64,000 nucleotides of DNA from Candidatus Baltobacteraceae bacterium. Its GTDB lineage: Bacteria; Vulcanimicrobiota; Vulcanimicrobiia; Vulcanimicrobiales; Vulcanimicrobiaceae. A model generated the notes under the pieces. That model saw only the letters and a program-made list of their open reading frames with translations, did not search any database and was not told where the DNA came from. Location: positions 1,364,001 through 1,428,000 of the forward strand of contig DASXEW010000003.1 of NCBI GenBank assembly GCA_036489885.1. Direction: 5' to 3'. How positions within the stretch are numbered: position 1 is the first letter of the stretch; the number at the start of each line of letters is the position of its first letter. Made by a program: the position numbers and the translations under genes. Shown one piece after another: positions 1-64,000 of the stretch.

Positions 1-195
1 AAGGCGCCGCAAGCGGCCGGTAAGATCCACACCGATATCGAGCGTGGATTCATTCGAGCCGAGGTCGTCTCGTACGACGATTATGCGCGCCTTCGCTCGC
101 TGGATGCAATTCGTGCGGCCGGCTTGTTACGCAGCGAGGGCAAAGACTACGTCATGCAGGAGGGCGACGTTGTCGAGTTTCTCTTCAAGGTGTGA
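1..195 (+). CDS. ychF: Ribosome-binding ATPase YchF, C-terminal fragment
   Basis: The first reading frame is open from base 1 to a TGA at 193-195 and gives the last 64 residues of a protein whose start lies outside the window. The fragment carries the run [20 protein letters not shown] and ends with [19 protein letters not shown], the characteristic C-terminal TGS-like domain of the Obg-family GTPase/ATPase YchF. YchF binds the 70S ribosome and hydrolyses ATP in preference to GTP. Nothing can be said about its catalytic part. It runs in the same direction as the glutamate dehydrogenase gene 91 bases downstream, which appears to have its own promoter. Confidence 0.9.
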
Positions 196-250
196 GCGTT
201 ATCAATGGGGCCAAGTTTTAGCTAGGTATTTTGGCCGTTTGTCCTAAAGG

Positions 251-276
251 TACAATACGGTAGAGGGTACCGGAGG
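251..276 (+). promoter_or_regulatory. Possible promoter -10 box and Shine-Dalgarno before glutamate dehydrogenase
   Basis: The 91-base gap after ychF contains TACAAT at 251-256, a good -10 match, and GGAGG at 272-276, ten bases before the ATG at 287. No convincing -35 box lies at the usual distance; the nearest candidate, TTTTGG at 229-234, is poor. The ribosome site supports the ATG at 287 as the true start. Confidence 0.35.
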
Positions 277-286
277 CATTGAAATT

Positions 287-1549
287 ATGTCGACTGCGGT
301 GATACGCGATCTCTCGGTGTTTGGCGAGGCGATCGCCTACTTTAATGAGGCCGCGTCGCTGTTGGATCTGACGCCCGGCATGCGCGCGATTCTCACGCAT
401 CCCTCGCGTCAAATGATCTTCTCGCTACCGTTCCAACGCGATAACGGCGAGCTCGAGGTCTACACCGGCTATCGCGTCCAGTACAATTTCGCGCGCGGTC
501 CCGCAAAGGGCGGGATTCGCTACCATCCGGGCGTTACGCTGGATGAAGTCACGGCGCTCGCATTTTGGATGACTTGGAAATGTTCGGTCGTCGATCTGCC
601 CTTCGGCGGCGGCAAAGGCGGCGTCACGTGCGATCCGTCAAAACTTTCGATGAATGAGCTCGAGCGCATCACGCGCCGTTACGCAGCCGAGTTGGTTGAA
701 GTCATCGGGCCGGACAAAGACGTCCCCGCGCCCGACGTCGGAACGACGCCGCAGATCATGGCATGGTTCATGGATACGTACTCGATGCACGTTCGTCAAA
801 ACGTGCCGGGCGTCGTCACCGGTAAGCCTCTCGAGATCGGCGGTTCGCGTGGACGCGTTGAAGCGACCGGCCGCGGTGTTTCGATTGTGGCGCTCGCCGA
901 GCTCGAACGTCTGAGGATCCCACAGAAAAACGCGCGCGTTGTCGTTCAAGGCTTTGGAAACGTCGGTTCCTTTGCAGCTCGCTTTCTTTCGGAGGCGGGC
1001 TGTAAAGTTGTTGGGATCTCCGATGTCACCGGCGGCTACTACAACGACAAAGGCATCGACGTCAAGAGCGCGATCGCATACGCCCAAGAGCATCACTCGC
1101 TCGACGGCTACCGCGGTGGCGATAAACTTCCGTCGGGTGATGTTCTCGAGGTCGATTGCGACGTGCTCGTTCCTGCGGCGCTCGAGAACGTCCTCACGAT
1201 CGTGAACGCACGAAGCATCAAAGCAAAGCTAATCGTCGAAGGCGCAAACGGTCCGACGACGCCCGAGGCCGATGCGATCCTCCGTGAGCGCGGCATCGAA
1301 GTCATCCCTGATATCGTGGCAAATGCCGGCGGCGTCATCGTCTCGTATTTCGAATGGGTACAAGATCGCCAAGGCTTCTTCTGGAAAGAGGCCGACGTGA
1401 ACGAGCGCCTGCGCGAACACCTCTTGCTGAACTTCGACGCAGTGCGCGAACTTGCGGCTGCGCGCGGCGTGTCGTATCGTACCGCCGCGTACATGCTGGC
1501 GATTCAGCGGGTCAAAACGACGCTCGAAATCCGCGGAGTGTACGCTTAA
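287..1549 (+). CDS. gdhA: Glutamate dehydrogenase, Glu/Leu/Phe/Val family
   Basis: This 420-residue protein has the full ELFV dehydrogenase layout. The N-terminal substrate domain holds KGGIRYHPGVTLDEVTALAF and the glycine-rich PFGGGKGGV with the catalytic-region lysines. The C-terminal Rossmann domain has GFGNVGSFAA near residue 220 and the conserved IVEGANGPTTPEAD. The length matches hexameric glutamate dehydrogenases, which interconvert glutamate and 2-oxoglutarate plus ammonia using NAD(P)H. Such enzymes can serve ammonia assimilation or amino-acid catabolism; the many amino-acid uptake genes in this window fit catabolism, which is inference. A related amino-acid dehydrogenase specificity cannot be excluded. 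The ATG at 287 has a good GGAGG site. Confidence 0.93.
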   Translation: MSTAVIRDLSVFGEAIAYFNEAASLLDLTPGMRAILTHPSRQMIFSLPFQRDNGELEVYTGYRVQYNFARGPAKGGIRYHPGVTLDEVTALAFWMTWKCSVVDLPFGGGKGGVTCDPSKLSMNELERITRRYAAELVEVIGPDKDVPAPDVGTTPQIMAWFMDTYSMHVRQNVPGVVTGKPLEIGGSRGRVEATGRGVSIVALAELERLRIPQKNARVVVQGFGNVGSFAARFLSEAGCKVVGISDVTGGYYNDKGIDVKSAIAYAQEHHSLDGYRGGDKLPSGDVLEVDCDVLVPAALENVLTIVNARSIKAKLIVEGANGPTTPEADAILRERGIEVIPDIVANAGGVIVSYFEWVQDRQGFFWKEADVNERLREHLLLNFDAVRELAAARGVSYRTAAYMLAIQRVKTTLEIRGVYA

Positions 1550-1578
1550 CGAACCTTCTCGTTGACGTCGGTCTCGGA

Positions 1579-2301
1579 GTGGTCGTCGGGTTTCTCGGCG
1601 GCCTTTTCGGTTTGGGCGGCGGCCTGTTTCTGATTCCGTTGCTCGGCTTTATCTACGGCTACGATCAGCAGCACGCGCAAGGCACAGCGCTTGTGATGAT
1701 CATCCCGAATACGACGATGGCGATCTGGCACTACATGCGTCGTACGAAAATGGATCTGCGCGTCGCGGGCTCACTGGCAGTAGCGGCCTTGCCGTTCACG
1801 TTTCTCGGGGCGCACTTCGCAACACACATGGCGAGCACGCAATTACGCCGCTCCTTTGCGGTGATGATGCTTGCCATCGCGATTTTCTACGTCTGGACCG
1901 GCGTGCGCCACAAAGTCGCGGAGGCGAAGAGCGAGCCACGCTCGCACCTGTGGCCGGTCGCAATTCCGATCGGTGCCGTCGGAGGCGGACTCTCCGGCCT
2001 GTTCGCCACAGGTGGTGCGGTCTTTGCCGTGCCGCTCATGGCGACGATTTTCAACTTCCCGCAGGTCGTGGCGCAGTTCATGGGTCTCGCCCTCGTCGGT
2101 CCCGGAACGATCATCAACTTGGCGACGTATGCTCTCAATGGTGACGTTGTGTGGGGCGCCGGGATCGCGCTTGCGATCGGCGGGACGATTGCGATCGGAT
2201 GGGGCGTCCATCTCGCGCACTATTTGCCGGAACGGCTCCTACGCGGCTTATTTGCACTTTTGGCCGCATACAGTGCGGTCGCGTTGTGGTTGCGCGGATA
2301 G
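1579..2301 (+). CDS. Sulfite exporter TauE/SafE family permease
   Basis: This hydrophobic protein has seven to eight membrane segments. Both halves of the TauE/SafE fold show a glycine-rich turn: GFLGGLFGLGGG near the N terminus and GAVGGGLSGLFATGGA in the middle. The family moves sulfite, sulfonates or other small organic anions across the inner membrane; the substrate here is unknown. The start is unclear. An ATG at 1354 lies deep inside the dehydrogenase gene and is improbable. GTG at 1579 gives 240 residues but has little in front of it. A non-standard ACG at 1549, overlapping the dehydrogenase stop, has GGAG ten bases upstream and would add a short N terminus. Translational coupling to the dehydrogenase gene is likely. 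Confidence 0.8.
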   Translation: MVVGFLGGLFGLGGGLFLIPLLGFIYGYDQQHAQGTALVMIIPNTTMAIWHYMRRTKMDLRVAGSLAVAALPFTFLGAHFATHMASTQLRRSFAVMMLAIAIFYVWTGVRHKVAEAKSEPRSHLWPVAIPIGAVGGGLSGLFATGGAVFAVPLMATIFNFPQVVAQFMGLALVGPGTIINLATYALNGDVVWGAGIALAIGGTIAIGWGVHLAHYLPERLLRGLFALLAAYSAVALWLRG

Positions 2302-2302
2302 G

Positions 2303-2410
2303 ATGAAACCCGACCGGCGTTTTAACTTCGAGCTTGCGGTCGGGGCTTACGCCGTTGCGGCCCTGTTGCTCACGATGCTGATTTACTTTTTCCGACACCA
2401 TGCTCGTTAA
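2303..2410 (+). CDS. 35-residue single-pass membrane peptide
   Basis: An ATG two bases after the permease stop opens a 35-codon frame ending in TAA at 2408-2410. The product starts with a polar, basic stretch (MKPDRRFNFE), has one strong hydrophobic helix (about residues 11-30) and ends in RHHAR. It follows the positive-inside pattern at both ends, so the topology is not obvious. The frame overlaps the aminomutase start codon (2400) by eleven bases, which suggests translational coupling. I do not recognise a family. It could be a short subunit or regulator of the TauE-type permease, or a chance frame; tight spacing and the clean membrane helix favour a real gene. Confidence 0.5.
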   Translation: MKPDRRFNFELAVGAYAVAALLLTMLIYFFRHHAR

Positions 2411-3692
2411 AGGCCGCACCAGCGACGCGCTCGCGGGCGGCGTCGACTCGCCGGTGCGTGCCGGCGCAGCCGTCGGCGGCGAGCCGTTCATTCAAGCGCG
2501 CGGCGCAGGAGCGTACGCGTACGATGCTGCGGGACGCAGATACATCGACTATCTGATGGCGTACGGGCCGCTTTTGCTTGGACACGCGCATCCCGCGGTG
2601 ACGCATGGACTCGATGAGATCGCGGCGCGCGGCGTCGTGTTTGGCTCGACACACGAAGACGAGCTCGTTCTCGCCGAACGCATTCGCGGACATCTGCCAT
2701 CGATGGAGCGTTTGCGTTTCACGACGACCGGTACGGAAGCTGTGATGGCGGCGGTACGCGTTGCCCGCGCCTTCACGGGACGTTCGTCGATCGTGAAGTT
2801 TGCGGGCAACTATCACGGACACTTCGATCTCGGCTTGCTCGGCGCAGGCGCATCGGCGCACACCGGCGATGTCGTTCGCGCGGGGATTCCGGCTGCAACG
2901 CTCGGCGATCTCGGCGTTGCACGCTACAATGATCTCGAGGATCTCGATCGCGTGCTCGCGCGCAAGGAGATCGAGGGACGTCTCGCCGCGATCCTGGTGG
3001 AACCGATCGTCGGCAACATGGGGCTCGTCGAACCCGCCCCCGGATTCCTCGACGGCCTTTTCGTACGTGCACGTGCTCGCGGCGCGCTCGTCATCTTCGA
3101 TGAGATCATCACGTGGCCGCGTCTCGGACTCGGCGGCGCGCAAGAACGCGTCGGACAACGTCCCGATCTTACGACGATCGGAAAGAATCTCGGCGGTGGC
3201 TTTCCGCTTGCAGCGTACGGTGGCCGCGCAGACGTGATGCGGGTCTTAGCGCCCGAGGGACCGACGTTCGCGGGCGGTACGCACGCCGGCAATCCGTTCG
3301 CGATTGCGATCGGCCTGCGCGCACTCGATTTTCTCGAATCGAATCCGGACGTTTTCGCGCAGATGCGTGCGCTTAGCGAGCAGCTCGGTAACGGCATTCG
3401 TGCGATTCTTGCGCAGTTCGGCCTAGCCTATGCGGTCGTGACACTGGAAAGCATTGTCGATTTCAAGTTTCGCGCGGGGCCGCCTACGCGCAACTACGAC
3501 GATCAGCAATTCGCCGATGCTCGCGCCTATGCGGCCTACTACCACGCAATGCGGGAGCGTGGCATTCTCTTGCCGCCCTCTCAGAACGAAGTCATGTTCT
3601 TATGCACCGAGCATACCGCGAGCGACGTCGACGAGACGCTCGAGGCGACTCGCGGCTCACTGGATAGTATGCAAGATCGTTCCATTATTTGA
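2400..3692 (+). CDS. hemL: Glutamate-1-semialdehyde 2,1-aminomutase-like class III aminotransferase
   Basis: This is a 430-residue PLP enzyme of aminotransferase class III. The early motif GGVDSPVRAG is typical of HemL, as are HAHP, the GTEAVMAAVRVARAFTGR stretch and KFAGNYHGH. FDEIITWPRLGLGG leads to TIGKNLGGGFPLAAYGG, where the lysine forms the PLP Schiff base. HemL converts glutamate-1-semialdehyde to 5-aminolevulinate in the C5 tetrapyrrole pathway. No other heme gene is nearby, so a related aminomutase or aminotransferase role is possible. It overlaps the small membrane peptide gene at its start and, at its 3' end, overlaps the convergent kinase gene by 36 bases. Confidence 0.82.
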   Translation: MLVKGRTSDALAGGVDSPVRAGAAVGGEPFIQARGAGAYAYDAAGRRYIDYLMAYGPLLLGHAHPAVTHGLDEIAARGVVFGSTHEDELVLAERIRGHLPSMERLRFTTTGTEAVMAAVRVARAFTGRSSIVKFAGNYHGHFDLGLLGAGASAHTGDVVRAGIPAATLGDLGVARYNDLEDLDRVLARKEIEGRLAAILVEPIVGNMGLVEPAPGFLDGLFVRARARGALVIFDEIITWPRLGLGGAQERVGQRPDLTTIGKNLGGGFPLAAYGGRADVMRVLAPEGPTFAGGTHAGNPFAIAIGLRALDFLESNPDVFAQMRALSEQLGNGIRAILAQFGLAYAVVTLESIVDFKFRAGPPTRNYDDQQFADARAYAAYYHAMRERGILLPPSQNEVMFLCTEHTASDVDETLEATRGSLDSMQDRSII

Positions 3693-4106
3693 AACGGGCG
3701 CGCCGTGGAGACGCTTCTCGTCCCAATTGAGGACGACGAGCGTCCCACCGTCCTGCGGTTTTTGAATGCTCATCGAGCTGCTGCACTTGCGCATGAGCGG
3801 AATACCACGGCCACGTTCGGCCGACGCCGGCGGCAAGGTGCTCGAAATGCGTGTGCTGTCGATGCCGCGACCGTGGTCACGAACTGTCGCAACCAGGTGA
3901 GCGTCGCGTTGCTTGACCTCAATTTCAACCGGCTCGGCCGATAAGGCGTGCTCGATTGCATTGGCAAACGCCTCACCGACCGCCGTGACGAAGTCTTCGA
4001 GCACTTCGGGGTGCATCTCGACCTCTTCACCGACCTGCAATAACTCGTCGCGCAGTGTTCGGACGTGCCATGGCTCCGCCGGAACCCGCATTTGCAGCAA
4101 TGTCAT
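3657..4106 (-). CDS. RsbW-like anti-sigma factor serine kinase (HATPase_c_2)
   Basis: The 149-residue product is a single GHKL ATPase domain. The N box reads VGEAFANAIEHA, the G1 box DHGRGID and the G2 region RGRGIPLM. This is the layout of anti-sigma factor kinases such as RsbW and SpoIIAB, which bind a sigma factor and phosphorylate a STAS-domain antagonist. A candidate STAS partner is encoded at 11340-11675, but no sigma factor gene is close. About 25 residues follow the ATPase core and include the part that overlaps the aminomutase gene on the opposite strand. It is divergent from the cyclophilin gene. Confidence 0.8.
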   Translation of the reverse strand: MTLLQMRVPAEPWHVRTLRDELLQVGEEVEMHPEVLEDFVTAVGEAFANAIEHALSAEPVEIEVKQRDAHLVATVRDHGRGIDSTRISSTLPPASAERGRGIPLMRKCSSSMSIQKPQDGGTLVVLNWDEKRLHGAPVSNNGTILHTIQ

Positions 4107-4241
4107 TCCTTACGTAGTTATCTTTCCGAGAAAGGCATGCAATTCAAACACGCTGTGTGGCCTGGGAAGAAGGGTACGCTCGCTTGGCGGCCCAGCATAC
4201 GGTGCGGGCGGAAGTTCCCAGTTTGAGGCAAAGAGGCGGCT

Positions 4242-4724
4242 ATGCCAGCTCATACAGCGCCAACCGGCGACGAACTCTGGGCGCTTCGCGACGAAGCGCG
4301 TACTGCTCACGTCCGTATCAAGACGCCAAAAGGTGATATCGTCTTCAAATTCTTCGCCGATGATGCCCCACTGCACAGCGCGGCCTTCATTAAGCTCTCG
4401 CGCGCCGGATTTTACGACGGCCTGAATTTCCACCGGCATGAGCCCGGCTTTGTTATCCAGGGAGGCGACCCCAACGGTGACGGCACGGGCGGTCCCGGCT
4501 ACCACCTCGATGCTGAATTCAACGACAACCCGCATCACCGCGGCGCCGTCGCGATGGCACGCTCGAGCAATCCGAACTCAGCCGGCTCGCAATTCTACAT
4601 CACGCTCGACGAAGCGCACTTCCTCGACAAGAATTACACCGTCTTCGGTGAGGTAACCGAAGGAATGGACGTCGTCGATCAGATCCGCAAAGGCGACGTC
4701 ATGGAGACGGTAACGGTAGAGTAG
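4242..4724 (+). CDS. Cyclophilin-type peptidyl-prolyl cis-trans isomerase
   Basis: The 160-residue protein is a compact cyclophilin without a signal peptide, so probably cytoplasmic. It shows the family signature in order: FNFH-like [20 protein letters not shown], then GTGGPGY, then the active-site strand [11 protein letters not shown] and the [14 protein letters not shown] tail. It catalyses cis-trans isomerisation of prolyl bonds during protein folding. The ATG at 4242 follows GAGG by a suitable distance. The gene ends seven bases before a palindromic repeat that separates it from the convergent beta-lactamase-like gene. Confidence 0.92.
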
Positions 4725-4730
4725 CGCCCC

Positions 4731-4846
4731 TTGTCATCCCGAGCGTAGCGCCGGAGGCGCGTAGTCGAGGGACCGCGGCAACGTTGATGATCGTGACGCT
4801 CCCTCGACTACGGCGCACTGCGTGCGCCTACGCTCGGGATGACAAT
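4731..4846. repeat. Palindromic REP-like element, copy A (full two-arm form)
   Basis: The left arm starts TTGTCATCCCGAGCGTAG and continues to GTAGTCGAGGGA. After a 35-base spacer the right arm returns as TCCCTCGACTAC and then CTACGCTCGGGATGACAA. The two arms can pair over most of their length, so the transcript would form a long hairpin. The element fills the gap between two convergent genes (cyclophilin and beta-lactamase-like), where it could act as a two-way terminator. Confidence 0.85.
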
Positions 4847-4850
4847 GAGG

Positions 4851-5735
4851 TTACGTCAGGCCGTATTTCGCGTTGACCGTGCGGTTGACGTCACGCGCGA
4901 CGCGGCGGATCGCGCTGATTCCCGCGGAGTAGTCGCGCAGTTCTTTCGTCATGACGACGAGAATGTACGGCGTCTCGCCGAACGGTTCGACGATTGCAAC
5001 GTCGCTGCGCACGCCCGTGATCTCGCCGGTTTTGTTGGCGACTTGCGTTCCCGGCGGAAGGCCGGCCGGAATCTTGTTGCGGTCCTCTTGTCCGAGCATG
5101 ATTTGAATCATCGCGCGGCACGAATCGGATTTCGCGATCGTGTCGAGACCTTCGCGTGAGCCGCGTTCGATCTCATAGAGCAGCGCTGCCATATCGCGCG
5201 CAGTCGAGACGTTCTCGTTGTGCGCGACGATTGCGGCCCAGTCAAGGAAATGCCTTCGCAAATGCGTGCTCGTCATACCGGCCGGCACCGTCGTCGCATT
5301 GATCGCCGCGAAGCCGAAGTGCGAGATCAGCGCATTCGAAGCCGTATTGTCGCTCTGTTTGATCATCGCGTTGATCAGCGACATGAGCGGATACGTCGTG
5401 CCGGGGACGGCGCTGCCGTAGGTCTCCGATCCGCCGACCATGTCGGCGGCGCTGATCGGCACCGGCGTCGACGGCTTGATCTTGCCGGCGTCCATCCAGC
5501 GAAACGCCGTCGTCATGATGAGAACCTTTATCGTCGAGGCCGTCGGGTACGGATCGCCGTCGTGATAGGCAACGATTGGCGGTTCGTTTGCCATCGTCCG
5601 AGCGTGCACGGAGATATATCCCGGAATGGCATCGAGGTATGCCACTGAAAGACGCGGTTGCGCCGCGAGCCGGTGCGGAAGCAGCGCCAGCGCGCCGCAA
5701 CCGCCGAGTGTTAGAAAGGCTCGTCGCGCAAGCAT
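4851..5735 (-). CDS. Class A beta-lactamase-like serine hydrolase with Tat-type leader
   Basis: The 294-residue protein begins with a twin-arginine leader (RRAFLTLGG) ending near AAQ at residue 26, so the product is exported. The SxxK motif is S67-T-I-K70, the SDN motif is S128-D129-N130 and the KTG motif is K235-T236-G237, all spaced as in class A beta-lactamases. Between residues 153 and 173, where the omega-loop catalytic Glu (E166 in TEM numbering) should lie, there is no Glu; D165 and E174 are the nearest acids. The enzyme may therefore deacylate poorly, or act as a peptidase or binding protein. Its ATG lies four bases after the peptidase stop, so the two genes share an operon. Confidence 0.8.
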   Translation of the reverse strand: MLARRAFLTLGGCGALALLPHRLAAQPRLSVAYLDAIPGYISVHARTMANEPPIVAYHDGDPYPTASTIKVLIMTTAFRWMDAGKIKPSTPVPISAADMVGGSETYGSAVPGTTYPLMSLINAMIKQSDNTASNALISHFGFAAINATTVPAGMTSTHLRRHFLDWAAIVAHNENVSTARDMAALLYEIERGSREGLDTIAKSDSCRAMIQIMLGQEDRNKIPAGLPPGTQVANKTGEITGVRSDVAIVEPFGETPYILVVMTKELRDYSAGISAIRRVARDVNRTVNAKYGLT

Positions 5736-5739
5736 TCGA

Positions 5740-7830
5740 TCATTCTATGAGCTTCATTGTGAAATAGGTCCACTCGAGCGCGTCGGTTCTGGCTCGTTCT
5801 TTCAAATTCGCGCCGGATGCGTGACCGCCCTCGATGACTTCGTAATAGAGAACCGGTTTGTTCATCGACTCGAGCTTCGCAGCAAACTTTCGAGCGTGCT
5901 GCGGGCCGACGCGATCGTCTTTCGTCGTCGTCCACACGAACGGCTCGGGATACGTGACGTCGTCTTTCAGATTCTGGTACGGCGAGGTCTTTTCCCAAAA
6001 CGCACGGACCGCCGGATCGGAAACGCTACCGTACTCGCCGACCCACGAGGCGCCGGCTTGAATTTGTTCGTAGCGCAGCATGTCGAGTAGCGGAACCTCG
6101 ATGTCGACCGCATGCCACATATCGGGATGTTGCACGAACTCCACACCCATTAGAAGACCACCGTTCGAGCCGCCGACGATGCCCAATCGACGCGGCGTCG
6201 TGATCTTGCGTGTGACGAGATCTTGCGCGACGGCATAGAAATCGTCGTAGATGCGCTGCCGATGCGTCTTCAATCCCGCGTCGTGCCAGGCCGGCCCGAA
6301 TTCTCCGCCACCGCGAATGTTCGCGAGAACGAAGACACCGCCATGTTGGAGCCAGAGCTTGCCGATGATTCCGGAATAAAACGGTGTCGAGGAAATGCCG
6401 AACCCGCCGTAGGCATTGATCACGGTCGGATTGGTACCGTCAAGCGCCATGGTCTTCGGATGGACGATGAAGTACGGAATCTGCGTTCCGTCTTTGGAGG
6501 CAGCCTGGTGCTGCTCGACGACGTCATTTGAGGCGTTGAACTGCGGCGGCAACGCTTTTGCGAGCGCGACCGTCGCAGATGATGCATTGCCGGCGTAGAG
6601 CTGCGTCGGTTTGACGAAGCTCGTTACCCGGACGTAGAAATCGTTGCTTCGCTGTGTGCTGGTGACGAGATCGATCGAGGAGTTATCCGGAAGGTCGAGC
6701 GCCTGCCGGCGCCAGCCGCTTGCCGTCGGCGTCAAGACGAGCGCGCGCCCACGGACGTTGTGATACGTCATGAGCGCTACGGCCGATTTCGTGACGCCGA
6801 CGGTGTCGAGCGTATCACGCGGCCCCGGTGCGTAAACGAGCTTGGGATGAGAATCTTCCGGGTGCGCGAGTGCAGCGCTCAGCGCAAGCGCGATCAAAGC
6901 GCCCTGCGGATACCTCACGCCGCGCTTAGCGAACGGCTGCTTCAGCGTAACGAGCAGCTGACCAGCGACGAGGCCGTTAATATCGGACTTGAGGGGAAGA
7001 TCGAGTCGCTTGAGCCCGTGCGCCGTCATGATGTAGTGTTGCGTCGAGAAAAAGTCGACCGCACGATCGACGGTAGTTACGCTGTTGCCGGCGCCGTCGA
7101 GGTAGCGCGTCGAGGAAACGGAGACGTCCGTGCGGGCTCCCCGAAAAACTTCGATCGCGCTCGAAAGCGGCGCACCACGCCGGAGTCGCTTGAGAATGTA
7201 GGGATAACCGGACGTGGTCAGTTGACCGGGTTTCCACTCGCGAGCGGCCAGGAGCGTATTGGGATCGAGCCAGCTAGCCCATTGCTTGCCACGCGGCAGC
7301 GTGAAACCACCGGGAACGAAGCTGTCCGTCGCGAGATCGAACTCGCGCAGCGTCTGCGCGTCTTCACCGCCGTTCGAGAGTTGCAGGATGCAGCGCTGTT
7401 CGAATTGCGGCTCGCATGTTGCGCCCTCCCAAACCCAGTGCATGTGCTCTTTCTTGGAGAGCGCATCTAGGTCGAGCATCGTCTTCCAGGCCGGGGCTTT
7501 CGTGGCGTAGCTGGCCGCTGACGTGCGCCGCCAGATGCCTTGCACGTGCGATGCGTCCTGCCAGAGATTGTAGATGCTGCCGTCCAGAATCGCCGGAAGT
7601 GGAATGCGGTCTTTCGTCTGTGCGATCGCGAGCGCGTCCGCATAATTTCGCGCGTAGTGCGGATCGGCTTCGAGAACGGCGAGCGTCTTCGCGTTCTGCT
7701 CGCGCACCCACGTCATGGCTCGCGCGCCGTCTTTATCCTCGAGCCACAGGAACGGATCGTCGCTCTGCGCGCACACCGGCGCCATGACGAGCAACATGAA
7801 GATGGCGCAAGCGCGAACGATTCTCTGCAT
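5740..7830 (-). CDS. Secreted prolyl oligopeptidase family serine peptidase
   Basis: This S9A peptidase has about 696 residues from the ATG at 7830, which starts a signal peptide (MQRIVRACAIFMLLVMAPVCAQ); the frame is open further upstream but that part is not signal-like. Right after the leader comes DPFLWLED, the usual S9A opening. A beta-propeller follows, and the C-terminal hydrolase domain has NAYGGFGIS, the nucleophile motif GGSNGGLLMG, the Asp in TTKDDRVGP and the His in EGGHASG. It should cleave short proline-containing peptides outside the cytoplasm. It sits between an ABC-2 permease gene (20 bases upstream) and the beta-lactamase-like gene. The upstream gap holds a small perfect inverted repeat at 7832-7847. 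Confidence 0.9.
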   Translation of the reverse strand: MQRIVRACAIFMLLVMAPVCAQSDDPFLWLEDKDGARAMTWVREQNAKTLAVLEADPHYARNYADALAIAQTKDRIPLPAILDGSIYNLWQDASHVQGIWRRTSAASYATKAPAWKTMLDLDALSKKEHMHWVWEGATCEPQFEQRCILQLSNGGEDAQTLREFDLATDSFVPGGFTLPRGKQWASWLDPNTLLAAREWKPGQLTTSGYPYILKRLRRGAPLSSAIEVFRGARTDVSVSSTRYLDGAGNSVTTVDRAVDFFSTQHYIMTAHGLKRLDLPLKSDINGLVAGQLLVTLKQPFAKRGVRYPQGALIALALSAALAHPEDSHPKLVYAPGPRDTLDTVGVTKSAVALMTYHNVRGRALVLTPTASGWRRQALDLPDNSSIDLVTSTQRSNDFYVRVTSFVKPTQLYAGNASSATVALAKALPPQFNASNDVVEQHQAASKDGTQIPYFIVHPKTMALDGTNPTVINAYGGFGISSTPFYSGIIGKLWLQHGGVFVLANIRGGGEFGPAWHDAGLKTHRQRIYDDFYAVAQDLVTRKITTPRRLGIVGGSNGGLLMGVEFVQHPDMWHAVDIEVPLLDMLRYEQIQAGASWVGEYGSVSDPAVRAFWEKTSPYQNLKDDVTYPEPFVWTTTKDDRVGPQHARKFAAKLESMNKPVLYYEVIEGGHASGANLKERARTDALEWTYFTMKLIE

Positions 7831-7831
7831 G

Positions 7832-7847
7832 GCGCGAAGGTTCGCGC
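7832..7847. other. Short inverted repeat between permease and peptidase genes
   Basis: GCGCGAA and TTCGCGC form a perfect 7-base inverted repeat with a two-base centre in the 20-base gap. It could be an RNA hairpin that sets relative expression, or a binding site; the short loop makes a stable hairpin doubtful. Confidence 0.3.
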
Positions 7848-7850
7848 TGT

Positions 7851-8651
7851 CTAGGACCCGGTTCCCGTGTAGCGATTGAGCCCGATCCGCCAAAATCCGT
7901 AAGCCAGTACCGTGACCACGACGCCGACGACGGGCGTCAGCAGCCCGACGGCCGGATTCAGGTGGAGCGCGCCGTCACTCTTCCCCAGAAAATATGTGGC
8001 CGGGAAGTAATTCATGAATGCGAACGGGACGACGAACGCGAGAACCAGCTTTACGGATTTGTTGTAGATGCTGAGCGGATAGCGCGTGAAATCTTGTTCG
8101 AGTGACATGAGCATCCAGCGCAGCGAATCGACGCGAACGAACCAAAATGAAGCGGCGGCGATCGTCAAGTTGAGTCCGAAGTCGATCAGTGCGCCGCCGA
8201 GGGCGATAAGCGGAATGTACGCGATCAGCAGCGCGTCGACGTGGACCTGCGAGTAGGGGATGGCGAAGCCGAGGAAAATCAGCGCCAAGATTAACTCGTC
8301 GGGGACGAGGTTGAATTGACTCGGCGCGATCATGGCTTGAACCAGCGCATCGATCGGGCGCACGAGAAAACGGTCAAAATTGCCCTCGCGGATAAGGACC
8401 GGGACGTCGCCGACTTTGAAGAAGAGCATGTTATGCAGCCCGTGCCCCATCATCCAAAGGGCATACAAGAACGCCATCTGCCGGAAGTCCCACCCATTCA
8501 TCGACGGGAATTGGGTCAGCGTAGCCCAAAGCGCAACCAGCGCAACGCCATGATAGACAACCGTAAAGATGCCCCACATGAAAAAATTCGCACGGTACTC
8601 GACGATCGTGAGCAGCGATACGCGCCAGTATTCGATGTAGGCAGCTAGCAT
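7851..8651 (-). CDS. ABC-2 family transporter permease without its own ATPase
   Basis: The 266-residue protein has about six membrane segments and begins MLAAYIEYWRVSLLTIVEYRANF. It belongs to the ABC-2 (DUF990-like) permeases of drug and viologen exporter type. It is a clear paralogue of the permease at 38098-38910: both share EYRANF, a VGDVP-R-GxxDRxxxRP motif, GGALIDF, FTRYPxSIY and FAMNYFPAT-type stretches. No ATPase gene accompanies it. Because the ATPase at 39843-40850 is the only matching one in the window, it may be shared. The start codon ATG (8651-8649) overlaps the start codon of the divergent glycosylase gene. Confidence 0.85.
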   Translation of the reverse strand: MLAAYIEYWRVSLLTIVEYRANFFMWGIFTVVYHGVALVALWATLTQFPSMNGWDFRQMAFLYALWMMGHGLHNMLFFKVGDVPVLIREGNFDRFLVRPIDALVQAMIAPSQFNLVPDELILALIFLGFAIPYSQVHVDALLIAYIPLIALGGALIDFGLNLTIAAASFWFVRVDSLRWMLMSLEQDFTRYPLSIYNKSVKLVLAFVVPFAFMNYFPATYFLGKSDGALHLNPAVGLLTPVVGVVVTVLAYGFWRIGLNRYTGTGS

Positions 8652-9720
8652 GGCAACTGTTCCGGTTCGCGCTCCTTTCCGGCTCGACCTCACCGCAAAC
8701 GCGCTGCGGCGCCTCTCGACGAATGTCGTCGACACGTTCAGCGCGCAAGACGGTTTCATCCGTGCGCACCGCGGGGCGCTGGTGGTGGTCCGGCAAGCAA
8801 AGCGTGACTCCCCGCTCGACGTGCGGACGCTCGGAACGGCCGATTTTGATCCGGCGGCGCTGACCATGCGGATGCTGCAGCCCGAATACGATCTGCGGCC
8901 GTTCTATCGCTCGGTCAAAGCGATTCCGTGGCTCGACGCAATCGCGACGCGCATGCGCGGCATCAAACCGCCACGCTATCCAACGCTTTGGGAAGCGATC
9001 GTCAATGCGATCATCTTCCAACAGGTCAGCATTCATGCCGCCTCCGCGATCTTACGTCGTGTCGTCGAGCATCTGACGAAACCGATCGAGCATCAAGGTC
9101 GCAAGTACCATCCATTCTTTACGCCCGAAGATTGGCTCGCGGCGAAAAGTAAACAGCTCCGTTCGCTCGGAATTTCCGAAGGCAAAGAGCTTGCGCTGAA
9201 CACGAATGCGGATGCGCTGCTCAACGGCACGCTGCAAGAGTCCGAGCTCGAGGCAATGTCGACGAACGAAGTGCTGCAGCGCCTGATCGTGCTGCGTGGC
9301 ATCGGGCCATGGACGGCCGCCGTGATTTGCTTGCGTGGACTCGGGCGGCTCGATGTCTTTCCGATGGAAGATTCGGGCGTTGCGCGCGCGCTCAGCGATC
9401 TTTCCGGCGATCCGAACGTCAGCGTCGGGCCGATACTCGACGCACTCGGCGATCAACGCGGGATGTTGTATTACCATCTGTTGCTCGGACGGCTCGAGTC
9501 GAGCGGACAACTTGAATTTGGTGGTGACGCGCCGCCGGCGCCGCGTCCACTTCCCCCGCGTCCGCTGCGACCTGGGCTTCCGCAACGTCAGCCAGGCGGG
9601 CCGCCGCGCTCCGGAGATACGGCGGCGCAAGGTCGCGGTCCACGCCGCCGTCCCCGACCGGGCGGCGGACGCGGCGGATCAAATCCAGGCGGCGGCAACA
9701 GCCGCGGCCCGAAGCGCTAG
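8650..9720 (+). CDS. DNA-3-methyladenine glycosylase II (AlkA-like) with an Arg/Gly/Pro-rich tail
   Basis: The core (about residues 1-290) matches AlkA-type base-excision glycosylases: an N-terminal domain, then the helix-hairpin-helix run LRGIGPWTAAVICLRGLG and the catalytic aspartate in FPMEDSGV. Such enzymes remove alkylated purines from DNA. The last 65 or so residues are a low-complexity tail of Pro, Arg and Gly (for example RPLPPRPLRPG, then RGPRRRPRPGGGRGG), absent from typical AlkA. It probably is disordered and may bind nucleic acid. The ATG at 8650 shares the palindrome CATG with the start codon of the permease gene on the other strand. Confidence 0.87.
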   Translation: MATVPVRAPFRLDLTANALRRLSTNVVDTFSAQDGFIRAHRGALVVVRQAKRDSPLDVRTLGTADFDPAALTMRMLQPEYDLRPFYRSVKAIPWLDAIATRMRGIKPPRYPTLWEAIVNAIIFQQVSIHAASAILRRVVEHLTKPIEHQGRKYHPFFTPEDWLAAKSKQLRSLGISEGKELALNTNADALLNGTLQESELEAMSTNEVLQRLIVLRGIGPWTAAVICLRGLGRLDVFPMEDSGVARALSDLSGDPNVSVGPILDALGDQRGMLYYHLLLGRLESSGQLEFGGDAPPAPRPLPPRPLRPGLPQRQPGGPPRSGDTAAQGRGPRRRPRPGGGRGGSNPGGGNSRGPKR

Positions 9721-9768
9721 CTCGATCGTCGGGCGCACGTCCGATTTCGGCGCGCGAGGAAAATACTT

Positions 9769-9815
9769 TGTCATCCCGTAGTCGAGGGATCGCGCTGCTT
9801 CGCTCGGGATGACAA
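9769..9815. repeat. Palindromic REP-like element, copy B (short derivative)
   Basis: A 47-base version of the repeat: TTGTCATCCC runs directly into GTAGTCGAGGGA, then after a short spacer GCTCGGGATGACAA. The inner part of both arms has been lost. It occupies the junction of the convergent glycosylase and aldehyde dehydrogenase genes, four bases before the latter's stop. Confidence 0.75.
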
Positions 9816-9819
9816 GGAG

Positions 9820-11298
9820 TTAACTTAACCGCAGCGTTTCGTTTGTCGCGTACCAGTCGACCGGCTCGTCGAGGTTGACGACGATGCTTTTGGTTTGCGT
9901 GTACTCGCGATAGCCTTCGATTCCTGATTCGCGTCCCATACCGCTGGCTTTCGTGCCACCCCACGGCATTGCCGGATCGATGCGATGGTGATCGTTGATC
10001 CACACGATGCCGCAGTTGAGCCGCTCCGAGAGTTTCATGCCTTTGGCTGCGTCCGACGTCCAGATCGACGCGCCGAGTCCGAACGGAATGTCGTTTGCGA
10101 TCCGCACGGCCTCGTCGAGATTCTCGTAGGCGAGCACGCAGGTGACAGGTCCGAAAATTTCGTCTTGTGCAATCCGCATCGACGAGCGCACGTCCGCGAA
10201 AATCGTCGGCTCGTAGAAGAAGCCCTTGCCGAGCACGCCGCTTGTCGCACGTTTGCCGCCGCACTCAAGCTCCGCGCCTTCTTTTTTTCCGATCGCGACG
10301 TACTCTTCGGTGCGCTGCAGCTGACGCTCGGAAACGAGCGGCCCCAGCTGCGTTTCGGGGAGCAGCGGATCACCCAAGCGTAGCGACACGGCGCGCGCAA
10401 CCATGCGTTCGATCAGATCCTGCGCTTGACTCTCGTGGACCAGAACGCGCGCTCCCGCAATACACGTTTGACCCGTCGCGATGAATGCCGCAAAGATCGC
10501 GCCTGCGGCAGCTTTCTCGAGATCGGCATCCGGCAAGACGATCACCGGCGCTTTTCCGCCGAGCTCGCAGTTGACCCGAACGAGATTGGCGCCGGCCGTT
10601 TGCGCGACGACGCGCCCCGTTTCGGTGCCGCCCGTCAGGTCGAGCTTCGCAAGACCCGCGTGCGACGAGAGCGCGCGTCCGGCTTCACCGCCGAATCCGG
10701 TAACGACGTTGAAGACACCCGCGGGCACTCCGGCCTCGAGCGCCATCTTCGCAAGCTCGAGCGTCGTTAGCGGCGTGTATTCCGACGGTTTGACGACGAC
10801 GGTGTTTCCGGCCGCGAGCGCAGGCGCGAGTTTCTTCGTCAGAATCAGCAGCGGGTGATTCCACGGCGTGATTTGCCCGACGACGCCAAGCGGCACGCGC
10901 CGCACGTAGCTGAGGTACGGCCCCTCGAAGGGCGTGATCGTGTCTTCGGCGGTGCGCGCGACCGCCGCAAAGTAGCGATAGTATTCTGGGAGGCGGGAAA
11001 GCTGGGCGCTCATCTCGCGCAGCGGACGTCCCGTACATGTCGATTCGAGCATGGCAAGCGACGGCAGCGCGTCCTCTAGCATTTGCGCAAGCCGGTTGAG
11101 CACGCGATAGCGTTCGCTCACCGAGATGCGGCTCCAGCGCCCATCGTCGAACGCCCGCTGTGCCGCATCGACCGCACGCGCGATCTCCGCCCCGCTACCC
11201 TCGGCCGCGCGGCCAACCAGGGCTCCGGTCGACGGATTGCGGACTTCAAACGTGCGTCCGTCGGCGCTCGGCGTCTCGCGGCCGTCGATTACATGCAT
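9820..11298 (-). CDS. NAD(P)-dependent aldehyde dehydrogenase
   Basis: The protein has about 492 residues from the ATG at 11298. Family signatures are all present: PWNHPLLI, KPSEYTPLT, the GFGGEAGRAL turn, NCELGGKAPVIV with the general-base Glu, FIATGQTCIAG with the catalytic Cys, EIFGPV and WGGTKASGMGRE near the C terminus. The sequence is closest in style to betaine-aldehyde and gamma-guanidinobutyraldehyde dehydrogenases, but the substrate cannot be read from it. A TTG 13 codons further upstream is a possible but weaker start. It is divergent from the STAS gene, with only 41 bases between them. Confidence 0.9.
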   Translation of the reverse strand: MHVIDGRETPSADGRTFEVRNPSTGALVGRAAEGSGAEIARAVDAAQRAFDDGRWSRISVSERYRVLNRLAQMLEDALPSLAMLESTCTGRPLREMSAQLSRLPEYYRYFAAVARTAEDTITPFEGPYLSYVRRVPLGVVGQITPWNHPLLILTKKLAPALAAGNTVVVKPSEYTPLTTLELAKMALEAGVPAGVFNVVTGFGGEAGRALSSHAGLAKLDLTGGTETGRVVAQTAGANLVRVNCELGGKAPVIVLPDADLEKAAAGAIFAAFIATGQTCIAGARVLVHESQAQDLIERMVARAVSLRLGDPLLPETQLGPLVSERQLQRTEEYVAIGKKEGAELECGGKRATSGVLGKGFFYEPTIFADVRSSMRIAQDEIFGPVTCVLAYENLDEAVRIANDIPFGLGASIWTSDAAKGMKLSERLNCGIVWINDHHRIDPAMPWGGTKASGMGRESGIEGYREYTQTKSIVVNLDEPVDWYATNETLRLS

Positions 11299-11339
11299 CA
11301 CGTCGGCATAATGCCATTTAAGGGAACAGGGAAGCAAGC

Positions 11340-11675
11340 ATGAATCCGCCCCGGACGCCGTTTTCCGTCGCGCATCATACCGAGGCGTCCCAACATCTCG
11401 TCGAGGTAGTCGGCGACATCGACATCTTCACGACGCCCGATTTTAGCGCCGCGCTCCAGCAGGTGCACGACGCGCCGCGCGTGATCCTCGATCTTTCCCG
11501 CTGCGAATATATCGACTCAACCGGAATCTCGGTGCTCTTCCGTTTGCAGCAATCGACGCAAGGAAAGCTGCGTCTGGTAGTCGGTCATCAGGACAAGATC
11601 CGTCGAATCCTAGAAGTCACTCGCGTCGACAAGGTCATCGAGATCTTCCCTTCGGTCGAGGCGGCGAAAGTTTAG
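11340..11675 (+). CDS. STAS-domain anti-sigma factor antagonist
   Basis: The 111-residue protein is a lone STAS domain. It opens with a short polar segment, then VGDIDIFTTPDF, and has the phosphorylation motif YIDSTGISVL around residue 61, whose Ser is the usual target of RsbW-type kinases. In partner-switching systems the unphosphorylated antagonist binds the kinase and frees its sigma factor. The possible kinase partner lies 7 kb away (3657-4106); no phosphatase or sigma factor gene is adjacent. It precedes the CocE-type hydrolase gene by 69 bases, so linkage is uncertain. Confidence 0.87.
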   Translation: MNPPRTPFSVAHHTEASQHLVEVVGDIDIFTTPDFSAALQQVHDAPRVILDLSRCEYIDSTGISVLFRLQQSTQGKLRLVVGHQDKIRRILEVTRVDKVIEIFPSVEAAKV

Positions 11676-11744
11676 TTCGAGCCCCGTTTCCCTCGCTGCT
11701 TCGATTCGTAGGGGCTTGCATAGAAGGCTTGAAAAGGTGAGCCA

Positions 11745-13490
11745 ATGTTGGCTGAAAACGAGCGCAGCGAACTACGCGACGGAATGAAGATCGATTGGGA
11801 CATCCCCATCGTGATGGACGACGGCGTCGTCTTACGCGCGGATCTGTTCCGACCGACCGAGGGACGTCACCCGGTCATCCTGAGCTACGGGCCATATGCG
11901 AAGGGCCTCTCGTTTAAGGAAGGCTACGTCTCAGCCTGGGAGCGACTGACCGGCGCGCATCCCGAAGTGCTCGCAAACTCGAGCGGGAAGTACATGAACT
12001 GGGAGGTCGTCGACCCCGAGCGTTGGGTCCCCGACGGCTACGCGTGCTTGCGTATCGATTCACGTGGTGCGGGTCGGTCGCCGGGTTATCTCGATCCTCG
12101 CTCCGCGCGCGAAATCGAAGACGTCTATCAAGCCATCGAATGGGCGGGCGTGCAGCCGTGGTCGAGCGGCAAAGTCGGGATGAACGGCATCTCGTACTAC
12201 GCAAGCAACCAGTGGCAAGTCGCCGCGAAGAATCCGCCGCACCTCGCAGCCTGCTGCGTATGGGAAGGCTCGTCGGACATCTATCGAGAGCAATCGCGGC
12301 ACGGCGGCATTCTGTGCACGTTCCGTCAGCATTGGTACGACATGCAAGTCAAGACCGTGCAGCACGGTCTCGGCGAACGGGGAGCGCGCAGTTCAATCAC
12401 GGGTGATCTGGTCTGCGGTCCAGAGACGTTGACCGACGAAGAGCTTGCGAAGAATCGCATCGACATTGGGCAAGCACACTACGAGCATCAGCTGATCGAC
12501 GAGTTCTATTCAAAGAGACAGGCCGATTTCTCGAAAATAACCGTGCCTTTGATGTCAGCCGGAAATTGGGGCGGTCACGGTTTGCATTTGCGTGGCAACG
12601 TCGAGGGCTTTCTGCAGATCGCATCCGAGCAGAAGTGGCTCGAGCTGCACGGTCTCGAGCATTGGACCGAGTTCTACACCGATTACGGTATCGATTTGCA
12701 GAAGCGGTTCTTTGCGCGCTTTCTCAAAGGCGACGACACGGCGTGGAAGGACGAGCCCCGCGTTCGCATGCAGGTTCGGCACCTCGACAAGTTTGTTGAG
12801 CGCGGTGAAAACGAGTGGCCGCTTGCGCGCACGCAGTGGACGAAATTCTATCTCGATCTGGATGCACGCACGCTTAGCCGCGAGCCGGTCGCAGACGCAA
12901 CGCTCACATATGAGGCCCTCGGCGCCGGCGTAACGTTCCTCTCGGAACCGCTGAGCGACGATACCGAGATCACCGGACCGACTGGACTCAAGCTGTTCTT
13001 GTCATCGTCAACGAACGACGCCGACGTCTTCGCGGTCCTGCGTGCGTTCTCGCCGAGCGGCGACGAAGTCGTCTTTCAAGGCGCAATCGATCCGCACACA
13101 CCGCTTGCGCAAGGCTGGCTGCGGGTTTCGCACCGCAAGCGCGATCCGCAGCATAGCACGCCGTATCGTCCTTGGCATCCCCATGACGCGTTGCGTCCGC
13201 TGCGTAACGGAGAGATCGCCGATCTCGACATCGAGATCTGGCCGACGTGCATCGTGTTGCCCCCGGGCTATCGCATCGGGCTATCGTTGCTCGGCAAAGA
13301 CTACGAGTATTCGGGAGTCAGCGGTGGCCGGCTCTCGAACTTCAAAAACGAGATGCGCGGTTCAGGACCGTTCCTCCACGACGATCCGCGCGATCGCGCA
13401 CCTGAGGTCTTTGGGGGAAAGACCACCCTTCACACGACAGCTGCTAATCCTTCATACGTTCTCTTACCGATCGTTCCGCCAAAGGAGTAG
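11745..13490 (+). CDS. CocE/NonD family hydrolase (X-Pro dipeptidyl-peptidase S15 type), paralogue 1
   Basis: This 581-residue hydrolase has an alpha/beta-hydrolase domain (VVLRADLFRPTEGRHPVILSYGPYAKG near residue 30, RIDSRGAGRSPGY, and the nucleophile region GMNGISYYAS near 150) and the C-terminal beta-sandwich domain seen in CocE and X-Pro dipeptidyl-peptidases (from about residue 390). Members hydrolyse esters or amides such as cocaine, acylated antibiotics or N-terminal X-Pro dipeptides. No signal peptide is present. A near twin is encoded at 15823-17568. Directly downstream, six bases away, is an amino-acid-type binding protein gene, which suggests the hydrolase acts on imported compounds. 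Confidence 0.88.
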   Translation: MLAENERSELRDGMKIDWDIPIVMDDGVVLRADLFRPTEGRHPVILSYGPYAKGLSFKEGYVSAWERLTGAHPEVLANSSGKYMNWEVVDPERWVPDGYACLRIDSRGAGRSPGYLDPRSAREIEDVYQAIEWAGVQPWSSGKVGMNGISYYASNQWQVAAKNPPHLAACCVWEGSSDIYREQSRHGGILCTFRQHWYDMQVKTVQHGLGERGARSSITGDLVCGPETLTDEELAKNRIDIGQAHYEHQLIDEFYSKRQADFSKITVPLMSAGNWGGHGLHLRGNVEGFLQIASEQKWLELHGLEHWTEFYTDYGIDLQKRFFARFLKGDDTAWKDEPRVRMQVRHLDKFVERGENEWPLARTQWTKFYLDLDARTLSREPVADATLTYEALGAGVTFLSEPLSDDTEITGPTGLKLFLSSSTNDADVFAVLRAFSPSGDEVVFQGAIDPHTPLAQGWLRVSHRKRDPQHSTPYRPWHPHDALRPLRNGEIADLDIEIWPTCIVLPPGYRIGLSLLGKDYEYSGVSGGRLSNFKNEMRGSGPFLHDDPRDRAPEVFGGKTTLHTTAANPSYVLLPIVPPKE

Positions 13491-13496
13491 CTCGCG

Positions 13497-14738
13497 ATGA
13501 ATCGACGCACGGCCGCAATGTTTGCGGCACTCACGCTTGCGTTTGTCACATTCGTCCCGATGCGGGCCGCGCACAGTCAAGCTGCGCCGCTACGCCTTGG
13601 GGTCATGCTCCCGTTGACCGGCGGTTTCGCCGCACTCGGAAATTACACGAAGGAAGGCCTCGAACTGTATCTGCGCGAGCACAACAACGAGCTCGGCGGA
13701 CGCAAAGTCGATTTGGTCTACGCGGACGATACGAACGTTCCGCAAAACGGCGTCACGCAGCTGCGGCGGCTCGTCGAGCAAGAACACATCGACGTGCTCT
13801 TCGGACCGGTCGCAGCCAACGTCGGCGCGGCGGTCGTGCCGTACATCGAAGAGCATAAGCTCCCGACGGTCTGGCCGATCGTTTCCGATGACGATCTCAC
13901 TCAACGAAAGCCCAGCGACTACATCGCGCGTACGGGTTGGACGAGCAGCCAAACGACGCACGTGCTCGGCGACTACGCGTACAAGGTGCTCGGCTATCGC
14001 AAAGCCGCGACGATTGCCTACGACTTCAATTTTGGCTGGCAGTCGATTCAAGGCTTCGCCGACGTGTTCATGACCGACGGCGGCAAGATCACAAAACAAA
14101 TCTGGACGCCGATCACGACGACCGATTTCTCGTCATATCTTTCAGCGCTGCCGCGTGACGTCGACGTGATCATGTGCAGCTTCTCGGGTCAGACCGCAAT
14201 CAATTTCATGCAGCAGTACAAGGAGTTCGGCATCAAGATTCCGGTCGTGTGTCAGGGCAATGCGACCGACGAGAGCACGCTCGATCAAGAAGGCCCGGCA
14301 GCAGCCGGCATCGTGGACGCGCTTCACTACAGTGCTGCGCTCGACACGCCCGCGAACAAATCGTTCGTGGCGCGCTACACGAAAGCATGGGGACATCGTC
14401 CCGGATACTATGGCGAGGGCGGATACGTTGGCGCCGAGTTCTTGGACAAAGGCCTTGCAAAAGCGCACGGCAACACGTCGGATGCGGCGGCGCTGATCAA
14501 AGCGATTCGAAGCAATTCCATTCCCGACGCGCCACGCGGACCGATCGAGATGGACTCGTACGGAAACCCAATCGAGAACGTCTACATCCGTAAGGTTGAA
14601 GAAAAAAACGGTACGTTGCAAAACACAGTGATTCGGACGTATCCGAAGGTCTCGCAATTCTGGACGTGGCCGCCCGCGCAATACATCGCACGTCCAGCCT
14701 ATGGCCGCGCTTCTCCAGCCTGCAACGCCTGCCAATAG
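13497..14738 (+). CDS. Branched-chain-amino-acid-type ABC transporter substrate-binding protein, paralogue 1
   Basis: The 413-residue protein has a Sec signal peptide (about residues 1-28) followed by the Peripla_BP_6 fold: LRLGVMLPLTGGFAALGNY, then GRKVDLVYADDT and LFGPVAANVGAAVVPYI. It should bind an amino acid, short amide or similar ligand in the periplasm and deliver it to a Liv-type permease. No permease is adjacent; the LivHMGF genes at 25.6-29 kb are the likely partner. It is closely related to the binding protein at 30224-31438; both end in the same CNACQ sequence. A strong AAGGAG site lies ten bases before the ATG. Confidence 0.9.
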   Translation: MNRRTAAMFAALTLAFVTFVPMRAAHSQAAPLRLGVMLPLTGGFAALGNYTKEGLELYLREHNNELGGRKVDLVYADDTNVPQNGVTQLRRLVEQEHIDVLFGPVAANVGAAVVPYIEEHKLPTVWPIVSDDDLTQRKPSDYIARTGWTSSQTTHVLGDYAYKVLGYRKAATIAYDFNFGWQSIQGFADVFMTDGGKITKQIWTPITTTDFSSYLSALPRDVDVIMCSFSGQTAINFMQQYKEFGIKIPVVCQGNATDESTLDQEGPAAAGIVDALHYSAALDTPANKSFVARYTKAWGHRPGYYGEGGYVGAEFLDKGLAKAHGNTSDAAALIKAIRSNSIPDAPRGPIEMDSYGNPIENVYIRKVEEKNGTLQNTVIRTYPKVSQFWTWPPAQYIARPAYGRASPACNACQ

Positions 14739-15106
14739 TGGAAAAAGAGAGCAAGTATAGCTACGCGGAGACGATCGCGCGTCTATCGAAAGCGATCACC
14801 GACGCGGGGAACACTGTCTTCGACACGATCGATCAAGCCAAAGCGGCGGCGGGCGTAGGCATGAAACTGCGCCCGACGTCGCTCATCATCTTCGGGAATC
14901 CGAAAGGCGGCACGCCGCTGATGGATGCGCACCCGCTCTTCGCGCTCGAGCTTCCGCTCAAGATCATCGTGTGGGACGACGGCGGCATGACGTTCGTCGC
15001 GTACACATCGATGGCCGAAGTCGCGAAACGCTACGACATCGACAGCGATCCGCGTATCGCGATGATGGACAAAGCGCTCGACATGCTAACCGGTGCGATA
15101 AGCTAG
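14738..15106 (+). CDS. DUF302 domain-containing protein
   Basis: The coding region starts at GTG 14738, which overlaps the preceding TAG stop (TAGTG), and gives 122 residues. The protein matches the DUF302 fold: FDTIDQAKAAAGVGMKLRPT, then LIIFGNPKGGTPLM and LPLKIIVWDDG with VAYTSM. The function of DUF302 proteins is unknown; some are linked with stress or with metal and redox sites. Its coupling to the binding-protein gene suggests one transcript with the CocE hydrolase and binding protein. An ATG at 14666 in the same frame would place the start inside the upstream gene and is unlikely. Confidence 0.8.
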   Translation: MEKESKYSYAETIARLSKAITDAGNTVFDTIDQAKAAAGVGMKLRPTSLIIFGNPKGGTPLMDAHPLFALELPLKIIVWDDGGMTFVAYTSMAEVAKRYDIDSDPRIAMMDKALDMLTGAIS

Positions 15107-15148
15107 CTCGTCGTTCGTTTCAGGGTGCGTTTGTAGACTAACCCTCGT

Positions 15149-15177
15149 TTGACAAAGCCTCGCTATCGGCGTATCGG
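15149..15177 (+). promoter_or_regulatory. Candidate sigma-70-type promoter for hsp20
   Basis: TTGACA at 15149-15154 is followed after 17 bases by TATCGG at 15172-15177. The -35 box is perfect, the -10 box is moderate. It lies 43 bases before the Hsp20 start. I see no CIRCE-type inverted repeat in this 113-base gap. Confidence 0.45.
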
Positions 15178-15219
15178 TGAGGTATCGACAGCCCCTTTCT
15201 CTATTCGAGGTCTATAACA

Positions 15220-15732
15220 ATGGCAACACTCACCAAGAGAACGAACGGTGATAGTTTGCGCGTGCACAACAATTGGCCGCAGAGAGTTTCAGAAAATGGT
15301 ATCGGCGGTTTCGATCCACTCGTCGATCAGATTCGCACGATGCGCAGGATGGCGAGTACATTACTCGGAGGTGCATCGACGTATGACGCACTCGACGGGG
15401 GATCGTTTCCTCCGATCGAGGTCTACGAACGGGAAGATAGTTATGTGATCGAAGCGATGATCCCAGGTTTCAAACGGGACGAGATCGAGATCGATTGCCG
15501 CGACAATCGTTGCACCATTTCAGGTTCCTCCGAACGTCAAGCTGTCGAAGAGCGTTTGAAGGGACAAATCTACCAATCGGAATTCGAGCGCCGTGATTTC
15601 AAACGGACGATCATGCTGCCCGCGGAGATCGACGCCGACAAAGTTTCGGCGCGACTTCAAGACGGTGTTTTGACGATCACATTACCTACGACGACGCCGA
15701 ATGCTGCGAAGCGAGTGCCGATCACAGCCTAA
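15220..15732 (+). CDS. Hsp20/alpha-crystallin small heat-shock protein
   Basis: The 170-residue chaperone has a variable N-terminal arm of about 65 residues and an alpha-crystallin domain from FPPIEVYEREDSYVIEAMIPGF to LQDGVLTITLP. The C-terminal tail ends with VPIT, resembling the I-x-I/V anchoring motif used in oligomer assembly. Small heat-shock proteins hold unfolding proteins for refolding by ATP-dependent chaperones. The gene appears to stand alone with its own promoter (15149-15177) and is separated from the next hydrolase gene by 90 bases. Confidence 0.92.
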   Translation: MATLTKRTNGDSLRVHNNWPQRVSENGIGGFDPLVDQIRTMRRMASTLLGGASTYDALDGGSFPPIEVYEREDSYVIEAMIPGFKRDEIEIDCRDNRCTISGSSERQAVEERLKGQIYQSEFERRDFKRTIMLPAEIDADKVSARLQDGVLTITLPTTTPNAAKRVPITA

Positions 15733-15822
15733 GCCGGCAGGTGGGCGGGAGAATACCCCGCCCACCTCTCTCTTCGCGTCGCCAAAGGGTGCGAACGGCG
15801 TTCTCCTTAAATTGGTCTCGCA

Positions 15823-17568
15823 GTGAAGCGCAATGTCGTCGCATCGGAAGTCGTACGCGCGCAATTCGACGTCCCCATCACCATGGAAGACGGAACCGTG
15901 GTGCGAGCCGACATTTTTCTTCCGCTCGAAGAGGGCAAGTATCCGGTCATCTTGAGCTATGGGCCGTACGCCAAGGGCTTGTTATTTCAAGAAGGTTACC
16001 CGGATCAGTGGAACCGGATGGTCGACAAACATCCGGACGTCGCTGCGAATTCGAGCAACCGCTATCAGAGTTGGGAAGTCGTCGATCCGGAGAAATGGTG
16101 TCCGGATGGTTACGCATGCGTGCGCGTCGATTCGCGCGGTGCGGGTTCCTCGCCCGGTTTCATCGAGCCGTGGTCGCCGCGCGAGACCAAAGATTTTGCG
16201 GCGTGCATCGAGTGGTCGGGCACACAGCCGTGGTCAAACGGGAAAGTCGGCCTGAACGGCATCTCGTACTACGCGATGAATCAGTGGATGGTCGCGACGC
16301 TCGAACAACCCAAACATCTTGCCGCGATGTGCGCGTGGGAAGGCGCATCGGATTTCTATCGTGAGTTTTCGTACCACGGCGGCATTCTCTCGACGTTCCT
16401 TGCCAATTGGTTCGACATGCAGGTCAAGACCGTGCAGTACGGACTTGGCGAAAACGGGGCGCGCAGTGCCGTCACCGGCAAGCCGGCTTGCGGCGATGTG
16501 ACGCTATCCGAAGCCGAGCTTGCAAAGAATCGCTGCGATCTCGGCGGCGACGTGCTTGCGCATCCGCTTGCCGACGACTATCACGAAGCGCGCACGCCGG
16601 TTTGGGAAAGGTTGAAAGTGCCGTTCCTATCGGCGGGCAATTGGGGCGGCCAAGGTTTACATCTGCGCGGGAACACGGAAGCGTTCGTGCGTGCGGCATC
16701 GGAACAGAAGTGGCTCGAGCTGCACGGCATCGAGCACTGGACGCATTTCTATACCGACTACGGCCGCATGCTTCAGAAGCGGTTCTTCGATTACTTCCTC
16801 AAAGGCGAGCAGAACGGTTGGGATCGGGAACGTCGCGTTCACCTCAACGTGCGTCACATCGACCATTTCGAAGGACGCTACGAAGACGAGTGGCCGATCG
16901 CGCGCACGCGCTGGACGAAGTTCTATCTCCATCCCGATGGCAGAACGCTGTCAAAGGACGCACCCAAAGCCGGCGGTGACATTTCGTACAGCGGATTCGG
17001 TGACGGCCTGACGTTCGTGACGGAACCGCTCAGCGAACCAATCGAAATCACCGGCCCGAGCGCCGCCAAGCTGTGGCTCTCTTCGTCGACGAAAGATGCC
17101 GACGTGTTCATCGTATTGCGCGCCTTCGCGCCGAGCGGTGAAGAAGTGGTCTTTCAAGGTGCAATCGATCCGCATGCACCGCTCTCGCAGGGCTGGCTGC
17201 GCTCGTCGCACCGCAAACTCGACCCCAAGCTCTCGCGCGAGTACCGTCCGTTTCATACCCACGAGAAAGAAGAGCCGCTCAAGCCGGGCGAACCGGTCGA
17301 GCTCGACGTCGAAGTGTGGCCGACGTCGATCGTGTTGCCGCGCGGTTATCGCATCGCGGTCAGCGTGCGCGGCAAAGATTACGTTTATCCCGGTGGAAGC
17401 GGCGGACGCATCAAGAGCTTCAAGAACGAACTCACCGGATGCGGACCGTTCATCCACGACGATCCGCGCAATCGCCCACCCGAAGTCTTCAACGGAAAGA
17501 ACACGGTGCACATAGCACCGGACAAACCAGCGTACATACTGCTTCCCGTCGTGCCTCCTGAGAAGTGA
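15823..17568 (+). CDS. CocE/NonD family hydrolase, paralogue 2
   Basis: This 581-residue hydrolase is the same length as the one at 11745-13490 and matches it over nearly the whole chain, including ILSYGPYAKGL, RVDSRGAGSSPGF, the nucleophile stretch GLNGISYYAMNQWM, GNWGGQGLHLRGN and the HWTHFYTDYG segment that should include the catalytic His. The C-terminal beta-sandwich ends with the same YILLPVVPP-type tail. The start GTG at 15823 lacks a strong ribosome site. The product is probably cytoplasmic. The pair probably arose by duplication and may act on related esters or amides. Confidence 0.87.
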   Translation: MKRNVVASEVVRAQFDVPITMEDGTVVRADIFLPLEEGKYPVILSYGPYAKGLLFQEGYPDQWNRMVDKHPDVAANSSNRYQSWEVVDPEKWCPDGYACVRVDSRGAGSSPGFIEPWSPRETKDFAACIEWSGTQPWSNGKVGLNGISYYAMNQWMVATLEQPKHLAAMCAWEGASDFYREFSYHGGILSTFLANWFDMQVKTVQYGLGENGARSAVTGKPACGDVTLSEAELAKNRCDLGGDVLAHPLADDYHEARTPVWERLKVPFLSAGNWGGQGLHLRGNTEAFVRAASEQKWLELHGIEHWTHFYTDYGRMLQKRFFDYFLKGEQNGWDRERRVHLNVRHIDHFEGRYEDEWPIARTRWTKFYLHPDGRTLSKDAPKAGGDISYSGFGDGLTFVTEPLSEPIEITGPSAAKLWLSSSTKDADVFIVLRAFAPSGEEVVFQGAIDPHAPLSQGWLRSSHRKLDPKLSREYRPFHTHEKEEPLKPGEPVELDVEVWPTSIVLPRGYRIAVSVRGKDYVYPGGSGGRIKSFKNELTGCGPFIHDDPRNRPPEVFNGKNTVHIAPDKPAYILLPVVPPEK

Positions 17569-17600
17569 TAGTGTTGCCATCTGATAGAGTGTTGCCACCA

Positions 17601-17646
17601 TGTCATCCTGAGCGTAGTGAGCGCAGCGAACGGAGTCGAAGGACCG
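17601..17646. repeat. REP-like element, copy C (single arm, CCTGAG variant)
   Basis: TGTCATCCTGAGCGTAG is followed by an expanded middle and GGAGTCGAAGGACC. Only the left arm is present. It ends six bases before the next ATG, and its AAGGA (17639-17643) sits eight bases upstream of the amidohydrolase start, so the repeat seems to supply that gene's ribosome-binding site. Confidence 0.7.
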
Positions 17647-17651
17647 CCTAA

Positions 17652-18671
17652 ATGTCGATTTGCATAGATTGCCACGCGCATTTTCTACCCGAAGCGTTCA
17701 CCGCGGAGATGAGCAAACGCGGCTTCATCGAGATGCACCGGGAGGAAGGCTACATCATGGTCGGCGACGCGCTCACCGGATACAATCGTGATAAAGCGCG
17801 TCTTCCCGATTTTTCGCTGCTGTACAACATCGAAGAGCGCACCGCGCTGGCGGAGAAGCAGCGTATCGACAAGCAGATCATTTGTTTGCCGCCGTTCTGG
17901 TTCGGCTACAAGCCTGACGCGCAGACGGGTCTTGCGATCTGCCGCTCCGGCAACGACGCAATCGCCGCGACGATCAAGAAATCGCCGGAGCGTTTTGCCG
18001 GTTTTGCGACCGTACCGCTGCAGTCGCCGAACGACGCGGTCGCGGAGCTCAAGCGCGCAGTCGAAGATCTCGGCTTCTGGGGCGCGGAGATCGGGACGAG
18101 CGTCGCGGGCAAGCCGATGGACGATCCGGCGCTCGATGTATTCTGGCAAGCCTGTTGCGATCTCGACGTCCCGCTTTTCGTGCATCCGCAGCACGAGCTT
18201 GCGTCCGAACGCACGGCGCAATTCTACCTTCACAATCTCTTCGGCAATCCGTCCGAGACGGCGCTTTTTGCGGCGCGCATGATTTTCGCGGGCGTCTTCG
18301 AGCGCTTTCCGAAACTCAACATGATCCTCGCGCACGGCGGCGGGACGATCCCGTACATCATCGGGCGTCTCGATCACGGCCATCGCGTTCGGCCTGAAAC
18401 GAAATCGCTGCCGAAGCCGCCGAGCACCTACCTCAGGCAGCTGTACTTCGACACGATCACGCACGATGACGCAATGCTGAAGTATCTCGTCGACCGCGTC
18501 AGTGCCAAACACGTCGTGGTTGGAACGGACCGGCCGTTCGATATGGGTATCGACGATCCGCGCGCGCTCGTCGAGAAGATTCCGGGGCTGAGCCAAAGCG
18601 ACCGTGACGCAATCATCGGCGATAACGCGCGCTCGTTTCTCTCGCGCAGCATGCCGCTCGCCAAATCGTGA
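17652..18671 (+). CDS. Amidohydrolase 2 family protein (ACMSD-like)
   Basis: The 339-residue protein is a metal-dependent TIM-barrel of the Amidohydro_2 family. Metal ligands appear as CHAHF near residue 8, the His in LFVHPQHE near 178, LAHGGGTIPY near 225 and the Asp in VVVGTDRPFDMG near 297. The closest characterised members are aminocarboxymuconate-semialdehyde decarboxylase and gamma-resorcylate decarboxylase, so decarboxylation or C-N hydrolysis of a ring-derived acid is possible. Its stop overlaps the start of the deacetylase gene by four bases (GTGA), which shows coupled expression. A repeat lies immediately upstream. Confidence 0.87.
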   Translation: MSICIDCHAHFLPEAFTAEMSKRGFIEMHREEGYIMVGDALTGYNRDKARLPDFSLLYNIEERTALAEKQRIDKQIICLPPFWFGYKPDAQTGLAICRSGNDAIAATIKKSPERFAGFATVPLQSPNDAVAELKRAVEDLGFWGAEIGTSVAGKPMDDPALDVFWQACCDLDVPLFVHPQHELASERTAQFYLHNLFGNPSETALFAARMIFAGVFERFPKLNMILAHGGGTIPYIIGRLDHGHRVRPETKSLPKPPSTYLRQLYFDTITHDDAMLKYLVDRVSAKHVVVGTDRPFDMGIDDPRALVEKIPGLSQSDRDAIIGDNARSFLSRSMPLAKS

Positions 18672-19540
18672 TTCACGGGCGCGCCCCGTACGTGTCCGCG
18701 CCGGATCAGCCGCGCCTCGAGCTGCCGGGTGGCGCGCGGCTTGCAATCCACCTGATCGTCAACGTCGAGGCGTGGCGTTACGATGCGAAGCTTCCGCGCC
18801 AGGTTCTCACCGCGCCGCAAGGCGCTGAACCAATTCCCGACGTCCCGAACTTTGCGTGGTTCGAGTATGGAATGCGCGTCGGGATCTATCGCGTGTTCGA
18901 AGTGCTCGAACCGGCGCGAGGCCACGTTACGCTTGCGATCAACGGCCTTGTCTGCTCGGAGTACCCGCAAGTCGTCGAGCGAGCCGTGCGCGACGAGTGG
19001 GAGATGATGGGGCACGGTTTCGAGCAGCGTGCGATGTCGACGGTCGCCGATGAACGCGATACGATTCGCGCGACGCTCGACGTCCTCCAGGAAGCGACCG
19101 GAAAACGCCCGCGTGGTTGGCTCGGACCTGGACTTGTCGAGACGACGAAAACCGCGGACGTCCTCGTCAAAGAAGGCGTCGAGTATTGCTGCGATTGGGG
19201 TCCGGCGGATGACGTGCCCTACGAGATCAGCGTCAAACGCGGACGGTTGATCGCAATTCCGTATCCGATCGAGATGAACGACATCGTGCTCTACGGGCTA
19301 CAGAACCGTCCCGACGAGATCTTGCTCGAACGCGGGAAACGCCAGTTCGATCGGCTCTATCGTGAGAGCGGTCGCGGCGCGAAGGTCATGGCGATTGCGT
19401 TCCATCCGTGGATCATCGGCGTTCCGCATCGCATCGGTTTTCTCGAAGAGTTGATCCGCTATATGCAACTGAAGCCCGGCGTCGTATTCATGTCCGGCAG
19501 CGAGATTTTGGATTGGTATATTTCTCAGCGACACGATTAG
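18668..19540 (+). CDS. Polysaccharide deacetylase / PuuE-allantoinase-like protein
   Basis: The coding region begins at GTG 18668 inside the previous stop and gives 290 residues. It has the NodB-type fold: LAIHLIVNVEAWRYD, then EMMGHGFEQRAMS replacing the usual metal-binding GHGxxH, and FHPWIIGVPHRIGFL near the C terminus. The long insert and PDVPNFAWFEYGMRVG resemble PuuE-type cofactor-independent allantoinases more than peptidoglycan deacetylases. No signal peptide is present, so a cytoplasmic amidohydrolase role beside the ACMSD-like enzyme is plausible. The missing second His of the GHGxxH motif makes the metal dependence uncertain. Confidence 0.82.
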   Translation: MIHGRAPYVSAPDQPRLELPGGARLAIHLIVNVEAWRYDAKLPRQVLTAPQGAEPIPDVPNFAWFEYGMRVGIYRVFEVLEPARGHVTLAINGLVCSEYPQVVERAVRDEWEMMGHGFEQRAMSTVADERDTIRATLDVLQEATGKRPRGWLGPGLVETTKTADVLVKEGVEYCCDWGPADDVPYEISVKRGRLIAIPYPIEMNDIVLYGLQNRPDEILLERGKRQFDRLYRESGRGAKVMAIAFHPWIIGVPHRIGFLEELIRYMQLKPGVVFMSGSEILDWYISQRHD

Positions 19541-19573
19541 GGCCAAGCGCATGAATAGCAGCTTCGCGATTTG

Positions 19574-19588
19574 GGGGGCCGAGCCCCC
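19574..19588 (+). terminator. GC-only hairpin after the deacetylase gene
   Basis: GGGGGC, a CGA loop and GCCCCC form a perfect 6-base stem about 33 bases after the stop at 19540. No T-run follows, so this would be at best a Rho-assisted or pausing hairpin. Confidence 0.3.
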
Positions 19589-19619
19589 ACAGCACAGGCC
19601 GCTCAGGCTTGCTCCCCAT

Positions 19620-19860
19620 TGTCATCCCGAGCGTAGCGCCGAAGGCGCGTAGTCGAGGGACCGCCTAAATCTTCAACCTTGTCGCGGTCCCTCGACTACG
19701 GCGCTGCGCACCTACGCTCGGGATGACAAGAGAGCGCCTACGCTCGGGATGACAAGAGAGCACCTACGCTCGGGATGACAAGAGAGCGCCTGCGCTCGGG
19801 ATGACAAGAGAGCACCCTACGCTCGGGATGACAAGAGAGCACCTGCGCTCGGGATGAAAA
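19620..19860. repeat. REP-like element, copy D, with a six-copy half-arm tandem array
   Basis: A full two-arm element (19621 to about 19731) has the same arms as copy A. Its right arm, TACGCTCGGGATGACAAGAG, is then repeated head to tail: CGCTCGGGATGA begins at 19715, 19741, 19767, 19793, 19820 and 19846, a period of 26 with one 27. The last copy has mutated to GATGAAAA. The first 138 bases match copy E (20190-20327) with two mismatches. The whole 359-base gap between the deacetylase and GIY-YIG genes contains nothing else apart from a short GC hairpin. Confidence 0.88.
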
Positions 19861-19899
19861 AGGGCTTGTTGCCAAGAGCGACTGCCGCGATGGAGCGGC

Positions 19900-20205
19900 A
19901 TGAAGACTTACTACGTCTACATGCTGCAGTGTTTTGACGGCACGTTCTACGTCGGCGTTTCGGGCGAGATCGAACGCCGGCTTTATCAACATCAGGAAGG
20001 TGCCTTCGAGACGTGCTACACGTTCATGCGACGGCCGTTGCGACTCGTCTATGTCGGCGAGTTCGAGTGGGTGAACGAAGCGATCGCTTTCGAGAAGAAA
20101 CTGAAGTCCTGGAGCCATAAGAAAAAGCGCGCCTTCGCCCAACGTGAGTGGGCGAACTTGACACGCTATAGTCGTGGCCCCGATCGCGTGTCATCCCGAG
20201 CGTAG
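19900..20205 (+). CDS. GIY-YIG nuclease family protein, flanked by repeats
   Basis: The 101-residue protein is a solitary GIY-YIG domain of the YhbQ/UPF0213 type. YYVYMLQCFDGTFYVGVSG holds the two signature strands, R26/R27 and H31 lie in ERRLYQHQEG, and E65 in AIAFEKKLKSW is the expected metal-binding Glu. The catalytic set therefore looks intact. A GGAG site precedes the ATG. The final residues VSSRA and the TAG stop are encoded by the left arm of repeat copy E. Near-identical repeats lie on both sides in the same orientation. I infer a possible role in spreading the repeat; a DNA-repair or housekeeping nuclease is the alternative. Confidence 0.9.
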   Translation: MKTYYVYMLQCFDGTFYVGVSGEIERRLYQHQEGAFETCYTFMRRPLRLVYVGEFEWVNEAIAFEKKLKSWSHKKKRAFAQREWANLTRYSRGPDRVSSRA

Positions 20206-20327
20206 CGCCGAAGGCGCGTAGTCGAGGGACCGCCTAAATCTTCAACCTTGTCGCTGTCCCTCGACTACGGCGCTGCGCGCCTACGCTCGGGATGACAAGA
20301 GAGCGCCTACGCTCGGGATGACAAGAG
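20190..20327. repeat. REP-like element, copy E
   Basis: A two-arm element with one extra right half-arm. Over 138 bases it differs from copy D at only two positions, including an identical spacer. It overlaps the last 16 bases of the GIY-YIG gene and fills the junction with the convergent secreted-protein gene. Confidence 0.87.
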
Positions 20328-20337
20328 GCGCGTTAGC

Positions 20338-20811
20338 TTATCGCCAGTGGTGGTAGCCGCCGAAGCCGACTCCGAGAGAGAAGCTCGGACCGTAGTAGGG
20401 ATACGGATAGTACGGGTAGGGACCGTAAGCGTAGGGTCCGTCGTACTGGTACGGCGTGTCGATCTCGTTGGCGAGAAACAGATGGCCCTGGTTGTGGCCC
20501 ATGATCGTCACCGACATGCCGGGTGCGAGACGAATTCCGGTCGGATTGATGATCGTGCCTTGGTGCAGCTGAATCCGGTCAACGTAGCCGTTACTGTCGG
20601 AGATCTCCATGTACGTGCCGTTCACGACCGTCACACGTCCATGAATCGTCTGTTCCGTCGTCGCGTAGCCCGGCTTAGCATAGCTCGGAAGCGGCTGCTC
20701 AGTTTGTTGCGCGAGCGCAGCATGCGGCGCGAACATGCCGAGGGCGGTTACGGCGAACGCCAGCAGCGGGGCAGCGAGCGCACGTCGTGGGAAAGTAATC
20801 ATTGCTTCCAT
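20338..20811 (-). CDS. Secreted protein of unknown function with a Tyr/Pro/Gly-rich C terminus
   Basis: From the ATG at 20811 the product has 157 residues; an ATG three codons later (20802) is equally possible. A signal peptide is followed by a small beta-rich domain (HGRVTVVNGTYMEISDSNGY to GMSVTIMGHNQGHLFLANEI) that resembles short OB-like or DUF5666-type folds. The C terminus is a repetitive Tyr-Pro-Tyr-Gly stretch ending in a glycine-rich segment and HHWR. Its location is probably periplasmic or at the cell surface. I recognise no family with confidence. Both flanks are clear: repeat copy E downstream and a 2-hydroxyacid dehydrogenase gene upstream on the same strand. Confidence 0.7.
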   Translation of the reverse strand: MEAMITFPRRALAAPLLAFAVTALGMFAPHAALAQQTEQPLPSYAKPGYATTEQTIHGRVTVVNGTYMEISDSNGYVDRIQLHQGTIINPTGIRLAPGMSVTIMGHNQGHLFLANEIDTPYQYDGPYAYGPYPYYPYPYYGPSFSLGVGFGGYHHWR

Positions 20812-20866
20812 ATTATCCCACCAAGGGCGTAGCCGCAATCATTTTTGATTTCTGGGAGACTAGAAG

Positions 20867-21817
20867 TCACTGTAATTTTTGCTGGGAATTCATGAATGCA
20901 AGCACATTGTCAGCGATGCAATCCGCAATTGCGATGCGCGTATCGACGCTTGCGCTGCCAAGGTGCGGCGTCAGCACGACGTTGTCGAAGTGCAACAAAT
21001 CCGGATGCACGCTGGGCTCGTTTTCGAATACATCAAGGCCGGCGCCGGCGACTTTCCCCTCAACGAGCGCCCGTACGAGCGCAGATTCGTCGATGATGAG
21101 CCCCCGTGAGGTATTGATGATATAGGCTCCCGGCTTCATCAAAGCGAGCTCACGCGCGCCGATCAGGTGATGCGTTTCGGGGCCGTACGCCGCATTGATC
21201 GCGACAAAGTCGCTCTCGCGCAGTAGGTCGTCCAGGCTGCGGTATTCGATGCCGTCCGCAGCCTCTTCGTCCGCCGAGAGCCGTCGCGGTTTCGAGTAGA
21301 GCACGCGCATCCCGAAGCCGTGCGCGCGTTTGGCGCTGAAGCGGCCGATGGCGCCGTAGCCGATCGAGCCGAACGTTTTGCCCGCGACGGTCGCGCCCGC
21401 GAAGTGCAGCGACTGTCCTCCCGGAAAGAGTCCGCTGCGCAGCGCACGATCGGCTTCGACGACGCGTCGGGCGACGGCGAGCAGCAGCGCCCACTGCATA
21501 TCCGCCGTCGTCTCGGCCACGATGTTCGGAATGTTTGCAACCACAATGCCGCGTTCTCGCGCTCGCGTAACGTTGACGTTGGTCGGATTGATGGCGCCAT
21601 CCGAGATCATCACGAGCGACGGCGCGGCGTCGATGACTTCAGAGTCGACGCGGTCGTGCAACAAACAGCAAAGAATATCGCACCCCCGCACGGCCTCGAT
21701 CAACTGCGCTTTCGGCAGAATCGTACGCGAGTCGGGATTAACCTCGACCGTTCCGACCGCACGCAGTCGTTCGATCGCGTTTCCCAAAAGCGGCTGGGTG
21801 ACGAAGATTCGAAGCAC
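20867..21817 (-). CDS. D-isomer-specific 2-hydroxyacid dehydrogenase
   Basis: The 316-residue enzyme has the typical two-domain layout. The nucleotide site reads FGSIGYGAIGRFSAKRAHGFG, and the catalytic set is complete: Arg in INTSRGLIIDESAL, Glu in GLDVFENEP and His in LTPHLGSAS. The family reduces 2-oxoacids such as glyoxylate, hydroxypyruvate or branched keto acids with NAD(P)H. The C terminus is short, without the ACT domain of PGDH. It is divergent from the M24 gene and followed on the same strand by the secreted protein gene. The substrate is unknown, but a role in the neighbouring catabolic block is plausible. Confidence 0.9.
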   Translation of the reverse strand: MLRIFVTQPLLGNAIERLRAVGTVEVNPDSRTILPKAQLIEAVRGCDILCCLLHDRVDSEVIDAAPSLVMISDGAINPTNVNVTRARERGIVVANIPNIVAETTADMQWALLLAVARRVVEADRALRSGLFPGGQSLHFAGATVAGKTFGSIGYGAIGRFSAKRAHGFGMRVLYSKPRRLSADEEAADGIEYRSLDDLLRESDFVAINAAYGPETHHLIGARELALMKPGAYIINTSRGLIIDESALVRALVEGKVAGAGLDVFENEPSVHPDLLHFDNVVLTPHLGSASVDTRIAIADCIADNVLAFMNSQQKLQ

Positions 21818-21874
21818 GTAGGTAAATCAAGCTTCGTCTTGTAAGGGGCCTGCCTCGCTAAGAAAGGGTGGCTA

Positions 21875-23110
21875 ATGGCGTCTTTCGGTTCCGTCGGGAT
21901 GGACTGGCAAGAGCGTATCAATTGGCAGCGGATGCGCGAATATCGACTCCAACGCGCCCGCGAGATGATGCGCAAGCATGAGCTCGGTGCGATGCTCTGC
22001 ATGTACGACGAAAACGTACGTTATCTGACCTCGACGCTCACGCCCGGCTGGAATCGCCTCAAGCCCGGCCTGAAGTACGCGATTCTGATCGAAGGCAGAG
22101 AGCCGATCCTGTACGAGCAGGGCGACATCGGGATCCACATCAAGCGTCATGCACCGTGGCTCAAGCCCGAAAACGTTCGCTTCTCGTACTCGTGGATCAA
22201 GGGCGCAGCCGGCCCTGCTTCCGAGCAGCAAGTCAAGAAGTTCACCGACGCGATCGTGCGCGATCTCGAAGAAGCAGGCGTGCGCGGAAAACCGCTCGGC
22301 GTCGACTTCATCGACATCAACATGATCAAAGCGTTTGAAAAAGCCGGCCTCAAGTGGACGGACGGCATGACGCCGATGCAGCAAGCGCGTGCGGTCAAGA
22401 ACGTCGACGAACAAGAAGCGATGCGTATCGTCGGCGCGATTGGCGACTGCATGCACTACGAGTTCCAGCACATGCTCAAGCCGGGACTCACCGAGAATCA
22501 AGTCACCGCCTTCGGAATGAAGTATCTCTACGACATTCCGGGGATGGAAGACGTCGAAGACATCATAGTGTCATCCGGTCCGAATGCGTGGCCGAATTGG
22601 CGCAATTTCTCGGATCGCATCATTCTGCCGGGCGAGCTCGTCATCATCGATCTTGCCGCGCTCACCTGGAACGGATTCAAGTCGTGCTACTACCGCACGT
22701 ATTGCGTCGGTGGAAAACCAACCGACGAGATGAAGCGCACCTACGAGACCGCGCTCAAGTGGTGCTATGACGCGATTCATCAAGTGAAGCCCGGTGCAAC
22801 CACGCGCGACATCGCGTCAAAGTGGCCGTCGGCAAAAGAAGCTTGGGGCTACGAGAGCGAGGACATGGCAGCGGCAAACCTGTGGGGCCATGGCCTCGGT
22901 CTCGCGCAATACGACATGCCGGTGATCTCGCGCATCTGGTCGCTCGACTTTCCGCAAGTGATCGAGCCGGGTATGGTCTTCGCTCTGGAGACGCAGCACG
23001 GCGTCGTGCACAAATACGGCGTGCGGATCGAAGAGATGCTGATCGTAACCGACAACGGCTACGAGATGATCACGACCTTCCCGGTTCACGAGATAACGCT
23101 GGCTGGCTGA
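21875..23110 (+). CDS. M24 (creatinase/prolidase fold) protein with an altered metal site
   Basis: The 411-residue protein has the creatinase-type N-terminal domain and the pita-bread C-terminal domain. Expected metal ligands of M24 peptidases can be followed: Asp in VIIDLAALTWNGF, His in WGHGLGLAQYDMP, Glu in FALETQHG and Glu in VRIEEMLIV. The second Asp, normally in a GYxSDxTRT context, is replaced: here the text is GFKSCYYRTY with Cys271. The enzyme may be a non-peptidase like creatinase, or use an altered metal site. AAGGGTGG precedes the ATG. It is the first gene of a long plus-strand operon that runs on to the Liv transporter. Confidence 0.87.
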   Translation: MASFGSVGMDWQERINWQRMREYRLQRAREMMRKHELGAMLCMYDENVRYLTSTLTPGWNRLKPGLKYAILIEGREPILYEQGDIGIHIKRHAPWLKPENVRFSYSWIKGAAGPASEQQVKKFTDAIVRDLEEAGVRGKPLGVDFIDINMIKAFEKAGLKWTDGMTPMQQARAVKNVDEQEAMRIVGAIGDCMHYEFQHMLKPGLTENQVTAFGMKYLYDIPGMEDVEDIIVSSGPNAWPNWRNFSDRIILPGELVIIDLAALTWNGFKSCYYRTYCVGGKPTDEMKRTYETALKWCYDAIHQVKPGATTRDIASKWPSAKEAWGYESEDMAAANLWGHGLGLAQYDMPVISRIWSLDFPQVIEPGMVFALETQHGVVHKYGVRIEEMLIVTDNGYEMITTFPVHEITLAG

Positions 23111-24692
23111 GATCTGCGTCGATCTCGATGCGCCGCTTTCGCCTCCAGTCGTCGGTGCGAAGGCGGCGACGCTCGGACACGCACGCCGCCTCGGCCTTCC
23201 CGCACTTCCGGGTCTCGTCGTCCCCGCCGAATGTTCGAGCCGGCCGCTCGAGCTTGCGGCGCGCGCGCATGCAGAAGGCGGTCCGGGTGCGGCGCGCCTC
23301 GCCGTCATGGAAGCGCCGCTGGATGCGGACTTGCTCGCGGAGCTGCGCGCGCGTGTTCCTTCGCTCGGCGCCACGCTCGTCGTTCGCTCGTCGAGTCCGC
23401 TCGAAGGCGAGGGGCGCTGGGCGGGCGCGTTCACGTCGTACATGAACATTACGCCCGAACAGATCGAGGTCGCCGTACGCGGCTGTTGGGCGTCGGTCTA
23501 TTCGCGCGACGTGCTCGAACGATGTGAGAACGAAGGCATCGATCCCGCGACGCTCCGTCTCGCCGTTCTGATCCAACCGATGATCGATTTCGAAGCCGGC
23601 GGCGCCGCGCGCGCCAGCGCCGACGACTTCGTGCACGTTACGGCGACGAGCGGTTCGCCGGCCGAACTGATGACGGGTTGGGTAGCGGGCGAAGAAATTC
23701 TCGTCGATGCGAAAAGCACGGTTCCCGTAACGGGAACGCGCGTCATCGGCGGACAGCCGCTGGTCGACGTTGCGGATCTGACGCGCCGTTCGCGCAAACT
23801 TCTTGATGAGGATCTGATTGAGTGGGGCTACGCGCCGAAATTCGGCGTCGTGCTCTTGCAGTGCAAGCGCACTGCAGCAATCGCGCAATCAACCGCAGTC
23901 GCGCTGCCCGCCGCATCGAGGGAGAGTCCGCAAGCAGTCGCTGCAATCCGCCTCGCGCAGCTCGTGCGGCGTTTCCCGGGCTGGCTTGGTGAAGAAGTCA
24001 TTTTGCCCTGGGCGATTCTGGTCGGAGACGACGCGATTCCGGAAGACGTCGAGCGCGTCAAGATCGCACCCGCAGAAGCACGCGAAGATGCGCGCATTCT
24101 TGCGCGCCGGATCGTCGCGCACGCCTGGAACCTGCCCGGCGAACGTGCCTATCGCACCGCCGTGCAAGCCGTTGAAGCCGTGCGCAGCGGCAATGCGGGC
24201 GAAGCGCTGTTGGAACGGATCGTGCGCGGCGTCCAGATCGATCGAAAGCAAGTCGCGCGACTCGTCGCGCTCTTGCGAGCCGCCGAGCACGGCGCGGCAA
24301 CGCCGGGGCGCGATCGATGGGAGCCGTTTCTTTTTGCTACCGCGCACGCCTACGGTGAGCGCCGTCCCGCCGCATCGGTCATCGAAGGGATCGGTGCGGG
24401 GCGCGCCCGTTACGTTGAAGTCCCCGAAGCTGCGCCGGCGGAATTCGATCGTCGCGTGCTCATCGTCAAACAGCCGCTGAACACGTTCGCACCGCTGCTC
24501 TGGAACGCCGCGGGGCTGGTGACGATCGGCGGCGGCGCGGGGGCGCATTTGATGGAGATCGCCCGCTCGCTCGCCGTGCCTACGGTGATGCGGTGCCGTC
24601 TTGATGACCTCGTCGAAAGCGGCGCGGATAATTTCTTGCTTGGCGTCGACGGCAACGAAGGTAGCGTTTCGGTATTACCCCTGCGAGGATGA
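23103..24692 (+). CDS. Short PEP-synthase-like protein (ATP-grasp domain plus phosphohistidine domain)
   Basis: The frame encodes a PPDK_N-type ATP-binding domain (VVRSSSPLEGEGRWAG, LAVLIQPMIDFEAGG, VTATSGSPAELMTGW) and, at the C terminus, a PEP-utiliser mobile domain with GGAGAHLMEIARSLAVPTV; its histidine codon is 24546-24548. There is no PEP/pyruvate TIM-barrel, so this is a two-domain phosphotransferase similar in plan to rifampicin phosphotransferase. The first ATG in frame is 23307, but homology begins far upstream: VVGAKAATLGHARRLGLPALP is the family's N-terminal motif with its lysine (codon 23160). From the in-frame stop at 23094 to 23307 there is no ATG, GTG or TTG. CTG 23103, overlapping the M24 stop, is the best guess for the start. 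Confidence 0.8.
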   Translation: MAEICVDLDAPLSPPVVGAKAATLGHARRLGLPALPGLVVPAECSSRPLELAARAHAEGGPGAARLAVMEAPLDADLLAELRARVPSLGATLVVRSSSPLEGEGRWAGAFTSYMNITPEQIEVAVRGCWASVYSRDVLERCENEGIDPATLRLAVLIQPMIDFEAGGAARASADDFVHVTATSGSPAELMTGWVAGEEILVDAKSTVPVTGTRVIGGQPLVDVADLTRRSRKLLDEDLIEWGYAPKFGVVLLQCKRTAAIAQSTAVALPAASRESPQAVAAIRLAQLVRRFPGWLGEEVILPWAILVGDDAIPEDVERVKIAPAEAREDARILARRIVAHAWNLPGERAYRTAVQAVEAVRSGNAGEALLERIVRGVQIDRKQVARLVALLRAAEHGAATPGRDRWEPFLFATAHAYGERRPAASVIEGIGAGRARYVEVPEAAPAEFDRRVLIVKQPLNTFAPLLWNAAGLVTIGGGAGAHLMEIARSLAVPTVMRCRLDDLVESGADNFLLGVDGNEGSVSVLPLRG

Positions 24693-24719
24693 AGTCCGAG
24701 GTGAGGTGCAATCCTGGGG

Positions 24720-25607
24720 ATGATTCTACGGGTGGGTCTGATCGGGCTTGGAATCATGGGATCGGCGTACGCCGGTCATCTTATCGACGCGGGCTTTCCG
24801 ACGACGGCCTACGACGTCGACCCGGCTGCGCTCGAACGCTATAAGCAGCGCGGCGGCAATCCCGCGGTCTCGGCCAAAGGCGTTGCTGCGAACTCGGACG
24901 TCATCGTCGTTGCGCTTGCGTCGGCGAATGCCGTCGAAGCCGCGCTCTTCGGAGCCGATGGCGTCGCGAACGGCGTGAGCGCCGGGAGCGTCATCCTCGA
25001 CATGGGGACGTTTCCGCTCGAGCTCAAGCGCAACGTCAAAGAACGTCTCTTGGGACACGGCGCCACCGTGCTCGATACGCCGGTGAGCGGAACGGGTTCG
25101 CAAGCCGCGACGCGTGATCTCGTCGTGTTTGCAAGCGGCGACCGCGGAGCCTTCGAGAAAGCGCGCGCGGCGCTCGATGCGCTCGCGCGCGACGTGCGCT
25201 ACGTTGGCGAGTTCGGGAAGGGTTCGAAATTGAAGTACATTGCGAATCTTCTCGTGACGATCCACAATCTCTCGACCGCCGAAGCGATGGTGCTCGCGGA
25301 AAAAGCCGGAATCGACGGCAAGATGCTGCTCGACATGCTCGGCGAGAGCGCCGCAAGCTCGCGCATGTTCCAGGTGCGGGGTCCGATGATGGCTGCGCAC
25401 ACGTACGAGCCCGCGACGATGCGCCTCGAAGTTTATCAAAAGGATCTCGAGATCATCGACGCGTTTGCGAAGTCGCTGGATTGCCCGACGCCGCTGTTCT
25501 CGGCAAGTCTGCCATATTATGCAGGCGCGATCTCGGATGGCCGCGGCAAGCAAGACACGGCCGCGATCGTATCCGTGCTGCGCGAACGCGCCGGACTCGT
25601 GGAGTAA
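24720..25607 (+). CDS. NAD(P)-dependent 3-hydroxyisobutyrate dehydrogenase-like oxidoreductase
   Basis: The 295-residue enzyme starts with the dinucleotide motif VGLIGLGIMGSAYAGHL. It continues with the substrate motif DTPVSGTGSQA near residue 118, where Ser and Gly contact the hydroxyacid, and GKGSKLKYIANLL with the catalytic lysine near residue 172. This is the beta-hydroxyacid dehydrogenase family, acting on 3-hydroxyisobutyrate, tartronate semialdehyde, or on imines in imine reductases. It lies between the PEP-synthase-like gene and livH, with three bases to the latter, and so is part of the transporter operon. Confidence 0.88.
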   Translation: MILRVGLIGLGIMGSAYAGHLIDAGFPTTAYDVDPAALERYKQRGGNPAVSAKGVAANSDVIVVALASANAVEAALFGADGVANGVSAGSVILDMGTFPLELKRNVKERLLGHGATVLDTPVSGTGSQAATRDLVVFASGDRGAFEKARAALDALARDVRYVGEFGKGSKLKYIANLLVTIHNLSTAEAMVLAEKAGIDGKMLLDMLGESAASSRMFQVRGPMMAAHTYEPATMRLEVYQKDLEIIDAFAKSLDCPTPLFSASLPYYAGAISDGRGKQDTAAIVSVLRERAGLVE

Positions 25608-25610
25608 ACG

Positions 25611-26474
25611 ATGGGCGCAGCATTCTACGTCCAGAATTTGCTAGGTGGGCTCGCCTACGGAAGCTTGCTGTTTTTGATCGCGTCCGGCTTCACGCTGATC
25701 TTCGGTTTGATGCGTATCATCAACTTGGCGCAAACCGCATTCTATCTGATCGGCGCGTACGTCGGATTGACGCTGATCACGCACCATTTCAATTTCTGGT
25801 TGTCGGGTCTCGCCGGTGGCGTTGCGACCGCGCTCTTGGGCTTCGCGCTGTACAGTCTGTTCCTGCACCGCTATCACGCCGACCATCTCACGTCGCTGCT
25901 CCTGACGCTTGGCTTCACGCTGATGCTCGACGATTCCGTGCTCGCGATTTGGGGCGGCGATCCCCATTCGATCTCACCGCCGCACGAACTATCGGCGTCG
26001 CTGCAATTCGGCCGTCTCGTGTTTCCGTCGTATTGGCTTGCACTGATTTTCGTGAGCCTTGGGATCGCGGCGGTGCTCTTCGTGTTCATGCAACGCACGA
26101 AGCTCGGCATGATCATCCGCGCAGCCGTCGATGACGAAGAGATGACGCGCGGCCTCGGCGTCGACGTCAACCGCGCGTTCTATGTTGTGTTTACGGCCGG
26201 CGCGCTGCTCGCCGGTTTGGGTGGACTGCTCGGCGGTCCGATCACGGCCGCATATCCCGGACTCGACGGCGAACTGACGCCGCTGGCGTTTGCAGTCGTC
26301 ATCGTCGGTGGAATGGGCAGTCTTTCGGGCGCCCTCGTCGGCAGCATGTTGATCGGTCTCGTGAATGCCTTCGGTAAAGCGCTCTTTCCTGAATTCTCGT
26401 ACTTCACGATCTTCGTGCCGGTCGCGCTGATCATGGCGCTGCGACCGGGTGGACTTTTCGGCCGGACGCAATGA
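25611..26474 (+). CDS. livH: Branched-chain-amino-acid-type ABC transporter permease (LivH)
   Basis: The 287-residue membrane protein has about eight helices and the LivH signature: ASGFTLIFGLMRIINLAQ near the N terminus, RAAVDDEEMTRGLGVDVN in the cytoplasmic coupling region and VVIVGGMGSLSGALVGSMLIG in the second half. With LivM it forms the inner-membrane channel. It overlaps livM by four bases (ATGA). The substrate may be a branched amino acid, an amide or another small polar compound; the surrounding catabolic genes do not settle it. Confidence 0.93.
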   Translation: MGAAFYVQNLLGGLAYGSLLFLIASGFTLIFGLMRIINLAQTAFYLIGAYVGLTLITHHFNFWLSGLAGGVATALLGFALYSLFLHRYHADHLTSLLLTLGFTLMLDDSVLAIWGGDPHSISPPHELSASLQFGRLVFPSYWLALIFVSLGIAAVLFVFMQRTKLGMIIRAAVDDEEMTRGLGVDVNRAFYVVFTAGALLAGLGGLLGGPITAAYPGLDGELTPLAFAVVIVGGMGSLSGALVGSMLIGLVNAFGKALFPEFSYFTIFVPVALIMALRPGGLFGRTQ

Positions 26475-27484
26475 TCGCACGCGGCTCATGGAAGTGGGTT
26501 GCAATCGCCGCGATCGGACTGGCGGTCGTGCTCGTCTTGCCGCGGGCCGGAGTCCCGCCGTTCTACGTTTCGCTTCTGACGCAGACGTGGATCTACGCGA
26601 TCGTCGCGATGAGCTTGGATCTGCTGGTCGGATTCACCGGGCTCGTCAGCTTTGCGCAGAGCGCATTCTTCGGAGCCGGCGCTTATGGAGTTGCGATTGC
26701 CGCGACACGTTACGCGCACACGGATTTCCTGACGGGCATCCTGATCGGTTTGCTGGCCGGCGCGTTTGTCGCCGCGATCTTCGGTCTCGTCGCGCTGCGC
26801 GCCGAGGGCGTGGGCTTCATCATCATCACGATCGCACTCAACCAGATCATGTGGGGACTTGCGTATCAGTGGGTCTCAATGAGCGGCGGCGACAACGGCA
26901 TCACCGGATTCATCCGCCCCAAGGTTGGGCCGTTCGACGTCTCCGGCAATGCGGGATTCTATTACGTCTGCCTCGCGTTTTTGGTGCTGATGTTGGCGCT
27001 GCTCGTCGCGATCACGCGCTCGCCGTTTGGTCTCGTGTTGCGCGGCGTGCGTGAGACGCCGCGCCGCATGCGCGCGCTCGGCTACAACGTGTGGCTGTAT
27101 CGCTATCTCGCGATGTTGATCGCAGGCGGAATCGCCGGTGTCGCGGGCGTGCTCTTCGCGTGGTACAACCAGTTCGTCGGGCCGGGCGATCTCGATCTCA
27201 CGCTTTCGACGCAGCTCTTGATCATCGTGATTCTCGGCGGCATCGGAACGCTGTACGGTCAAATCCTCGGCGCGGCAATCGTCGTCTTTCTCAGCAACGG
27301 TCTTTCGGCGGTCACGCAGCGCTGGGAGTTGGTGTTGGGCGCGATTTACTTCATCATCGTCATGTACGCGCCCGACGGCTTGATGGGGCTCGGAAAGCGC
27401 ATCGTGCGCCGCATACAAGGGAAGCGCGCGGCCGCACCGCTGATCGAGAATCAGCTGCTGGGCGTAACGGGAGACGAATCTTGA
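26471..27484 (+). CDS. livM: Branched-chain-amino-acid-type ABC transporter permease (LivM)
   Basis: The 337-residue protein has about ten membrane segments. It shows the family's MSLDLLVGFTGLVSFAQSAFFGAGAYG stretch in the first third (here split by codons 36-62), the coupling region RGVRETPRRMRALGYNVWLYR and VILGGIGTLYGQILGA. It pairs with LivH. The C-terminal tail (RRIQGKRAAAPLIENQLLG) is cytoplasmic and basic. Its stop overlaps the TTG start of livG. Confidence 0.93.
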   Translation: MIARGSWKWVAIAAIGLAVVLVLPRAGVPPFYVSLLTQTWIYAIVAMSLDLLVGFTGLVSFAQSAFFGAGAYGVAIAATRYAHTDFLTGILIGLLAGAFVAAIFGLVALRAEGVGFIIITIALNQIMWGLAYQWVSMSGGDNGITGFIRPKVGPFDVSGNAGFYYVCLAFLVLMLALLVAITRSPFGLVLRGVRETPRRMRALGYNVWLYRYLAMLIAGGIAGVAGVLFAWYNQFVGPGDLDLTLSTQLLIIVILGGIGTLYGQILGAAIVVFLSNGLSAVTQRWELVLGAIYFIIVMYAPDGLMGLGKRIVRRIQGKRAAAPLIENQLLGVTGDES

Positions 27485-28227
27485 GCGAGTGTCTGGCGCT
27501 GAAGAACGTCCACAAACGCTTCGGCAACTTGCGCGTTCTCGAAGACGTTTGTTTCACCGTTGCAGCCGGGGAGCGGCGCGGAATCATCGGGCCGAACGGC
27601 GCCGGCAAGTCGACGCTCTTCAATATCATCTCCGGTGAATTGCCGCTAACGAGCGGCTCGGTGCAGCTGCTTGGGCGCGACGTTAGCCGCATGCCGGCGC
27701 ATCGCCGCGCGCGCATGGGTCTTTCGCGCACGTTCCAGACGACGACTCTCTTCCCGAAGTTGTCGGTCGTCGAGAATATCGTTCTCGCGCTGCAGGCGGG
27801 TTCCAGCGATCGTTTCCAATGTATTCTGCCGCGCAGCCGCTTTCGCGAGCGTCACGATCAGGCGCTCGAGCTGCTCGCACGCGTCGGACTCGAGGCGCGC
27901 GCCGATCTCGTCGTTGACTCGCTCGGATACGGTGAGAAGCGTCAGGTTGAGATCTTGATGGCGATTGGGCAGCGTCCGAAATTGCTCTTGCTCGACGAGC
28001 CGACGGCCGGACTTCCGCAGAGCGACGCATCACTCGTCACCGAGATGCTCAAGCGCGATAAGAGCGGGATGACGATGGTACTCATCGAGCACGACATGAG
28101 CGTCGTGTTCGACGTCGTCGAACGTCTGACGGTCTTGCACTACGGCCGAGTTATCGCCGACGGAACGCTCGAAGAGATTCGTGCCGACGCCAACGTGCAA
28201 GAGATATATCTGGGCGGCAAGCTATGA
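27481..28227 (+). CDS. livG: Branched-chain-amino-acid-type ABC transporter ATPase (LivG)
   Basis: The start is TTG 27481, which overlaps the livM stop (TTGA) and has GGAG nine bases upstream; the product has 248 residues. An ATPase is shown by the Walker A motif GPNGAGKSTLF near residue 38, the signature region LGYGEKRQVEILMAIG (Tyr in place of Ser) and the Walker B motif LLLLDEPTAGL, followed by the H-loop in LIEHDMSVVF. The frame is open far upstream into livM, but that part has no homology. It works with LivF. Confidence 0.92.
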   Translation: MSECLALKNVHKRFGNLRVLEDVCFTVAAGERRGIIGPNGAGKSTLFNIISGELPLTSGSVQLLGRDVSRMPAHRRARMGLSRTFQTTTLFPKLSVVENIVLALQAGSSDRFQCILPRSRFRERHDQALELLARVGLEARADLVVDSLGYGEKRQVEILMAIGQRPKLLLLDEPTAGLPQSDASLVTEMLKRDKSGMTMVLIEHDMSVVFDVVERLTVLHYGRVIADGTLEEIRADANVQEIYLGGKL

Positions 28228-28952
28228 GCGCCCCTCGACAGAGCTCGGGACAGGCCATGCTCGAGGTCGACGACGTCCACACATACTACGAGCACAGCCA
28301 CATCTTGCAAGGGATCACGTTGCAGGCGCAAGCCGGCGCGGTGACCGGGATTCTCGGGCGTAACGGCGTCGGGAAGACGACGCTGATGCGTTCGATCATC
28401 GGGTTCACACCGCCGCGCCGCGGCTCGATCCGCTTTGCCGGCGAGCAAATCGAACGGCTCCCCTCGCACCATATTGCCCGCCGCGGGATCGGTCTCGTGC
28501 CGCAAGGGCGCCGGGTCTTTCCATCGCTGAACGTGCTAGAGAATTTGCAGATCGGCGCCACCGGAACGCGCTCCGGCCGCTGGAATCTCGATACGGTCTT
28601 CGAGCTGTTTCCGCAGCTCAAGGATCGCCGCTCGAATTACGGCGGCCAGCTGAGCGGCGGCGAGCAACAAATGCTCGCAATCGGCCGCGCGCTGATGTCC
28701 AACCCGACGCTGCTCTTGATGGACGAGCCCTCGGAGGGCCTCGCGCCCCTGATCGTCCGCGGACTCGGCGAAACACTCGGGCGCTTGAAGGAAACGGGCC
28801 TCGCTATCGTGCTAGTCGAGCAGAACCTCCCGCTGGCGCTGTCCGTCGCCGATACCGCCTACATCGTCAGTAAGGGACAAGTCGTCTATGAGGGAAGTCC
28901 CGACGAGCTTCGCAACGACGAAGCGCTTCGAACCAAATATCTCGGTGTTTGA
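28224..28952 (+). CDS. livF: Branched-chain-amino-acid-type ABC transporter ATPase (LivF)
   Basis: The 242-residue ATPase shows the Walker A motif GRNGVGKTTLM, the signature LSGGEQQMLAIGRAL and the Walker B motif LLLMDEPSEGL, with the H-loop replaced by VEQNLPLAL as is common in LivF. The first eleven residues (MSAPRQSSGQA) come before the usual start; a second ATG at 28257 opens MLEVDDVHTYYEHSHIL, where the family normally begins. The DNA for the extra segment resembles the ends of the repeat family (CCTCGAC and GCTCGGGA), so it may be a repeat remnant. It overlaps livG by four bases. Confidence 0.92.
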   Translation: MSAPRQSSGQAMLEVDDVHTYYEHSHILQGITLQAQAGAVTGILGRNGVGKTTLMRSIIGFTPPRRGSIRFAGEQIERLPSHHIARRGIGLVPQGRRVFPSLNVLENLQIGATGTRSGRWNLDTVFELFPQLKDRRSNYGGQLSGGEQQMLAIGRALMSNPTLLLMDEPSEGLAPLIVRGLGETLGRLKETGLAIVLVEQNLPLALSVADTAYIVSKGQVVYEGSPDELRNDEALRTKYLGV

Positions 28953-28967
28953 GGAGAGAGAGACAAC

Positions 28968-30227
28968 GTGAAGAGACGGGATCTACTGGTCGGTGCTCCT
29001 GCTGCAATCGCACTTTCGTCAACCGGAATGCGCGCGGCACGCGCTGCGTCCAAGACGGTCAAAGTCGCGTTGCTCGCTCCGCAAACGGGTTTCGCTGCGG
29101 CTGCGGGACACGACATGGTCAATGCGTGGACTCTGTGGTGGAAACAGCACGATAACCGAACCGGCGACACGCAGGTCATCACGACCGCGTACGATACCGG
29201 CTCGAATCCGCAAACCGCGCACACAATGGTGCAGCGCGCGGTCGAAGCCGATGGCGCGCAGATGGTTCTCGGTCCGTATCTTGCCAACGAAGGACTCGCC
29301 GTTGCGCCGTATCTCGTGCAGCACCGGATTCCGATGTTCTTACCAACGGTCTCGGCGGACGATCTTTCGCAACGCACCGCAAGTCCGTACATCGTCAAAG
29401 TTGCGGGCTGGAGTTCGAGCTTGACGACGCATCCGGCCGGCGTGTGGGCATACGAGCAAGGTCATCGTAAAGCGATGACGATCGCGAGCGCATACGCGTT
29501 CGGATTCGAGAACGCTGGCGGTTTCTGTCAGACGTTCACGCAGCATGGCGGCAAGATTCTCAAGCAGCTGTGGCCGCCCAACGGTACAACCGATTTCAGC
29601 CCGTATCTCTCGCAAGTGCAGTCGCTCAACCCCGACGTCGTGTTCGTCTGCGAAGTCGGCGCGGACGCTGTCCACTTCCTCGAGCAATGGAGCTCGTTCG
29701 GCCTGAAGAACAAAGTGGCGTTGATCGCCAACGAGACGTTGATCGATCAATCCAACGTCCGCTCGATGAACCCCGAAGTCGTCGAAGGCACGATGGGCTT
29801 CGCGCACTACGCCGAAGGCCGCGATGACAAGATGACGCGCGACTTCGTCCTCAAGTACGGCGAAGCGCAAGGCGTGCTGCCGTCGTATATGGCCGCGGGC
29901 TTTTACACCGCGGCGGGTTGGATCGCAGGAGCCATCGAGAAGGTCAACGGCGATGTTTCCGAAGCCGGCAACTTCCTTGGCGCCGTTCGGCGCGTATCGC
30001 TCAGCGATTCGATTCTGGGTCCGATGCATCTCGACAGCTACGGCTGCCCGGTGCAAAACGTCTACATCCGCAAGGTCGTCGCGACGACCGGCGCGGCTGC
30101 CAAATACGCGAAGACGTGGAACGTCGTCGAGAAAGTCTATCCGAACGTCTCGCAGTTCTGGACCTGGAAGCCCGCCGACTATCTCAAGCAGCCCGTTTAT
30201 TCGGACACGTACCAGGGCTACTCGTGA
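28968..30227 (+). CDS. ABC transporter substrate-binding protein with Tat-type leader, paralogue 2
   Basis: The start GTG 28968 follows an excellent GAGGAG site. The 419-residue product opens with MKRRDLLVGAPAAIAL, a twin-arginine leader, ending near RAARA. The mature part is a Peripla_BP_6 ligand-binding protein: VKVALLAPQTGFAAAAGHD, VLGPYLANEGLAVAPYL, and a C-terminal PNVSQFWTWKP segment. It is more distant from the other two binding proteins of the window, and lacks their CNACQ ending. It probably feeds the LivHMGF complex encoded just upstream. Export in folded form could reflect a tightly bound ligand or cofactor, which is speculation. Confidence 0.9.
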   Translation: MKRRDLLVGAPAAIALSSTGMRAARAASKTVKVALLAPQTGFAAAAGHDMVNAWTLWWKQHDNRTGDTQVITTAYDTGSNPQTAHTMVQRAVEADGAQMVLGPYLANEGLAVAPYLVQHRIPMFLPTVSADDLSQRTASPYIVKVAGWSSSLTTHPAGVWAYEQGHRKAMTIASAYAFGFENAGGFCQTFTQHGGKILKQLWPPNGTTDFSPYLSQVQSLNPDVVFVCEVGADAVHFLEQWSSFGLKNKVALIANETLIDQSNVRSMNPEVVEGTMGFAHYAEGRDDKMTRDFVLKYGEAQGVLPSYMAAGFYTAAGWIAGAIEKVNGDVSEAGNFLGAVRRVSLSDSILGPMHLDSYGCPVQNVYIRKVVATTGAAAKYAKTWNVVEKVYPNVSQFWTWKPADYLKQPVYSDTYQGYS

Positions 30228-31438
30228 TTTCGCGGGCGGTCGCGCTTTGCGGCGTCCTGATGCTTCTCGCGGCGGCGCCAAGTCCGCCGCTTAAGATCGG
30301 AGTGGAGCTCCCCGTCACGGGGAATTTCGCTGCGCCCGCGCGCTACATGCGCGACGGACTCGAGCTGTACCTCAAGCAGCATAATAATATGCTCGCCGGA
30401 CGGACAGTCGAGCTCGATGTCGTCGACGACACCGGCCAACCGCAAGTTGCGCTCACGCAAGTCCGCAAGCTCGTCGAAGAAGATCACGTCGATCTGATCT
30501 TCGGCGTTCTTTCCGCGGCGACGGGTGCTGCGCTCGTTCCCTACATCAACGAGCACAAGATTCCGACGATTTATCCGATCGTTTCGTCAAACGATCTGAC
30601 GCAGCGCACGCCCTCGCCATACATCGTGCGCACAGGCTGGACGAGCAGTCAGCCCACGCACGTCCTTGCCGACTACGCCTATCACACGCTGGGCTATCGC
30701 CGCGTCGCGACGATCGCGTACGACTTCAGCTTCGGTTGGGAGAGCATCGGCGGATTCGTCGACACGTTCCAACAAGACGGCGGGAAGGTCACGAAGCAGA
30801 TCTGGAATCCGATCCAAACCTCGGATTACTCGCCGTATCTCTCCGCGTTGCCGCGCGATGTCGATGCGGTCGTTTGTAGCTATTCAGGCTCTGCGGCGAT
30901 CGCCTTCATCCGGCAGTACCGCGCGTTCGGGCTGAAGATGCCGCTGATCTGTCAGGGCAATACGACCGACGAGAGCACCCTCGCCGAGACCGGTCCGACG
31001 GCGGCCGGCATCATCACCGCGCTTCAATATAGTGCGGTCCTCGAGACACCGGCCAATCAAGCCTTCGTAAAGGCCTACCAAGCCGCGTACGGCCACGAAC
31101 CCTCGTATTACGCCGAAGGGACCTACGTTGCGGCAGGATTGCTTGACCGCGCCCTCGGTTCGGTAAACGGAAACACCTCGGACGCCGATGCTCTAATGAA
31201 GGCCCTCAAGCACACGCCGTTCCCATCGGCGCCCCGGGGCCCCGTCGTTTTCGACTCCTACGGGAATCCAATTCAGAACATCTATATCCGGCGGGTCGAA
31301 GACCGCGGCGGTCAGCTTGAGAATGCCGTGATCAAGACCTACAAGAGCGTGTCACAATTTTGGACCTACAACCCGCAAACGTTCCTCAGTCATCCGGTCT
31401 ACTCGCGCACCTATCCCGTGTGCAACGCGTGTCAATAG
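30224..31438 (+). CDS. Branched-chain-amino-acid-type ABC transporter substrate-binding protein, paralogue 3
   Basis: The start is GTG 30224, which overlaps the previous stop (GTGA), giving 404 residues with a short Sec signal peptide (MISRAVALCGVLMLLAAA). The Peripla_BP_6 fold is clear: LKIGVELPVTGNFAAPARYMRDGLELYL and GRTVELDVVDDTG, IYPIVSSNDLTQRTPSPYIVRTGWTSSQ. It is closely similar along its length to the binding protein at 13497-14738, with matching QGNxTDESTL and FWTxxPQ segments and the same CNACQ end. The two cysteine-containing ends suggest a shared structural feature. Confidence 0.9.
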   Translation: MISRAVALCGVLMLLAAAPSPPLKIGVELPVTGNFAAPARYMRDGLELYLKQHNNMLAGRTVELDVVDDTGQPQVALTQVRKLVEEDHVDLIFGVLSAATGAALVPYINEHKIPTIYPIVSSNDLTQRTPSPYIVRTGWTSSQPTHVLADYAYHTLGYRRVATIAYDFSFGWESIGGFVDTFQQDGGKVTKQIWNPIQTSDYSPYLSALPRDVDAVVCSYSGSAAIAFIRQYRAFGLKMPLICQGNTTDESTLAETGPTAAGIITALQYSAVLETPANQAFVKAYQAAYGHEPSYYAEGTYVAAGLLDRALGSVNGNTSDADALMKALKHTPFPSAPRGPVVFDSYGNPIQNIYIRRVEDRGGQLENAVIKTYKSVSQFWTYNPQTFLSHPVYSRTYPVCNACQ

Positions 31439-31453
31439 ACGGCTAGCGTTTCG

Positions 31454-32569
31454 ATGGCAGGGATGCGAGCTGCGGTCTATTACGGGCCGCGAGATATACG
31501 AATCGAAGAAGTCGAACGCCCCACGGTAGCGCAGGGTGAAATTCTCGTGCGCGTCAACGCATGCGGAATCTGCGGAACCGATGCCAGCGAGTTCGTTGCG
31601 GGTCCGAAACTCTATCCGCTGGGCGCGCGGCATCCGATGACGGGTCACATCGGGCCGATTATCCCCGGACACGAATTTTCCGGATGGGTCGAAGAGATCG
31701 GCGAGTACGTTGCGACCGACCTCAAAGTCGGCGATCTCGTCGTCACCGGTGCGGCGCTGTGGTGCGGAATCTGCGCGCAATGCCGAGCGGGCCGCACGAG
31801 CATCTGTCACTGGCAAGCGAGCGTGGGTTTGCACCGGAACGGCGGACTCGCGGAGTACGTCAGCGTCCCCTCGCACATTCTCGTGCGCGCCGAACCGCTG
31901 AGCCCGGACGTCGCCGCGCTTGCGCAGCCGATGTCCGTCGCCAATCACGCGGTGCGCCGCGCGCGTCCGCAAGACAACGAAGACGCCCTCGTCATCGGTG
32001 CAGGTGGAATTGGAACGTTCCTGACGTACGCGCTCTCCAATTTCGGCGCGCGCGTGATCGCCGTGGACTTGTCGGCCGAGCGCCTGGCCGTAGCGCGCAA
32101 GCTCGGCGCGGAAGCGACGCTGCGCGGCGCTGATACCGAAGCGATTCGCCGCGAGCTTACCAAGCGCGGGATTACGCCGACGCTCGTCTTCGAAGCGACG
32201 GGAAGCGAAGCCGGATTCGATGCGGCAATCGCGCTCGTCGAACCGGGCGGAACCGTCGTCACGGTCGGCATCGCAGCAAATCGGGTCAATCTCGACGCCC
32301 GCCGCGTCACGCTCAAAGAAGTTGCGATCATCGGCACCAACGGACTCATCACCGACGAAGACGTCCCCGCCGCCGTGAAGCTGCTCGCCAACGATCAAAT
32401 GCTGTGGTCAGAAGTCGCGCCGGTCGCGATCCCGCTCGAGCACTTGGTTGAGGACGGTCTGCTTCCGATGGCCGAAGGCCGCGCTAAACGCATCAAGACG
32501 CTCGTCGACCCCGCGATCAAAACCCAGCGCTCAACGGTCATGCTCGACTCGCAAAAACTGTCGTCCTAG
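31454..32569 (+). CDS. Zinc-dependent alcohol dehydrogenase (MDR family)
   Basis: The 371-residue medium-chain dehydrogenase has the catalytic zinc ligands Cys in ACGICGTDASEF and the His-Glu pair in IIPGHEFSGWVEE. The structural zinc site is complete, with four Cys in the segment WCGICAQCRAGRTSIC. The Rossmann motif is VIGAGGIGTFL. It resembles 2,3-butanediol and threonine dehydrogenases. It is the last gene of the plus-strand series that began at the M24 gene, 15 bases after the third binding protein. It may oxidise an alcohol product of the imported compound. Confidence 0.9.
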   Translation: MAGMRAAVYYGPRDIRIEEVERPTVAQGEILVRVNACGICGTDASEFVAGPKLYPLGARHPMTGHIGPIIPGHEFSGWVEEIGEYVATDLKVGDLVVTGAALWCGICAQCRAGRTSICHWQASVGLHRNGGLAEYVSVPSHILVRAEPLSPDVAALAQPMSVANHAVRRARPQDNEDALVIGAGGIGTFLTYALSNFGARVIAVDLSAERLAVARKLGAEATLRGADTEAIRRELTKRGITPTLVFEATGSEAGFDAAIALVEPGGTVVTVGIAANRVNLDARRVTLKEVAIIGTNGLITDEDVPAAVKLLANDQMLWSEVAPVAIPLEHLVEDGLLPMAEGRAKRIKTLVDPAIKTQRSTVMLDSQKLSS

Positions 32570-32650
32570 GTTTACCGGGCGCACGTTCGATTTCCGGGAG
32601 CTGGCGATTTCGCGCAAAGGGCCGCCTCACGCGACGATTGCGCCTCCAAT

Positions 32651-32925
32651 GTCATCCTGAGCGTAGCGTTCTGCCGCTGTCATCCTGAGCGTAGCGTTCC
32701 GCAGCTGTCATCCTGAGCGTAGCGTTCTGCCGCTGTCATCCTGAGCGTAGCGTTCTGCCGCTGTCATCCTGAGCGTAGCGTTCTGCCGCTGTCATCCTGA
32801 GCGTAGCGTTCTGCCGCTGTCATCCTGAGCGTAGCGTTCCGCCGCTGTCATCCTGAGCGTAGCGTTCTGCCGCTGTCATCCTGAGCGTAGCGTTCCGCAG
32901 GAACGCGAAGTCGAAGGACGATCCC
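32651..32925. repeat. 28-base tandem array of the REP-like arm, copy F
   Basis: Nine head-to-tail copies of a 28-base unit beginning GTCATCCTGAGCGTAGCG start at 32651, 32679, 32707, 32735, 32763, 32791, 32819, 32847 and 32875. Units differ mainly at TTCTGCCGC versus TTCCGCAGC or TTCCGCCGC. The last unit runs on to a GAAGTCGAAGGAC end, as in copy C. There are no spacers between units. The gap from 32570 to 33100 has no credible gene: it holds 80 bases of unremarkable sequence, this array, about 90 bases of plain sequence, then copy G. Confidence 0.9.
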
Positions 32926-33018
32926 AAACGATGCGGGTTGCGCAACGATGTCAGAGGGTTGAGGACAGGATCGCGCCCGCGACCTTTCGAGATCGCTACG
33001 CGAGTGGGATGATTTCTG

Positions 33019-33092
33019 CGGTCCCTCGACTACGGCGCACTGCGTGCGCCTACGCTCGGGATGACAACGGGTGCGCCTACGCTCGGGATGAC
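33019..33092. repeat. REP-like right arm with one extra half-arm, copy G
   Basis: GGTCCCTCGACTACGGCGC followed by CCTACGCTCGGGATGACA, then a second GCCTACGCTCGGGATGACA. It is the right-hand half of the element seen at copy A. Together with the array F it may represent the two ends of one expanded element. It lies at the convergent junction of the alcohol dehydrogenase and VOC genes. Confidence 0.8.
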
Positions 33093-33100
33093 ACGAAGGA

Positions 33101-33445
33101 TTACTTGGGCTGCCACAGCTCGACGGGGTTGCCTTCAGGGTCGTGTATGCGCGCGAAGCGGCCGTAGGGATAGGTTTCTGGATCGACCTTGACCTCGATT
33201 CCGGCGGCTTGCAGCTGCGCGACCATTTTGTCGAGATCGCCGACTCGGAAGTTCACCATCCAATGTTTCTCGAGGTCACCAAAATACTTGGTCGTTTCGG
33301 GAAATGGAGTGAACGCGGTTGGGCCCGCTTCTTGCTCCCACGCTGGGTTGGCCGTGATTCCGAGATGCTCTTCGTACCACTTGGTCAACGCTTTGGGATC
33401 GTGCGCGCGGAAGAAGAGTCCGCCGATTCCGGTTACTCGTTCCAT
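33101..33445 (-). CDS. VOC (glyoxalase/dioxygenase fold) family protein
   Basis: From the ATG at 33445 the protein has 114 residues and contains a single VOC module pair: GGLFFRAHDPKALTKWYEEHLGI, MVNFRVGDLDKMVAQLQAAGIEV and RIHDPEGNPVELWQP with the typical C-terminal Glu ligand. The upstream extension to 33577 contains a weak secretion-like stretch (INRNQSAFAQP) and is less likely, though an exported form cannot be ruled out. VOC proteins include glyoxalase I, bleomycin-binding proteins and dioxygenases; this one is too generic to assign. Confidence 0.82.
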   Translation of the reverse strand: MERVTGIGGLFFRAHDPKALTKWYEEHLGITANPAWEQEAGPTAFTPFPETTKYFGDLEKHWMVNFRVGDLDKMVAQLQAAGIEVKVDPETYPYGRFARIHDPEGNPVELWQPK

Positions 33446-33582
33446 CGTAGCTTCTTTCTTGCCGCGCGCCGGTTCACCGGTTGGCTGCGCAAACGCCGAT
33501 TGGTTCCGGTTTATGATGAAGGTTGACCCGAAGGCGCCCGATAGAATGCGAAGTAGCTGTGGTCTTTGAAGCCGCATCGCGG

Positions 33583-34029
33583 TTACGGCAAGACGTGCAT
33601 ATCGTCCGGAGCTTGCGGTGGTGACTTGATCGCGATTGCCTTGTAATCCGTCATCATTCCGTGCGCGGTGCCTTTCGGGATCAAGATCAGATCGCCGGGG
33701 CCGACCGGAACCTGCTTGTCGCCCAGCCAGAACATTCCGTGGCCCTCGACGATGTATTGCGCTTCATTGGCGTTGGCGTGAAAGTGCTTGGCGACGTGTC
33801 CGTCTTGAATTTGGATCGCGCCGGTCTCCGTCACGGCGACGACTTTGACCGCGAGTGTTGCATTCGCGGCCTTGGGCGGAAAATCGGCAGCCGTCATCTG
33901 GCCGACGTGAATGACTGCGGGTCCCCAGCCGATGCTTGGAGCTTGCGCGCGACCGGTGCTAACGCCGGCAAAGAATGCGATTGCTGCGACTGCGGCAACG
34001 CCAGTTAAACGAACCAGAAAACCTTTCAT
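33583..34029 (-). CDS. Secreted single-domain cupin, paralogue 1
   Basis: The 148-residue product has a signal peptide (ending FFAGVSTGRAQA) and one cupin domain. Motif 1 is KHFHANANEAQYIVEG with the metal-binding His-x-His and Glu, and motif 2 is GPGDLILIPKGTAHG with the last His. The start ATG follows GGAGGGG. A near twin sits immediately upstream on the same strand (34051-34494). Small periplasmic cupins of this kind can be isomerases, oxygenases or sugar/acid-binding proteins; no substrate is evident. Its C terminus SPPQAPDDMHVLP is nearly the same as in the twin. Confidence 0.85.
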   Translation of the reverse strand: MKGFLVRLTGVAAVAAIAFFAGVSTGRAQAPSIGWGPAVIHVGQMTAADFPPKAANATLAVKVVAVTETGAIQIQDGHVAKHFHANANEAQYIVEGHGMFWLGDKQVPVGPGDLILIPKGTAHGMMTDYKAIAIKSPPQAPDDMHVLP

Positions 34030-34050
34030 GAATCCCCTCCGAAAAAAGCG

Positions 34051-34494
34051 TTATGGTACTGGGTGGATATCGTCCGGTGCCTGAGGCGGAGATTTGAATG
34101 CGATTGCTTTGTAGTTCGAGTCCATGCCGTGCGGCGTGCCTTTTGGAATGATAATGAGATCGCCGGGGCCGACATGGACTTGTTTGTCGCCAAGCCAGAA
34201 CATCCCGGAACCTTCGAGGATGAACTGTGCCTCGTTGGAGTTTGCGTGATAGTGCTTCTTGGTTGCACCCTCTTGGATCTGCACGACGCCCGTATCCGCG
34301 CGTCCCAGAACTTTGACGCGCGCATACGCGCCCGGTGCGGGCGTCGGAAAATCGGCGTCCGTGAATTGAGCGGTGTGAATGACCACTGGGCCCCAGGTGC
34401 TGGGCACTTGTGCCCGCCCGGTGCTGACCCCGGCATAAAATGCGAGGCCGATAACTGCGGCGGAGACGCTGATACGAATCAAGACGCTCTTCAT
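34051..34494 (-). CDS. Secreted single-domain cupin, paralogue 2
   Basis: The 147-residue product begins at ATG 34494 with a strong GGAGGGG site just upstream; the ATG at 34509 would read through that site and is rejected. A signal peptide ends FYAGVSTGRAQV. The cupin motifs are KHYHANSNEAQFILEG and GPGDLIIIPKGTPHG, and the chain ends SPPQAPDDIHPVP. It matches its downstream neighbour along the entire chain, including the leader, so the pair is a recent tandem duplication. Both genes share the same unusual spacing and ribosome site and are probably one operon. Confidence 0.85.
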   Translation of the reverse strand: MKSVLIRISVSAAVIGLAFYAGVSTGRAQVPSTWGPVVIHTAQFTDADFPTPAPGAYARVKVLGRADTGVVQIQEGATKKHYHANSNEAQFILEGSGMFWLGDKQVHVGPGDLIIIPKGTPHGMDSNYKAIAFKSPPQAPDDIHPVP

Positions 34495-34568
34495 TGATCC
34501 CCCCTCCAAAAGCGAACGGTGTTATGGACTACTGCCGTGCGAGCGTAGTAAGACCCTCGTTGGTCCTT

Positions 34569-35513
34569 TTAGGCGTGGGCGATGTTGAGCGGTGGCGTTT
34601 TCGAGCGATGCGCGAGCGATCGCACGTTGGTGATAACCTGTGCCACGCAGATCAAGCCGAATGCAGCCAGAAAACCGAGGATGACGTTGTTCGGAACTGC
34701 GGGGATGATCGCGGCCGTCGCGATTACGTAAATTGCGTTTGCGGCAATCAAGACGCCGAAGCGAACCCGCACATGCGCCGGACGCGTCGCGAGAAGGATA
34801 TCTGCGACGACGATCAGTCCGGTTGCGAAGAAGAGCGCAACGAAAAACCAGTGCCATGCGGCGCCTAGAACGATGCCGTTCGAAACTGCGCCGGCGGCGG
34901 TGATGCCGAGGCTTTGTCGGACCGCGTGCTCGCCAAGCAGCCACAGCGCTCCAACGATAAGAACGAAGGCCTCGATCAAGAGATGAACGGGCGAGAGCCG
35001 TTCGGTCTCGGGCCGCGGCAACATTTCCGGATCCCAACCACGCGCGACGACACGCTCTATGAGCGTCTCGTCTCCGCCGAGACGTTCGGCTATCGCAAAC
35101 ATCACGGTGATGACCGCGATCGGATAGAGAATCGCAGGCCAAAGCAAACCGATGCCGCTCAGGAAACTCGACAGCGGATCCAAGCTTACGAGCGCTGCAA
35201 GCGCGGCGCCGATCATGACGAGAATCACGAACGTCAGGCTCACGATTCTGAGCGTATAGATATAAAACGGATAAAGCAGTGGCCCGATGAGTGAGCGTTG
35301 GGGCAGATGCCGAAATGCGACGAGCCGCGGATGTCCGTAATCGGCAAGAATAGGCGCAAGGTCTTCGGACGTCGCAGGGCGCCCGAGTTTTTCCGCGCGT
35401 GCTTCGATGCGCGATTGCACTTCGTCGGAAATCTCTGCAAGGATGTCATCCCGCTGCTCACTGTCGTCTAGATGGCGGCGAATCTCAAATAAATAGCGCT
35501 CGAGCAGTTCCAC
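34569..35513 (-). CDS. HAAS-domain membrane protein paired with PadR
   Basis: The start is GTG 35513, preceded by AGGAGG inside the end of the padR gene; this gives 314 residues. The N-terminal segment (about 1-75: ELLERYLFEIRRHLDDSEQRD through SRIEARAEKLG to YGHPRLVAFRH) is a HAAS signalling domain, and about seven membrane helices follow. HAAS proteins are commonly encoded next to PadR regulators and are thought to sense or transmit membrane signals. A longer frame to 35648 overlaps padR and lacks support. The two genes overlap in regulation, with two bases between the padR stop and this start. Confidence 0.83.
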   Translation of the reverse strand: MELLERYLFEIRRHLDDSEQRDDILAEISDEVQSRIEARAEKLGRPATSEDLAPILADYGHPRLVAFRHLPQRSLIGPLLYPFYIYTLRIVSLTFVILVMIGAALAALVSLDPLSSFLSGIGLLWPAILYPIAVITVMFAIAERLGGDETLIERVVARGWDPEMLPRPETERLSPVHLLIEAFVLIVGALWLLGEHAVRQSLGITAAGAVSNGIVLGAAWHWFFVALFFATGLIVVADILLATRPAHVRVRFGVLIAANAIYVIATAAIIPAVPNNVILGFLAAFGLICVAQVITNVRSLAHRSKTPPLNIAHA

Positions 35514-35515
35514 CC

Positions 35516-35860
35516 TTAGGCCTCCTGAAGAATGGACTGAAGCGACGCGTTGATTGCGCGCAGCTCGTCCAGCAATTTTTGTAAAATGATCTCGCCGCCC
35601 GCGGACAGGCGATAGAAGCGCTTGCGCCGCTTGTTCTCTTCGCGCCACTCGCTGCTGAGTAAACCTTGCGTTTCGAGTCTGCGAATGAGCGGATAGAGCG
35701 TGCCTTCGTCGATATCCAGACCTCGTTCAGCCAGAGCTTTCCGAAGCGTGTAGCCATAGTGCTCGAAACGTAACTGGCCTAGGACGGCTAGCGTCAGACA
35801 GCCGCGGCGCAGCTCGAGGCGCATGCCCTGGAGAATATCGTCGAGGTTGCTGTGTGGCAT
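35516..35860 (-). CDS. PadR family transcriptional regulator
   Basis: The 114-residue protein is a winged-helix PadR regulator: CLTLAVLGQLRFEHYGYTLRKALAERG, then DEGTLYPLIRRLETQGLLSSEW with the recognition region, and KRFYRLSAGGEIIL forming the wing. A short C-terminal helix serves dimer formation, as in the PadR-s2 subfamily. It is the first gene of a two-gene operon with the HAAS membrane protein. A dyad (35861-35881) overlapping the -10 box of its promoter suggests self-repression. Confidence 0.92.
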   Translation of the reverse strand: MPHSNLDDILQGMRLELRRGCLTLAVLGQLRFEHYGYTLRKALAERGLDIDEGTLYPLIRRLETQGLLSSEWREENKRRKRFYRLSAGGEIILQKLLDELRAINASLQSILQEA

Positions 35861-35906
35861 ATACTATGTGATACACAGTATAAGCGGCGACCAGCTTCCC
35901 TGTCAA
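35861..35906 (-). promoter_or_regulatory. Promoter and probable PadR operator of the padR-HAAS operon
   Basis: On the minus strand TTGACA (35906-35901) and TATACT (35882-35877) are 18 bases apart, a strong sigma-70-type promoter. The imperfect 21-base dyad at 35861-35881 (ATACTaTGTG and ACACAGTAT arms) overlaps the -10 box and reaches the ATG. The expected transcript start is about ten bases before the ATG, so the message has almost no leader. The position fits autorepression by PadR. Confidence 0.7.
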
Positions 35907-35925
35907 CGGTGTCGGGTTGGCTCCT

Positions 35926-37275
35926 CTATATGAGCAGTCGCGCCAGCGAGGGCAGCCCCTCGTTAAAGGTCGGATGGATGTGCACGGAACGTTCCAGCAC
36001 GCGCCAGGTCGAGCCGGCTTCCATGTGAGCAAGAATTGTGTGTACGATCTCGCCGGCTTCGTAGCCAACCAGCGTTGCGCCGAGAATCGCTTCGCTCTTC
36101 GCGTCGACGACGAGCCGGTAGAAGCCGCGCGTCAGATTCCACTCGACTCCGCGCGCGTCGTCCTCAAGCTGGTACGTGACGACGCGAACGTCGCGGCCTT
36201 TGCGTTTAGCTTCCTCTTCGTTCATGCCGACGCGCCCGAGCTGCGGCTCCGTGAACGTCGAGTAGCCGAGAACGCGATCGTCCCGCGTGCGCGTCCCGCC
36301 CTCGATGACCGCCTTGACGCGCCGGTAATCTTCCCACGCGACGTGCGTGAATGCGGGCTGACCGGCGACCTCGCCCATTGCGTAGACGCCGCTGCACGTC
36401 GTGCGCAGACTTTGATCGACTTTCACGAACTTGCGTTCGTCGAGCTCGATGCCCGATTTTGCGCAGTCGAGTGCGTCCGTGTTTGGCGTCCTGCCCGCCG
36501 CAACGAGAATCGCGTCGGTCTCGATTTCTTCGCCGCCTTCGATCCGCACGCACAGCTTCTCGCCGCGGCGCACGCACGACGCACTTTTGCCGATACGCAG
36601 ATCCACGCCATCGTCGCGTAGCGCTTTGGCCAAGACTTCGGTTGCATCGGCGTCTTCGCGTGGAATCAGCCGGGGCCCGGTTTCGAGAATCGTGACGTCG
36701 GTGCCCAGACGCTGCATCCCCTGACCGAGCTCGAGGCCGACGTAACCGCCGCCGATGATGATGATGCTCTTCGGCAGGTCTTCGAGATCGAAAAACGTCT
36801 CGTTGGTCAGGTATGGCAGCTCGCTGAGGCCGTCGATCGGCGGACAAGCCGGGCTCGTTCCGGTGTCGAGCACGACGAGCGGCGCGCGCGCCGTGTAGCC
36901 TTCGGCTTCGAGCGTCCGCTCGCCGACGAAGCGCGCCTCGCCCATCACGACGTGCACGCCAGCGTCGGAAAGGCTGCGCTCGGCGCCGTCATGCCAGTCC
37001 CGGCGAACCGCGTTGACGCGGCGCATGATCGCACGCGTGTCGAGCGTGATCTCACAGTGCACGCCGATTTGTCCGGCGGCGCGCGCACGGCCCGCGTTGT
37101 GCGCTGAGGCTAAGAACGCTTTGGACGGCGTGCAGCCGACGTTGACGCACGTCCCGCCCAAATGCTTGCGCTCGAAGAGCACGACATGTTTTCCGGCCTT
37201 CGCGTAGTCGACGGCGAGCGGGCGGCCGCCCTGTCCTGCGCCGACGACGATCAGATCCGCCTCTTCGATTGGCAT
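35926..37275 (-). CDS. FAD-dependent pyridine nucleotide-disulfide oxidoreductase (dihydrolipoamide dehydrogenase/MerA type)
   Basis: The 449-residue flavoprotein has the FAD motif LIVVGAGQGGRPLA, the redox-active disulfide GGTCVNVGCTPSK, the NAD(P) motif IIIGGGYVGLELGQ and the C-terminal catalytic pair in HIHPTFNEG. It has no MerA metal-binding N-terminal domain. The FAD-ribityl motif is usually GD; here it reads YAMGEVAGQPAFTH, with Glu for Asp. No 2-oxoacid dehydrogenase genes are near, so a mercuric-reductase-like, thiol-oxidoreductase or stand-alone lipoamide dehydrogenase function is open. It lies ten bases downstream of the ABC-2 genes and may be co-transcribed. Confidence 0.87.
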   Translation of the reverse strand: MPIEEADLIVVGAGQGGRPLAVDYAKAGKHVVLFERKHLGGTCVNVGCTPSKAFLASAHNAGRARAAGQIGVHCEITLDTRAIMRRVNAVRRDWHDGAERSLSDAGVHVVMGEARFVGERTLEAEGYTARAPLVVLDTGTSPACPPIDGLSELPYLTNETFFDLEDLPKSIIIIGGGYVGLELGQGMQRLGTDVTILETGPRLIPREDADATEVLAKALRDDGVDLRIGKSASCVRRGEKLCVRIEGGEEIETDAILVAAGRTPNTDALDCAKSGIELDERKFVKVDQSLRTTCSGVYAMGEVAGQPAFTHVAWEDYRRVKAVIEGGTRTRDDRVLGYSTFTEPQLGRVGMNEEEAKRKGRDVRVVTYQLEDDARGVEWNLTRGFYRLVVDAKSEAILGATLVGYEAGEIVHTILAHMEAGSTWRVLERSVHIHPTFNEGLPSLARLLI

Positions 37276-37285
37276 CCAGTCTCCT

Positions 37286-38089
37286 TTAGCCGCCTTGGAC
37301 GACGAGCCGGCGTTGTGCTCTATTCCAAATGATGACGCTCAGCAGCGCAAAAACCGCAAGCCAAACTATCTGCGACAGGAGCGCGGCCGAGTACTCTGCC
37401 GGCGGGATTCGTCCAATGTAGATTAAGAGCGGCGTCGAGTAAATTGCCGCAAATGGTAAAACCAAGACGATCTTTTGCAAGATGCCCGGGAAGAACAAGA
37501 GCGGGATGATTTGTCCGCTGAGCAGATCGCTGCACCAGCGCACGATCAGTTGCACGGCAAACGACTCCATCGTCCAGAACGCGACGCAGTTCATGCAGAA
37601 ATTCAGCAGAAAATTGAGGACGTAGCCGATCGCGAAACTGAGCACGAACGTCGCCGCTGCAAGCGGTGAAGGTATGTCGATGTGCACCATCAGCAGCGCA
37701 AAGCCCAGCGACGGAAGGATGAGCAACGTGTGCAACGCCGTTTGCCCGGCGCCGTCACTAAAGAAGAAGAGCACCGGACTGATCGGCTTCATGAAATCGG
37801 TCGCGATCGAGCCGTCGCGCAGGCGATCGCGGATGAGTCGCGTCCCGTCGACCTCGAGGATCAGCGACATGAGCAGCGCGACGACCGTGTACGTCAGAAT
37901 TTGGTGCAGCGCGATGCCCTGCGGCGCCGCGTTCTGCGCGTAGAGCGCGAGCCAGACCATGCGCATCAGATAGACGCGCAGCACGAGGGAGCCGATGTTG
38001 GTGAAGACTTCCATCCGGTAGGTGGCTTCGCGTGCAAAGGCTTTCTTTGCAAATTCGAAATACGGCGCGACGCGAAATTCCCAGTGCAT
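37286..38089 (-). CDS. ABC-2 type permease, subunit type A, copy 2
   Basis: From ATG 38089 the protein has 267 residues and about six membrane helices. It opens with APYFEFAKKAFAREATYRMEVF and carries the cytoplasmic DGTRLIRDRLRDGSIATDFMKP segment, where ABC-2 permeases contact the ATPase. It is a close paralogue of the product of 39052-39846. The ATG follows the previous gene's stop by eight bases. The family (PF06182-like) forms drug, viologen or lipid exporters. An extended frame to 38140 would overlap the upstream gene. Confidence 0.87.
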   Translation of the reverse strand: MHWEFRVAPYFEFAKKAFAREATYRMEVFTNIGSLVLRVYLMRMVWLALYAQNAAPQGIALHQILTYTVVALLMSLILEVDGTRLIRDRLRDGSIATDFMKPISPVLFFFSDGAGQTALHTLLILPSLGFALLMVHIDIPSPLAAATFVLSFAIGYVLNFLLNFCMNCVAFWTMESFAVQLIVRWCSDLLSGQIIPLLFFPGILQKIVLVLPFAAIYSTPLLIYIGRIPPAEYSAALLSQIVWLAVFALLSVIIWNRAQRRLVVQGG

Positions 38090-38097
38090 GGCTAAAC

Positions 38098-38910
38098 TCA
38101 GTGGCCGACGCTTTCGTAGTGGTTGAGGCCCACTCGCCAAAAGGAGTACGCAACCGCGAACGTCGCGAGACCCACAAGGGGTGAAAGTAGTCCGATCTGC
38201 GGCGGAAAGTGCAACGCGTCCTCAGTTTTGTCGAGAAAGAACGTCGCCGGGAAGTAGTTCATGAACGCGTACGGCAGCAAGAACGTCAACACCAGGCGTA
38301 CGCCCTTCGTGTAGATCGAGATCGGATAGCGCGTGAACTCTTGCTCGAGCTGGAATGCGACCCAGCGCAACGCATCGACTTTGACGAACCAAAACGCGCA
38401 CGTCGCGATCATCAGGTTGATCGAGAAGTCGATCAGCGCCCCGCCGATGACGACCAGCGGTACGAAAATGACGAACCAGATGTCGATGATCGGATTGGAC
38501 CAGATCGTGGCGAGGATAAACAATAAGATCGCGAGCACCAGCTCGTCGGGAAAGATTTGCTGCGGCGTCGTGAGCACCTGAAAGAGCGGGTTGAGCGGCC
38601 GGATGAAGAGCCGGTCGATCTCGCCTTCCCGGACGTGCTCGGGCACGTCGCCGACGGTCAAGAACAGGGTATTGTTTAATGCGTGCGCCAGCATCCACAG
38701 CGAGTACAGAAACGCCATTTCGCCGAACGTCCAGCCGTTCATCACCGGAAACTCGCGTAGGATGATCCAGAGCGCGGCCAGCGCCGTTGCGTGGTAGATG
38801 AACGTGAAGCCGAACCACACGAGAAAATTCGCGCGGTACTCGAGCGCGGTCAGAAAGTTGATGCGCCAATACTGTTTGTAGACGTCGGCCCAAATCTCAA
38901 GCGTGCTCAT
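38098..38910 (-). CDS. ABC-2 type permease, subunit type B
   Basis: The 270-residue membrane protein has about six helices. It matches the lone permease at 7851-8651: LEYRANF, LTVGDVPEHVREGEIDRLFIRPLNP, GGALIDFSINLMI, FTRYPISIYTKGVRL and FMNYFPATFF. Type B and type A subunits probably form the heterodimeric channel. A repeat element (copy H) sits between this gene and the type A copy 1 gene upstream. Transcription through the repeat would be needed if the exporter genes form one operon. Confidence 0.87.
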   Translation of the reverse strand: MSTLEIWADVYKQYWRINFLTALEYRANFLVWFGFTFIYHATALAALWIILREFPVMNGWTFGEMAFLYSLWMLAHALNNTLFLTVGDVPEHVREGEIDRLFIRPLNPLFQVLTTPQQIFPDELVLAILLFILATIWSNPIIDIWFVIFVPLVVIGGALIDFSINLMIATCAFWFVKVDALRWVAFQLEQEFTRYPISIYTKGVRLVLTFLLPYAFMNYFPATFFLDKTEDALHFPPQIGLLSPLVGLATFAVAYSFWRVGLNHYESVGH

Positions 38911-38913
38911 CGC

Positions 38914-39040
38914 TTGTCATCCCGAGCGTAGAGGAGCGAGCGAAGCGAGCGCAGCGTAGTCGAGGGACAGGGCGGCGGTGGCAAGGTTGTCGCGATCCCT
39001 CGACTACACGCCCTGCGGGCGCTACGCTCGGGATGACAAA
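38914..39040. repeat. REP-like element, copy H, inside the exporter gene cluster
   Basis: The left arm TTGTCATCCCGAGCGTAG is followed by an expanded AGGAGCGAGCGAAGCGAGCG segment, GTAGTCGAGGGA, a 36-base spacer, TCCCTCGACTAC and CTACGCTCGGGATGACAA. It fills the 141-base gap between two permease genes on the same strand, the only full two-arm copy in the window that is not at or near a convergent junction. Confidence 0.85.
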
Positions 39041-39051
39041 ACTTCTTCAAC

Positions 39052-39846
39052 TCAACCGCCCTGCACCACGACGCGCCTGGAACCGAAGCGCCACATGAAG
39101 ACGGCAGCGATCGCGAAGATCACGATCCACATCGCTTGCAGCAGCAACACGCGCAAATATTCGTCGGGCGTGATAACGCCGACGTAGATCAGCAGCGGCG
39201 TCGAGTACATCGCTGCAAACGGCAGTATGTAAATAAAGCTCTGGAGGACCGGCGGAAAGAACACGAGCGGAATCACTTCGCCGCCCAACAGATCGGTAAT
39301 CCAGGTGACGATCAGCTGCATGGCTTGAATCTCGAGCGTCCAGAATGCAATGCAGTTGAGCACGAAGTTCATCAAGAGTCCGACAAAATACCCGAGGGCG
39401 AAGCTCAGGAAGAATACAACGAGCACAACCGGCGACGGTACCTGGATGTGCACGATCAACAGCGCGAGCAGCAACGACGGAACGATCGTCGCTGCGTGAA
39501 AGACCACTTCACCGGTGCCGTCGCTGAAGAAGTAGAGCGGCACGACGATCGGCTTCATGAAGTCGGTCGCGATGCTGCCGTCTTCCAGCTTGGAGACGAG
39601 CAGCCGGGTTTGGTCGATATCCATCACGAGGGACATGAGAAGCGCGACCGTCGAGTAGGTGATCGCCTCCTGGAGCGTCAGGGCGCGAATCCCGGCATTG
39701 TGGAAGTACAGCGCGGTCCAGACCATGCGGAACAGGTAGACGCGCACGAGCAACGAGCCGATGCTCGTAAAGACCTCGAAGCGGTACGTTGCTTCGCGCG
39801 AAAATGCAACTTTCGCGAATTCGATGTAGGGTCGTACGGCCGTCAT
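39052..39846 (-). CDS. ABC-2 type permease, subunit type A, copy 1
   Basis: From ATG 39846 the product has 264 residues and begins MTAVRPYIEFAKVAFSREATYR. The start overlaps the ATPase stop (ATGA), which shows tight coupling. About six membrane helices and the coupling segment DQTRLLVSKLEDGSIATDFMKP are present. It is paralogous to 37286-38089, including the shared end RRVVVQGG versus RRLVVQGG. The longer frame to 40068 overlaps the ATPase gene and is a shadow. Confidence 0.87.
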   Translation of the reverse strand: MTAVRPYIEFAKVAFSREATYRFEVFTSIGSLLVRVYLFRMVWTALYFHNAGIRALTLQEAITYSTVALLMSLVMDIDQTRLLVSKLEDGSIATDFMKPIVVPLYFFSDGTGEVVFHAATIVPSLLLALLIVHIQVPSPVVLVVFFLSFALGYFVGLLMNFVLNCIAFWTLEIQAMQLIVTWITDLLGGEVIPLVFFPPVLQSFIYILPFAAMYSTPLLIYVGVITPDEYLRVLLLQAMWIVIFAIAAVFMWRFGSRRVVVQGG

Positions 39847-40850
39847 GAAGCCGGCGTCGGTGCCTGCGTGCGGTAACCTTCGAGATAGATTCGCCGGATA
39901 ATGTCTTCCATCTCCGGTTCGACGATCGAGACGTCGCTGATCGTGCAGCGTTCCGTCACAAGTCGAAGCAAATGTTCGGCGGTAATCTTGCGTCGATCGA
40001 ACCGCAGATGCACGACGTTGGCTTCTTGTTCGACCAGCTCCGTGTTCGGGAACGTGAAGTCTTCGCACGTCTCAGCCAGCGTCACGACCAGCGTGCGATG
40101 CGTTCCGTACTCCATGCGCAATCGCTCGAGCTCGCCGTCGAAGACGATGCGCCCGTCGTCGATCAAGACGATCCGGTCGCAAAGCCGCTCGACGTCGGCG
40201 AGATCGTGCGTCGTTAGGATGACGGTCGTGCCGCGCTCTCTATTCACTTTGGCAATGAACGTTCGGATAGCTTCCTTCGCAACGACGTCGAGACCGATCG
40301 TCGGCTCGTCGAGATAGACGATCGGCGGATCGTGCAGCATTGCAGCCGCAAAGTCGCCGCGCATGCGTTGGCCGAGCGACAGCTGACGCACGGGAGTCGA
40401 CATGAATTCGTCGAGATCGAGGATCTCGGAGAAGAACGCCATGTTGGCATCGTACTTGGGACGCGGGACGGCGTAGATCGCGCGCAAGAGCTCGAATGAC
40501 TCCCGTAGCGGAAGATCCCAATAAAGCTGACTGCGCTGCCCGAAGACGACGCCGATGTTGCGCGCGTTCTCTTTTCGTTTCTGATGCGGTACCAATCCCG
40601 CGACGTGAATTTCGCCGGACGTCGGAACCAGGATGCCGGTGAGCATCTTGATCGTCGTCGATTTTCCGGCGCCGTTCGGACCGATATAGCCGACCAGCTC
40701 GCCGGCTTCCATCTTTAGGTTGACGTCTTCGACCGCGACCTTGTCGACGTATTCACGCGTGAAAAGACTGCGCAGCGCGCCTCCGACGCCCGGATAGCGC
40801 TGGACCGAGCGGAAGACCTTGCGCAGCCCGCGCGTCTCGATGATCGGCAT
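39843..40850 (-). CDS. ABC transporter ATPase of an ABC-2 exporter
   Basis: The 335-residue ATPase carries the Walker A motif GPNGAGKSTTIKML near residue 58, the Q-loop in VVFGQRSQLYWD, the signature LSLGQRMRGDFA, the Walker B motif IVYLDEPTIGLD and the H-loop in LTTHDLADVE. About 85 C-terminal residues form the extra domain found in exporters of the DrrA/DUF990 class. It is the first gene of the cluster; one ATPase serves three permease genes here, and possibly the orphan at 7851-8651. Confidence 0.93.
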   Translation of the reverse strand: MPIIETRGLRKVFRSVQRYPGVGGALRSLFTREYVDKVAVEDVNLKMEAGELVGYIGPNGAGKSTTIKMLTGILVPTSGEIHVAGLVPHQKRKENARNIGVVFGQRSQLYWDLPLRESFELLRAIYAVPRPKYDANMAFFSEILDLDEFMSTPVRQLSLGQRMRGDFAAAMLHDPPIVYLDEPTIGLDVVAKEAIRTFIAKVNRERGTTVILTTHDLADVERLCDRIVLIDDGRIVFDGELERLRMEYGTHRTLVVTLAETCEDFTFPNTELVEQEANVVHLRFDRRKITAEHLLRLVTERCTISDVSIVEPEMEDIIRRIYLEGYRTQAPTPAS

Positions 40851-40866
40851 CGGCCCGATTCTTCAA

Positions 40867-42306
40867 CTACGGGCTGGCAGATACCGCCCTTCGTCCAAGC
40901 GTCAGCGAAACAACGACGAGCACGATCACATTTAGGATGAGCGCCAGGAATCCGGTATTGAGTCCCCACGGTATAGTCGCGCCGGTTGCCGCGACATACG
41001 CGAGCGTCGCAATGCCGACGACAATTCCGGCGCCGACTCCGGCCGGATGCGGACGCGTTCGCGGCGAGAGCGAGAGGACGACGCCTGGGAAGAACTGCGT
41101 CACGCCGTTATATGCAATCAGGAGCAATCCGACGAGCGACGTGCGCGCAACGGCCCAAAAACCGAACGCGAGCACCGCGATGAGGATCACTGCGATGCGC
41201 GTTGCAAACGTCGCGCCTTGCTCCGTGCGAACGAAGCCGTAATCGGCAAGCAGATTCTTCGAGACGAGACTCGCCGCCGCAAGGACCTGTGCGGATGCCG
41301 GCACGAGCGCGGCAAGACAGCCGGCGCCGGCGATGGCGCCGACAACCCACGGCGGATAGTATTGTTGCAGAACGAGCATAAACGATTGATCGCCGGCGGG
41401 GCCTTTGAGACCGGGGTGCACGAGCAACGCTGTAAAGCCTGCGAAGTAGACGAGCAGCAGCATCAGCTGATAGAACGGCAGGAAGATTGCGTTACGCCGG
41501 ATCGTCTCCGCGCTTTTCGCGGAGTACGTCGCTGCCATCGATTGCGGGAACATGAAGAAACCCATCGCGGTCAACACGACGGTCGAAACGAACCAAACCG
41601 TTCCGCTCGACGTGGTCGTTCCTTGCAACGTCATCCAGGTCGGCTTGTCGGCCAGCACCCGATCGATTACCGCAGCGGGCGAGCCGAAGAAATGGATCGG
41701 CAACACGATGCCCGCGAAGATCACGCCGAGCAGCACGAGCACGTCCTTCACGATCGACGCCCACGCCGTTCCGCGAAGGCCCATGAAGAAGACGAACAAG
41801 ATGATCAGTGCGAACGCGATGCCGACTGCGAGAATCGAGTTCAGCGTACCGTAGCCTGCGATACGCAGCAGTATCTCGAGGCCGGAGAGCTGCAGCGTGA
41901 CGTACGGGACGAGGAAGATGAAGCCGACGATCGCAACGAGCGCTCCGAGCCACTTGCTGTCATAGATGAATCGGAAGTAGTCAGGACCCGTCAGCAAGTT
42001 ATTCTCGCGTGCCGTACGCCAAATTCGCGGCAGCATGAAATAGGATATGATGTACGCGACCGTGCCGTAGCACAGAATGTAAAACGCCGGCGCGCCTTTC
42101 GTGTACGCCCAACCCGCGGCGCCCAAGAACGTGAAGCTGGTGTAGATTTCGCCGGCCATGAGCAGCCACAGCAATACGGGCCCGAACGAACGACCGCCGA
42201 CGATGTATTGCGTCGGATCCATCCGGACGTTGCGAACGGCAAGCCAGCCGAAGACGATCGTGAAGAGCAGAATCGCGGCGATCACGCCGAGTGCCACGCC
42301 GCTCAT
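40867..42306 (-). CDS. Sodium:solute symporter family protein
   Basis: From the ATG at 42306 the protein has 479 residues and about 13 membrane helices, the fold of SSS-family carriers. Recognisable parts are PTQYIVGGRSFGPVLLWLLMAGEIYTSFTFLG (here residues 31-62), the GWAYTKGAPAF segment and AGCLAALVPASAQVLAAASL. Members carry sugars, proline, pantothenate, acetate or urea with sodium. The ATG overlaps the stop of the small DUF3311 gene by four bases, a conserved pairing. The upstream extension to 42537 runs through that gene and is not coding in this frame. Confidence 0.88.
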   Translation of the reverse strand: MSGVALGVIAAILLFTIVFGWLAVRNVRMDPTQYIVGGRSFGPVLLWLLMAGEIYTSFTFLGAAGWAYTKGAPAFYILCYGTVAYIISYFMLPRIWRTARENNLLTGPDYFRFIYDSKWLGALVAIVGFIFLVPYVTLQLSGLEILLRIAGYGTLNSILAVGIAFALIILFVFFMGLRGTAWASIVKDVLVLLGVIFAGIVLPIHFFGSPAAVIDRVLADKPTWMTLQGTTTSSGTVWFVSTVVLTAMGFFMFPQSMAATYSAKSAETIRRNAIFLPFYQLMLLLVYFAGFTALLVHPGLKGPAGDQSFMLVLQQYYPPWVVGAIAGAGCLAALVPASAQVLAAASLVSKNLLADYGFVRTEQGATFATRIAVILIAVLAFGFWAVARTSLVGLLLIAYNGVTQFFPGVVLSLSPRTRPHPAGVGAGIVVGIATLAYVAATGATIPWGLNTGFLALILNVIVLVVVSLTLGRRAVSASP

Positions 42307-42500
42307 TGCCGGTGCTCCAAGCGATAGACGCCGTACATGAACGCCGGCGTAAGGAGAATCCAGAGGACGATGTAGTCCAGCAAGAACGGGAGCCCGAAAA
42401 TACGCGGCTCCAAATGGTTCGCAAAAGGCACGCCGATGGTCAGCGCGAGAGCCGGGATCAGCGCCAGGATGATTGAGGTGGGACTGCGGCGCGGTTCCAC
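42303..42500 (-). CDS. DUF3311 small membrane protein, partner of the symporter
   Basis: From GTG 42500 the product has 65 residues and two hydrophobic helices: SIILALIPALALTIGVPFAN and LPFLLDYIVLWILLTPAFMYGVY. The central NHLEPRIFGLPFLLDY matches DUF3311, a family typically encoded just before sodium:solute symporters and presumed to be an accessory subunit. The start is uncertain, since the frame is open upstream and the ribosome site is weak. It overlaps the symporter start by four bases and is divergent from the cytidylate-kinase-like gene. Confidence 0.75.
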   Translation of the reverse strand: MEPRRSPTSIILALIPALALTIGVPFANHLEPRIFGLPFLLDYIVLWILLTPAFMYGVYRLEHRQ

Positions 42501-42545
42501 TGTAGGCGGCTTTTCCCAGCCTGCCGAGAACCCACACGTCGTCTG

Positions 42546-43148
42546 ATGATCGTTACGATTTCGCGGGAATACGGCGCTTCCGGCTTGACGGTAGCGCATC
42601 GTGTCGGCGATTTGATGGGCTATCCTGTCGTCGGCGACGCCCTGCCCAAGATCGCCGCCTTGCGGCTCGGCACGACGCACGACGACGTGGTTGCCGTCGA
42701 GCATCGCGCACCATCGATCGCGGAGCGTATTCTCCAGAATCTGGGAAGCGCCGACGGCGCCACGACGCTTGCTCCGAGCTTCGAGAGCGAGGTGCGCAAA
42801 GAAATCGAGACCGCGGTGCTCGAGGCGGCGCAAGAACCCGACGTCGTCATCGTCGGCGGGATTGCAAACGTCATCTTACGCGGCCGGCCGAATCTGCTGA
42901 GCGTCTTTTTGCACGCGCCGCTCGATTTTCGTATCAGCCGCGTCATGGAGTCGCTCAAAGTCGGTCGAGAAGAAGCCCGCAAAGAAGTCGCGCGTGTCGA
43001 TGCCGCGCGCAAGCGCTGGGCCAAAGTCCACTACGATCTGGAATGGGGCCGCGCCGAGTATTATTCGATGACGCTCGACGTGGCGCGCGTCGGCGTCCAC
43101 GGCGCCGTTTATCTGATCGCGAACGCCGCGAGTCAGCTACACGAATGA
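42546..43148 (+). CDS. Cytidylate kinase-like family protein
   Basis: The 200-residue protein matches the Cytidylate_kin2 family. It begins MIVTISREYGASGLTVAHRV, in which the P-loop is of the SREYGSGG type rather than a classical Walker A. The VIVGGIANVIL and VFLHAPLDFRISRVMES parts and the lid-like segment KEVARVDAARKRW follow. The physiological substrate of this family is not established; it is distinct from Cmk. It is followed closely by the MFS gene (four bases), so both may be on one transcript. Confidence 0.87.
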   Translation: MIVTISREYGASGLTVAHRVGDLMGYPVVGDALPKIAALRLGTTHDDVVAVEHRAPSIAERILQNLGSADGATTLAPSFESEVRKEIETAVLEAAQEPDVVIVGGIANVILRGRPNLLSVFLHAPLDFRISRVMESLKVGREEARKEVARVDAARKRWAKVHYDLEWGRAEYYSMTLDVARVGVHGAVYLIANAASQLHE

Positions 43149-43152
43149 TGCC

Positions 43153-44442
43153 GTGCAGAATGATGCCGTGCAGATGAAGACGTCGCTCGTACCGCACATC
43201 GACGAGCCGCGCATACCCGAACGCAAACTCCGTTTGTGGAGCGCGTTCGCATATCGCGATTTCCGTTTGTTGTGGAGCGGGCTGCTCATCGCCAACGTCG
43301 GTTTCTGGATGCAGTTCACGTCGATGACGTATTTGGTCGGCGTCGTCCTAGCGCATAGCGCTGCGCAAAGCGCGTTCAATCTCGGCCTGGTCGGTGCTGC
43401 GCGTTCCTTGCCGGTTTTCATGTTCTCGCCGATCGCCGGTTTCATGGCGGATCATTTTCCGCGCCGGCGCACGCTGCTCATCACGAATACGGGTCAAACT
43501 ATTCTCGCGCTTGGCCTTGCGTTCACGGCGCTGTATCACGAAAGTTGGGCGCTCTACGTCGTCTATCTGATCGCGGCGCTCCAGGCTACCGCGCAAACGT
43601 TCGACTCACCGGCGCGGCAGAGCTGGGTTCCGATTCTCGTCCCGCGCAATCTGATCTCGAATGCCATCGGCTTGAATTCGATCGCCTTCAATGCCCCGAT
43701 GACCGTCGGCCCCGCGATCGCCGGTATCTTGATCGGTGCAGTCGGCGTGCACGTCTCATTTTTCGTCAACGCGTTCCTATCGTGCGCGGTGGTTATCGCC
43801 CTGATCTTCATGACGCCCGCGCCACCGGCGAGCACGTCGCGCGAACCGGTCTTCCGCCAGATTTCCGAAGGGTTGCGCTTCATCGCTTCGCACCCGGTAC
43901 TGCGCTGGATCATCGGGATGCTGGTCGTGACGTCGTTCACGGTGCGGCCGTTCACGTCGCTGCTGGCGGCCTTTGCGACGCACACGGTGCACGTCGATGC
44001 CTCGGGTTACGGCTGGCTGCTGGCCGCCGGCGGGGTCGGAACGATCGTTGGTGCGGTGACGACGGCGCTCTATCAATCCGAACGGCGAGGCGGCTGGTGG
44101 TTTTTCGCGGGGACCGTCTCTGCCATCGGCGTTATTGCCCTCGGCTACACGCACGACTTCAAGGTCGCTCTCTTCGAGCAAATCGTGTTGGGTTTCGGGA
44201 TGATGTCGTTCATCGGTTCGTCCAATGTGCTCGTTCAGATGCTTTCGCCAGATGAGATGCGCGGGCGCGCAGTTTCCGTCTATTCGATGACAATCTTGGG
44301 CCTGGTGCCTGCGGGGACGCTCGTCCTTGGATTTCTCGGCTCGCAGATCGGCTTGAGTCTTACATTCGTCTGCAGCGGTGTCGTGGCGCTGGTCGCCGGC
44401 GCGTGGGTTTGGCTCGCGCATCCGGCATTGCGGCGCGCGTAG
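43153..44442 (+). CDS. MFS transporter (EntS/TetA-like)
   Basis: The 429-residue protein has 12 membrane helices in two halves. The loop between helices 2 and 3 reads GFMADHFPRRRTLLI, the standard MFS G-x3-D-x-R-R motif, and QSWVPILVPRNLISNAIGLNS is characteristic of the MFS_3 group that includes the enterobactin exporter EntS. It probably exports a small molecule or drug. An internal ATG at 43174 (MKTSLVPHIDEP) may be the real start. Its TAG stop overlaps the GTG start of the antiporter gene (TAGTG). Confidence 0.88.
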   Translation: MQNDAVQMKTSLVPHIDEPRIPERKLRLWSAFAYRDFRLLWSGLLIANVGFWMQFTSMTYLVGVVLAHSAAQSAFNLGLVGAARSLPVFMFSPIAGFMADHFPRRRTLLITNTGQTILALGLAFTALYHESWALYVVYLIAALQATAQTFDSPARQSWVPILVPRNLISNAIGLNSIAFNAPMTVGPAIAGILIGAVGVHVSFFVNAFLSCAVVIALIFMTPAPPASTSREPVFRQISEGLRFIASHPVLRWIIGMLVVTSFTVRPFTSLLAAFATHTVHVDASGYGWLLAAGGVGTIVGAVTTALYQSERRGGWWFFAGTVSAIGVIALGYTHDFKVALFEQIVLGFGMMSFIGSSNVLVQMLSPDEMRGRAVSVYSMTILGLVPAGTLVLGFLGSQIGLSLTFVCSGVVALVAGAWVWLAHPALRRA

Positions 44443-46025
44443 TGGAGGGCGGCTGGCCGATCTTCGGCTTTCTGGTGGCGACCGCCGCACTCGCCATCAT
44501 TGCGAAGCGCATCAACGTCGCGTATCCGATCGTCTTCGTCGTCGCCGGCGCGTTGCTCGGCTTCGTCCCCGATCTCCCGAACATCGAGCTGCAGCCCGAT
44601 ACGATCTTCCTGATCGTCTTGCCGATCTTTCTGTTCAGCGGGGGCTGGACGACCGACTGGACCGAGTTCAAGCGCAATCTGCGCCCGATCGGCCTGGCTG
44701 CTATCGGCCTGGTCGTTTTCACCACAGTGATGGTTGCCGCAATCGCGCACGCCGTCATCGCCGGCATCTCGTGGCCGGCTGCGTACGTGCTCGGCGCGAT
44801 CGTCGCCCCGACCGATGCGATCGCGGCCGAAGTCATCTCCGAAGACCTCTCGCTGCCGCGCCGCATCATGACCATCATCAGCGGCGAGGCCCTGGTGAAC
44901 GATGCCAGCTCGCTGATTATCTATCGCTTCGCGATCGGCGCCGCCCTCACGGGGACGTTTCTCGCGAGCCACGTTCTGCCGCAATTCTTCCTCGTCTCGA
45001 TCGGCGGGATCGCGATCGGCCTGGGCGTCGCAGCCGTCCTTTCATGGGCTCACCAATTTATCCGTTGGCGCGACCTCGACGACGAGGTCCTCGAGAACGT
45101 CATCAATCTGTTCGCGCCCTTCGCCTGCTATCTGCCGGCCGAAGCGCTGGGCGTGAGCGGCGTTCTGGCTGCCGTCGCCGGCGGCATCTACATGAGCCGC
45201 CGCTCGGGGCGGATGTCGGCCGATGCGCGGATCGTCGGCTACAGCGTCTGGGAGATGATGACCTATCTCCTCAACGCGCTCGTCTTCTTGCTGCTCGGAT
45301 TGCAGCTGCACCGCATCGTCGCAACACTCGGACACGAGTCGTTCGAGCGGCTGATGCTCTACGGTTTCGTCATCAGCGTCGCGGTCATCGTGCTGCGCTT
45401 CATTTGGATTTATCCCGCAACGTACGTGCCGCGGTTGATCAGCAAGCACATCCGCGAGGTGGATCCGTCGCCGCCGTGGACATGGCCCGCAATTCTTTCT
45501 TGGGCAGGAATGCGCGGCATCGTATCGCTTGCGGCCGCGCTCGCAATTCCGGTCACAATGGTCGATCGCGATGCGATTATCTTCGTTACGTTCTGCGTCA
45601 TCTTCGCGACGCTCGTCGTCATGGGCTCGACGTTGCCGTTCGTCATTCGTATCTTGAAGGTGCGCGACGACGGGCGCATGGAGAAGAAAGAAATCGAGAT
45701 TCGAATCAAGGCGCTCGAAGCGGGAATGTCGCGCGTACGCGAGCTCGAGCCGACCTTCGATTCAGAAGTCGAATGGGAAGTTGAAGGACGCATCATCGGA
45801 GAGTACCAGCATCGCATCCAGCATCTTCAAGGACATCTCGAGCTCGGCCCGGATGGCGAAGAGCTCACCGAAAACAAGGTCGATCACCAACTGCAAAAGG
45901 CGGCGCTGCTCGCCGAACGCACCGCGATTCAGTCGATGCGCCGCGGCGGGCAGATTCCCGATGACATCTACCGCGCAATCGAGTACGACCTCGATCTGGC
46001 CGACGCGCGGCTACGTCAGGGCTGA
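44442..46025 (+). CDS. Na+/H+ antiporter of the CPA1 (NhaP-like) family
   Basis: The start is GTG 44442, inside the MFS stop codon, giving 527 residues with about 12 membrane helices. Key CPA1 motifs are PTDAIAAEVISED and GEALVNDASSLIIYRF, where the Asn-Asp pair takes part in ion exchange. Near the end of the membrane domain is GMRGIVSLAAALAIP. A cytoplasmic tail of about 120 residues (RMEKKEIEIRIKALEAG and on) is helical and charged and may regulate activity. It exchanges Na+ or K+ for H+. The last ten bases overlap the convergent GNAT gene. Confidence 0.9.
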   Translation: MEGGWPIFGFLVATAALAIIAKRINVAYPIVFVVAGALLGFVPDLPNIELQPDTIFLIVLPIFLFSGGWTTDWTEFKRNLRPIGLAAIGLVVFTTVMVAAIAHAVIAGISWPAAYVLGAIVAPTDAIAAEVISEDLSLPRRIMTIISGEALVNDASSLIIYRFAIGAALTGTFLASHVLPQFFLVSIGGIAIGLGVAAVLSWAHQFIRWRDLDDEVLENVINLFAPFACYLPAEALGVSGVLAAVAGGIYMSRRSGRMSADARIVGYSVWEMMTYLLNALVFLLLGLQLHRIVATLGHESFERLMLYGFVISVAVIVLRFIWIYPATYVPRLISKHIREVDPSPPWTWPAILSWAGMRGIVSLAAALAIPVTMVDRDAIIFVTFCVIFATLVVMGSTLPFVIRILKVRDDGRMEKKEIEIRIKALEAGMSRVRELEPTFDSEVEWEVEGRIIGEYQHRIQHLQGHLELGPDGEELTENKVDHQLQKAALLAERTAIQSMRRGGQIPDDIYRAIEYDLDLADARLRQG

Positions 46026-46738
46026 GATTTCGGTTTCGGCTTGGCCGTGAAATAGTAGTCGGCGAGCCGGAAGCCCGCGCGCTCGAGCACCGAGCGTGAC
46101 GCGGTGTCGGCGTACGGAACCGCGGCGCAGACCATCCGCCCGGTGTGCTCCGCAGCATCTGCCGAGCGCGCCAAGATCTCGGCGCCGTAGCCGTGCCGTC
46201 GTCCCGCCGGAAAGACGAACGCACTGACCTCACTCCACGTCGGAGTCAACTCCTGGAGAATCGCGTAGCCGACGATCTCGCCGCCTGCGAGCGCAGCTGC
46301 GAAGCGCGGCGAGTCATAGTGCTCGACGTGCCGGGAGATGAGCTGGCGCGTGCGCGCGTCCATCTCCGAGGCGGCGCGCAGATTGAGCTCTCCAGCCCGC
46401 TGCACCGGCTCGGCGCGGCGGACGAACACGCCCGTGTGCGGCTGCGATTCCATCCCGAGATCATTGACGGCTTGGCGTGTCGAGAGGTCGCCGCCGAAGT
46501 ACCAAATTAGCGAGGCGCCGGTTGCCACGAACGCGTCGGCGAGCAGCCTGCGCCCGTCTTGTCCTTCGGCAATATCGAAGCGTACGATCCATGATTCGGG
46601 CACTAATTTTCCGTCGCCGGTGAACGCTACGCCGGCGGCTTTGCCATTTTCGGTAATGGCGCGCCCACGCGCAGCAGCCTTGATTTTCTGCGCTACTGCA
46701 GCATCTGGGATATCGTCGAGATACATTGCTTTTTCCAT
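46016..46738 (-). CDS. GNAT family N-acetyltransferase
   Basis: The 240-residue protein ends in a GNAT domain: VGYAILQELTPTWSEVSAFVFPAGRRHGYGAEILA contains the acetyl-CoA-binding turn (R-R-H-G-Y-G), followed by AASRSVLERAGF-like text (TASRSVLERAGFRLADYYF). The first 110 residues include a second, weaker acyltransferase-like half. The acceptor is unknown. The first ATG (46738) lies right behind the T-run of the upstream terminator, with no room for a ribosome site; an ATG four codons on (46726, MYLDDIPDAAV) is an alternative. Expression may rely on read-through or on a leaderless message. Confidence 0.8.
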   Translation of the reverse strand: MEKAMYLDDIPDAAVAQKIKAAARGRAITENGKAAGVAFTGDGKLVPESWIVRFDIAEGQDGRRLLADAFVATGASLIWYFGGDLSTRQAVNDLGMESQPHTGVFVRRAEPVQRAGELNLRAASEMDARTRQLISRHVEHYDSPRFAAALAGGEIVGYAILQELTPTWSEVSAFVFPAGRRHGYGAEILARSADAAEHTGRMVCAAVPYADTASRSVLERAGFRLADYYFTAKPKPKSQP

Positions 46739-46770
46739 AAAAAAGAGCGAGTCGCAGATTTGCGACTCGC
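46739..46770 (-). terminator. Rho-independent terminator of the histone-like gene
   Basis: GCGAGTCGCA (46747-46756), a four-base loop and TGCGACTCGC (46761-46770) form a perfect 10-base stem. On the minus strand the hairpin is followed by TCTTTTTTATGG. It lies 27 bases after the stop of the histone-like gene, and its T-run touches the GNAT start codon. Confidence 0.85.
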
Positions 46771-46796
46771 CTTTGCTGTTTCCTAGAGAAGGTTGT

Positions 46797-46961
46797 TTAC
46801 TTGGCAGCCTTCTTGCGGCGAGAAGTCTTGCGGCGCGCTGTCTTTTTGCCGCGAGCCTTGCGAGCCTTCTTGCGGGTTGCAGTTTTCTTAGCGGCCTTCT
46901 TGCGGCGCTTCGGAGCTGCAGTCTTTTTCGCTGCTTTCTTTTTACGTCTCTTGGTAGCCAT
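46797..46961 (-). CDS. Histone H1-like, lysine/alanine-rich DNA-binding protein (54 residues)
   Basis: The 54-residue product is built almost only of Lys, Arg, Ala and Thr (MATKRRKKKAAKKTAAPKRR at the start, then AAKKTATRKKARKARGKK and TARRKTSRRKKAAK). More than half of the residues are basic. It resembles the C-terminal tail of histone H1, Hc1/Hc2 of Chlamydia, and the lysine-rich tails of some bacterial HU proteins, so nucleoid binding is likely. It is not an HU: the folded body is missing. AAGGA precedes the ATG, and a clear promoter (47026-47055) and terminator bracket the gene, which therefore is a single, probably highly expressed unit. Confidence 0.87.
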   Translation of the reverse strand: MATKRRKKKAAKKTAAPKRRKKAAKKTATRKKARKARGKKTARRKTSRRKKAAK

Positions 46962-47025
46962 TAGGGTCCTTTCTGCTCAACCCAAAGGGCGAGCGACCCG
47001 GCATAACGCCGGTGTGATTGCTTAA

Positions 47026-47055
47026 GTTATAGCACAAATTCGGCTGCTGTTGCAA
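47026..47055 (-). promoter_or_regulatory. Promoter of the histone-like gene
   Basis: On the minus strand TTGCAA (47055-47050) and TATAAC (47031-47026) are 18 bases apart, and TG two bases before the -10 box makes it an extended -10. The leader to the ATG is about 60 bases long and holds a small hairpin (CCGGC and GCCGG arms) and an AAAGGA ribosome site. Confidence 0.6.
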
Positions 47056-47113
47056 ATGTCGTACGTCAAAACGCAGGAAGGCACGACGTTGCCGACGACG
47101 CAAACCGCAAAAC

Positions 47114-47926
47114 ATGCAGACGATTCCAATCGACGGCGGCGTGCTTTCGTACGCTGATGACGGTACCGGAGACGCGGTGATCCTGATCCACGGCTTCTTG
47201 CTCGATCACTCCATTTGGGATGCAATTGTGCCCGCGCTCACGCCGCGCGCGCGTGTCATCCGTCCGGATTTGCGCGGACTCGGACGCTCGTCCGTAACGC
47301 CCGGTCCGTATCTGATCGAAGCGCTCGCCGCCGACATCGCAGCGCTGCTCGACGCTAAAGGCATTGCCTCCGCGACGTTGGTTGGACACTCGCTCGGCGG
47401 CTACGTCGCGCTCGCATTCTTCCGGATGTTTCGCGAGCGCGTCAATGCGCTCGCGCTCGTCGGCAGCCGTTTCGTAAACGATACGGAAGCCGCTGCACAC
47501 GATCGCTACGCGCTTGCAGATCGCGCCGAACGCGAAGGAATTATGCCGGTGTTAGATGCGTTTATTCCGCGATTCTTCGCGCCGGCCGTTTATACGGAAA
47601 AGCCGCAATTAATTGAGGAAATTCGCCAATTATGCGGCCGTACCGATCCGCACGGTGCAGCCGCACATTTGCGCGGCGCAGCGCAACGCGTCGATGCACG
47701 CGATCTGGTCGACGACATCGATGTCCCGTTCTTGTTTTCGATCGGCGATCAAGATGCGATCATGGGTTTGAGCGAAGCCGTCAACGTCGTGCCGCGGATT
47801 CCGAGCGCGCAGCTCGCGACGTTTGCAGGCTGCGGACACATGCCGATGTACGAGGCGGCGGATCAGCTCGCGGACGCCCTCGGCGCGTTGCTCGAGATCG
47901 CGGGGACGTCGACCGCCGTCAGCTGA
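47114..47926 (+). CDS. Alpha/beta hydrolase
   Basis: The 270-residue protein shows the fold's landmarks: the oxyanion region [15 protein letters not shown], the [11 protein letters not shown] turn and the nucleophile elbow [10 protein letters not shown] near residue 97. The acid lies in [12 protein letters not shown] and the His in [10 protein letters not shown]. There is no signal peptide. The substrate is unknown; 3-oxoadipate enol-lactonase and epoxide hydrolase-like members look alike. Its last 64 bases overlap the convergent chemoreceptor gene. Confidence 0.88.
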
Positions 47927-49938
47927 CGCTGGCCGTTTCCGTCGGTCGTGAACTGCGTCGTCAGCCGGCGGAGCGTGCGCGCAGTCTCGTCCAGCTCCGT
48001 CGCCTGTTCTTGGACTTGCTCGACCTGCGCGCGGACGTCGAAGGAGATCCGCGCGACGCGCTCGGCTTCCATCCGGTGCTGTGCGCTGGTCGCGGCGATC
48101 GAGCCGATCGACGCTGTGATCTCCGTCGTCTGCGACGCCATCTGTTTGGTGCCCGCCGAGTTTTCCTCGACGACGTCGTTGATCGAGCGAATCGAGTCGG
48201 TGAGACTCTTGGCGCTGCGCGCCATCACACCGGTGGCGTCCGCGATCTCGGAGACTTGCGCAACGGTCTGCTCGACGCTCTGTAAGATCTCGCGCAGCGC
48301 GGCGCCCCCGACCACGGCCTTCTCGGTCCCGGTCGACACCTTCTCGGCGCCCGCGCCGACCGCGCGAACGGCGTCGCGCGTGCGGACCTGCACCTCGCGC
48401 ACCAGCTGGCCGATCTGCTTGTTCTCGGAGGCCGAGCGCTCGGCGAGCTTTCGCACCTCGTCGGCGACGACGGCGAAGCCGCGGCCGTGCTCGCCGGCGC
48501 GCGCGGCTTCGATCGCCGCGTTGAGCGCCAGCAAGTTCGTCTGTTCGGCGATCTCTTCGACCGCTTCGACGATCGAACCGATCTGCGCGCTGAGCGTCTC
48601 GAGCTCGTTGATCTTGTCGGTTGCGGCGCGAACCGCTTCCGCGATCTGATACATTTCTTCGACCGTGTCGGCGACGGCACGCTCGCCGCTTGCAGCTGCG
48701 GTTCTCGTTTGTACGCCGGCGGCAGCCAGTGTCATCGAGATGTGCGCGAGCCGTTCGACGTCCTCGAACATTCGCGATGCGTCGTTCGTGGCCGAGCTGA
48801 CTTGTGCGGCTTGGTCGACAGCGCCGCGCGCGATCGCGTCAACGCCGACGGAAAATTGCCGCACCATCGTATCGAGCGTCGTCGCGGCTTCGCTTAGCGC
48901 ATCGTAGCCTTTCGCGAGGCCGGCCATTGCGATCGTCGCTTCCGCGACCATCTTGCTCGAGCGCTCCGACGTCGAGCCGAGCTGCGTCGAGCTGGCTGCG
49001 AGCGAGTCCGACGTGCGTTGAATTTGTCCGACGACGAGTGCGAGATTTTGATTCATGCGTGCCAGCGCATTTCCGAGACGGTCGCCGGGTGCGTGCGGCT
49101 CGATCGTTGTTGCGAGATCGCCGGCTGCGATCGCTTCGGCCGTCGCGGCCATCTCGCGCTGATACGCGATCATCTCGTCGAACGCGTCGGCGATCTCACC
49201 CAGCTCGTTTTGTGAGTGAATATCCGCGGTGTCGTCGAGGATGCCGCTCGCAAGCGCGCGCGCCGTCGTCGCCAGCTGGAACGCATCCCGCCGGATGTAG
49301 CGCAAAAACCAGAAGATCAGCGCCAGGATGACGATCAGCGCGGCCAGCGAGATCGCGGCGACGCGGAAGAACGTCAGCTGAGCAGCATAAGAGAGCGCGG
49401 TTGCGGGCTTGGCGGTAAACAGCACGCCGACCATGTGCTGCGCATCGTCGATGATCGGTTCGTAGGCCGCGATGTACGTCTGGCCATTAAAAGGAACGTA
49501 GCCACGATACGGCCGCTGGACGTCGATCGCGTTGCGCGCCAAGCCGGTCAGTTCGGAGCCGATGATCGGCTTGCCATCCTTTTGAAGGGTGGTCGAGATC
49601 GCGATCGGGGCGCCGTTCTCGATTTCGTAGATCGTCGCGTCGCAGCCGGTGATCTTCTTGACGTTGTTGACTAGCTCGATGTCGTTGTTGGCGATCCAGC
49701 CGCCGAACTGCAGCGTCTTGCCGATTACGACCGGCGTACCGCCGTGGACGCCGAGCAGCGTCGACGCGGTGCGCTGTGCGACCTCAACCTGGCTCTGGAT
49801 CTCCTTTTCGACCGAGTCCCGAACCGTGTTGTCGACGACGAAGAGCAGGACGGCCGTGAAGGCGAGCAACGACGCCATCGCAACGGCCAACACTTGCGTT
49901 GCGAGAGAATTCCATCGGATCAGCTCCCGCAGCCTCAC
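47863..49938 (-). CDS. Methyl-accepting chemotaxis protein with a periplasmic Cache-like sensor
   Basis: The start GTG 49938 has a GGGGGAA site upstream; the product has 691 residues. A membrane helix (about 12-35) is followed by a periplasmic domain of about 150 residues of the single-Cache type ([36 protein letters not shown]), a second helix (about 192-212), a HAMP domain and a long coiled-coil signalling domain. The CheA/CheW contact tip reads [20 protein letters not shown] (with [20 protein letters not shown] after it). No CheR-binding pentapeptide ends the chain. No che or flagellar genes are nearby. The 3' end overlaps the alpha/beta hydrolase gene. Confidence 0.92.
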
Positions 49939-50034
49939 CTATTTGATTCCCCCTAATCCTTCGTGGATGGCGCTAGAGTTCGACAGCCAAGCTCTGCCGC
50001 CTACGGCTCGCTTGTTTGCCATTAGAACGAGGGC

Positions 50035-50052
50035 TTAAGGGGTAGGCCTTAA
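50035..50052. promoter_or_regulatory. Inverted repeat upstream of the first subtilase gene
   Basis: TTAAGG, a six-base centre and CCTTAA form a perfect dyad in the 218-base gap between the divergent chemoreceptor and subtilase genes. It has the size of a regulator-binding site. I see nothing else of note in this gap besides a GGGGGAA ribosome site for the chemoreceptor. Confidence 0.3.
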
Positions 50053-50156
50053 CACGACATTCAGGATGGACTGAGAGTTTGCGTGCTATGTTGGCGACCG
50101 GCGTGCTCGGCTCGGTACAGCGCGTGGCGTTACCTAAGGAAAGAAAGGGCTCCGGG

Positions 50157-51986
50157 ATGACCTCTTCGATGCGTGCTTCACTAGCGGCCTTAGTCGGCAT
50201 GGCCCTCCTACTCCCGGCCTGCGGCGGTGGTGGCGGGTCCAGCCCTGGCGGCGGCGGCAATCCGACGCCGACCCCGACCGGAGTCGTGTCTGATTTCACC
50301 TGTCCGACGGGCGACGGCAGCAGCTCGGTCGCGCGCAGCGGCGGAGTATCCGGAGCCGAAGCAACGCGTCACGCGATCGTCCGCGCGCCCAAACAAACAC
50401 TTACCTCGGTCAGCCGAATCGCCGTCGTCTACGATCGCAGTGCGCTCTCGCGTTCGGCCGCGGCGTTTACGCGTGCGGAGACCAGTGCCGGATCAACACT
50501 CGCGCAGACATTCGACTATCCGACGCTCGGCAAGACGATTCACATCCTCACGGTTGCGCCCTCGCAGTCGCTCGCGGCGATGACGACACTGCGCGCTCAA
50601 GCCGGAGTACTCAGCGTAACGCCGGCCGGTCTGAAGCGCTACAGCCTCACGTCGACGCCACTCATGGCGAGCAATAATTACTTCCCGGGCTTCACCGGCA
50701 CGACCGCGCCTTTCTACGAGGCGGCGGCTCTTCCGGGTCAGTGGGACATGCACGCGATTCGTCTTGAATATGCGTTCGGATATTCGCAAGCCGCCGGCAA
50801 TACCGCGCCCGGCGGCGCCAACGCAAACGCACTGGGTACGCACAGCGCCAAGCTCGCGGTGATCGATACGGGCCAAGATACGCTGCATCCGGATCTTGCC
50901 GGCAACATCGTGTATCAGAAGTGCTTCATAACGAACGAAGCGGGGACGGCGCAATCCACGTCCACGTTCTCGACGGATCCGCAAGGACACGGCACCGACG
51001 TCACCGGTATCGCCGCTGCGGTTACGAACCCATCGGGTTCGCATCCGAACGATCTCGGATTCGCGGGTGCGGGCGGAAACGTCGGAATCATGGCGTACCG
51101 CGTTTTCCCGACGCCGGATGACAACTGTGGCAATCCGAATTCAAACGATGACGTCTGCGGTGCTTCGACCGCCGACATTGCATCTGCGATCGATGACGCC
51201 GTCACGAACGGCGCGAGCGTCATCTCGATGAGCATCGGCGGCCCCGGTTGCACGACGCCGGGCATCGATCCGGATCCGACGGAGGGTGCGGCGGTCGCAA
51301 ATGCCATCGCGCACAACGTTATCGTCGTTGCTGCAGCGGGCAACGAAAGCACGAGCACGAGCAGCAAACAGCCTATCGACGCGCCCGGGTGCGACACGGG
51401 CGTGATTGCGGTCGGTGCGACGTCGCTCGACGACGGCACGCCGAACGGTTCGAGCGCCGCCGGCGGAAACGCGCATCCGGCCGGTACGTCATTAGCGCCG
51501 CAAGAGTACGTTGCCTATTACAGCAACGCCGGTTCGACCAATACGCTCAACAGTTCCGCATCATGGGGAATCGTCGCGCCCGGCGGCGATCCGGATTGCC
51601 CAACGGCCAATTGCGGCGACAACGACGATCTTCACTGGATCGAGAATATCTGGACGTCGACGCCGTACATGGCGAACTCGCAAGACCAAACGTTCGCAGG
51701 CGAATGCACCGACGATTACCCGAATTCGACCCTGACGTTTGCACCCGTCGACTGCCGTACGCTGATCGCAGGAACCTCGCAGGCTACGCCGCACGTAGCT
51801 GGCGTGGCAGCCCTGATCTGCGGACTCAATCCCGCCGATTGCAATCCGACGACGATGAAAAATCTGTTGTGCACGACGGCAGATACGATCAGTGACGCCA
51901 ATCAAGGATGTGGCCGCCTCGATGCGTACACCGCGGTGGCGACGGCGCTGAGCGATCCGACTCCGCCCGGCCCGTTCACACAGTGA
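50157..51986 (+). CDS. Subtilisin-like (S8) serine peptidase lipoprotein, paralogue 1
   Basis: From ATG 50157 the protein has 609 residues. The signal peptide ends in a lipobox, LLPAC, followed by a Gly/Ser/Pro/Thr linker, so the enzyme is an outer-surface or periplasmic lipoprotein. A propeptide-like region (about 60-190) precedes the S8 domain. The triad is Asp in LAVIDTGQDT, His in GHGTDVTGIAA and Ser in AGTSQATPHVAG; the oxyanion Asn is in VAAAGNES. Several Cys may form disulfides. Its stop overlaps the thiolase start. It is clearly paralogous to 53217-55472. An ATG at 50079 would add 26 residues that do not look like a leader. Confidence 0.87.
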   Translation: MTSSMRASLAALVGMALLLPACGGGGGSSPGGGGNPTPTPTGVVSDFTCPTGDGSSSVARSGGVSGAEATRHAIVRAPKQTLTSVSRIAVVYDRSALSRSAAAFTRAETSAGSTLAQTFDYPTLGKTIHILTVAPSQSLAAMTTLRAQAGVLSVTPAGLKRYSLTSTPLMASNNYFPGFTGTTAPFYEAAALPGQWDMHAIRLEYAFGYSQAAGNTAPGGANANALGTHSAKLAVIDTGQDTLHPDLAGNIVYQKCFITNEAGTAQSTSTFSTDPQGHGTDVTGIAAAVTNPSGSHPNDLGFAGAGGNVGIMAYRVFPTPDDNCGNPNSNDDVCGASTADIASAIDDAVTNGASVISMSIGGPGCTTPGIDPDPTEGAAVANAIAHNVIVVAAAGNESTSTSSKQPIDAPGCDTGVIAVGATSLDDGTPNGSSAAGGNAHPAGTSLAPQEYVAYYSNAGSTNTLNSSASWGIVAPGGDPDCPTANCGDNDDLHWIENIWTSTPYMANSQDQTFAGECTDDYPNSTLTFAPVDCRTLIAGTSQATPHVAGVAALICGLNPADCNPTTMKNLLCTTADTISDANQGCGRLDAYTAVATALSDPTPPGPFTQ

Positions 51987-53176
51987 TCGATTGCGTCGTC
52001 GTTGATGCCGTTCGAACTCCGATCGGCAGATACGGCGGCGCTCTCTCGATGGTTCGGCCCGACGATTTATCGGCGACCGCGATCAAAGGTTTGCTCGCGC
52101 GCAATCCGATCGATCCGTCACTGATCGAAGACGTCTATTGGGGCGCGGCAAATCAAGCCGGTGAAGATTGCCGCAACGTTGCGCGCATGGCGGTCCTGCT
52201 CGCGGGCTTGCCCACGACCGTCGCGGGGACGACACTCAACCGTTTGTGCGGAAGTAGTCTGCAAGCGCTGAACTCGGCCGCGCACGCGGTGATGGTCGGC
52301 GCGGAAGAGATCGTGATTGCAGGCGGCGCCGAATCGATGTCGCGCGCACCGTTTGTGTTGCTGAAAGCAGAAAAAGCGTTCGACCGTGCGCCGGAGATCG
52401 CCGACTCGACGCTCGGCAATCGCCTTACGAATCCGCGGCTTGCCGAAGTCTATCCGCCTATTGCGATGGGCGAGACGGCCGAGAACGTGGCCGACAAGTT
52501 TAATATTTCGCGCGAAGCGCAAGATGAGTTCGCATTGCGTTCGCAGCAGCGCTGCGCGAAAGCGATGGAGAGCGGCCGTTTCGAGAGCCAACTGATTCCG
52601 GTTGCGATCAAGAACGGCAAGACGGACGCGATCTTCGACGTTGACGAGCACCCGCGTCCGAAAACGACGATTGACGATCTGCGCAAACTGAAGCCCGCGT
52701 TTCGGCCGGGCGGCACGGTGACGGCCGGCAATTCTTCCGGGCTCAACGACGGTGCCGCTGCGATGTTGCTGATGAGCGCCAAAGCGGCCAAAAAACACGG
52801 CCTCGAACCGTTCGCGCGCATCGTCACCACCGGCGTATACGGCGTCGATCCGAGCATCATGGGCATCGGTCCGATCGGCGCGACGCAGCGCGTTCTTTCT
52901 AATGCAGATCTCACGATCGACGATATCGATCTCGTCGAGCTGAACGAGGCGTTCGCGGCGCAGTCGCTCGCTTGCATACAAGAGCTGCGCATCGATCCTG
53001 ACAAAGTGAATGTGAACGGCGGAGCGATCGCGCTCGGCCATCCGCTGGGCTGCAGCGGAGCACGTATCGCGACGACGCTTTTGCACGAGCTTAACAAACG
53101 TGACGGGCGTTACGGTATCGCTACGATGTGCATCGGCATGGGACAGGGCATAGCGACGCTTTTCGAGCGCGTTTAG
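51983..53176 (+). CDS. Acetyl-CoA acetyltransferase (thiolase)
   Basis: The start is GTG 51983, overlapping the subtilase stop (GTGA), giving 397 residues. All thiolase signatures are present: the N-terminal VVVDAVRTPIGRYGGALS, the active-site Cys in NRLCGSSLQALNSAAH, NVNGGAIALGHPLGCSGAR with the His, and the C-terminal Cys in MCIGMGQGIATLFER. The length fits a degradative 3-ketoacyl-CoA or acetoacetyl-CoA thiolase. It is unusual to find it between two paralogous secreted peptidases; no other beta-oxidation genes are nearby. A longer frame to 51908 lies inside the peptidase gene. Confidence 0.92.
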   Translation: MIDCVVVDAVRTPIGRYGGALSMVRPDDLSATAIKGLLARNPIDPSLIEDVYWGAANQAGEDCRNVARMAVLLAGLPTTVAGTTLNRLCGSSLQALNSAAHAVMVGAEEIVIAGGAESMSRAPFVLLKAEKAFDRAPEIADSTLGNRLTNPRLAEVYPPIAMGETAENVADKFNISREAQDEFALRSQQRCAKAMESGRFESQLIPVAIKNGKTDAIFDVDEHPRPKTTIDDLRKLKPAFRPGGTVTAGNSSGLNDGAAAMLLMSAKAAKKHGLEPFARIVTTGVYGVDPSIMGIGPIGATQRVLSNADLTIDDIDLVELNEAFAAQSLACIQELRIDPDKVNVNGGAIALGHPLGCSGARIATTLLHELNKRDGRYGIATMCIGMGQGIATLFERV

Positions 53177-53216
53177 TCGACCGCATCACATAGGAAGTCA
53201 CGCTGCGCGCACGGTA

Positions 53217-55472
<2,256 letters not shown>

Positions 55473-55578
55473 ACAACGGCTAACCGTTCGCGCGCGAATG
55501 TGTCGACATTTGCGCGCGTAACTGTCGACTTTCTTGCGCCGGAAGGTTCCCAAGCCGGCGGCAACCGAGTTGCTTTGC

Positions 55579-56486
55579 ATGCGCAGAGCGATACCGGTCT
55601 TACCGTTCGCGTTGTCCTTGCTTTTGGGTTGCGGCGGAGGTGGCGGCAGTGCTCCGTCATCAGGTGCCGTTGCGAATTTCAACAGCCCGTCCGGCATACA
55701 ACAGCTCAAGGTTCAGCAAGCGATGGTTCAGCAATCGCTCGCGCTGATTACCGCGTCTTCGTTACTTGGCGTAGGCAGCGGTTCGCCAGTCGTTGGCGTT
55801 CTGATGAAGGCGCGCCGCAGTCACCCGGCTGCCCACGCGCAAACGCTCTCGTCGTGTCAGGGAGGCTATGAATATTCCGACGATCCGATCAGCGCCACGA
55901 CTGATGTCCTTACCGAAGAGGTCTTCTACGATAGCGCGTGCACTGAGCCGCAAAGCCTCAGTCAGCTTACCCTAAGACCTCATCACCGACGTCGGCGTCA
56001 GTGAGCGGAAACGTAACATTATATGCGCTCTCCGGTGCCATTCAGGGGTACGACACGATCACTGCATCGATAAGTACGTCTGGGACGACTTCGACATTCA
56101 GGCTGAGTGAAAGCCAAGCGACTTCATCGTCGACGCCACCCTTCGTCAATCTCGGTTTGGGGTGTTCGATCACGCAAACCGGAGATGAGACGTGTTCCGT
56201 CGCGGTTGACGATCACGTCGCCGCGCTCAACGAAGACAATGCCGTCGTCGAGAACGTGACCTTGTCGCAGACGAGCGCTCCAATTGTTTCGGAAAATTAC
56301 TCGGGTAGCGGTTCGGCCTATGTCGGCGGGCTCAATTCGACGAAACTTGCCCGCCAGGGAGCGTACGGCTGGACGGTGACCGGCGGCTCGCTCGTGACCT
56401 TCACCATCGACGCCACGGAAACGGGGACGGTCACGTACAGCGACGGGTCCTCAGAATCGATCTCCAACGGGGCGATCTCGAGCTAA
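55579..56486 (+). pseudogene. Surface lipoprotein gene interrupted by a frameshift
   Basis: The first frame (55579-56004) starts with a lipoprotein leader, MRRAIPVLPFALSLLLGCGG, and a Gly/Ser linker like those of the two subtilases. It reads sensibly to SLSQLTL near 55975 and then degrades to an Arg-rich end. A second frame (56001-56486) continues with a beta-rich, Ser/Thr-rich sequence (VSGNVTLYALSGAIQGYDTI) that has no leader of its own and ends with a stop. Together they look like one secreted protein of about 300 residues. One or two indels around 55970-56000 would join them; DLITDVGVS appears in the third frame there. This may be a true pseudogene or a sequencing error. I recognise no enzymatic domain. 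Confidence 0.6.
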
Positions 56487-56524
56487 CCTAAGGCAACCCA
56501 GCCGCGCCGCCGAAACCGAGAGAG

Positions 56525-57382
56525 ATGCGGTTTGTGCGGTTCGCGGTCGTTGCGGTCATCGCCGTGAGTGCTTTTGCGCCCATTTTGGCGGCGCGCGCCC
56601 ACGAGGGTCTGCCCGAAGTCCCGGGGCCGCAGCCCTCGGTTATCGCACGAACGACGGTCTACGCGTTCTATGGCAATCAGCTGGATCGCCGTCACTGGCA
56701 TGCGGTCGAGCACCGCGGCGCCGGTCAAGACACGCCGTATCCTGAACAGCAGTACTACACGCCCGATGCCGTTATCGTCGATCGCGGCGTGCTGCACCTC
56801 AACGCGCTCTCGTACGACGTGCTCGATCCTGCAACGGGTTACGACTATCCGGTCGAAGCCGGCCGCGTCGAGAGCAACGATGCATATCTCTACGGACGCA
56901 TCAGCGTAAAGCTGAAGGTCCCGATCGGCAACGGTTTTTGGCCGTCGGTTTGGATGCGCACGCCCGAGGGACGTCCGCTCGGCGGACAGATCGACATCTT
57001 CGACGGCTTCGGCAGTCATACGAACGGCTTCACCGCATCGGTTGCGACGTGGTCGAACGGCTCAGTGGCTTCGAACCGGTGCGTCATCGTCGAGAATTAT
57101 CAGGCGCTAACCAATTGCACGCGCATCGGCAATCCACAGCGCAAACTGATCAACTACGCGCACGAGTATCACACGTTCGGCATCGATTGGCGTCCGGATC
57201 ATCTTACGTGGTACGTCGACAACAAGCCGTACTGGACGATCACGAGTGGCATTCCGAGCGTACCGATGGTGCTGGTTATGGATCTTGCGGTCGGAGGCGT
57301 CCAAGATGGGCCGCTTCCGATTCCGATGCACCGAAAGCTTCCGGCCGACTTCGAGATCGCTTCAGTCACAATCTCGCGCTAA
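56525..57382 (+). CDS. Secreted GH16-fold protein with an altered catalytic motif
   Basis: The 285-residue product has a signal peptide (ending ILAARAHE) and a concanavalin-like GH16 domain: AGRVESNDAYLYGRISVKLK, GNGFWPSVWM, EYHTFGIDWRPDHLTWYVDN and LVMDLAVGG are typical of laminarinases and related glucanases. The catalytic motif of GH16, ExDxxE, here reads Q155-I-D-I-F-D160, so both glutamates are substituted (Gln and Asp). Activity by the usual mechanism is doubtful; a carbohydrate-binding or otherwise adapted role is possible. It follows the broken lipoprotein gene by 38 bases. Confidence 0.85.
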   Translation: MRFVRFAVVAVIAVSAFAPILAARAHEGLPEVPGPQPSVIARTTVYAFYGNQLDRRHWHAVEHRGAGQDTPYPEQQYYTPDAVIVDRGVLHLNALSYDVLDPATGYDYPVEAGRVESNDAYLYGRISVKLKVPIGNGFWPSVWMRTPEGRPLGGQIDIFDGFGSHTNGFTASVATWSNGSVASNRCVIVENYQALTNCTRIGNPQRKLINYAHEYHTFGIDWRPDHLTWYVDNKPYWTITSGIPSVPMVLVMDLAVGGVQDGPLPIPMHRKLPADFEIASVTISR

Positions 57383-57670
57383 TTGTACTGTTTAGCGGTC
57401 ACGTACGTTATCCAGGCCGGTAAAGAAGAAGAGGCGCTCGCGCATCTGCGCGTGCTCGCGTCGGAATCGGTGAAAGAGCCGGGCTGCAAGATGTACGTCG
57501 GCCACAAAGCGACGGAGCTCGAGCGCACGATATTCATCTACGAACAATACGTTGATGAAGCCGCATATTGGAAACACCGTGAGACGCCGCATTTTCTCGC
57601 ACACGGCGGCGGCGGATTGATGAAGCTCGCCGAATCGCGCACGCCGGTTTTCTGTATTCCGGTCGACTAG
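57383..57670 (+). CDS. Antibiotic biosynthesis monooxygenase-domain (YgiN-like) protein
   Basis: The 95-residue protein has one ABM ferredoxin-like domain: TYVIQAGKEEEALAHLRVLASES, then EPGCKMYVGHK, FIYEQYVDEAAYWKHRETPHF. These small dimeric proteins include quinol monooxygenases and autoinducer-2 degradation factors. The start is a TTG (57383) directly after the GH16 stop, without an evident ribosome site, so coupling with the GH16 gene is likely. Its stop shares the palindrome CTAG with the stop of the convergent gntR gene. Confidence 0.83.
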   Translation: MYCLAVTYVIQAGKEEEALAHLRVLASESVKEPGCKMYVGHKATELERTIFIYEQYVDEAAYWKHRETPHFLAHGGGGLMKLAESRTPVFCIPVD

Positions 57671-58398
57671 CTCGTCCGGCCGAATCGAAACGTAAACCGG
57701 AATTTGTCGGCGCGATAGTACGCGCTTCCGGTCAGGGCCGGGACGCCGTTCTGGTCGAAGAACGTGTGCATCCGCAGCAGAATCGGCGTACCGACTCTGA
57801 TTGCCAGCAGCCTCGCGATCTTGGCGCGCGACGGTTCGGCGGCAACCGTTACCGCCGCGCCGCTGAAACGTGCGCCCATCGCGGATTCGGTCATCGCCAT
57901 CGCCGAGGTATTCGTGAGGGACGACGCGGGTATGCGCTTTCCGATGCGTTGCGGTAATGCGCGATCCTCGTAACCGACGATTTCGCCGTCGACGAGTCGC
58001 AACCGCTGCAAGCGAAAGATGTGCGACTTCGGTGCAACTTGCAGAGCACTGGCCATCTCTTCCGAGGCGGCCACTTCCTCAAAGCTGATCAGGCGAAAAC
58101 CGACGCGCACGCCGGCCTCTTCCATTTGTTCTTCGAACGAGATTGGTCGCGATGTGGAGAGATGGCCTTCGATTTGCGGTTTTGCGACGAACGTGCCGTG
58201 CCCAACGCGGCGCACGATCAGGCCTTCAAACGTAAGGTGCGCGAGCGCTTGACGGACCGTGCTGCGCGTCGTCTCGAATCGTTCGGCGAGTTCGCTCTCG
58301 GATGGGACGCGGGCGCCGACGGCAAGCTCTCCCGAGGCGATCTGCTGGCGCAGCATCTCCTGGATGCGGTAGTAGAGCGGCGGAAACGCGAGGCTCAC
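57667..58398 (-). CDS. GntR family regulator with a UTRA ligand-binding domain
   Basis: The 243-residue protein has the N-terminal winged helix (VGARVPSESELAERFETTRSTVRQALAHL near residues 26-54, then GHGTFVAKP) and a UTRA effector domain from about residue 90 (FEEQMEEAGVRVGFRL to the end). HutC, NagR and similar members release DNA when they bind a small catabolic ligand. It is divergent from the hydantoinase-type operon at 58443 and overlaps it by no base; the 44-base space holds a candidate operator. The start GTG 58398 has no ribosome site, which points to a leaderless message or a slightly different start. Confidence 0.9.
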   Translation of the reverse strand: MSLAFPPLYYRIQEMLRQQIASGELAVGARVPSESELAERFETTRSTVRQALAHLTFEGLIVRRVGHGTFVAKPQIEGHLSTSRPISFEEQMEEAGVRVGFRLISFEEVAASEEMASALQVAPKSHIFRLQRLRLVDGEIVGYEDRALPQRIGKRIPASSLTNTSAMAMTESAMGARFSGAAVTVAAEPSRAKIARLLAIRVGTPILLRMHTFFDQNGVPALTGSAYYRADKFRFTFRFGRTS

Positions 58399-58412
58399 GG
58401 CAGGAGATGTCT

Positions 58413-58428
58413 AGTTGTCTATACCATT
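58413..58428. promoter_or_regulatory. Candidate GntR/UTRA operator between gntR and hyuB
   Basis: AGTTGTCTATACCATT resembles the GntR/HutC-type palindrome with TGGTCTAGACCA core (for example the DasR site), matching it at most core positions, with a mismatch pair in the arms. It sits in the only 44 bases shared by the two divergent genes, so one site could control both. A second TGTCTA half-site lies just upstream at 58409-58414. Confidence 0.4.
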
Positions 58429-58442
58429 GGCAGCTTCCTGGG

Positions 58443-60080
58443 ATGAGCCGCACGCACGCCTCAAGAGCGATCGATCCCGTCGATCTGGAGATCCTGTGGA
58501 ATGGCCTCGTGATGATCGTCGACGAGGGAGCGTTCGCGATCATTCGCACCTCAATGTCCAAGGTCGTCGTCGAAGGACGCGATTTCGGCGCGATGCTCTA
58601 CGATCCGCAAGGACGGTTGCTCGCCGCAGACGTCAGCATCGCTTCAAAGACCGGCGCGACCTCGATCGTCGTGAAAGAGCTACTCAAACGCTTTCCGCCG
58701 GAAACTCTGCGACCCGGCGACGTCCTGGCCACCAACAATCCGTGGTGGATCATGGGACATCTCAACGACATCGCCATCGTCGCGCCGATCTTTCATAAAA
58801 AGAAGCTCGTCGCGTTCGCCGAGTGTATCGCACATATGGGTGACATCGGCGGCAGTCTCTCCGGTGCGCCGCGTGAAGTCTACGAAGAAGGTGTCATCAT
58901 CCCACCGCTGCGCGTCGCGACGGCTGCCGGCGAGAACGAAACGTTCTTCAAGATGCTGGAAGCCAACGTTCGCACGCCGGGACAGGTTGGCGGCGATGTG
59001 CGTGCCTTAATCGCGGGCTGCAACGTGATGGAACGCTCGCTGCAAGCATTTCTCGAACGGCACGCGCTAGCGGATCTCGACAGGCTCGGCAGCGCGATTC
59101 TCGAGCGCTCGGCGCGAACCATGCGTGCCTCGATTCGCAAAGCGATTCCGAACGGGGTTTACTACGGCGAGACCGCAATGGACGGGCCGAGTGGGCCGAT
59201 GGACATCCGCGCAAAGGTGACCTGCACTGACGGCGACGTGACGATCGACTTCGAGGGCAGCTCGCTGCAAAGTACGCTCGGCATCAATTCAACGCTGGTC
59301 TACACCGGCGTATGGTGCAAATACATCATGAAGTGCCTCGTCTGTCCGGAGCTGCCGAACAACGAAGGCACGTTCGCGCCCATCAAGGTGCAAGCACCGG
59401 AAGGTAGCTTCCTCAATCCGACGTGGCCGGCACCGGTTAAAATGAAACCGAGCAGCGGTCACTATATCCCTGTTGCGATCGTGGCAGCGCTCGCCGACGT
59501 GATCCCGGAGCGTATCTTGGCGGAATCCGGCAACAAGTTCTTGCTGTACCTCGCCGGACGCGACGCGGACGACCGTGCGTTTTCCGACATGTTGTTCGTC
59601 ATGGGCGGCATGGGCGCGCGCGCAAACAAAGATGGTTTGCACTGTATGAGCTTCCCGGCGAACTCGTCAAACCTGCCAGTTGAAGTTTTGGAGAATGCGA
59701 TTCCCGTGCTCGTGCGGCATAAGCGCTTGCGTCCGGATTCCGGTGGCGCGGGCCGGTTCCGCGGCGGATGCGGTCAGGATTTTGCAATCGAATCGCTTTC
59801 GGAACGGCCGGTGACGGCGCGCGCCGAGCACGGCAAGCTTCATACGCCCCCTCAGGGATTTCGCGGTGGAAAACCGGGAGCAGCCGGTGACCTGACGTTG
59901 AACGGCACGCGCATCCCGGACAAGCTGCCGGTCATCTTGAATCGCGGCGACGTTCTGCGGATGGAAACGCCGGGTTCCGGCGGTGTCTATCCCGCAAACG
60001 AGCGCAATCCGGACGCTCTGCGCGCCGACGTTGAAGGTGGAATTGTTTCCCCCGGCTCGGCGCAACGCGACTACGCATGA
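58443..60080 (+). CDS. hyuB: Hydantoinase B/oxoprolinase family protein (HyuB)
   Basis: From ATG 58443 the protein has 545 residues and covers the Hydantoinase_B family: AIDPVDLEILWNGLVMIVDEGAF, TNNPWWIMGHLNDIAI, the glycine-rich SGHYIPVA region and the GGAGRFRGGCGQDF segment near residue 425. With HyuA it forms ATP-dependent enzymes that open cyclic imides or amides such as hydantoins, 5-oxoproline or N-methylhydantoin, and in acetone carboxylase-like members carboxylate ketones. It overlaps hyuA by four bases (ATGA). A longer frame to 58302 overlaps gntR and is a shadow. Confidence 0.9.
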   Translation: MSRTHASRAIDPVDLEILWNGLVMIVDEGAFAIIRTSMSKVVVEGRDFGAMLYDPQGRLLAADVSIASKTGATSIVVKELLKRFPPETLRPGDVLATNNPWWIMGHLNDIAIVAPIFHKKKLVAFAECIAHMGDIGGSLSGAPREVYEEGVIIPPLRVATAAGENETFFKMLEANVRTPGQVGGDVRALIAGCNVMERSLQAFLERHALADLDRLGSAILERSARTMRASIRKAIPNGVYYGETAMDGPSGPMDIRAKVTCTDGDVTIDFEGSSLQSTLGINSTLVYTGVWCKYIMKCLVCPELPNNEGTFAPIKVQAPEGSFLNPTWPAPVKMKPSSGHYIPVAIVAALADVIPERILAESGNKFLLYLAGRDADDRAFSDMLFVMGGMGARANKDGLHCMSFPANSSNLPVEVLENAIPVLVRHKRLRPDSGGAGRFRGGCGQDFAIESLSERPVTARAEHGKLHTPPQGFRGGKPGAAGDLTLNGTRIPDKLPVILNRGDVLRMETPGSGGVYPANERNPDALRADVEGGIVSPGSAQRDYA

Positions 60081-62161
60081 GTCCGAAGCGGTTCGCACTC
60101 GGCGTCGATATCGGTGGTACATTCACCGATCTCGTAGTGTTCGATTCGTCGAGCGGGCGCGTCCAAACAGGCAAGGTCTTGAACGACTACGGAGATCTTG
60201 CGGAAACCGTCCTTCGCGGTGCGCGGCAGATACTTGCGAACGGTTCGTTTGCAAGTGCCGATCTTGCACGCGTGGTTCATGGGACCACGCTCGTGACGAA
60301 TGCATTGATCGAGCGGCGCGGTGCGGACACAGCGCTGATCGTGACCAAAGGATTTCGCGATGTCCTCGAGTTCGGTCGCGAAAGCCGCTACGACATCTAC
60401 GCGATCGACTTGGAAGTACCGCAACCGCTCGTCCCGCGACAACTTGTTTTCGAAGCCGACGAGCGTCTCGACCGCTTGGGGAACGTTCTTCAAGAACTCG
60501 ATGAATCAGGGGTCCGCACGCTCGCGCGCGATCTCGTCAAAGCCAATGTCCGTGCGGTTGCCGTCTGCTTGCTGCACGCCTATCGCAAGGCAGTGCACGA
60601 GCGGCGCATAGCCGCGATCTTTGCCGAAGAAGCACCCGGGATCGACGTTTCCCTTTCGTCCGACGTAATGCCCGACATCCGCGAATACGAGCGCGCGTGC
60701 ACGACCGTAGCCAATGCCTACGTGCAGCCGCAGATTCGCGACTATCTGGATAATCTCGCGGGAGGCTTGCGTTCGCTGGGCGTGACGGCGCCGCTGCTCT
60801 TGATGACGTCCGACGGCGGCACGATCAGCTCGCAAACTGCACTCTCGCATCCGGTGCGGCTTGTCGAGTCCGGTCCGGCCGGAGGCGCGATTGCGGCTTC
60901 GTTCATCGGACGCGAGCACGATATCGATCGCATCCTTGCATACGACATGGGCGGGACGACTGCTAAGATTTGTTTGATCGAAGGCCAAGCGCCCGAGCAT
61001 ACGGATCGTTTCGAATTCGGGCGAGTCTTCCGGTTCGCAAAGGGAAGCGGGTTGCCGCTCAGCGTTCCTTCGATCGAGATGATCGAGATCGGCGCCGGCG
61101 GCGGAAGCATCGCACACGTCGACACAACGGGCCGCTTGCGTATCGGTCCGCAAAGCTCCGGCGCATCTCCCGGTCCCGCGTGCTATGGTCTGGGCGGCCA
61201 GTCCGCGACCGTAACCGACGCGGATTTGTTTCTCGGGTATCTGGATGCCGATTCGTTTTTAGGTGGCCGGATGAAACTCGATCGCGACGCGGCCGCGGCT
61301 GCGATCGATCGAAGCGTCGCGCAACCGCTTGCGCTGTCGCGCGTGCGCGCGGCTTCCGGAATCTATGACGTCGTCAACGATAACATGGCTCGCGCCGCCA
61401 AGATTCATTGTCTCGAACGCGGTAAGGACGCGCGCGAATACACGCTTGTCGCGTACGGCGGTGCGGGTCCCGTGCACGCTGAAGCGATCGCGCGCGAGCT
61501 TGGAATTCGAACGATTGTTTATCCGCTGCGCGCAGGCGTCATGTCGGCCTTTGGATTTCTGGTGGCGCCGCCGTCGTTTGAGATGTTGCATGCCATTCCG
61601 GCGCCGCTTGAGATGCTCGAGCCGGTTGACGTGAATCCAAGACTACGGGAAATGGAGTCGCGGGGCCGGGCACTCGTGCGAAGCGCGGGCGTCGCGGCTT
61701 CGGAATGCATCGTTCGGCGCGAGGTCGACCTGCGTTTCCGTGGGCAGAGCTTTCAACTATCAGTTGCGCTGCCGAACGCCGTATTTCGCAAAAAAGACGT
61801 GGCCACGTTGCGTACGCGTTTTCTCCATTTATACCGCGAACGATTTCATCGCCTCAATCCCGATGTACCGCTTGAAGTAACCAGCGTGCGCGTCATCGTG
61901 AGCGGCAAACGCAAAGCGGTGAAGCTGCAGCGTATCTCCGGTACCGGATCGCGGGCGAAGAAGGGCGAGCGCAAAATCTACTTTTCCTCGCGTGGCGCAT
62001 TCGTAACGGGCGGGGTCTACGATCGTTACGCACTGCGTCCGAGGGCGCGCATCGCTGGGCCGGCGGTGATCGAAGAAGCGGAGTCGACCGTCGTCTTGCA
62101 TCCGGGTTCGCGCGGGCGCGTCGCCGAGAACGGAAGCTTGATTGTGACACTGCCGTCATGA
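60077..62161 (+). CDS. hyuA: Hydantoinase A/oxoprolinase family protein (HyuA)
   Basis: The 694-residue protein shows the Hydantoinase_A layout: the ASKHA-type phosphate-binding motif GVDIGGTFTDLVVF at the N terminus, HGTTLVTNALIERRG, SDGGTISSQTAL, and the second ATP motif AYDMGGTTAKI near residue 290, then GAGGGSIAHVD. The C-terminal segment (from about 520) is the small HyuA domain. It should supply ATP hydrolysis to HyuB. The start overlaps hyuB and the stop overlaps the PrpD gene, so the three are strictly coupled. Confidence 0.92.
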   Translation: MSPKRFALGVDIGGTFTDLVVFDSSSGRVQTGKVLNDYGDLAETVLRGARQILANGSFASADLARVVHGTTLVTNALIERRGADTALIVTKGFRDVLEFGRESRYDIYAIDLEVPQPLVPRQLVFEADERLDRLGNVLQELDESGVRTLARDLVKANVRAVAVCLLHAYRKAVHERRIAAIFAEEAPGIDVSLSSDVMPDIREYERACTTVANAYVQPQIRDYLDNLAGGLRSLGVTAPLLLMTSDGGTISSQTALSHPVRLVESGPAGGAIAASFIGREHDIDRILAYDMGGTTAKICLIEGQAPEHTDRFEFGRVFRFAKGSGLPLSVPSIEMIEIGAGGGSIAHVDTTGRLRIGPQSSGASPGPACYGLGGQSATVTDADLFLGYLDADSFLGGRMKLDRDAAAAAIDRSVAQPLALSRVRAASGIYDVVNDNMARAAKIHCLERGKDAREYTLVAYGGAGPVHAEAIARELGIRTIVYPLRAGVMSAFGFLVAPPSFEMLHAIPAPLEMLEPVDVNPRLREMESRGRALVRSAGVAASECIVRREVDLRFRGQSFQLSVALPNAVFRKKDVATLRTRFLHLYRERFHRLNPDVPLEVTSVRVIVSGKRKAVKLQRISGTGSRAKKGERKIYFSSRGAFVTGGVYDRYALRPRARIAGPAVIEEAESTVVLHPGSRGRVAENGSLIVTLPS

Positions 62162-63492
62162 CCGCCGCCGAGCAGCTCGGGCATTTCATCGCGCGTTTGC
62201 GCTGGAAAGACGTCCCGGCTCGCGTTCAAGCCCAGGTGAAGCTGCACGTGCTCGATACGCTCGGCGTCATCTGCGCCGGCGTGCGCGCGCCGGAGACAGT
62301 CGCTGCCCGAACGCCGTTCGAGCGGTGGGGCGGTGCCGAAGATGCCGTCGTGATCGGATGCAGGCGCCGCCTACCGGCGCCGCACGCCGCTTTCCTGAAC
62401 ACGTTTGCGGGACGCGTGCACACCTTCGACGACACCTATGAAGATGGTCCCGTGCATCCCGGCAGCTGCGCCGTCGGCGCGGCTCTCGCAGCTGCTGAAA
62501 CAGCCGGCGCTTCGGGTGCGGATTTCTTGGCCGCGACGCTCGCGGGTTACGAAACGAGCGTTCGCGTGTCGACGGCGCTCGGGCCGACGCATTATGGCTC
62601 GGGCTTTCACAACACGGGGACGTGCAACGTCTTCGGCGCATGCGCGGCGGCCGCACGCGCGTACGGACTCGAGCCGGATGCGGTTGCGGATGCGCTTGGC
62701 CTCGCAGGTGAGACGGCCGCGGGGATCCGTCAGTATCAAGTTGACGGTTCGATGGTCGATACGGCGCTGAACGGTGCGCATGCCGCGCGCGGAGGGATTA
62801 CGGCCCTCGAGCTGCAGCGCGCGGGCTTGCAAGGCCCGCACGGCGTCTTGGACGGCGAGTGGGGCATCGCGCGCGTGATGTCGCGCAACGGTAACGTAAG
62901 CGAGTACACACTTGGGCTTGGAGAAACGTACGTCTTCGAGCGCACGACGATGAAACCGTATCCGTCGTGTCGCTTCACGCATGGGCCCGTCGAGGCGCTG
63001 CTCGAGCTGCGCGCGCGTCATCATCTTCAGGCTGATGCGATTGAATCGGTCGAGATCGCGACGTTTCGCGAATCGATGCAAGTCTCGGATAAGCCGGCCG
63101 TCGTCTCGCGCGTCGACGCAATCCTCAGTCACCAGTATGTTGCGGCCCGCGTTCTGCTCGACGGCGCGATCGCGCTTGCCGATTTTGATGCCGATCGTCT
63201 TGCCGAACCCGCCGCCCGCGCCCTCACGCAGCGGGTACGCGTGACCTTCGATCCGGTACTGCAGCAAGCGTATCCGGAGGAATGGCCGCATCGTATTACG
63301 GTCGTGCTGCGAGACGGTAGCCGGTTCGTAACCGAAAGCCGAAGGCCGCCCGGCAGCGAGCGCGCCGCGGAAAAATTCATGATGCTTGCAGAGCCCGTCT
63401 TTGGGAAAGACCGGGCGCACCACGTGATGGATCTGGTCCAACGGCTCGACCAAGTCGCACACATTCGTGAGCTGGCATGCGCGCTGGAATAG
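62158..63492 (+). CDS. MmgE/PrpD family protein
   Basis: The 444-residue protein matches the MmgE/PrpD family (2-methylcitrate dehydratase, cis-aconitate decarboxylase, iminodisuccinate epimerase). HVLDTLGVICAGVRAP is the usual opening, GRVHTFDDTYEDGPVHPGS the conserved active-site stretch, and MKPYPSCRFTHGPVEALLELR near residue 264 the second. Here it is part of the hydantoinase-type operon, overlapping hyuA by four bases, so an isomerase or dehydratase acting on an opened ring product is more likely than the methylcitrate cycle; this is inference. Confidence 0.9.
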   Translation: MTAAEQLGHFIARLRWKDVPARVQAQVKLHVLDTLGVICAGVRAPETVAARTPFERWGGAEDAVVIGCRRRLPAPHAAFLNTFAGRVHTFDDTYEDGPVHPGSCAVGAALAAAETAGASGADFLAATLAGYETSVRVSTALGPTHYGSGFHNTGTCNVFGACAAAARAYGLEPDAVADALGLAGETAAGIRQYQVDGSMVDTALNGAHAARGGITALELQRAGLQGPHGVLDGEWGIARVMSRNGNVSEYTLGLGETYVFERTTMKPYPSCRFTHGPVEALLELRARHHLQADAIESVEIATFRESMQVSDKPAVVSRVDAILSHQYVAARVLLDGAIALADFDADRLAEPAARALTQRVRVTFDPVLQQAYPEEWPHRITVVLRDGSRFVTESRRPPGSERAAEKFMMLAEPVFGKDRAHHVMDLVQRLDQVAHIRELACALE

Positions 63493-64000
63493 GCAATCGC
63501 GGCGCATACGCAGCTTCGATTCTCATTGGACTGATCTGCTGGGAACTCGTCGCGCGCGATCTCCCACGCATCATTCTCCCGCCGCCCTCGATCGTTTTGG
63601 TGCGTCTGGCGACGGACTCGCTTTCCGGAGCGCTGCTCGTTGCGCTGGCGAAGGCATTGCCCGCGATGTTGATCGGCTCCGGGCTTGCGCTTGCGATCGG
63701 CATTCCGCTCGGTCTTCTCTTGGGGCGCAGCGCCGCTCTCTCAACGATGTTCGACCCGGTCATCAATGCGATTTACACGGTTCCTCCGGTCGCATTCGTT
63801 CCGTTTTTCATCGTCTGGTTTGGGCTCTATCTATGGGCGCGTGTGGCGCTGATCTTCCTCATGTCGATCTTCGAAATAATCATCGCAGTCGAGGCCGGCG
63901 TCCGTGACGTCCGGCCGCAATTGATCGACGTCGGACGCTCGTTCGGAGCGAGTGGGACTACCCTCGCTTGGAAAGTGCTCGCGCCCGCAATCTTGCCGTT
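63477..64000 (+). CDS. ABC transporter permease (NitT/TauT/SsuC type), 5' part
   Basis: An ATG at 63477 inside the end of the PrpD gene opens a frame that remains open to the window end, giving the first 174 residues. It begins with a membrane anchor (SILIGLICWELVARDLPRIILPPPSIV), a typical opening of SsuC/TauC permeases, and continues through PAMLIGSGLALAIGIPLGLLLG and VPPVAFVPFFIVWFG to the coupling-loop part VGRSFGASGTTLAWKVLAPAILPF. It should import a sulfonate-, pyrimidine- or hydantoin-like compound, which would be the substrate of the upstream operon. The binding protein and ATPase genes are expected beyond the window. Confidence 0.87.
   Translation, partial: MRAGIGNRGAYAASILIGLICWELVARDLPRIILPPPSIVLVRLATDSLSGALLVALAKALPAMLIGSGLALAIGIPLGLLLGRSAALSTMFDPVINAIYTVPPVAFVPFFIVWFGLYLWARVALIFLMSIFEIIIAVEAGVRDVRPQLIDVGRSFGASGTTLAWKVLAPAILP

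Follow-up and report, generated by a model that had tools for sequence, protein, structure and literature searches.

What moves the tagged palindromic repeats of this genome, and is it the small GIY-YIG nuclease whose gene lies between two nearly identical copies of them? The window analyzed here is the whole 64,000-nucleotide stretch at C3:1364001-1428000 of a 3.48 Mb genome in 4 contigs. A preliminary description had put the nuclease forward as candidate mobilizer of a REP-like family, distinct from RAYT systems; as a candidate it is supported by the comparisons below, and no experiment demonstrates mobilization. The pairing of this GIY-YIG family with REPs is strongly supported. We estimate a probability of roughly two in three (0.68) that the repeats form a mobile system of the REP/REPIN type whose dedicated enzyme is a small GIY-YIG nuclease and not a RAYT (HUH) transposase. 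The mobilizer role is the best explanation we have but is unproven, with mobilization inferred from sequence in the absence of cleavage, binding or transposition data.

A GIY-YIG gene between two nearly identical REP pairs

A repeat search of the window returned two direct copies, D (19620-19758) and E (20189-20327), that are 99% identical over 139 nt, spacer included, and inspection of the sequence located their two mismatches, G/T in the spacer-side GCGGTCC and A/G in GCGCACC. The initial picture of near-identical elements in the same orientation boxing a single GIY-YIG gene, with a stop codon supplied by E, was thus confirmed. D and E are each built as an inverted pair of units beginning TGTCATCCC, which are separated by a spacer of about 19 nt and have their TGTC tags outermost; the inverted arms of D (19619-19664 and 19684-19729) are 85% complementary. 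The relevant features of the window are the following.

4732..4845, strand not assigned: diverged REP pair of the same family, 83% identical to D
19620..19728, strand not assigned: core of repeat D, a REP pair (REPIN-like) with TGTC tags outward, recognized by its inverted arms and genome match; left unit 19620-19664, spacer about 19665-19684, right unit about 19685-19728
19708..19857, strand not assigned: tandem array directly after D, 5.7 copies of a 26-bp unit that is the REP tag end (GCACCTACGCTCGGGATGACAAGAGA)
19900..20205, plus strand: GIY-YIG nuclease gene, 101 aa, catalytic residues intact, stop codon from E
20189..20297, strand not assigned: core of repeat E, the second REP pair, with two differences from D, followed by one more tag-end unit to about 20327
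32650..32895, strand not assigned: array, 8.8 copies of the 28-bp REP-derived unit TGTCATCCTGAGCGTAGCGTTCTGCCGC, the family's tag end
33008..33096, minus strand: REP right arm and an extra tag-end unit, forming a further inverted set with the 32650..32895 array to its left
38917..39036, strand not assigned: further REP pair with tags outward at 38917 (plus) and 39036 (minus), genome position C3:1402913-1403038

Genome-wide, the best match of D is E and vice versa (98% over 112 nt), the next best reaching 83%, in keeping with the first description of the other copies as more diverged. Used as a genome query, D gave 87 matches, several of them in pairs, and among the dozens of units related to D and E that the genome holds, these two are the most alike. 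Their near identity indicates, as far as sequence alone can, that they were recently duplicated together or made alike by gene conversion. We counted 29 copies of the motif TCATCCCGAGCGNAG in the window at no more than two mismatches (1.1 expected), and 165 genomic copies of TCATCCYGAGCG compared to 0 for its reversed control; together with the boxing controls described below, these counts exclude chance as the source of the repeats and of the boxing.

Tag-end arrays like that at 32650-32895 also flank GIY-YIG genes of relatives (L038, L042, L082). Elsewhere, the window holds paralogous 581-aa hydrolase-like genes at 11745-13490 and 15823-17568 (about 4.1 kb apart, 71-81% DNA identity in blocks) and paralogous coding stretches at 50295-51967 and 53817-55468 (about 3.5 kb apart, 73-84% DNA identity in blocks).

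The 101-aa protein is a GIY-YIG domain (Pfam PF01541, E=1e-16), and the active site that had looked intact proved to be so on comparison, with Y7, Y17, R27, H31 and E65 all conserved among relatives, one of which comes from a Candidatus Eremiobacterota bin. Its final codons, GTG TCA TCC CGA GCG TAG (V-S-S-R-A-stop), come from the left arm of E. The fold closest to its AlphaFold2 model (pLDDT 82) is UPF0213 (E=6e-6), followed by Slx1 and the UvrC GIY-YIG domain, and the only sequence relative of known structure is UPF0213 (1zg2, E=5e-11). NCBIfam profiles matched only below cut-off, with a group I intron endonuclease, and PADLOC returned nothing, so an anti-phage defense role was dropped.

In a folding check, the first stem pair of D and E was A/C, and a single REP unit of the window, folded as DNA, did no better than shuffled sequences; the argument for a conserved hairpin therefore rests on comparison across genomes. 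Matches to the Rfam microRNA families MIR8788, mir-789 and mir-314 at 19607-20307 fell far below gathering scores and were rejected as artefacts of the long hairpin, of a kind that any palindrome would produce.

REPs box the nuclease family in about ten phyla

Loci of the nuclease family were drawn from the bacterial family of the window's genome (hereafter the host family), named genomes of other phyla, genomes reached through these, 99 Bacteroidota and plasmid records. A gene was scored as boxed when its 350-bp flanks gave an inverted-repeat score of at least 16 with each other or when tagged repeats stood on both sides. Flanks were taken from the end of the conserved match (45/67) because measuring from the end of the ORF (38/68) loses repeats that overlap the 3' end of the gene.

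We found that 60/67 loci were boxed across about ten phyla, compared to 2/16 distant GIY-YIG genes from the same phylum and the same genome and 55/607 (9%) displaced gene-sized positions in the same loci, which bears out the expectation that such genes sit between repeats more often than chance would place them. An inverted-repeat score of at least 16 never arose with shuffled flanks and arose in 4.6% of mismatched flank pairs. A second sample, taken from Pseudomonadota and not used in setting the criterion, gave 25/28 boxed loci. GIY-YIG genes without flanking repeats had been named as evidence that would refute the idea; the three others in this genome do lack them but are of distant types, and only a few members of the family itself (L144, L135, L216) are unboxed.

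REPs with outward tags stood on both sides of 50/67 family loci and of 0/16 distant GIY-YIG genes, and the tag of the REP nearest the gene pointed outward in 90/121 flanks and inward in 31. The REPs on the two sides are usually complete and outward, as opposed to the halves of a single divided REP, and the tag-to-tag length of the unit has a median of 427 bp. A typical unit therefore has REPIN geometry, with the gene occupying the spacer (REP - gene - REP). This refines the arrangement first proposed, in which palindromic elements boxed the gene.

The hosts include members of Eremiobacterota, Bacteroidota, Pseudomonadota, Planctomycetota, Chloroflexota, Patescibacteria, Ignavibacteriota, Bipolaricaulota and Cyanobacteriota, with one further Bacillota bin that is possibly mis-binned. 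The flanking palindromes are (C/T)GTCA-tagged in nearly all loci and vary in sequence from genome to genome: examples are TGTCATTCCCGCGAAGGCGGGAATCCA in Acetothermia, CGTCATCCTCGGGCTTGACCCGAGGATCCA in Rhizobiaceae, the dRS3 type in Neisseria gonorrhoeae, TGTCATCCTGAATTTATTTCAGGATCT in Bacteroidales and TGTCATTCTGAGCGAAGCGAAGAATCT in another family of the window's phylum.

REP class follows the nuclease

The repeats of the window are TGTC-tagged palindromes of the described CGTC REP superfamily, which includes neisserial dRS3 and Rickettsia RPE-4/RPE-6 and whose members "apparently lack a dedicated transposase" (Di Nocera et al., 2013, PMC3733652). They meet its criteria of an unpaired terminal tag and of many, mostly intergenic copies, often as inverted pairs; the stem criterion (8-9 bp starting AT, a loop of 4-5 nt and a CCA tail) is met by the plain-palindrome class, for instance by TGTCATTCCCGCGAAGGCGGGAATCCA cited above. 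The suggestion of a distinct type of system thus survives with respect to its partner, a GIY-YIG protein and not a RAYT, and needs refining with respect to the repeats, which already have a superfamily.

The window's class has a 5-bp outer stem, a tandem GA/GA mismatch and a longer inner helix, and the GAG class as a whole takes the form GTC - ANNNN - GA - G...C - GA - stem complement. Its 14 different 5-bp stems are all complementary, and GA lies opposite GA in 69/82 units (24/27 loci). Such compensatory change around a conserved tandem mismatch indicates that the hairpin is the conserved object. A class with this mismatch and freely covarying outer stems was not separated in the 2013 CGTC classification.

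Nucleases of the 'RRP' mid-domain type occurred with GAG-class REPs in 24/25 cases and those of the 'KYN' type with plain palindromes in 29/39 (p=1.3e-8), and Bacteroidota taken by themselves showed the match too (p between 0.0002 and 0.0014, a range due to one locus). On a maximum-likelihood tree of the nucleases, REP class required 7 changes versus 22 in shuffles, and one 100/100 clade joined Eremiobacterota and Bacteroidota nucleases with GAG-class REPs, a single row without a recognized REP being the exception. REP class thus follows the nuclease and not the host phylum. On balance we lean towards the wider proposition that a nuclease of about 100 residues is the missing mobilizer of the CGTC REP superfamily in about ten phyla, each REP class co-evolving with its nuclease, and that a hydrolytic hairpin nuclease and host repair do the work without an HUH, DDE or recombinase enzyme.

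REP copy number and gene presence

We counted TGTCAYSCYGAG in 60 relatives alongside a reversed control. In the host family, where the gene is patchy (15/37 genomes), genomes with the gene held a median of 109 REP copies (n=15) compared to 2.5 in those without it (n=22, p=1.8e-6); among genomes at least 90% complete, 12/12 with the gene and 2/16 without it reached at least 20 copies (p=3e-6). The link is weaker in Pseudomonadota. Across 200 genomes, counted with another motif, at least 10 copies were present in 12/42 with the gene and 13/158 without it (p=0.001), and at a threshold of at least 50 copies we saw no significant excess in genomes with the gene. Of the 13 REP-rich Pseudomonadota lacking an intact gene, two hold a broken GIY-YIG gene between REPs, including the richest of all (595 copies), and the other 11 have no clear family member; those 11 genomes may be incomplete, may have lost the gene or may use another enzyme. 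Repeats without a GIY-YIG homolog were to have counted against the proposal, and the outcome is mixed: the host family behaves as the proposal requires, whereas REP-rich Pseudomonadota without the gene do exist.

These Pseudomonadota are also what remains in favor of the possibility that the REPs are moved in trans by a RAYT/Y1 or other transposase and that the GIY-YIG gene lies among them by chance. We consider this reading close to refuted. A Y1_Tnp (RAYT) gene was detected neither in the window's genome nor in the 15 host-family genomes that carry the nuclease gene, so the better-matching RAYT that would have overturned the original suggestion did not appear there, and relatives rich in Y1 (G057, G027) lack these REPs. 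Boxing far exceeds its controls, and the 2013 survey likewise found no transposase flanked by CGTC REPs (PMC3733652).

Filled and empty sites, copies and decay

Comparison of empty and filled sites, proposed at the outset as a check, succeeded in three genera and failed for the window's own site. Azospirillum lipoferum carries the unit in the gap between sufB and sufC; in A. ramasamyi, A. oryzae and strain B510 these two genes are neighbors with no unit between them. One site on Sphingobium megaplasmids is filled in some, holds a solo REP palindrome in two and has no REP in two, and ordinary Sphingobium REP pairs have the same inner extension as the gene-bearing unit. In Sinorhizobium, S. meliloti Ak57 has the gene at a site where strain K101 has REPs and no gene. 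At the window's site, the upstream deacetylase gene had no match at E <= 1e-60 in 22 other genomes of the host family and a strong one in a related family of the same order; without synteny in relatives, no empty site could be identified. No target-site duplication, insertion target or precise junction could be defined at the sites compared, including aligned colinear stretches of the Sphingobium megaplasmids, because these intergenic sites have diverged too far.

The unit also occurs in several copies and in states of decay. In the Acetothermia bin G071 a boxed unit is present on several contigs (L177, L178, L179) at 97-98% identity, some copies being broken by stops. One Bacteroidota locus (L171, G138:C86:44300-47000) has three tandem REP - GIY-YIG - REP units, partly decayed, with a period of about 420 bp, and another Bacteroidota genome has two near-identical genes 6.4 kb apart.

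Several observations stand beside these. Among the Acetothermia copies, identity continues for about 50 bp past the REPs and reaches an outer inverted repeat (TCTCCAA...GTTGCA), which could mean that the unit rides in, or forms, a larger MITE-like element. On pSymB of S. meliloti Ak57 a truncated second GIY-YIG gene with REPs of its own lies directly upstream of the intact gene (L147, about 2050-2300). Family members number 20 in one Bacteroidota genome (G125) and 13 in a 0.8 Mb Patescibacteria genome (G069), where the copies, partial ones included, share about 67-72% DNA identity.

Such sites can be read in another way, with the GIY-YIG gene as a homing-like parasite that lands in existing REPs while the REPs spread by other means. 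Free-standing GIY-YIG homing nucleases exist, and some insertion sequences target REPs. A single Sphingobium site seen with a solo REP, with REP-gene-REP or with no REP, and the two Sinorhizobium strains that both have REPs at a site and differ in the gene, are what this reading would predict. Such a parasite would need genomes rich in REPs; alone, however, this reading leaves unexplained why REP-rich genomes of the host family nearly always have the gene and gene-less ones are almost REP-free, and why REP class follows the nuclease tree across phyla; the flanks, moreover, are usually complete outward REPs where insertion into a REP would leave halves. We regard it as unlikely, though it deserves to be kept in mind.

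A host function is less probable still. The nuclease might act on REP hairpins, whether cruciforms or REP transcripts, or be autoregulated by its flanking REPs, without mobilizing anything, and both the stop codon that the window's gene takes from a REP and the resemblance of its fold to Slx1, a branched-DNA nuclease, would suit such a role. Against this, the genes are patchy even within the host family and often multi-copy, tandem or broken, and they are present or absent at one site between related strains, as expected of selfish DNA and not of housekeeping genes.

A proposed mechanism for GIY-YIG-dependent mobilization

If the nuclease is the mobilizer, the element would be REP - gene - REP, its two outward-facing tags (T/C-GTC) lying about 430 bp apart, and the scattered REPs and gene-less REP pairs would be its non-autonomous derivatives. 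The nuclease may recognize the tag and hairpin, extruded or single-stranded at the replication fork, which would be in line with the resemblance of its fold to Slx1, and may cut at or near the tag. Host repair or ligation would then bring the element, a REP pair with or without the gene, to a new position, either by copying it or by moving it. We infer this last step because GIY-YIG chemistry is hydrolytic and, to our knowledge, no member of the superfamily forms a covalent protein-DNA link. The tag-end arrays beside D and at 32650-32895 would fit repeated cutting and repair at the tag, although this is a guess.

Comparison with known systems

CGTC REPs, a group to which dRS3 and the alphaproteobacterial palindromes belong, rank with the common short repeats of bacterial genomes. 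What mobilizes them was left open by the survey in which they were defined (PMC3733652); the pairing described here names an enzyme and its cognate DNA substrates. If the mobilizer role is correct, it would define a type of mobile element driven by a class of enzyme that has no known part in moving bacterial repeats, and would account for a large number of small genes that carry no annotation beyond 'GIY-YIG nuclease family protein'. We found no paper linking CGTC REPs to GIY-YIG proteins in the open-access literature (subscription papers and some preprints were outside the scope of the search), and the 2025 RepRanger paper makes no mention of GIY-YIG or nucleases.

The likeness to the CGTC superfamily extends to the CGTC/TGTC tag at one end, the palindromic stem starting A(T), the frequent CCA tail and the paired units, and to the bacteria concerned (S. 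meliloti, Azospirillum lipoferum, Neisseria and Planctomycetes). The present system differs in that the survey names no enzyme, whereas a GIY-YIG gene lies between such REPs here, and in that the window's units are of a class that is longer, retains an internal tandem GA/GA mismatch and is common in Eremiobacterota and Bacteroidota. The element has inverted ends, as insertion sequences and MITEs do, but the target-site duplication that would complete the comparison could not be defined.

Small GIY-YIG proteins of the UPF0213/YhbQ group (PDB 1zg2, 1ywl) resemble the nuclease in sequence and fold, and Slx1, which works with a partner in eukaryotes, resembles it in fold; in contrast to the family studied here, REPs box hardly any of the distant small GIY-YIG genes tested (2/16). 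GIY-YIG homing endonucleases of the I-TevI and I-BmoI type and free-standing ones have the same catalytic domain with an intact active site, in genes that behave selfishly. The window's type, however, has about 100 aa and no separate DNA-binding domain, is intergenic and bounded by REPs and not in an intron or intein, and has hundreds of gene-less relatives of its boundary sequences in the genome. Filled and empty sites of the unit exist, but their junctions are too imprecise to show insertion at a target cut, as a homing gene would have.

The closest parallel in organization is with the RAYT, REPtron and REPIN systems. There, a GTAG tag goes with a Y1 HUH transposase; here, a T/CGTC tag goes with a GIY-YIG nuclease, an enzyme type whose chemistry, as far as known, passes through no covalent intermediate. 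Both nevertheless consist of a single gene flanked by inverted REPs, with gene-less REP pairs as non-autonomous copies and a copy number that tracks the gene.
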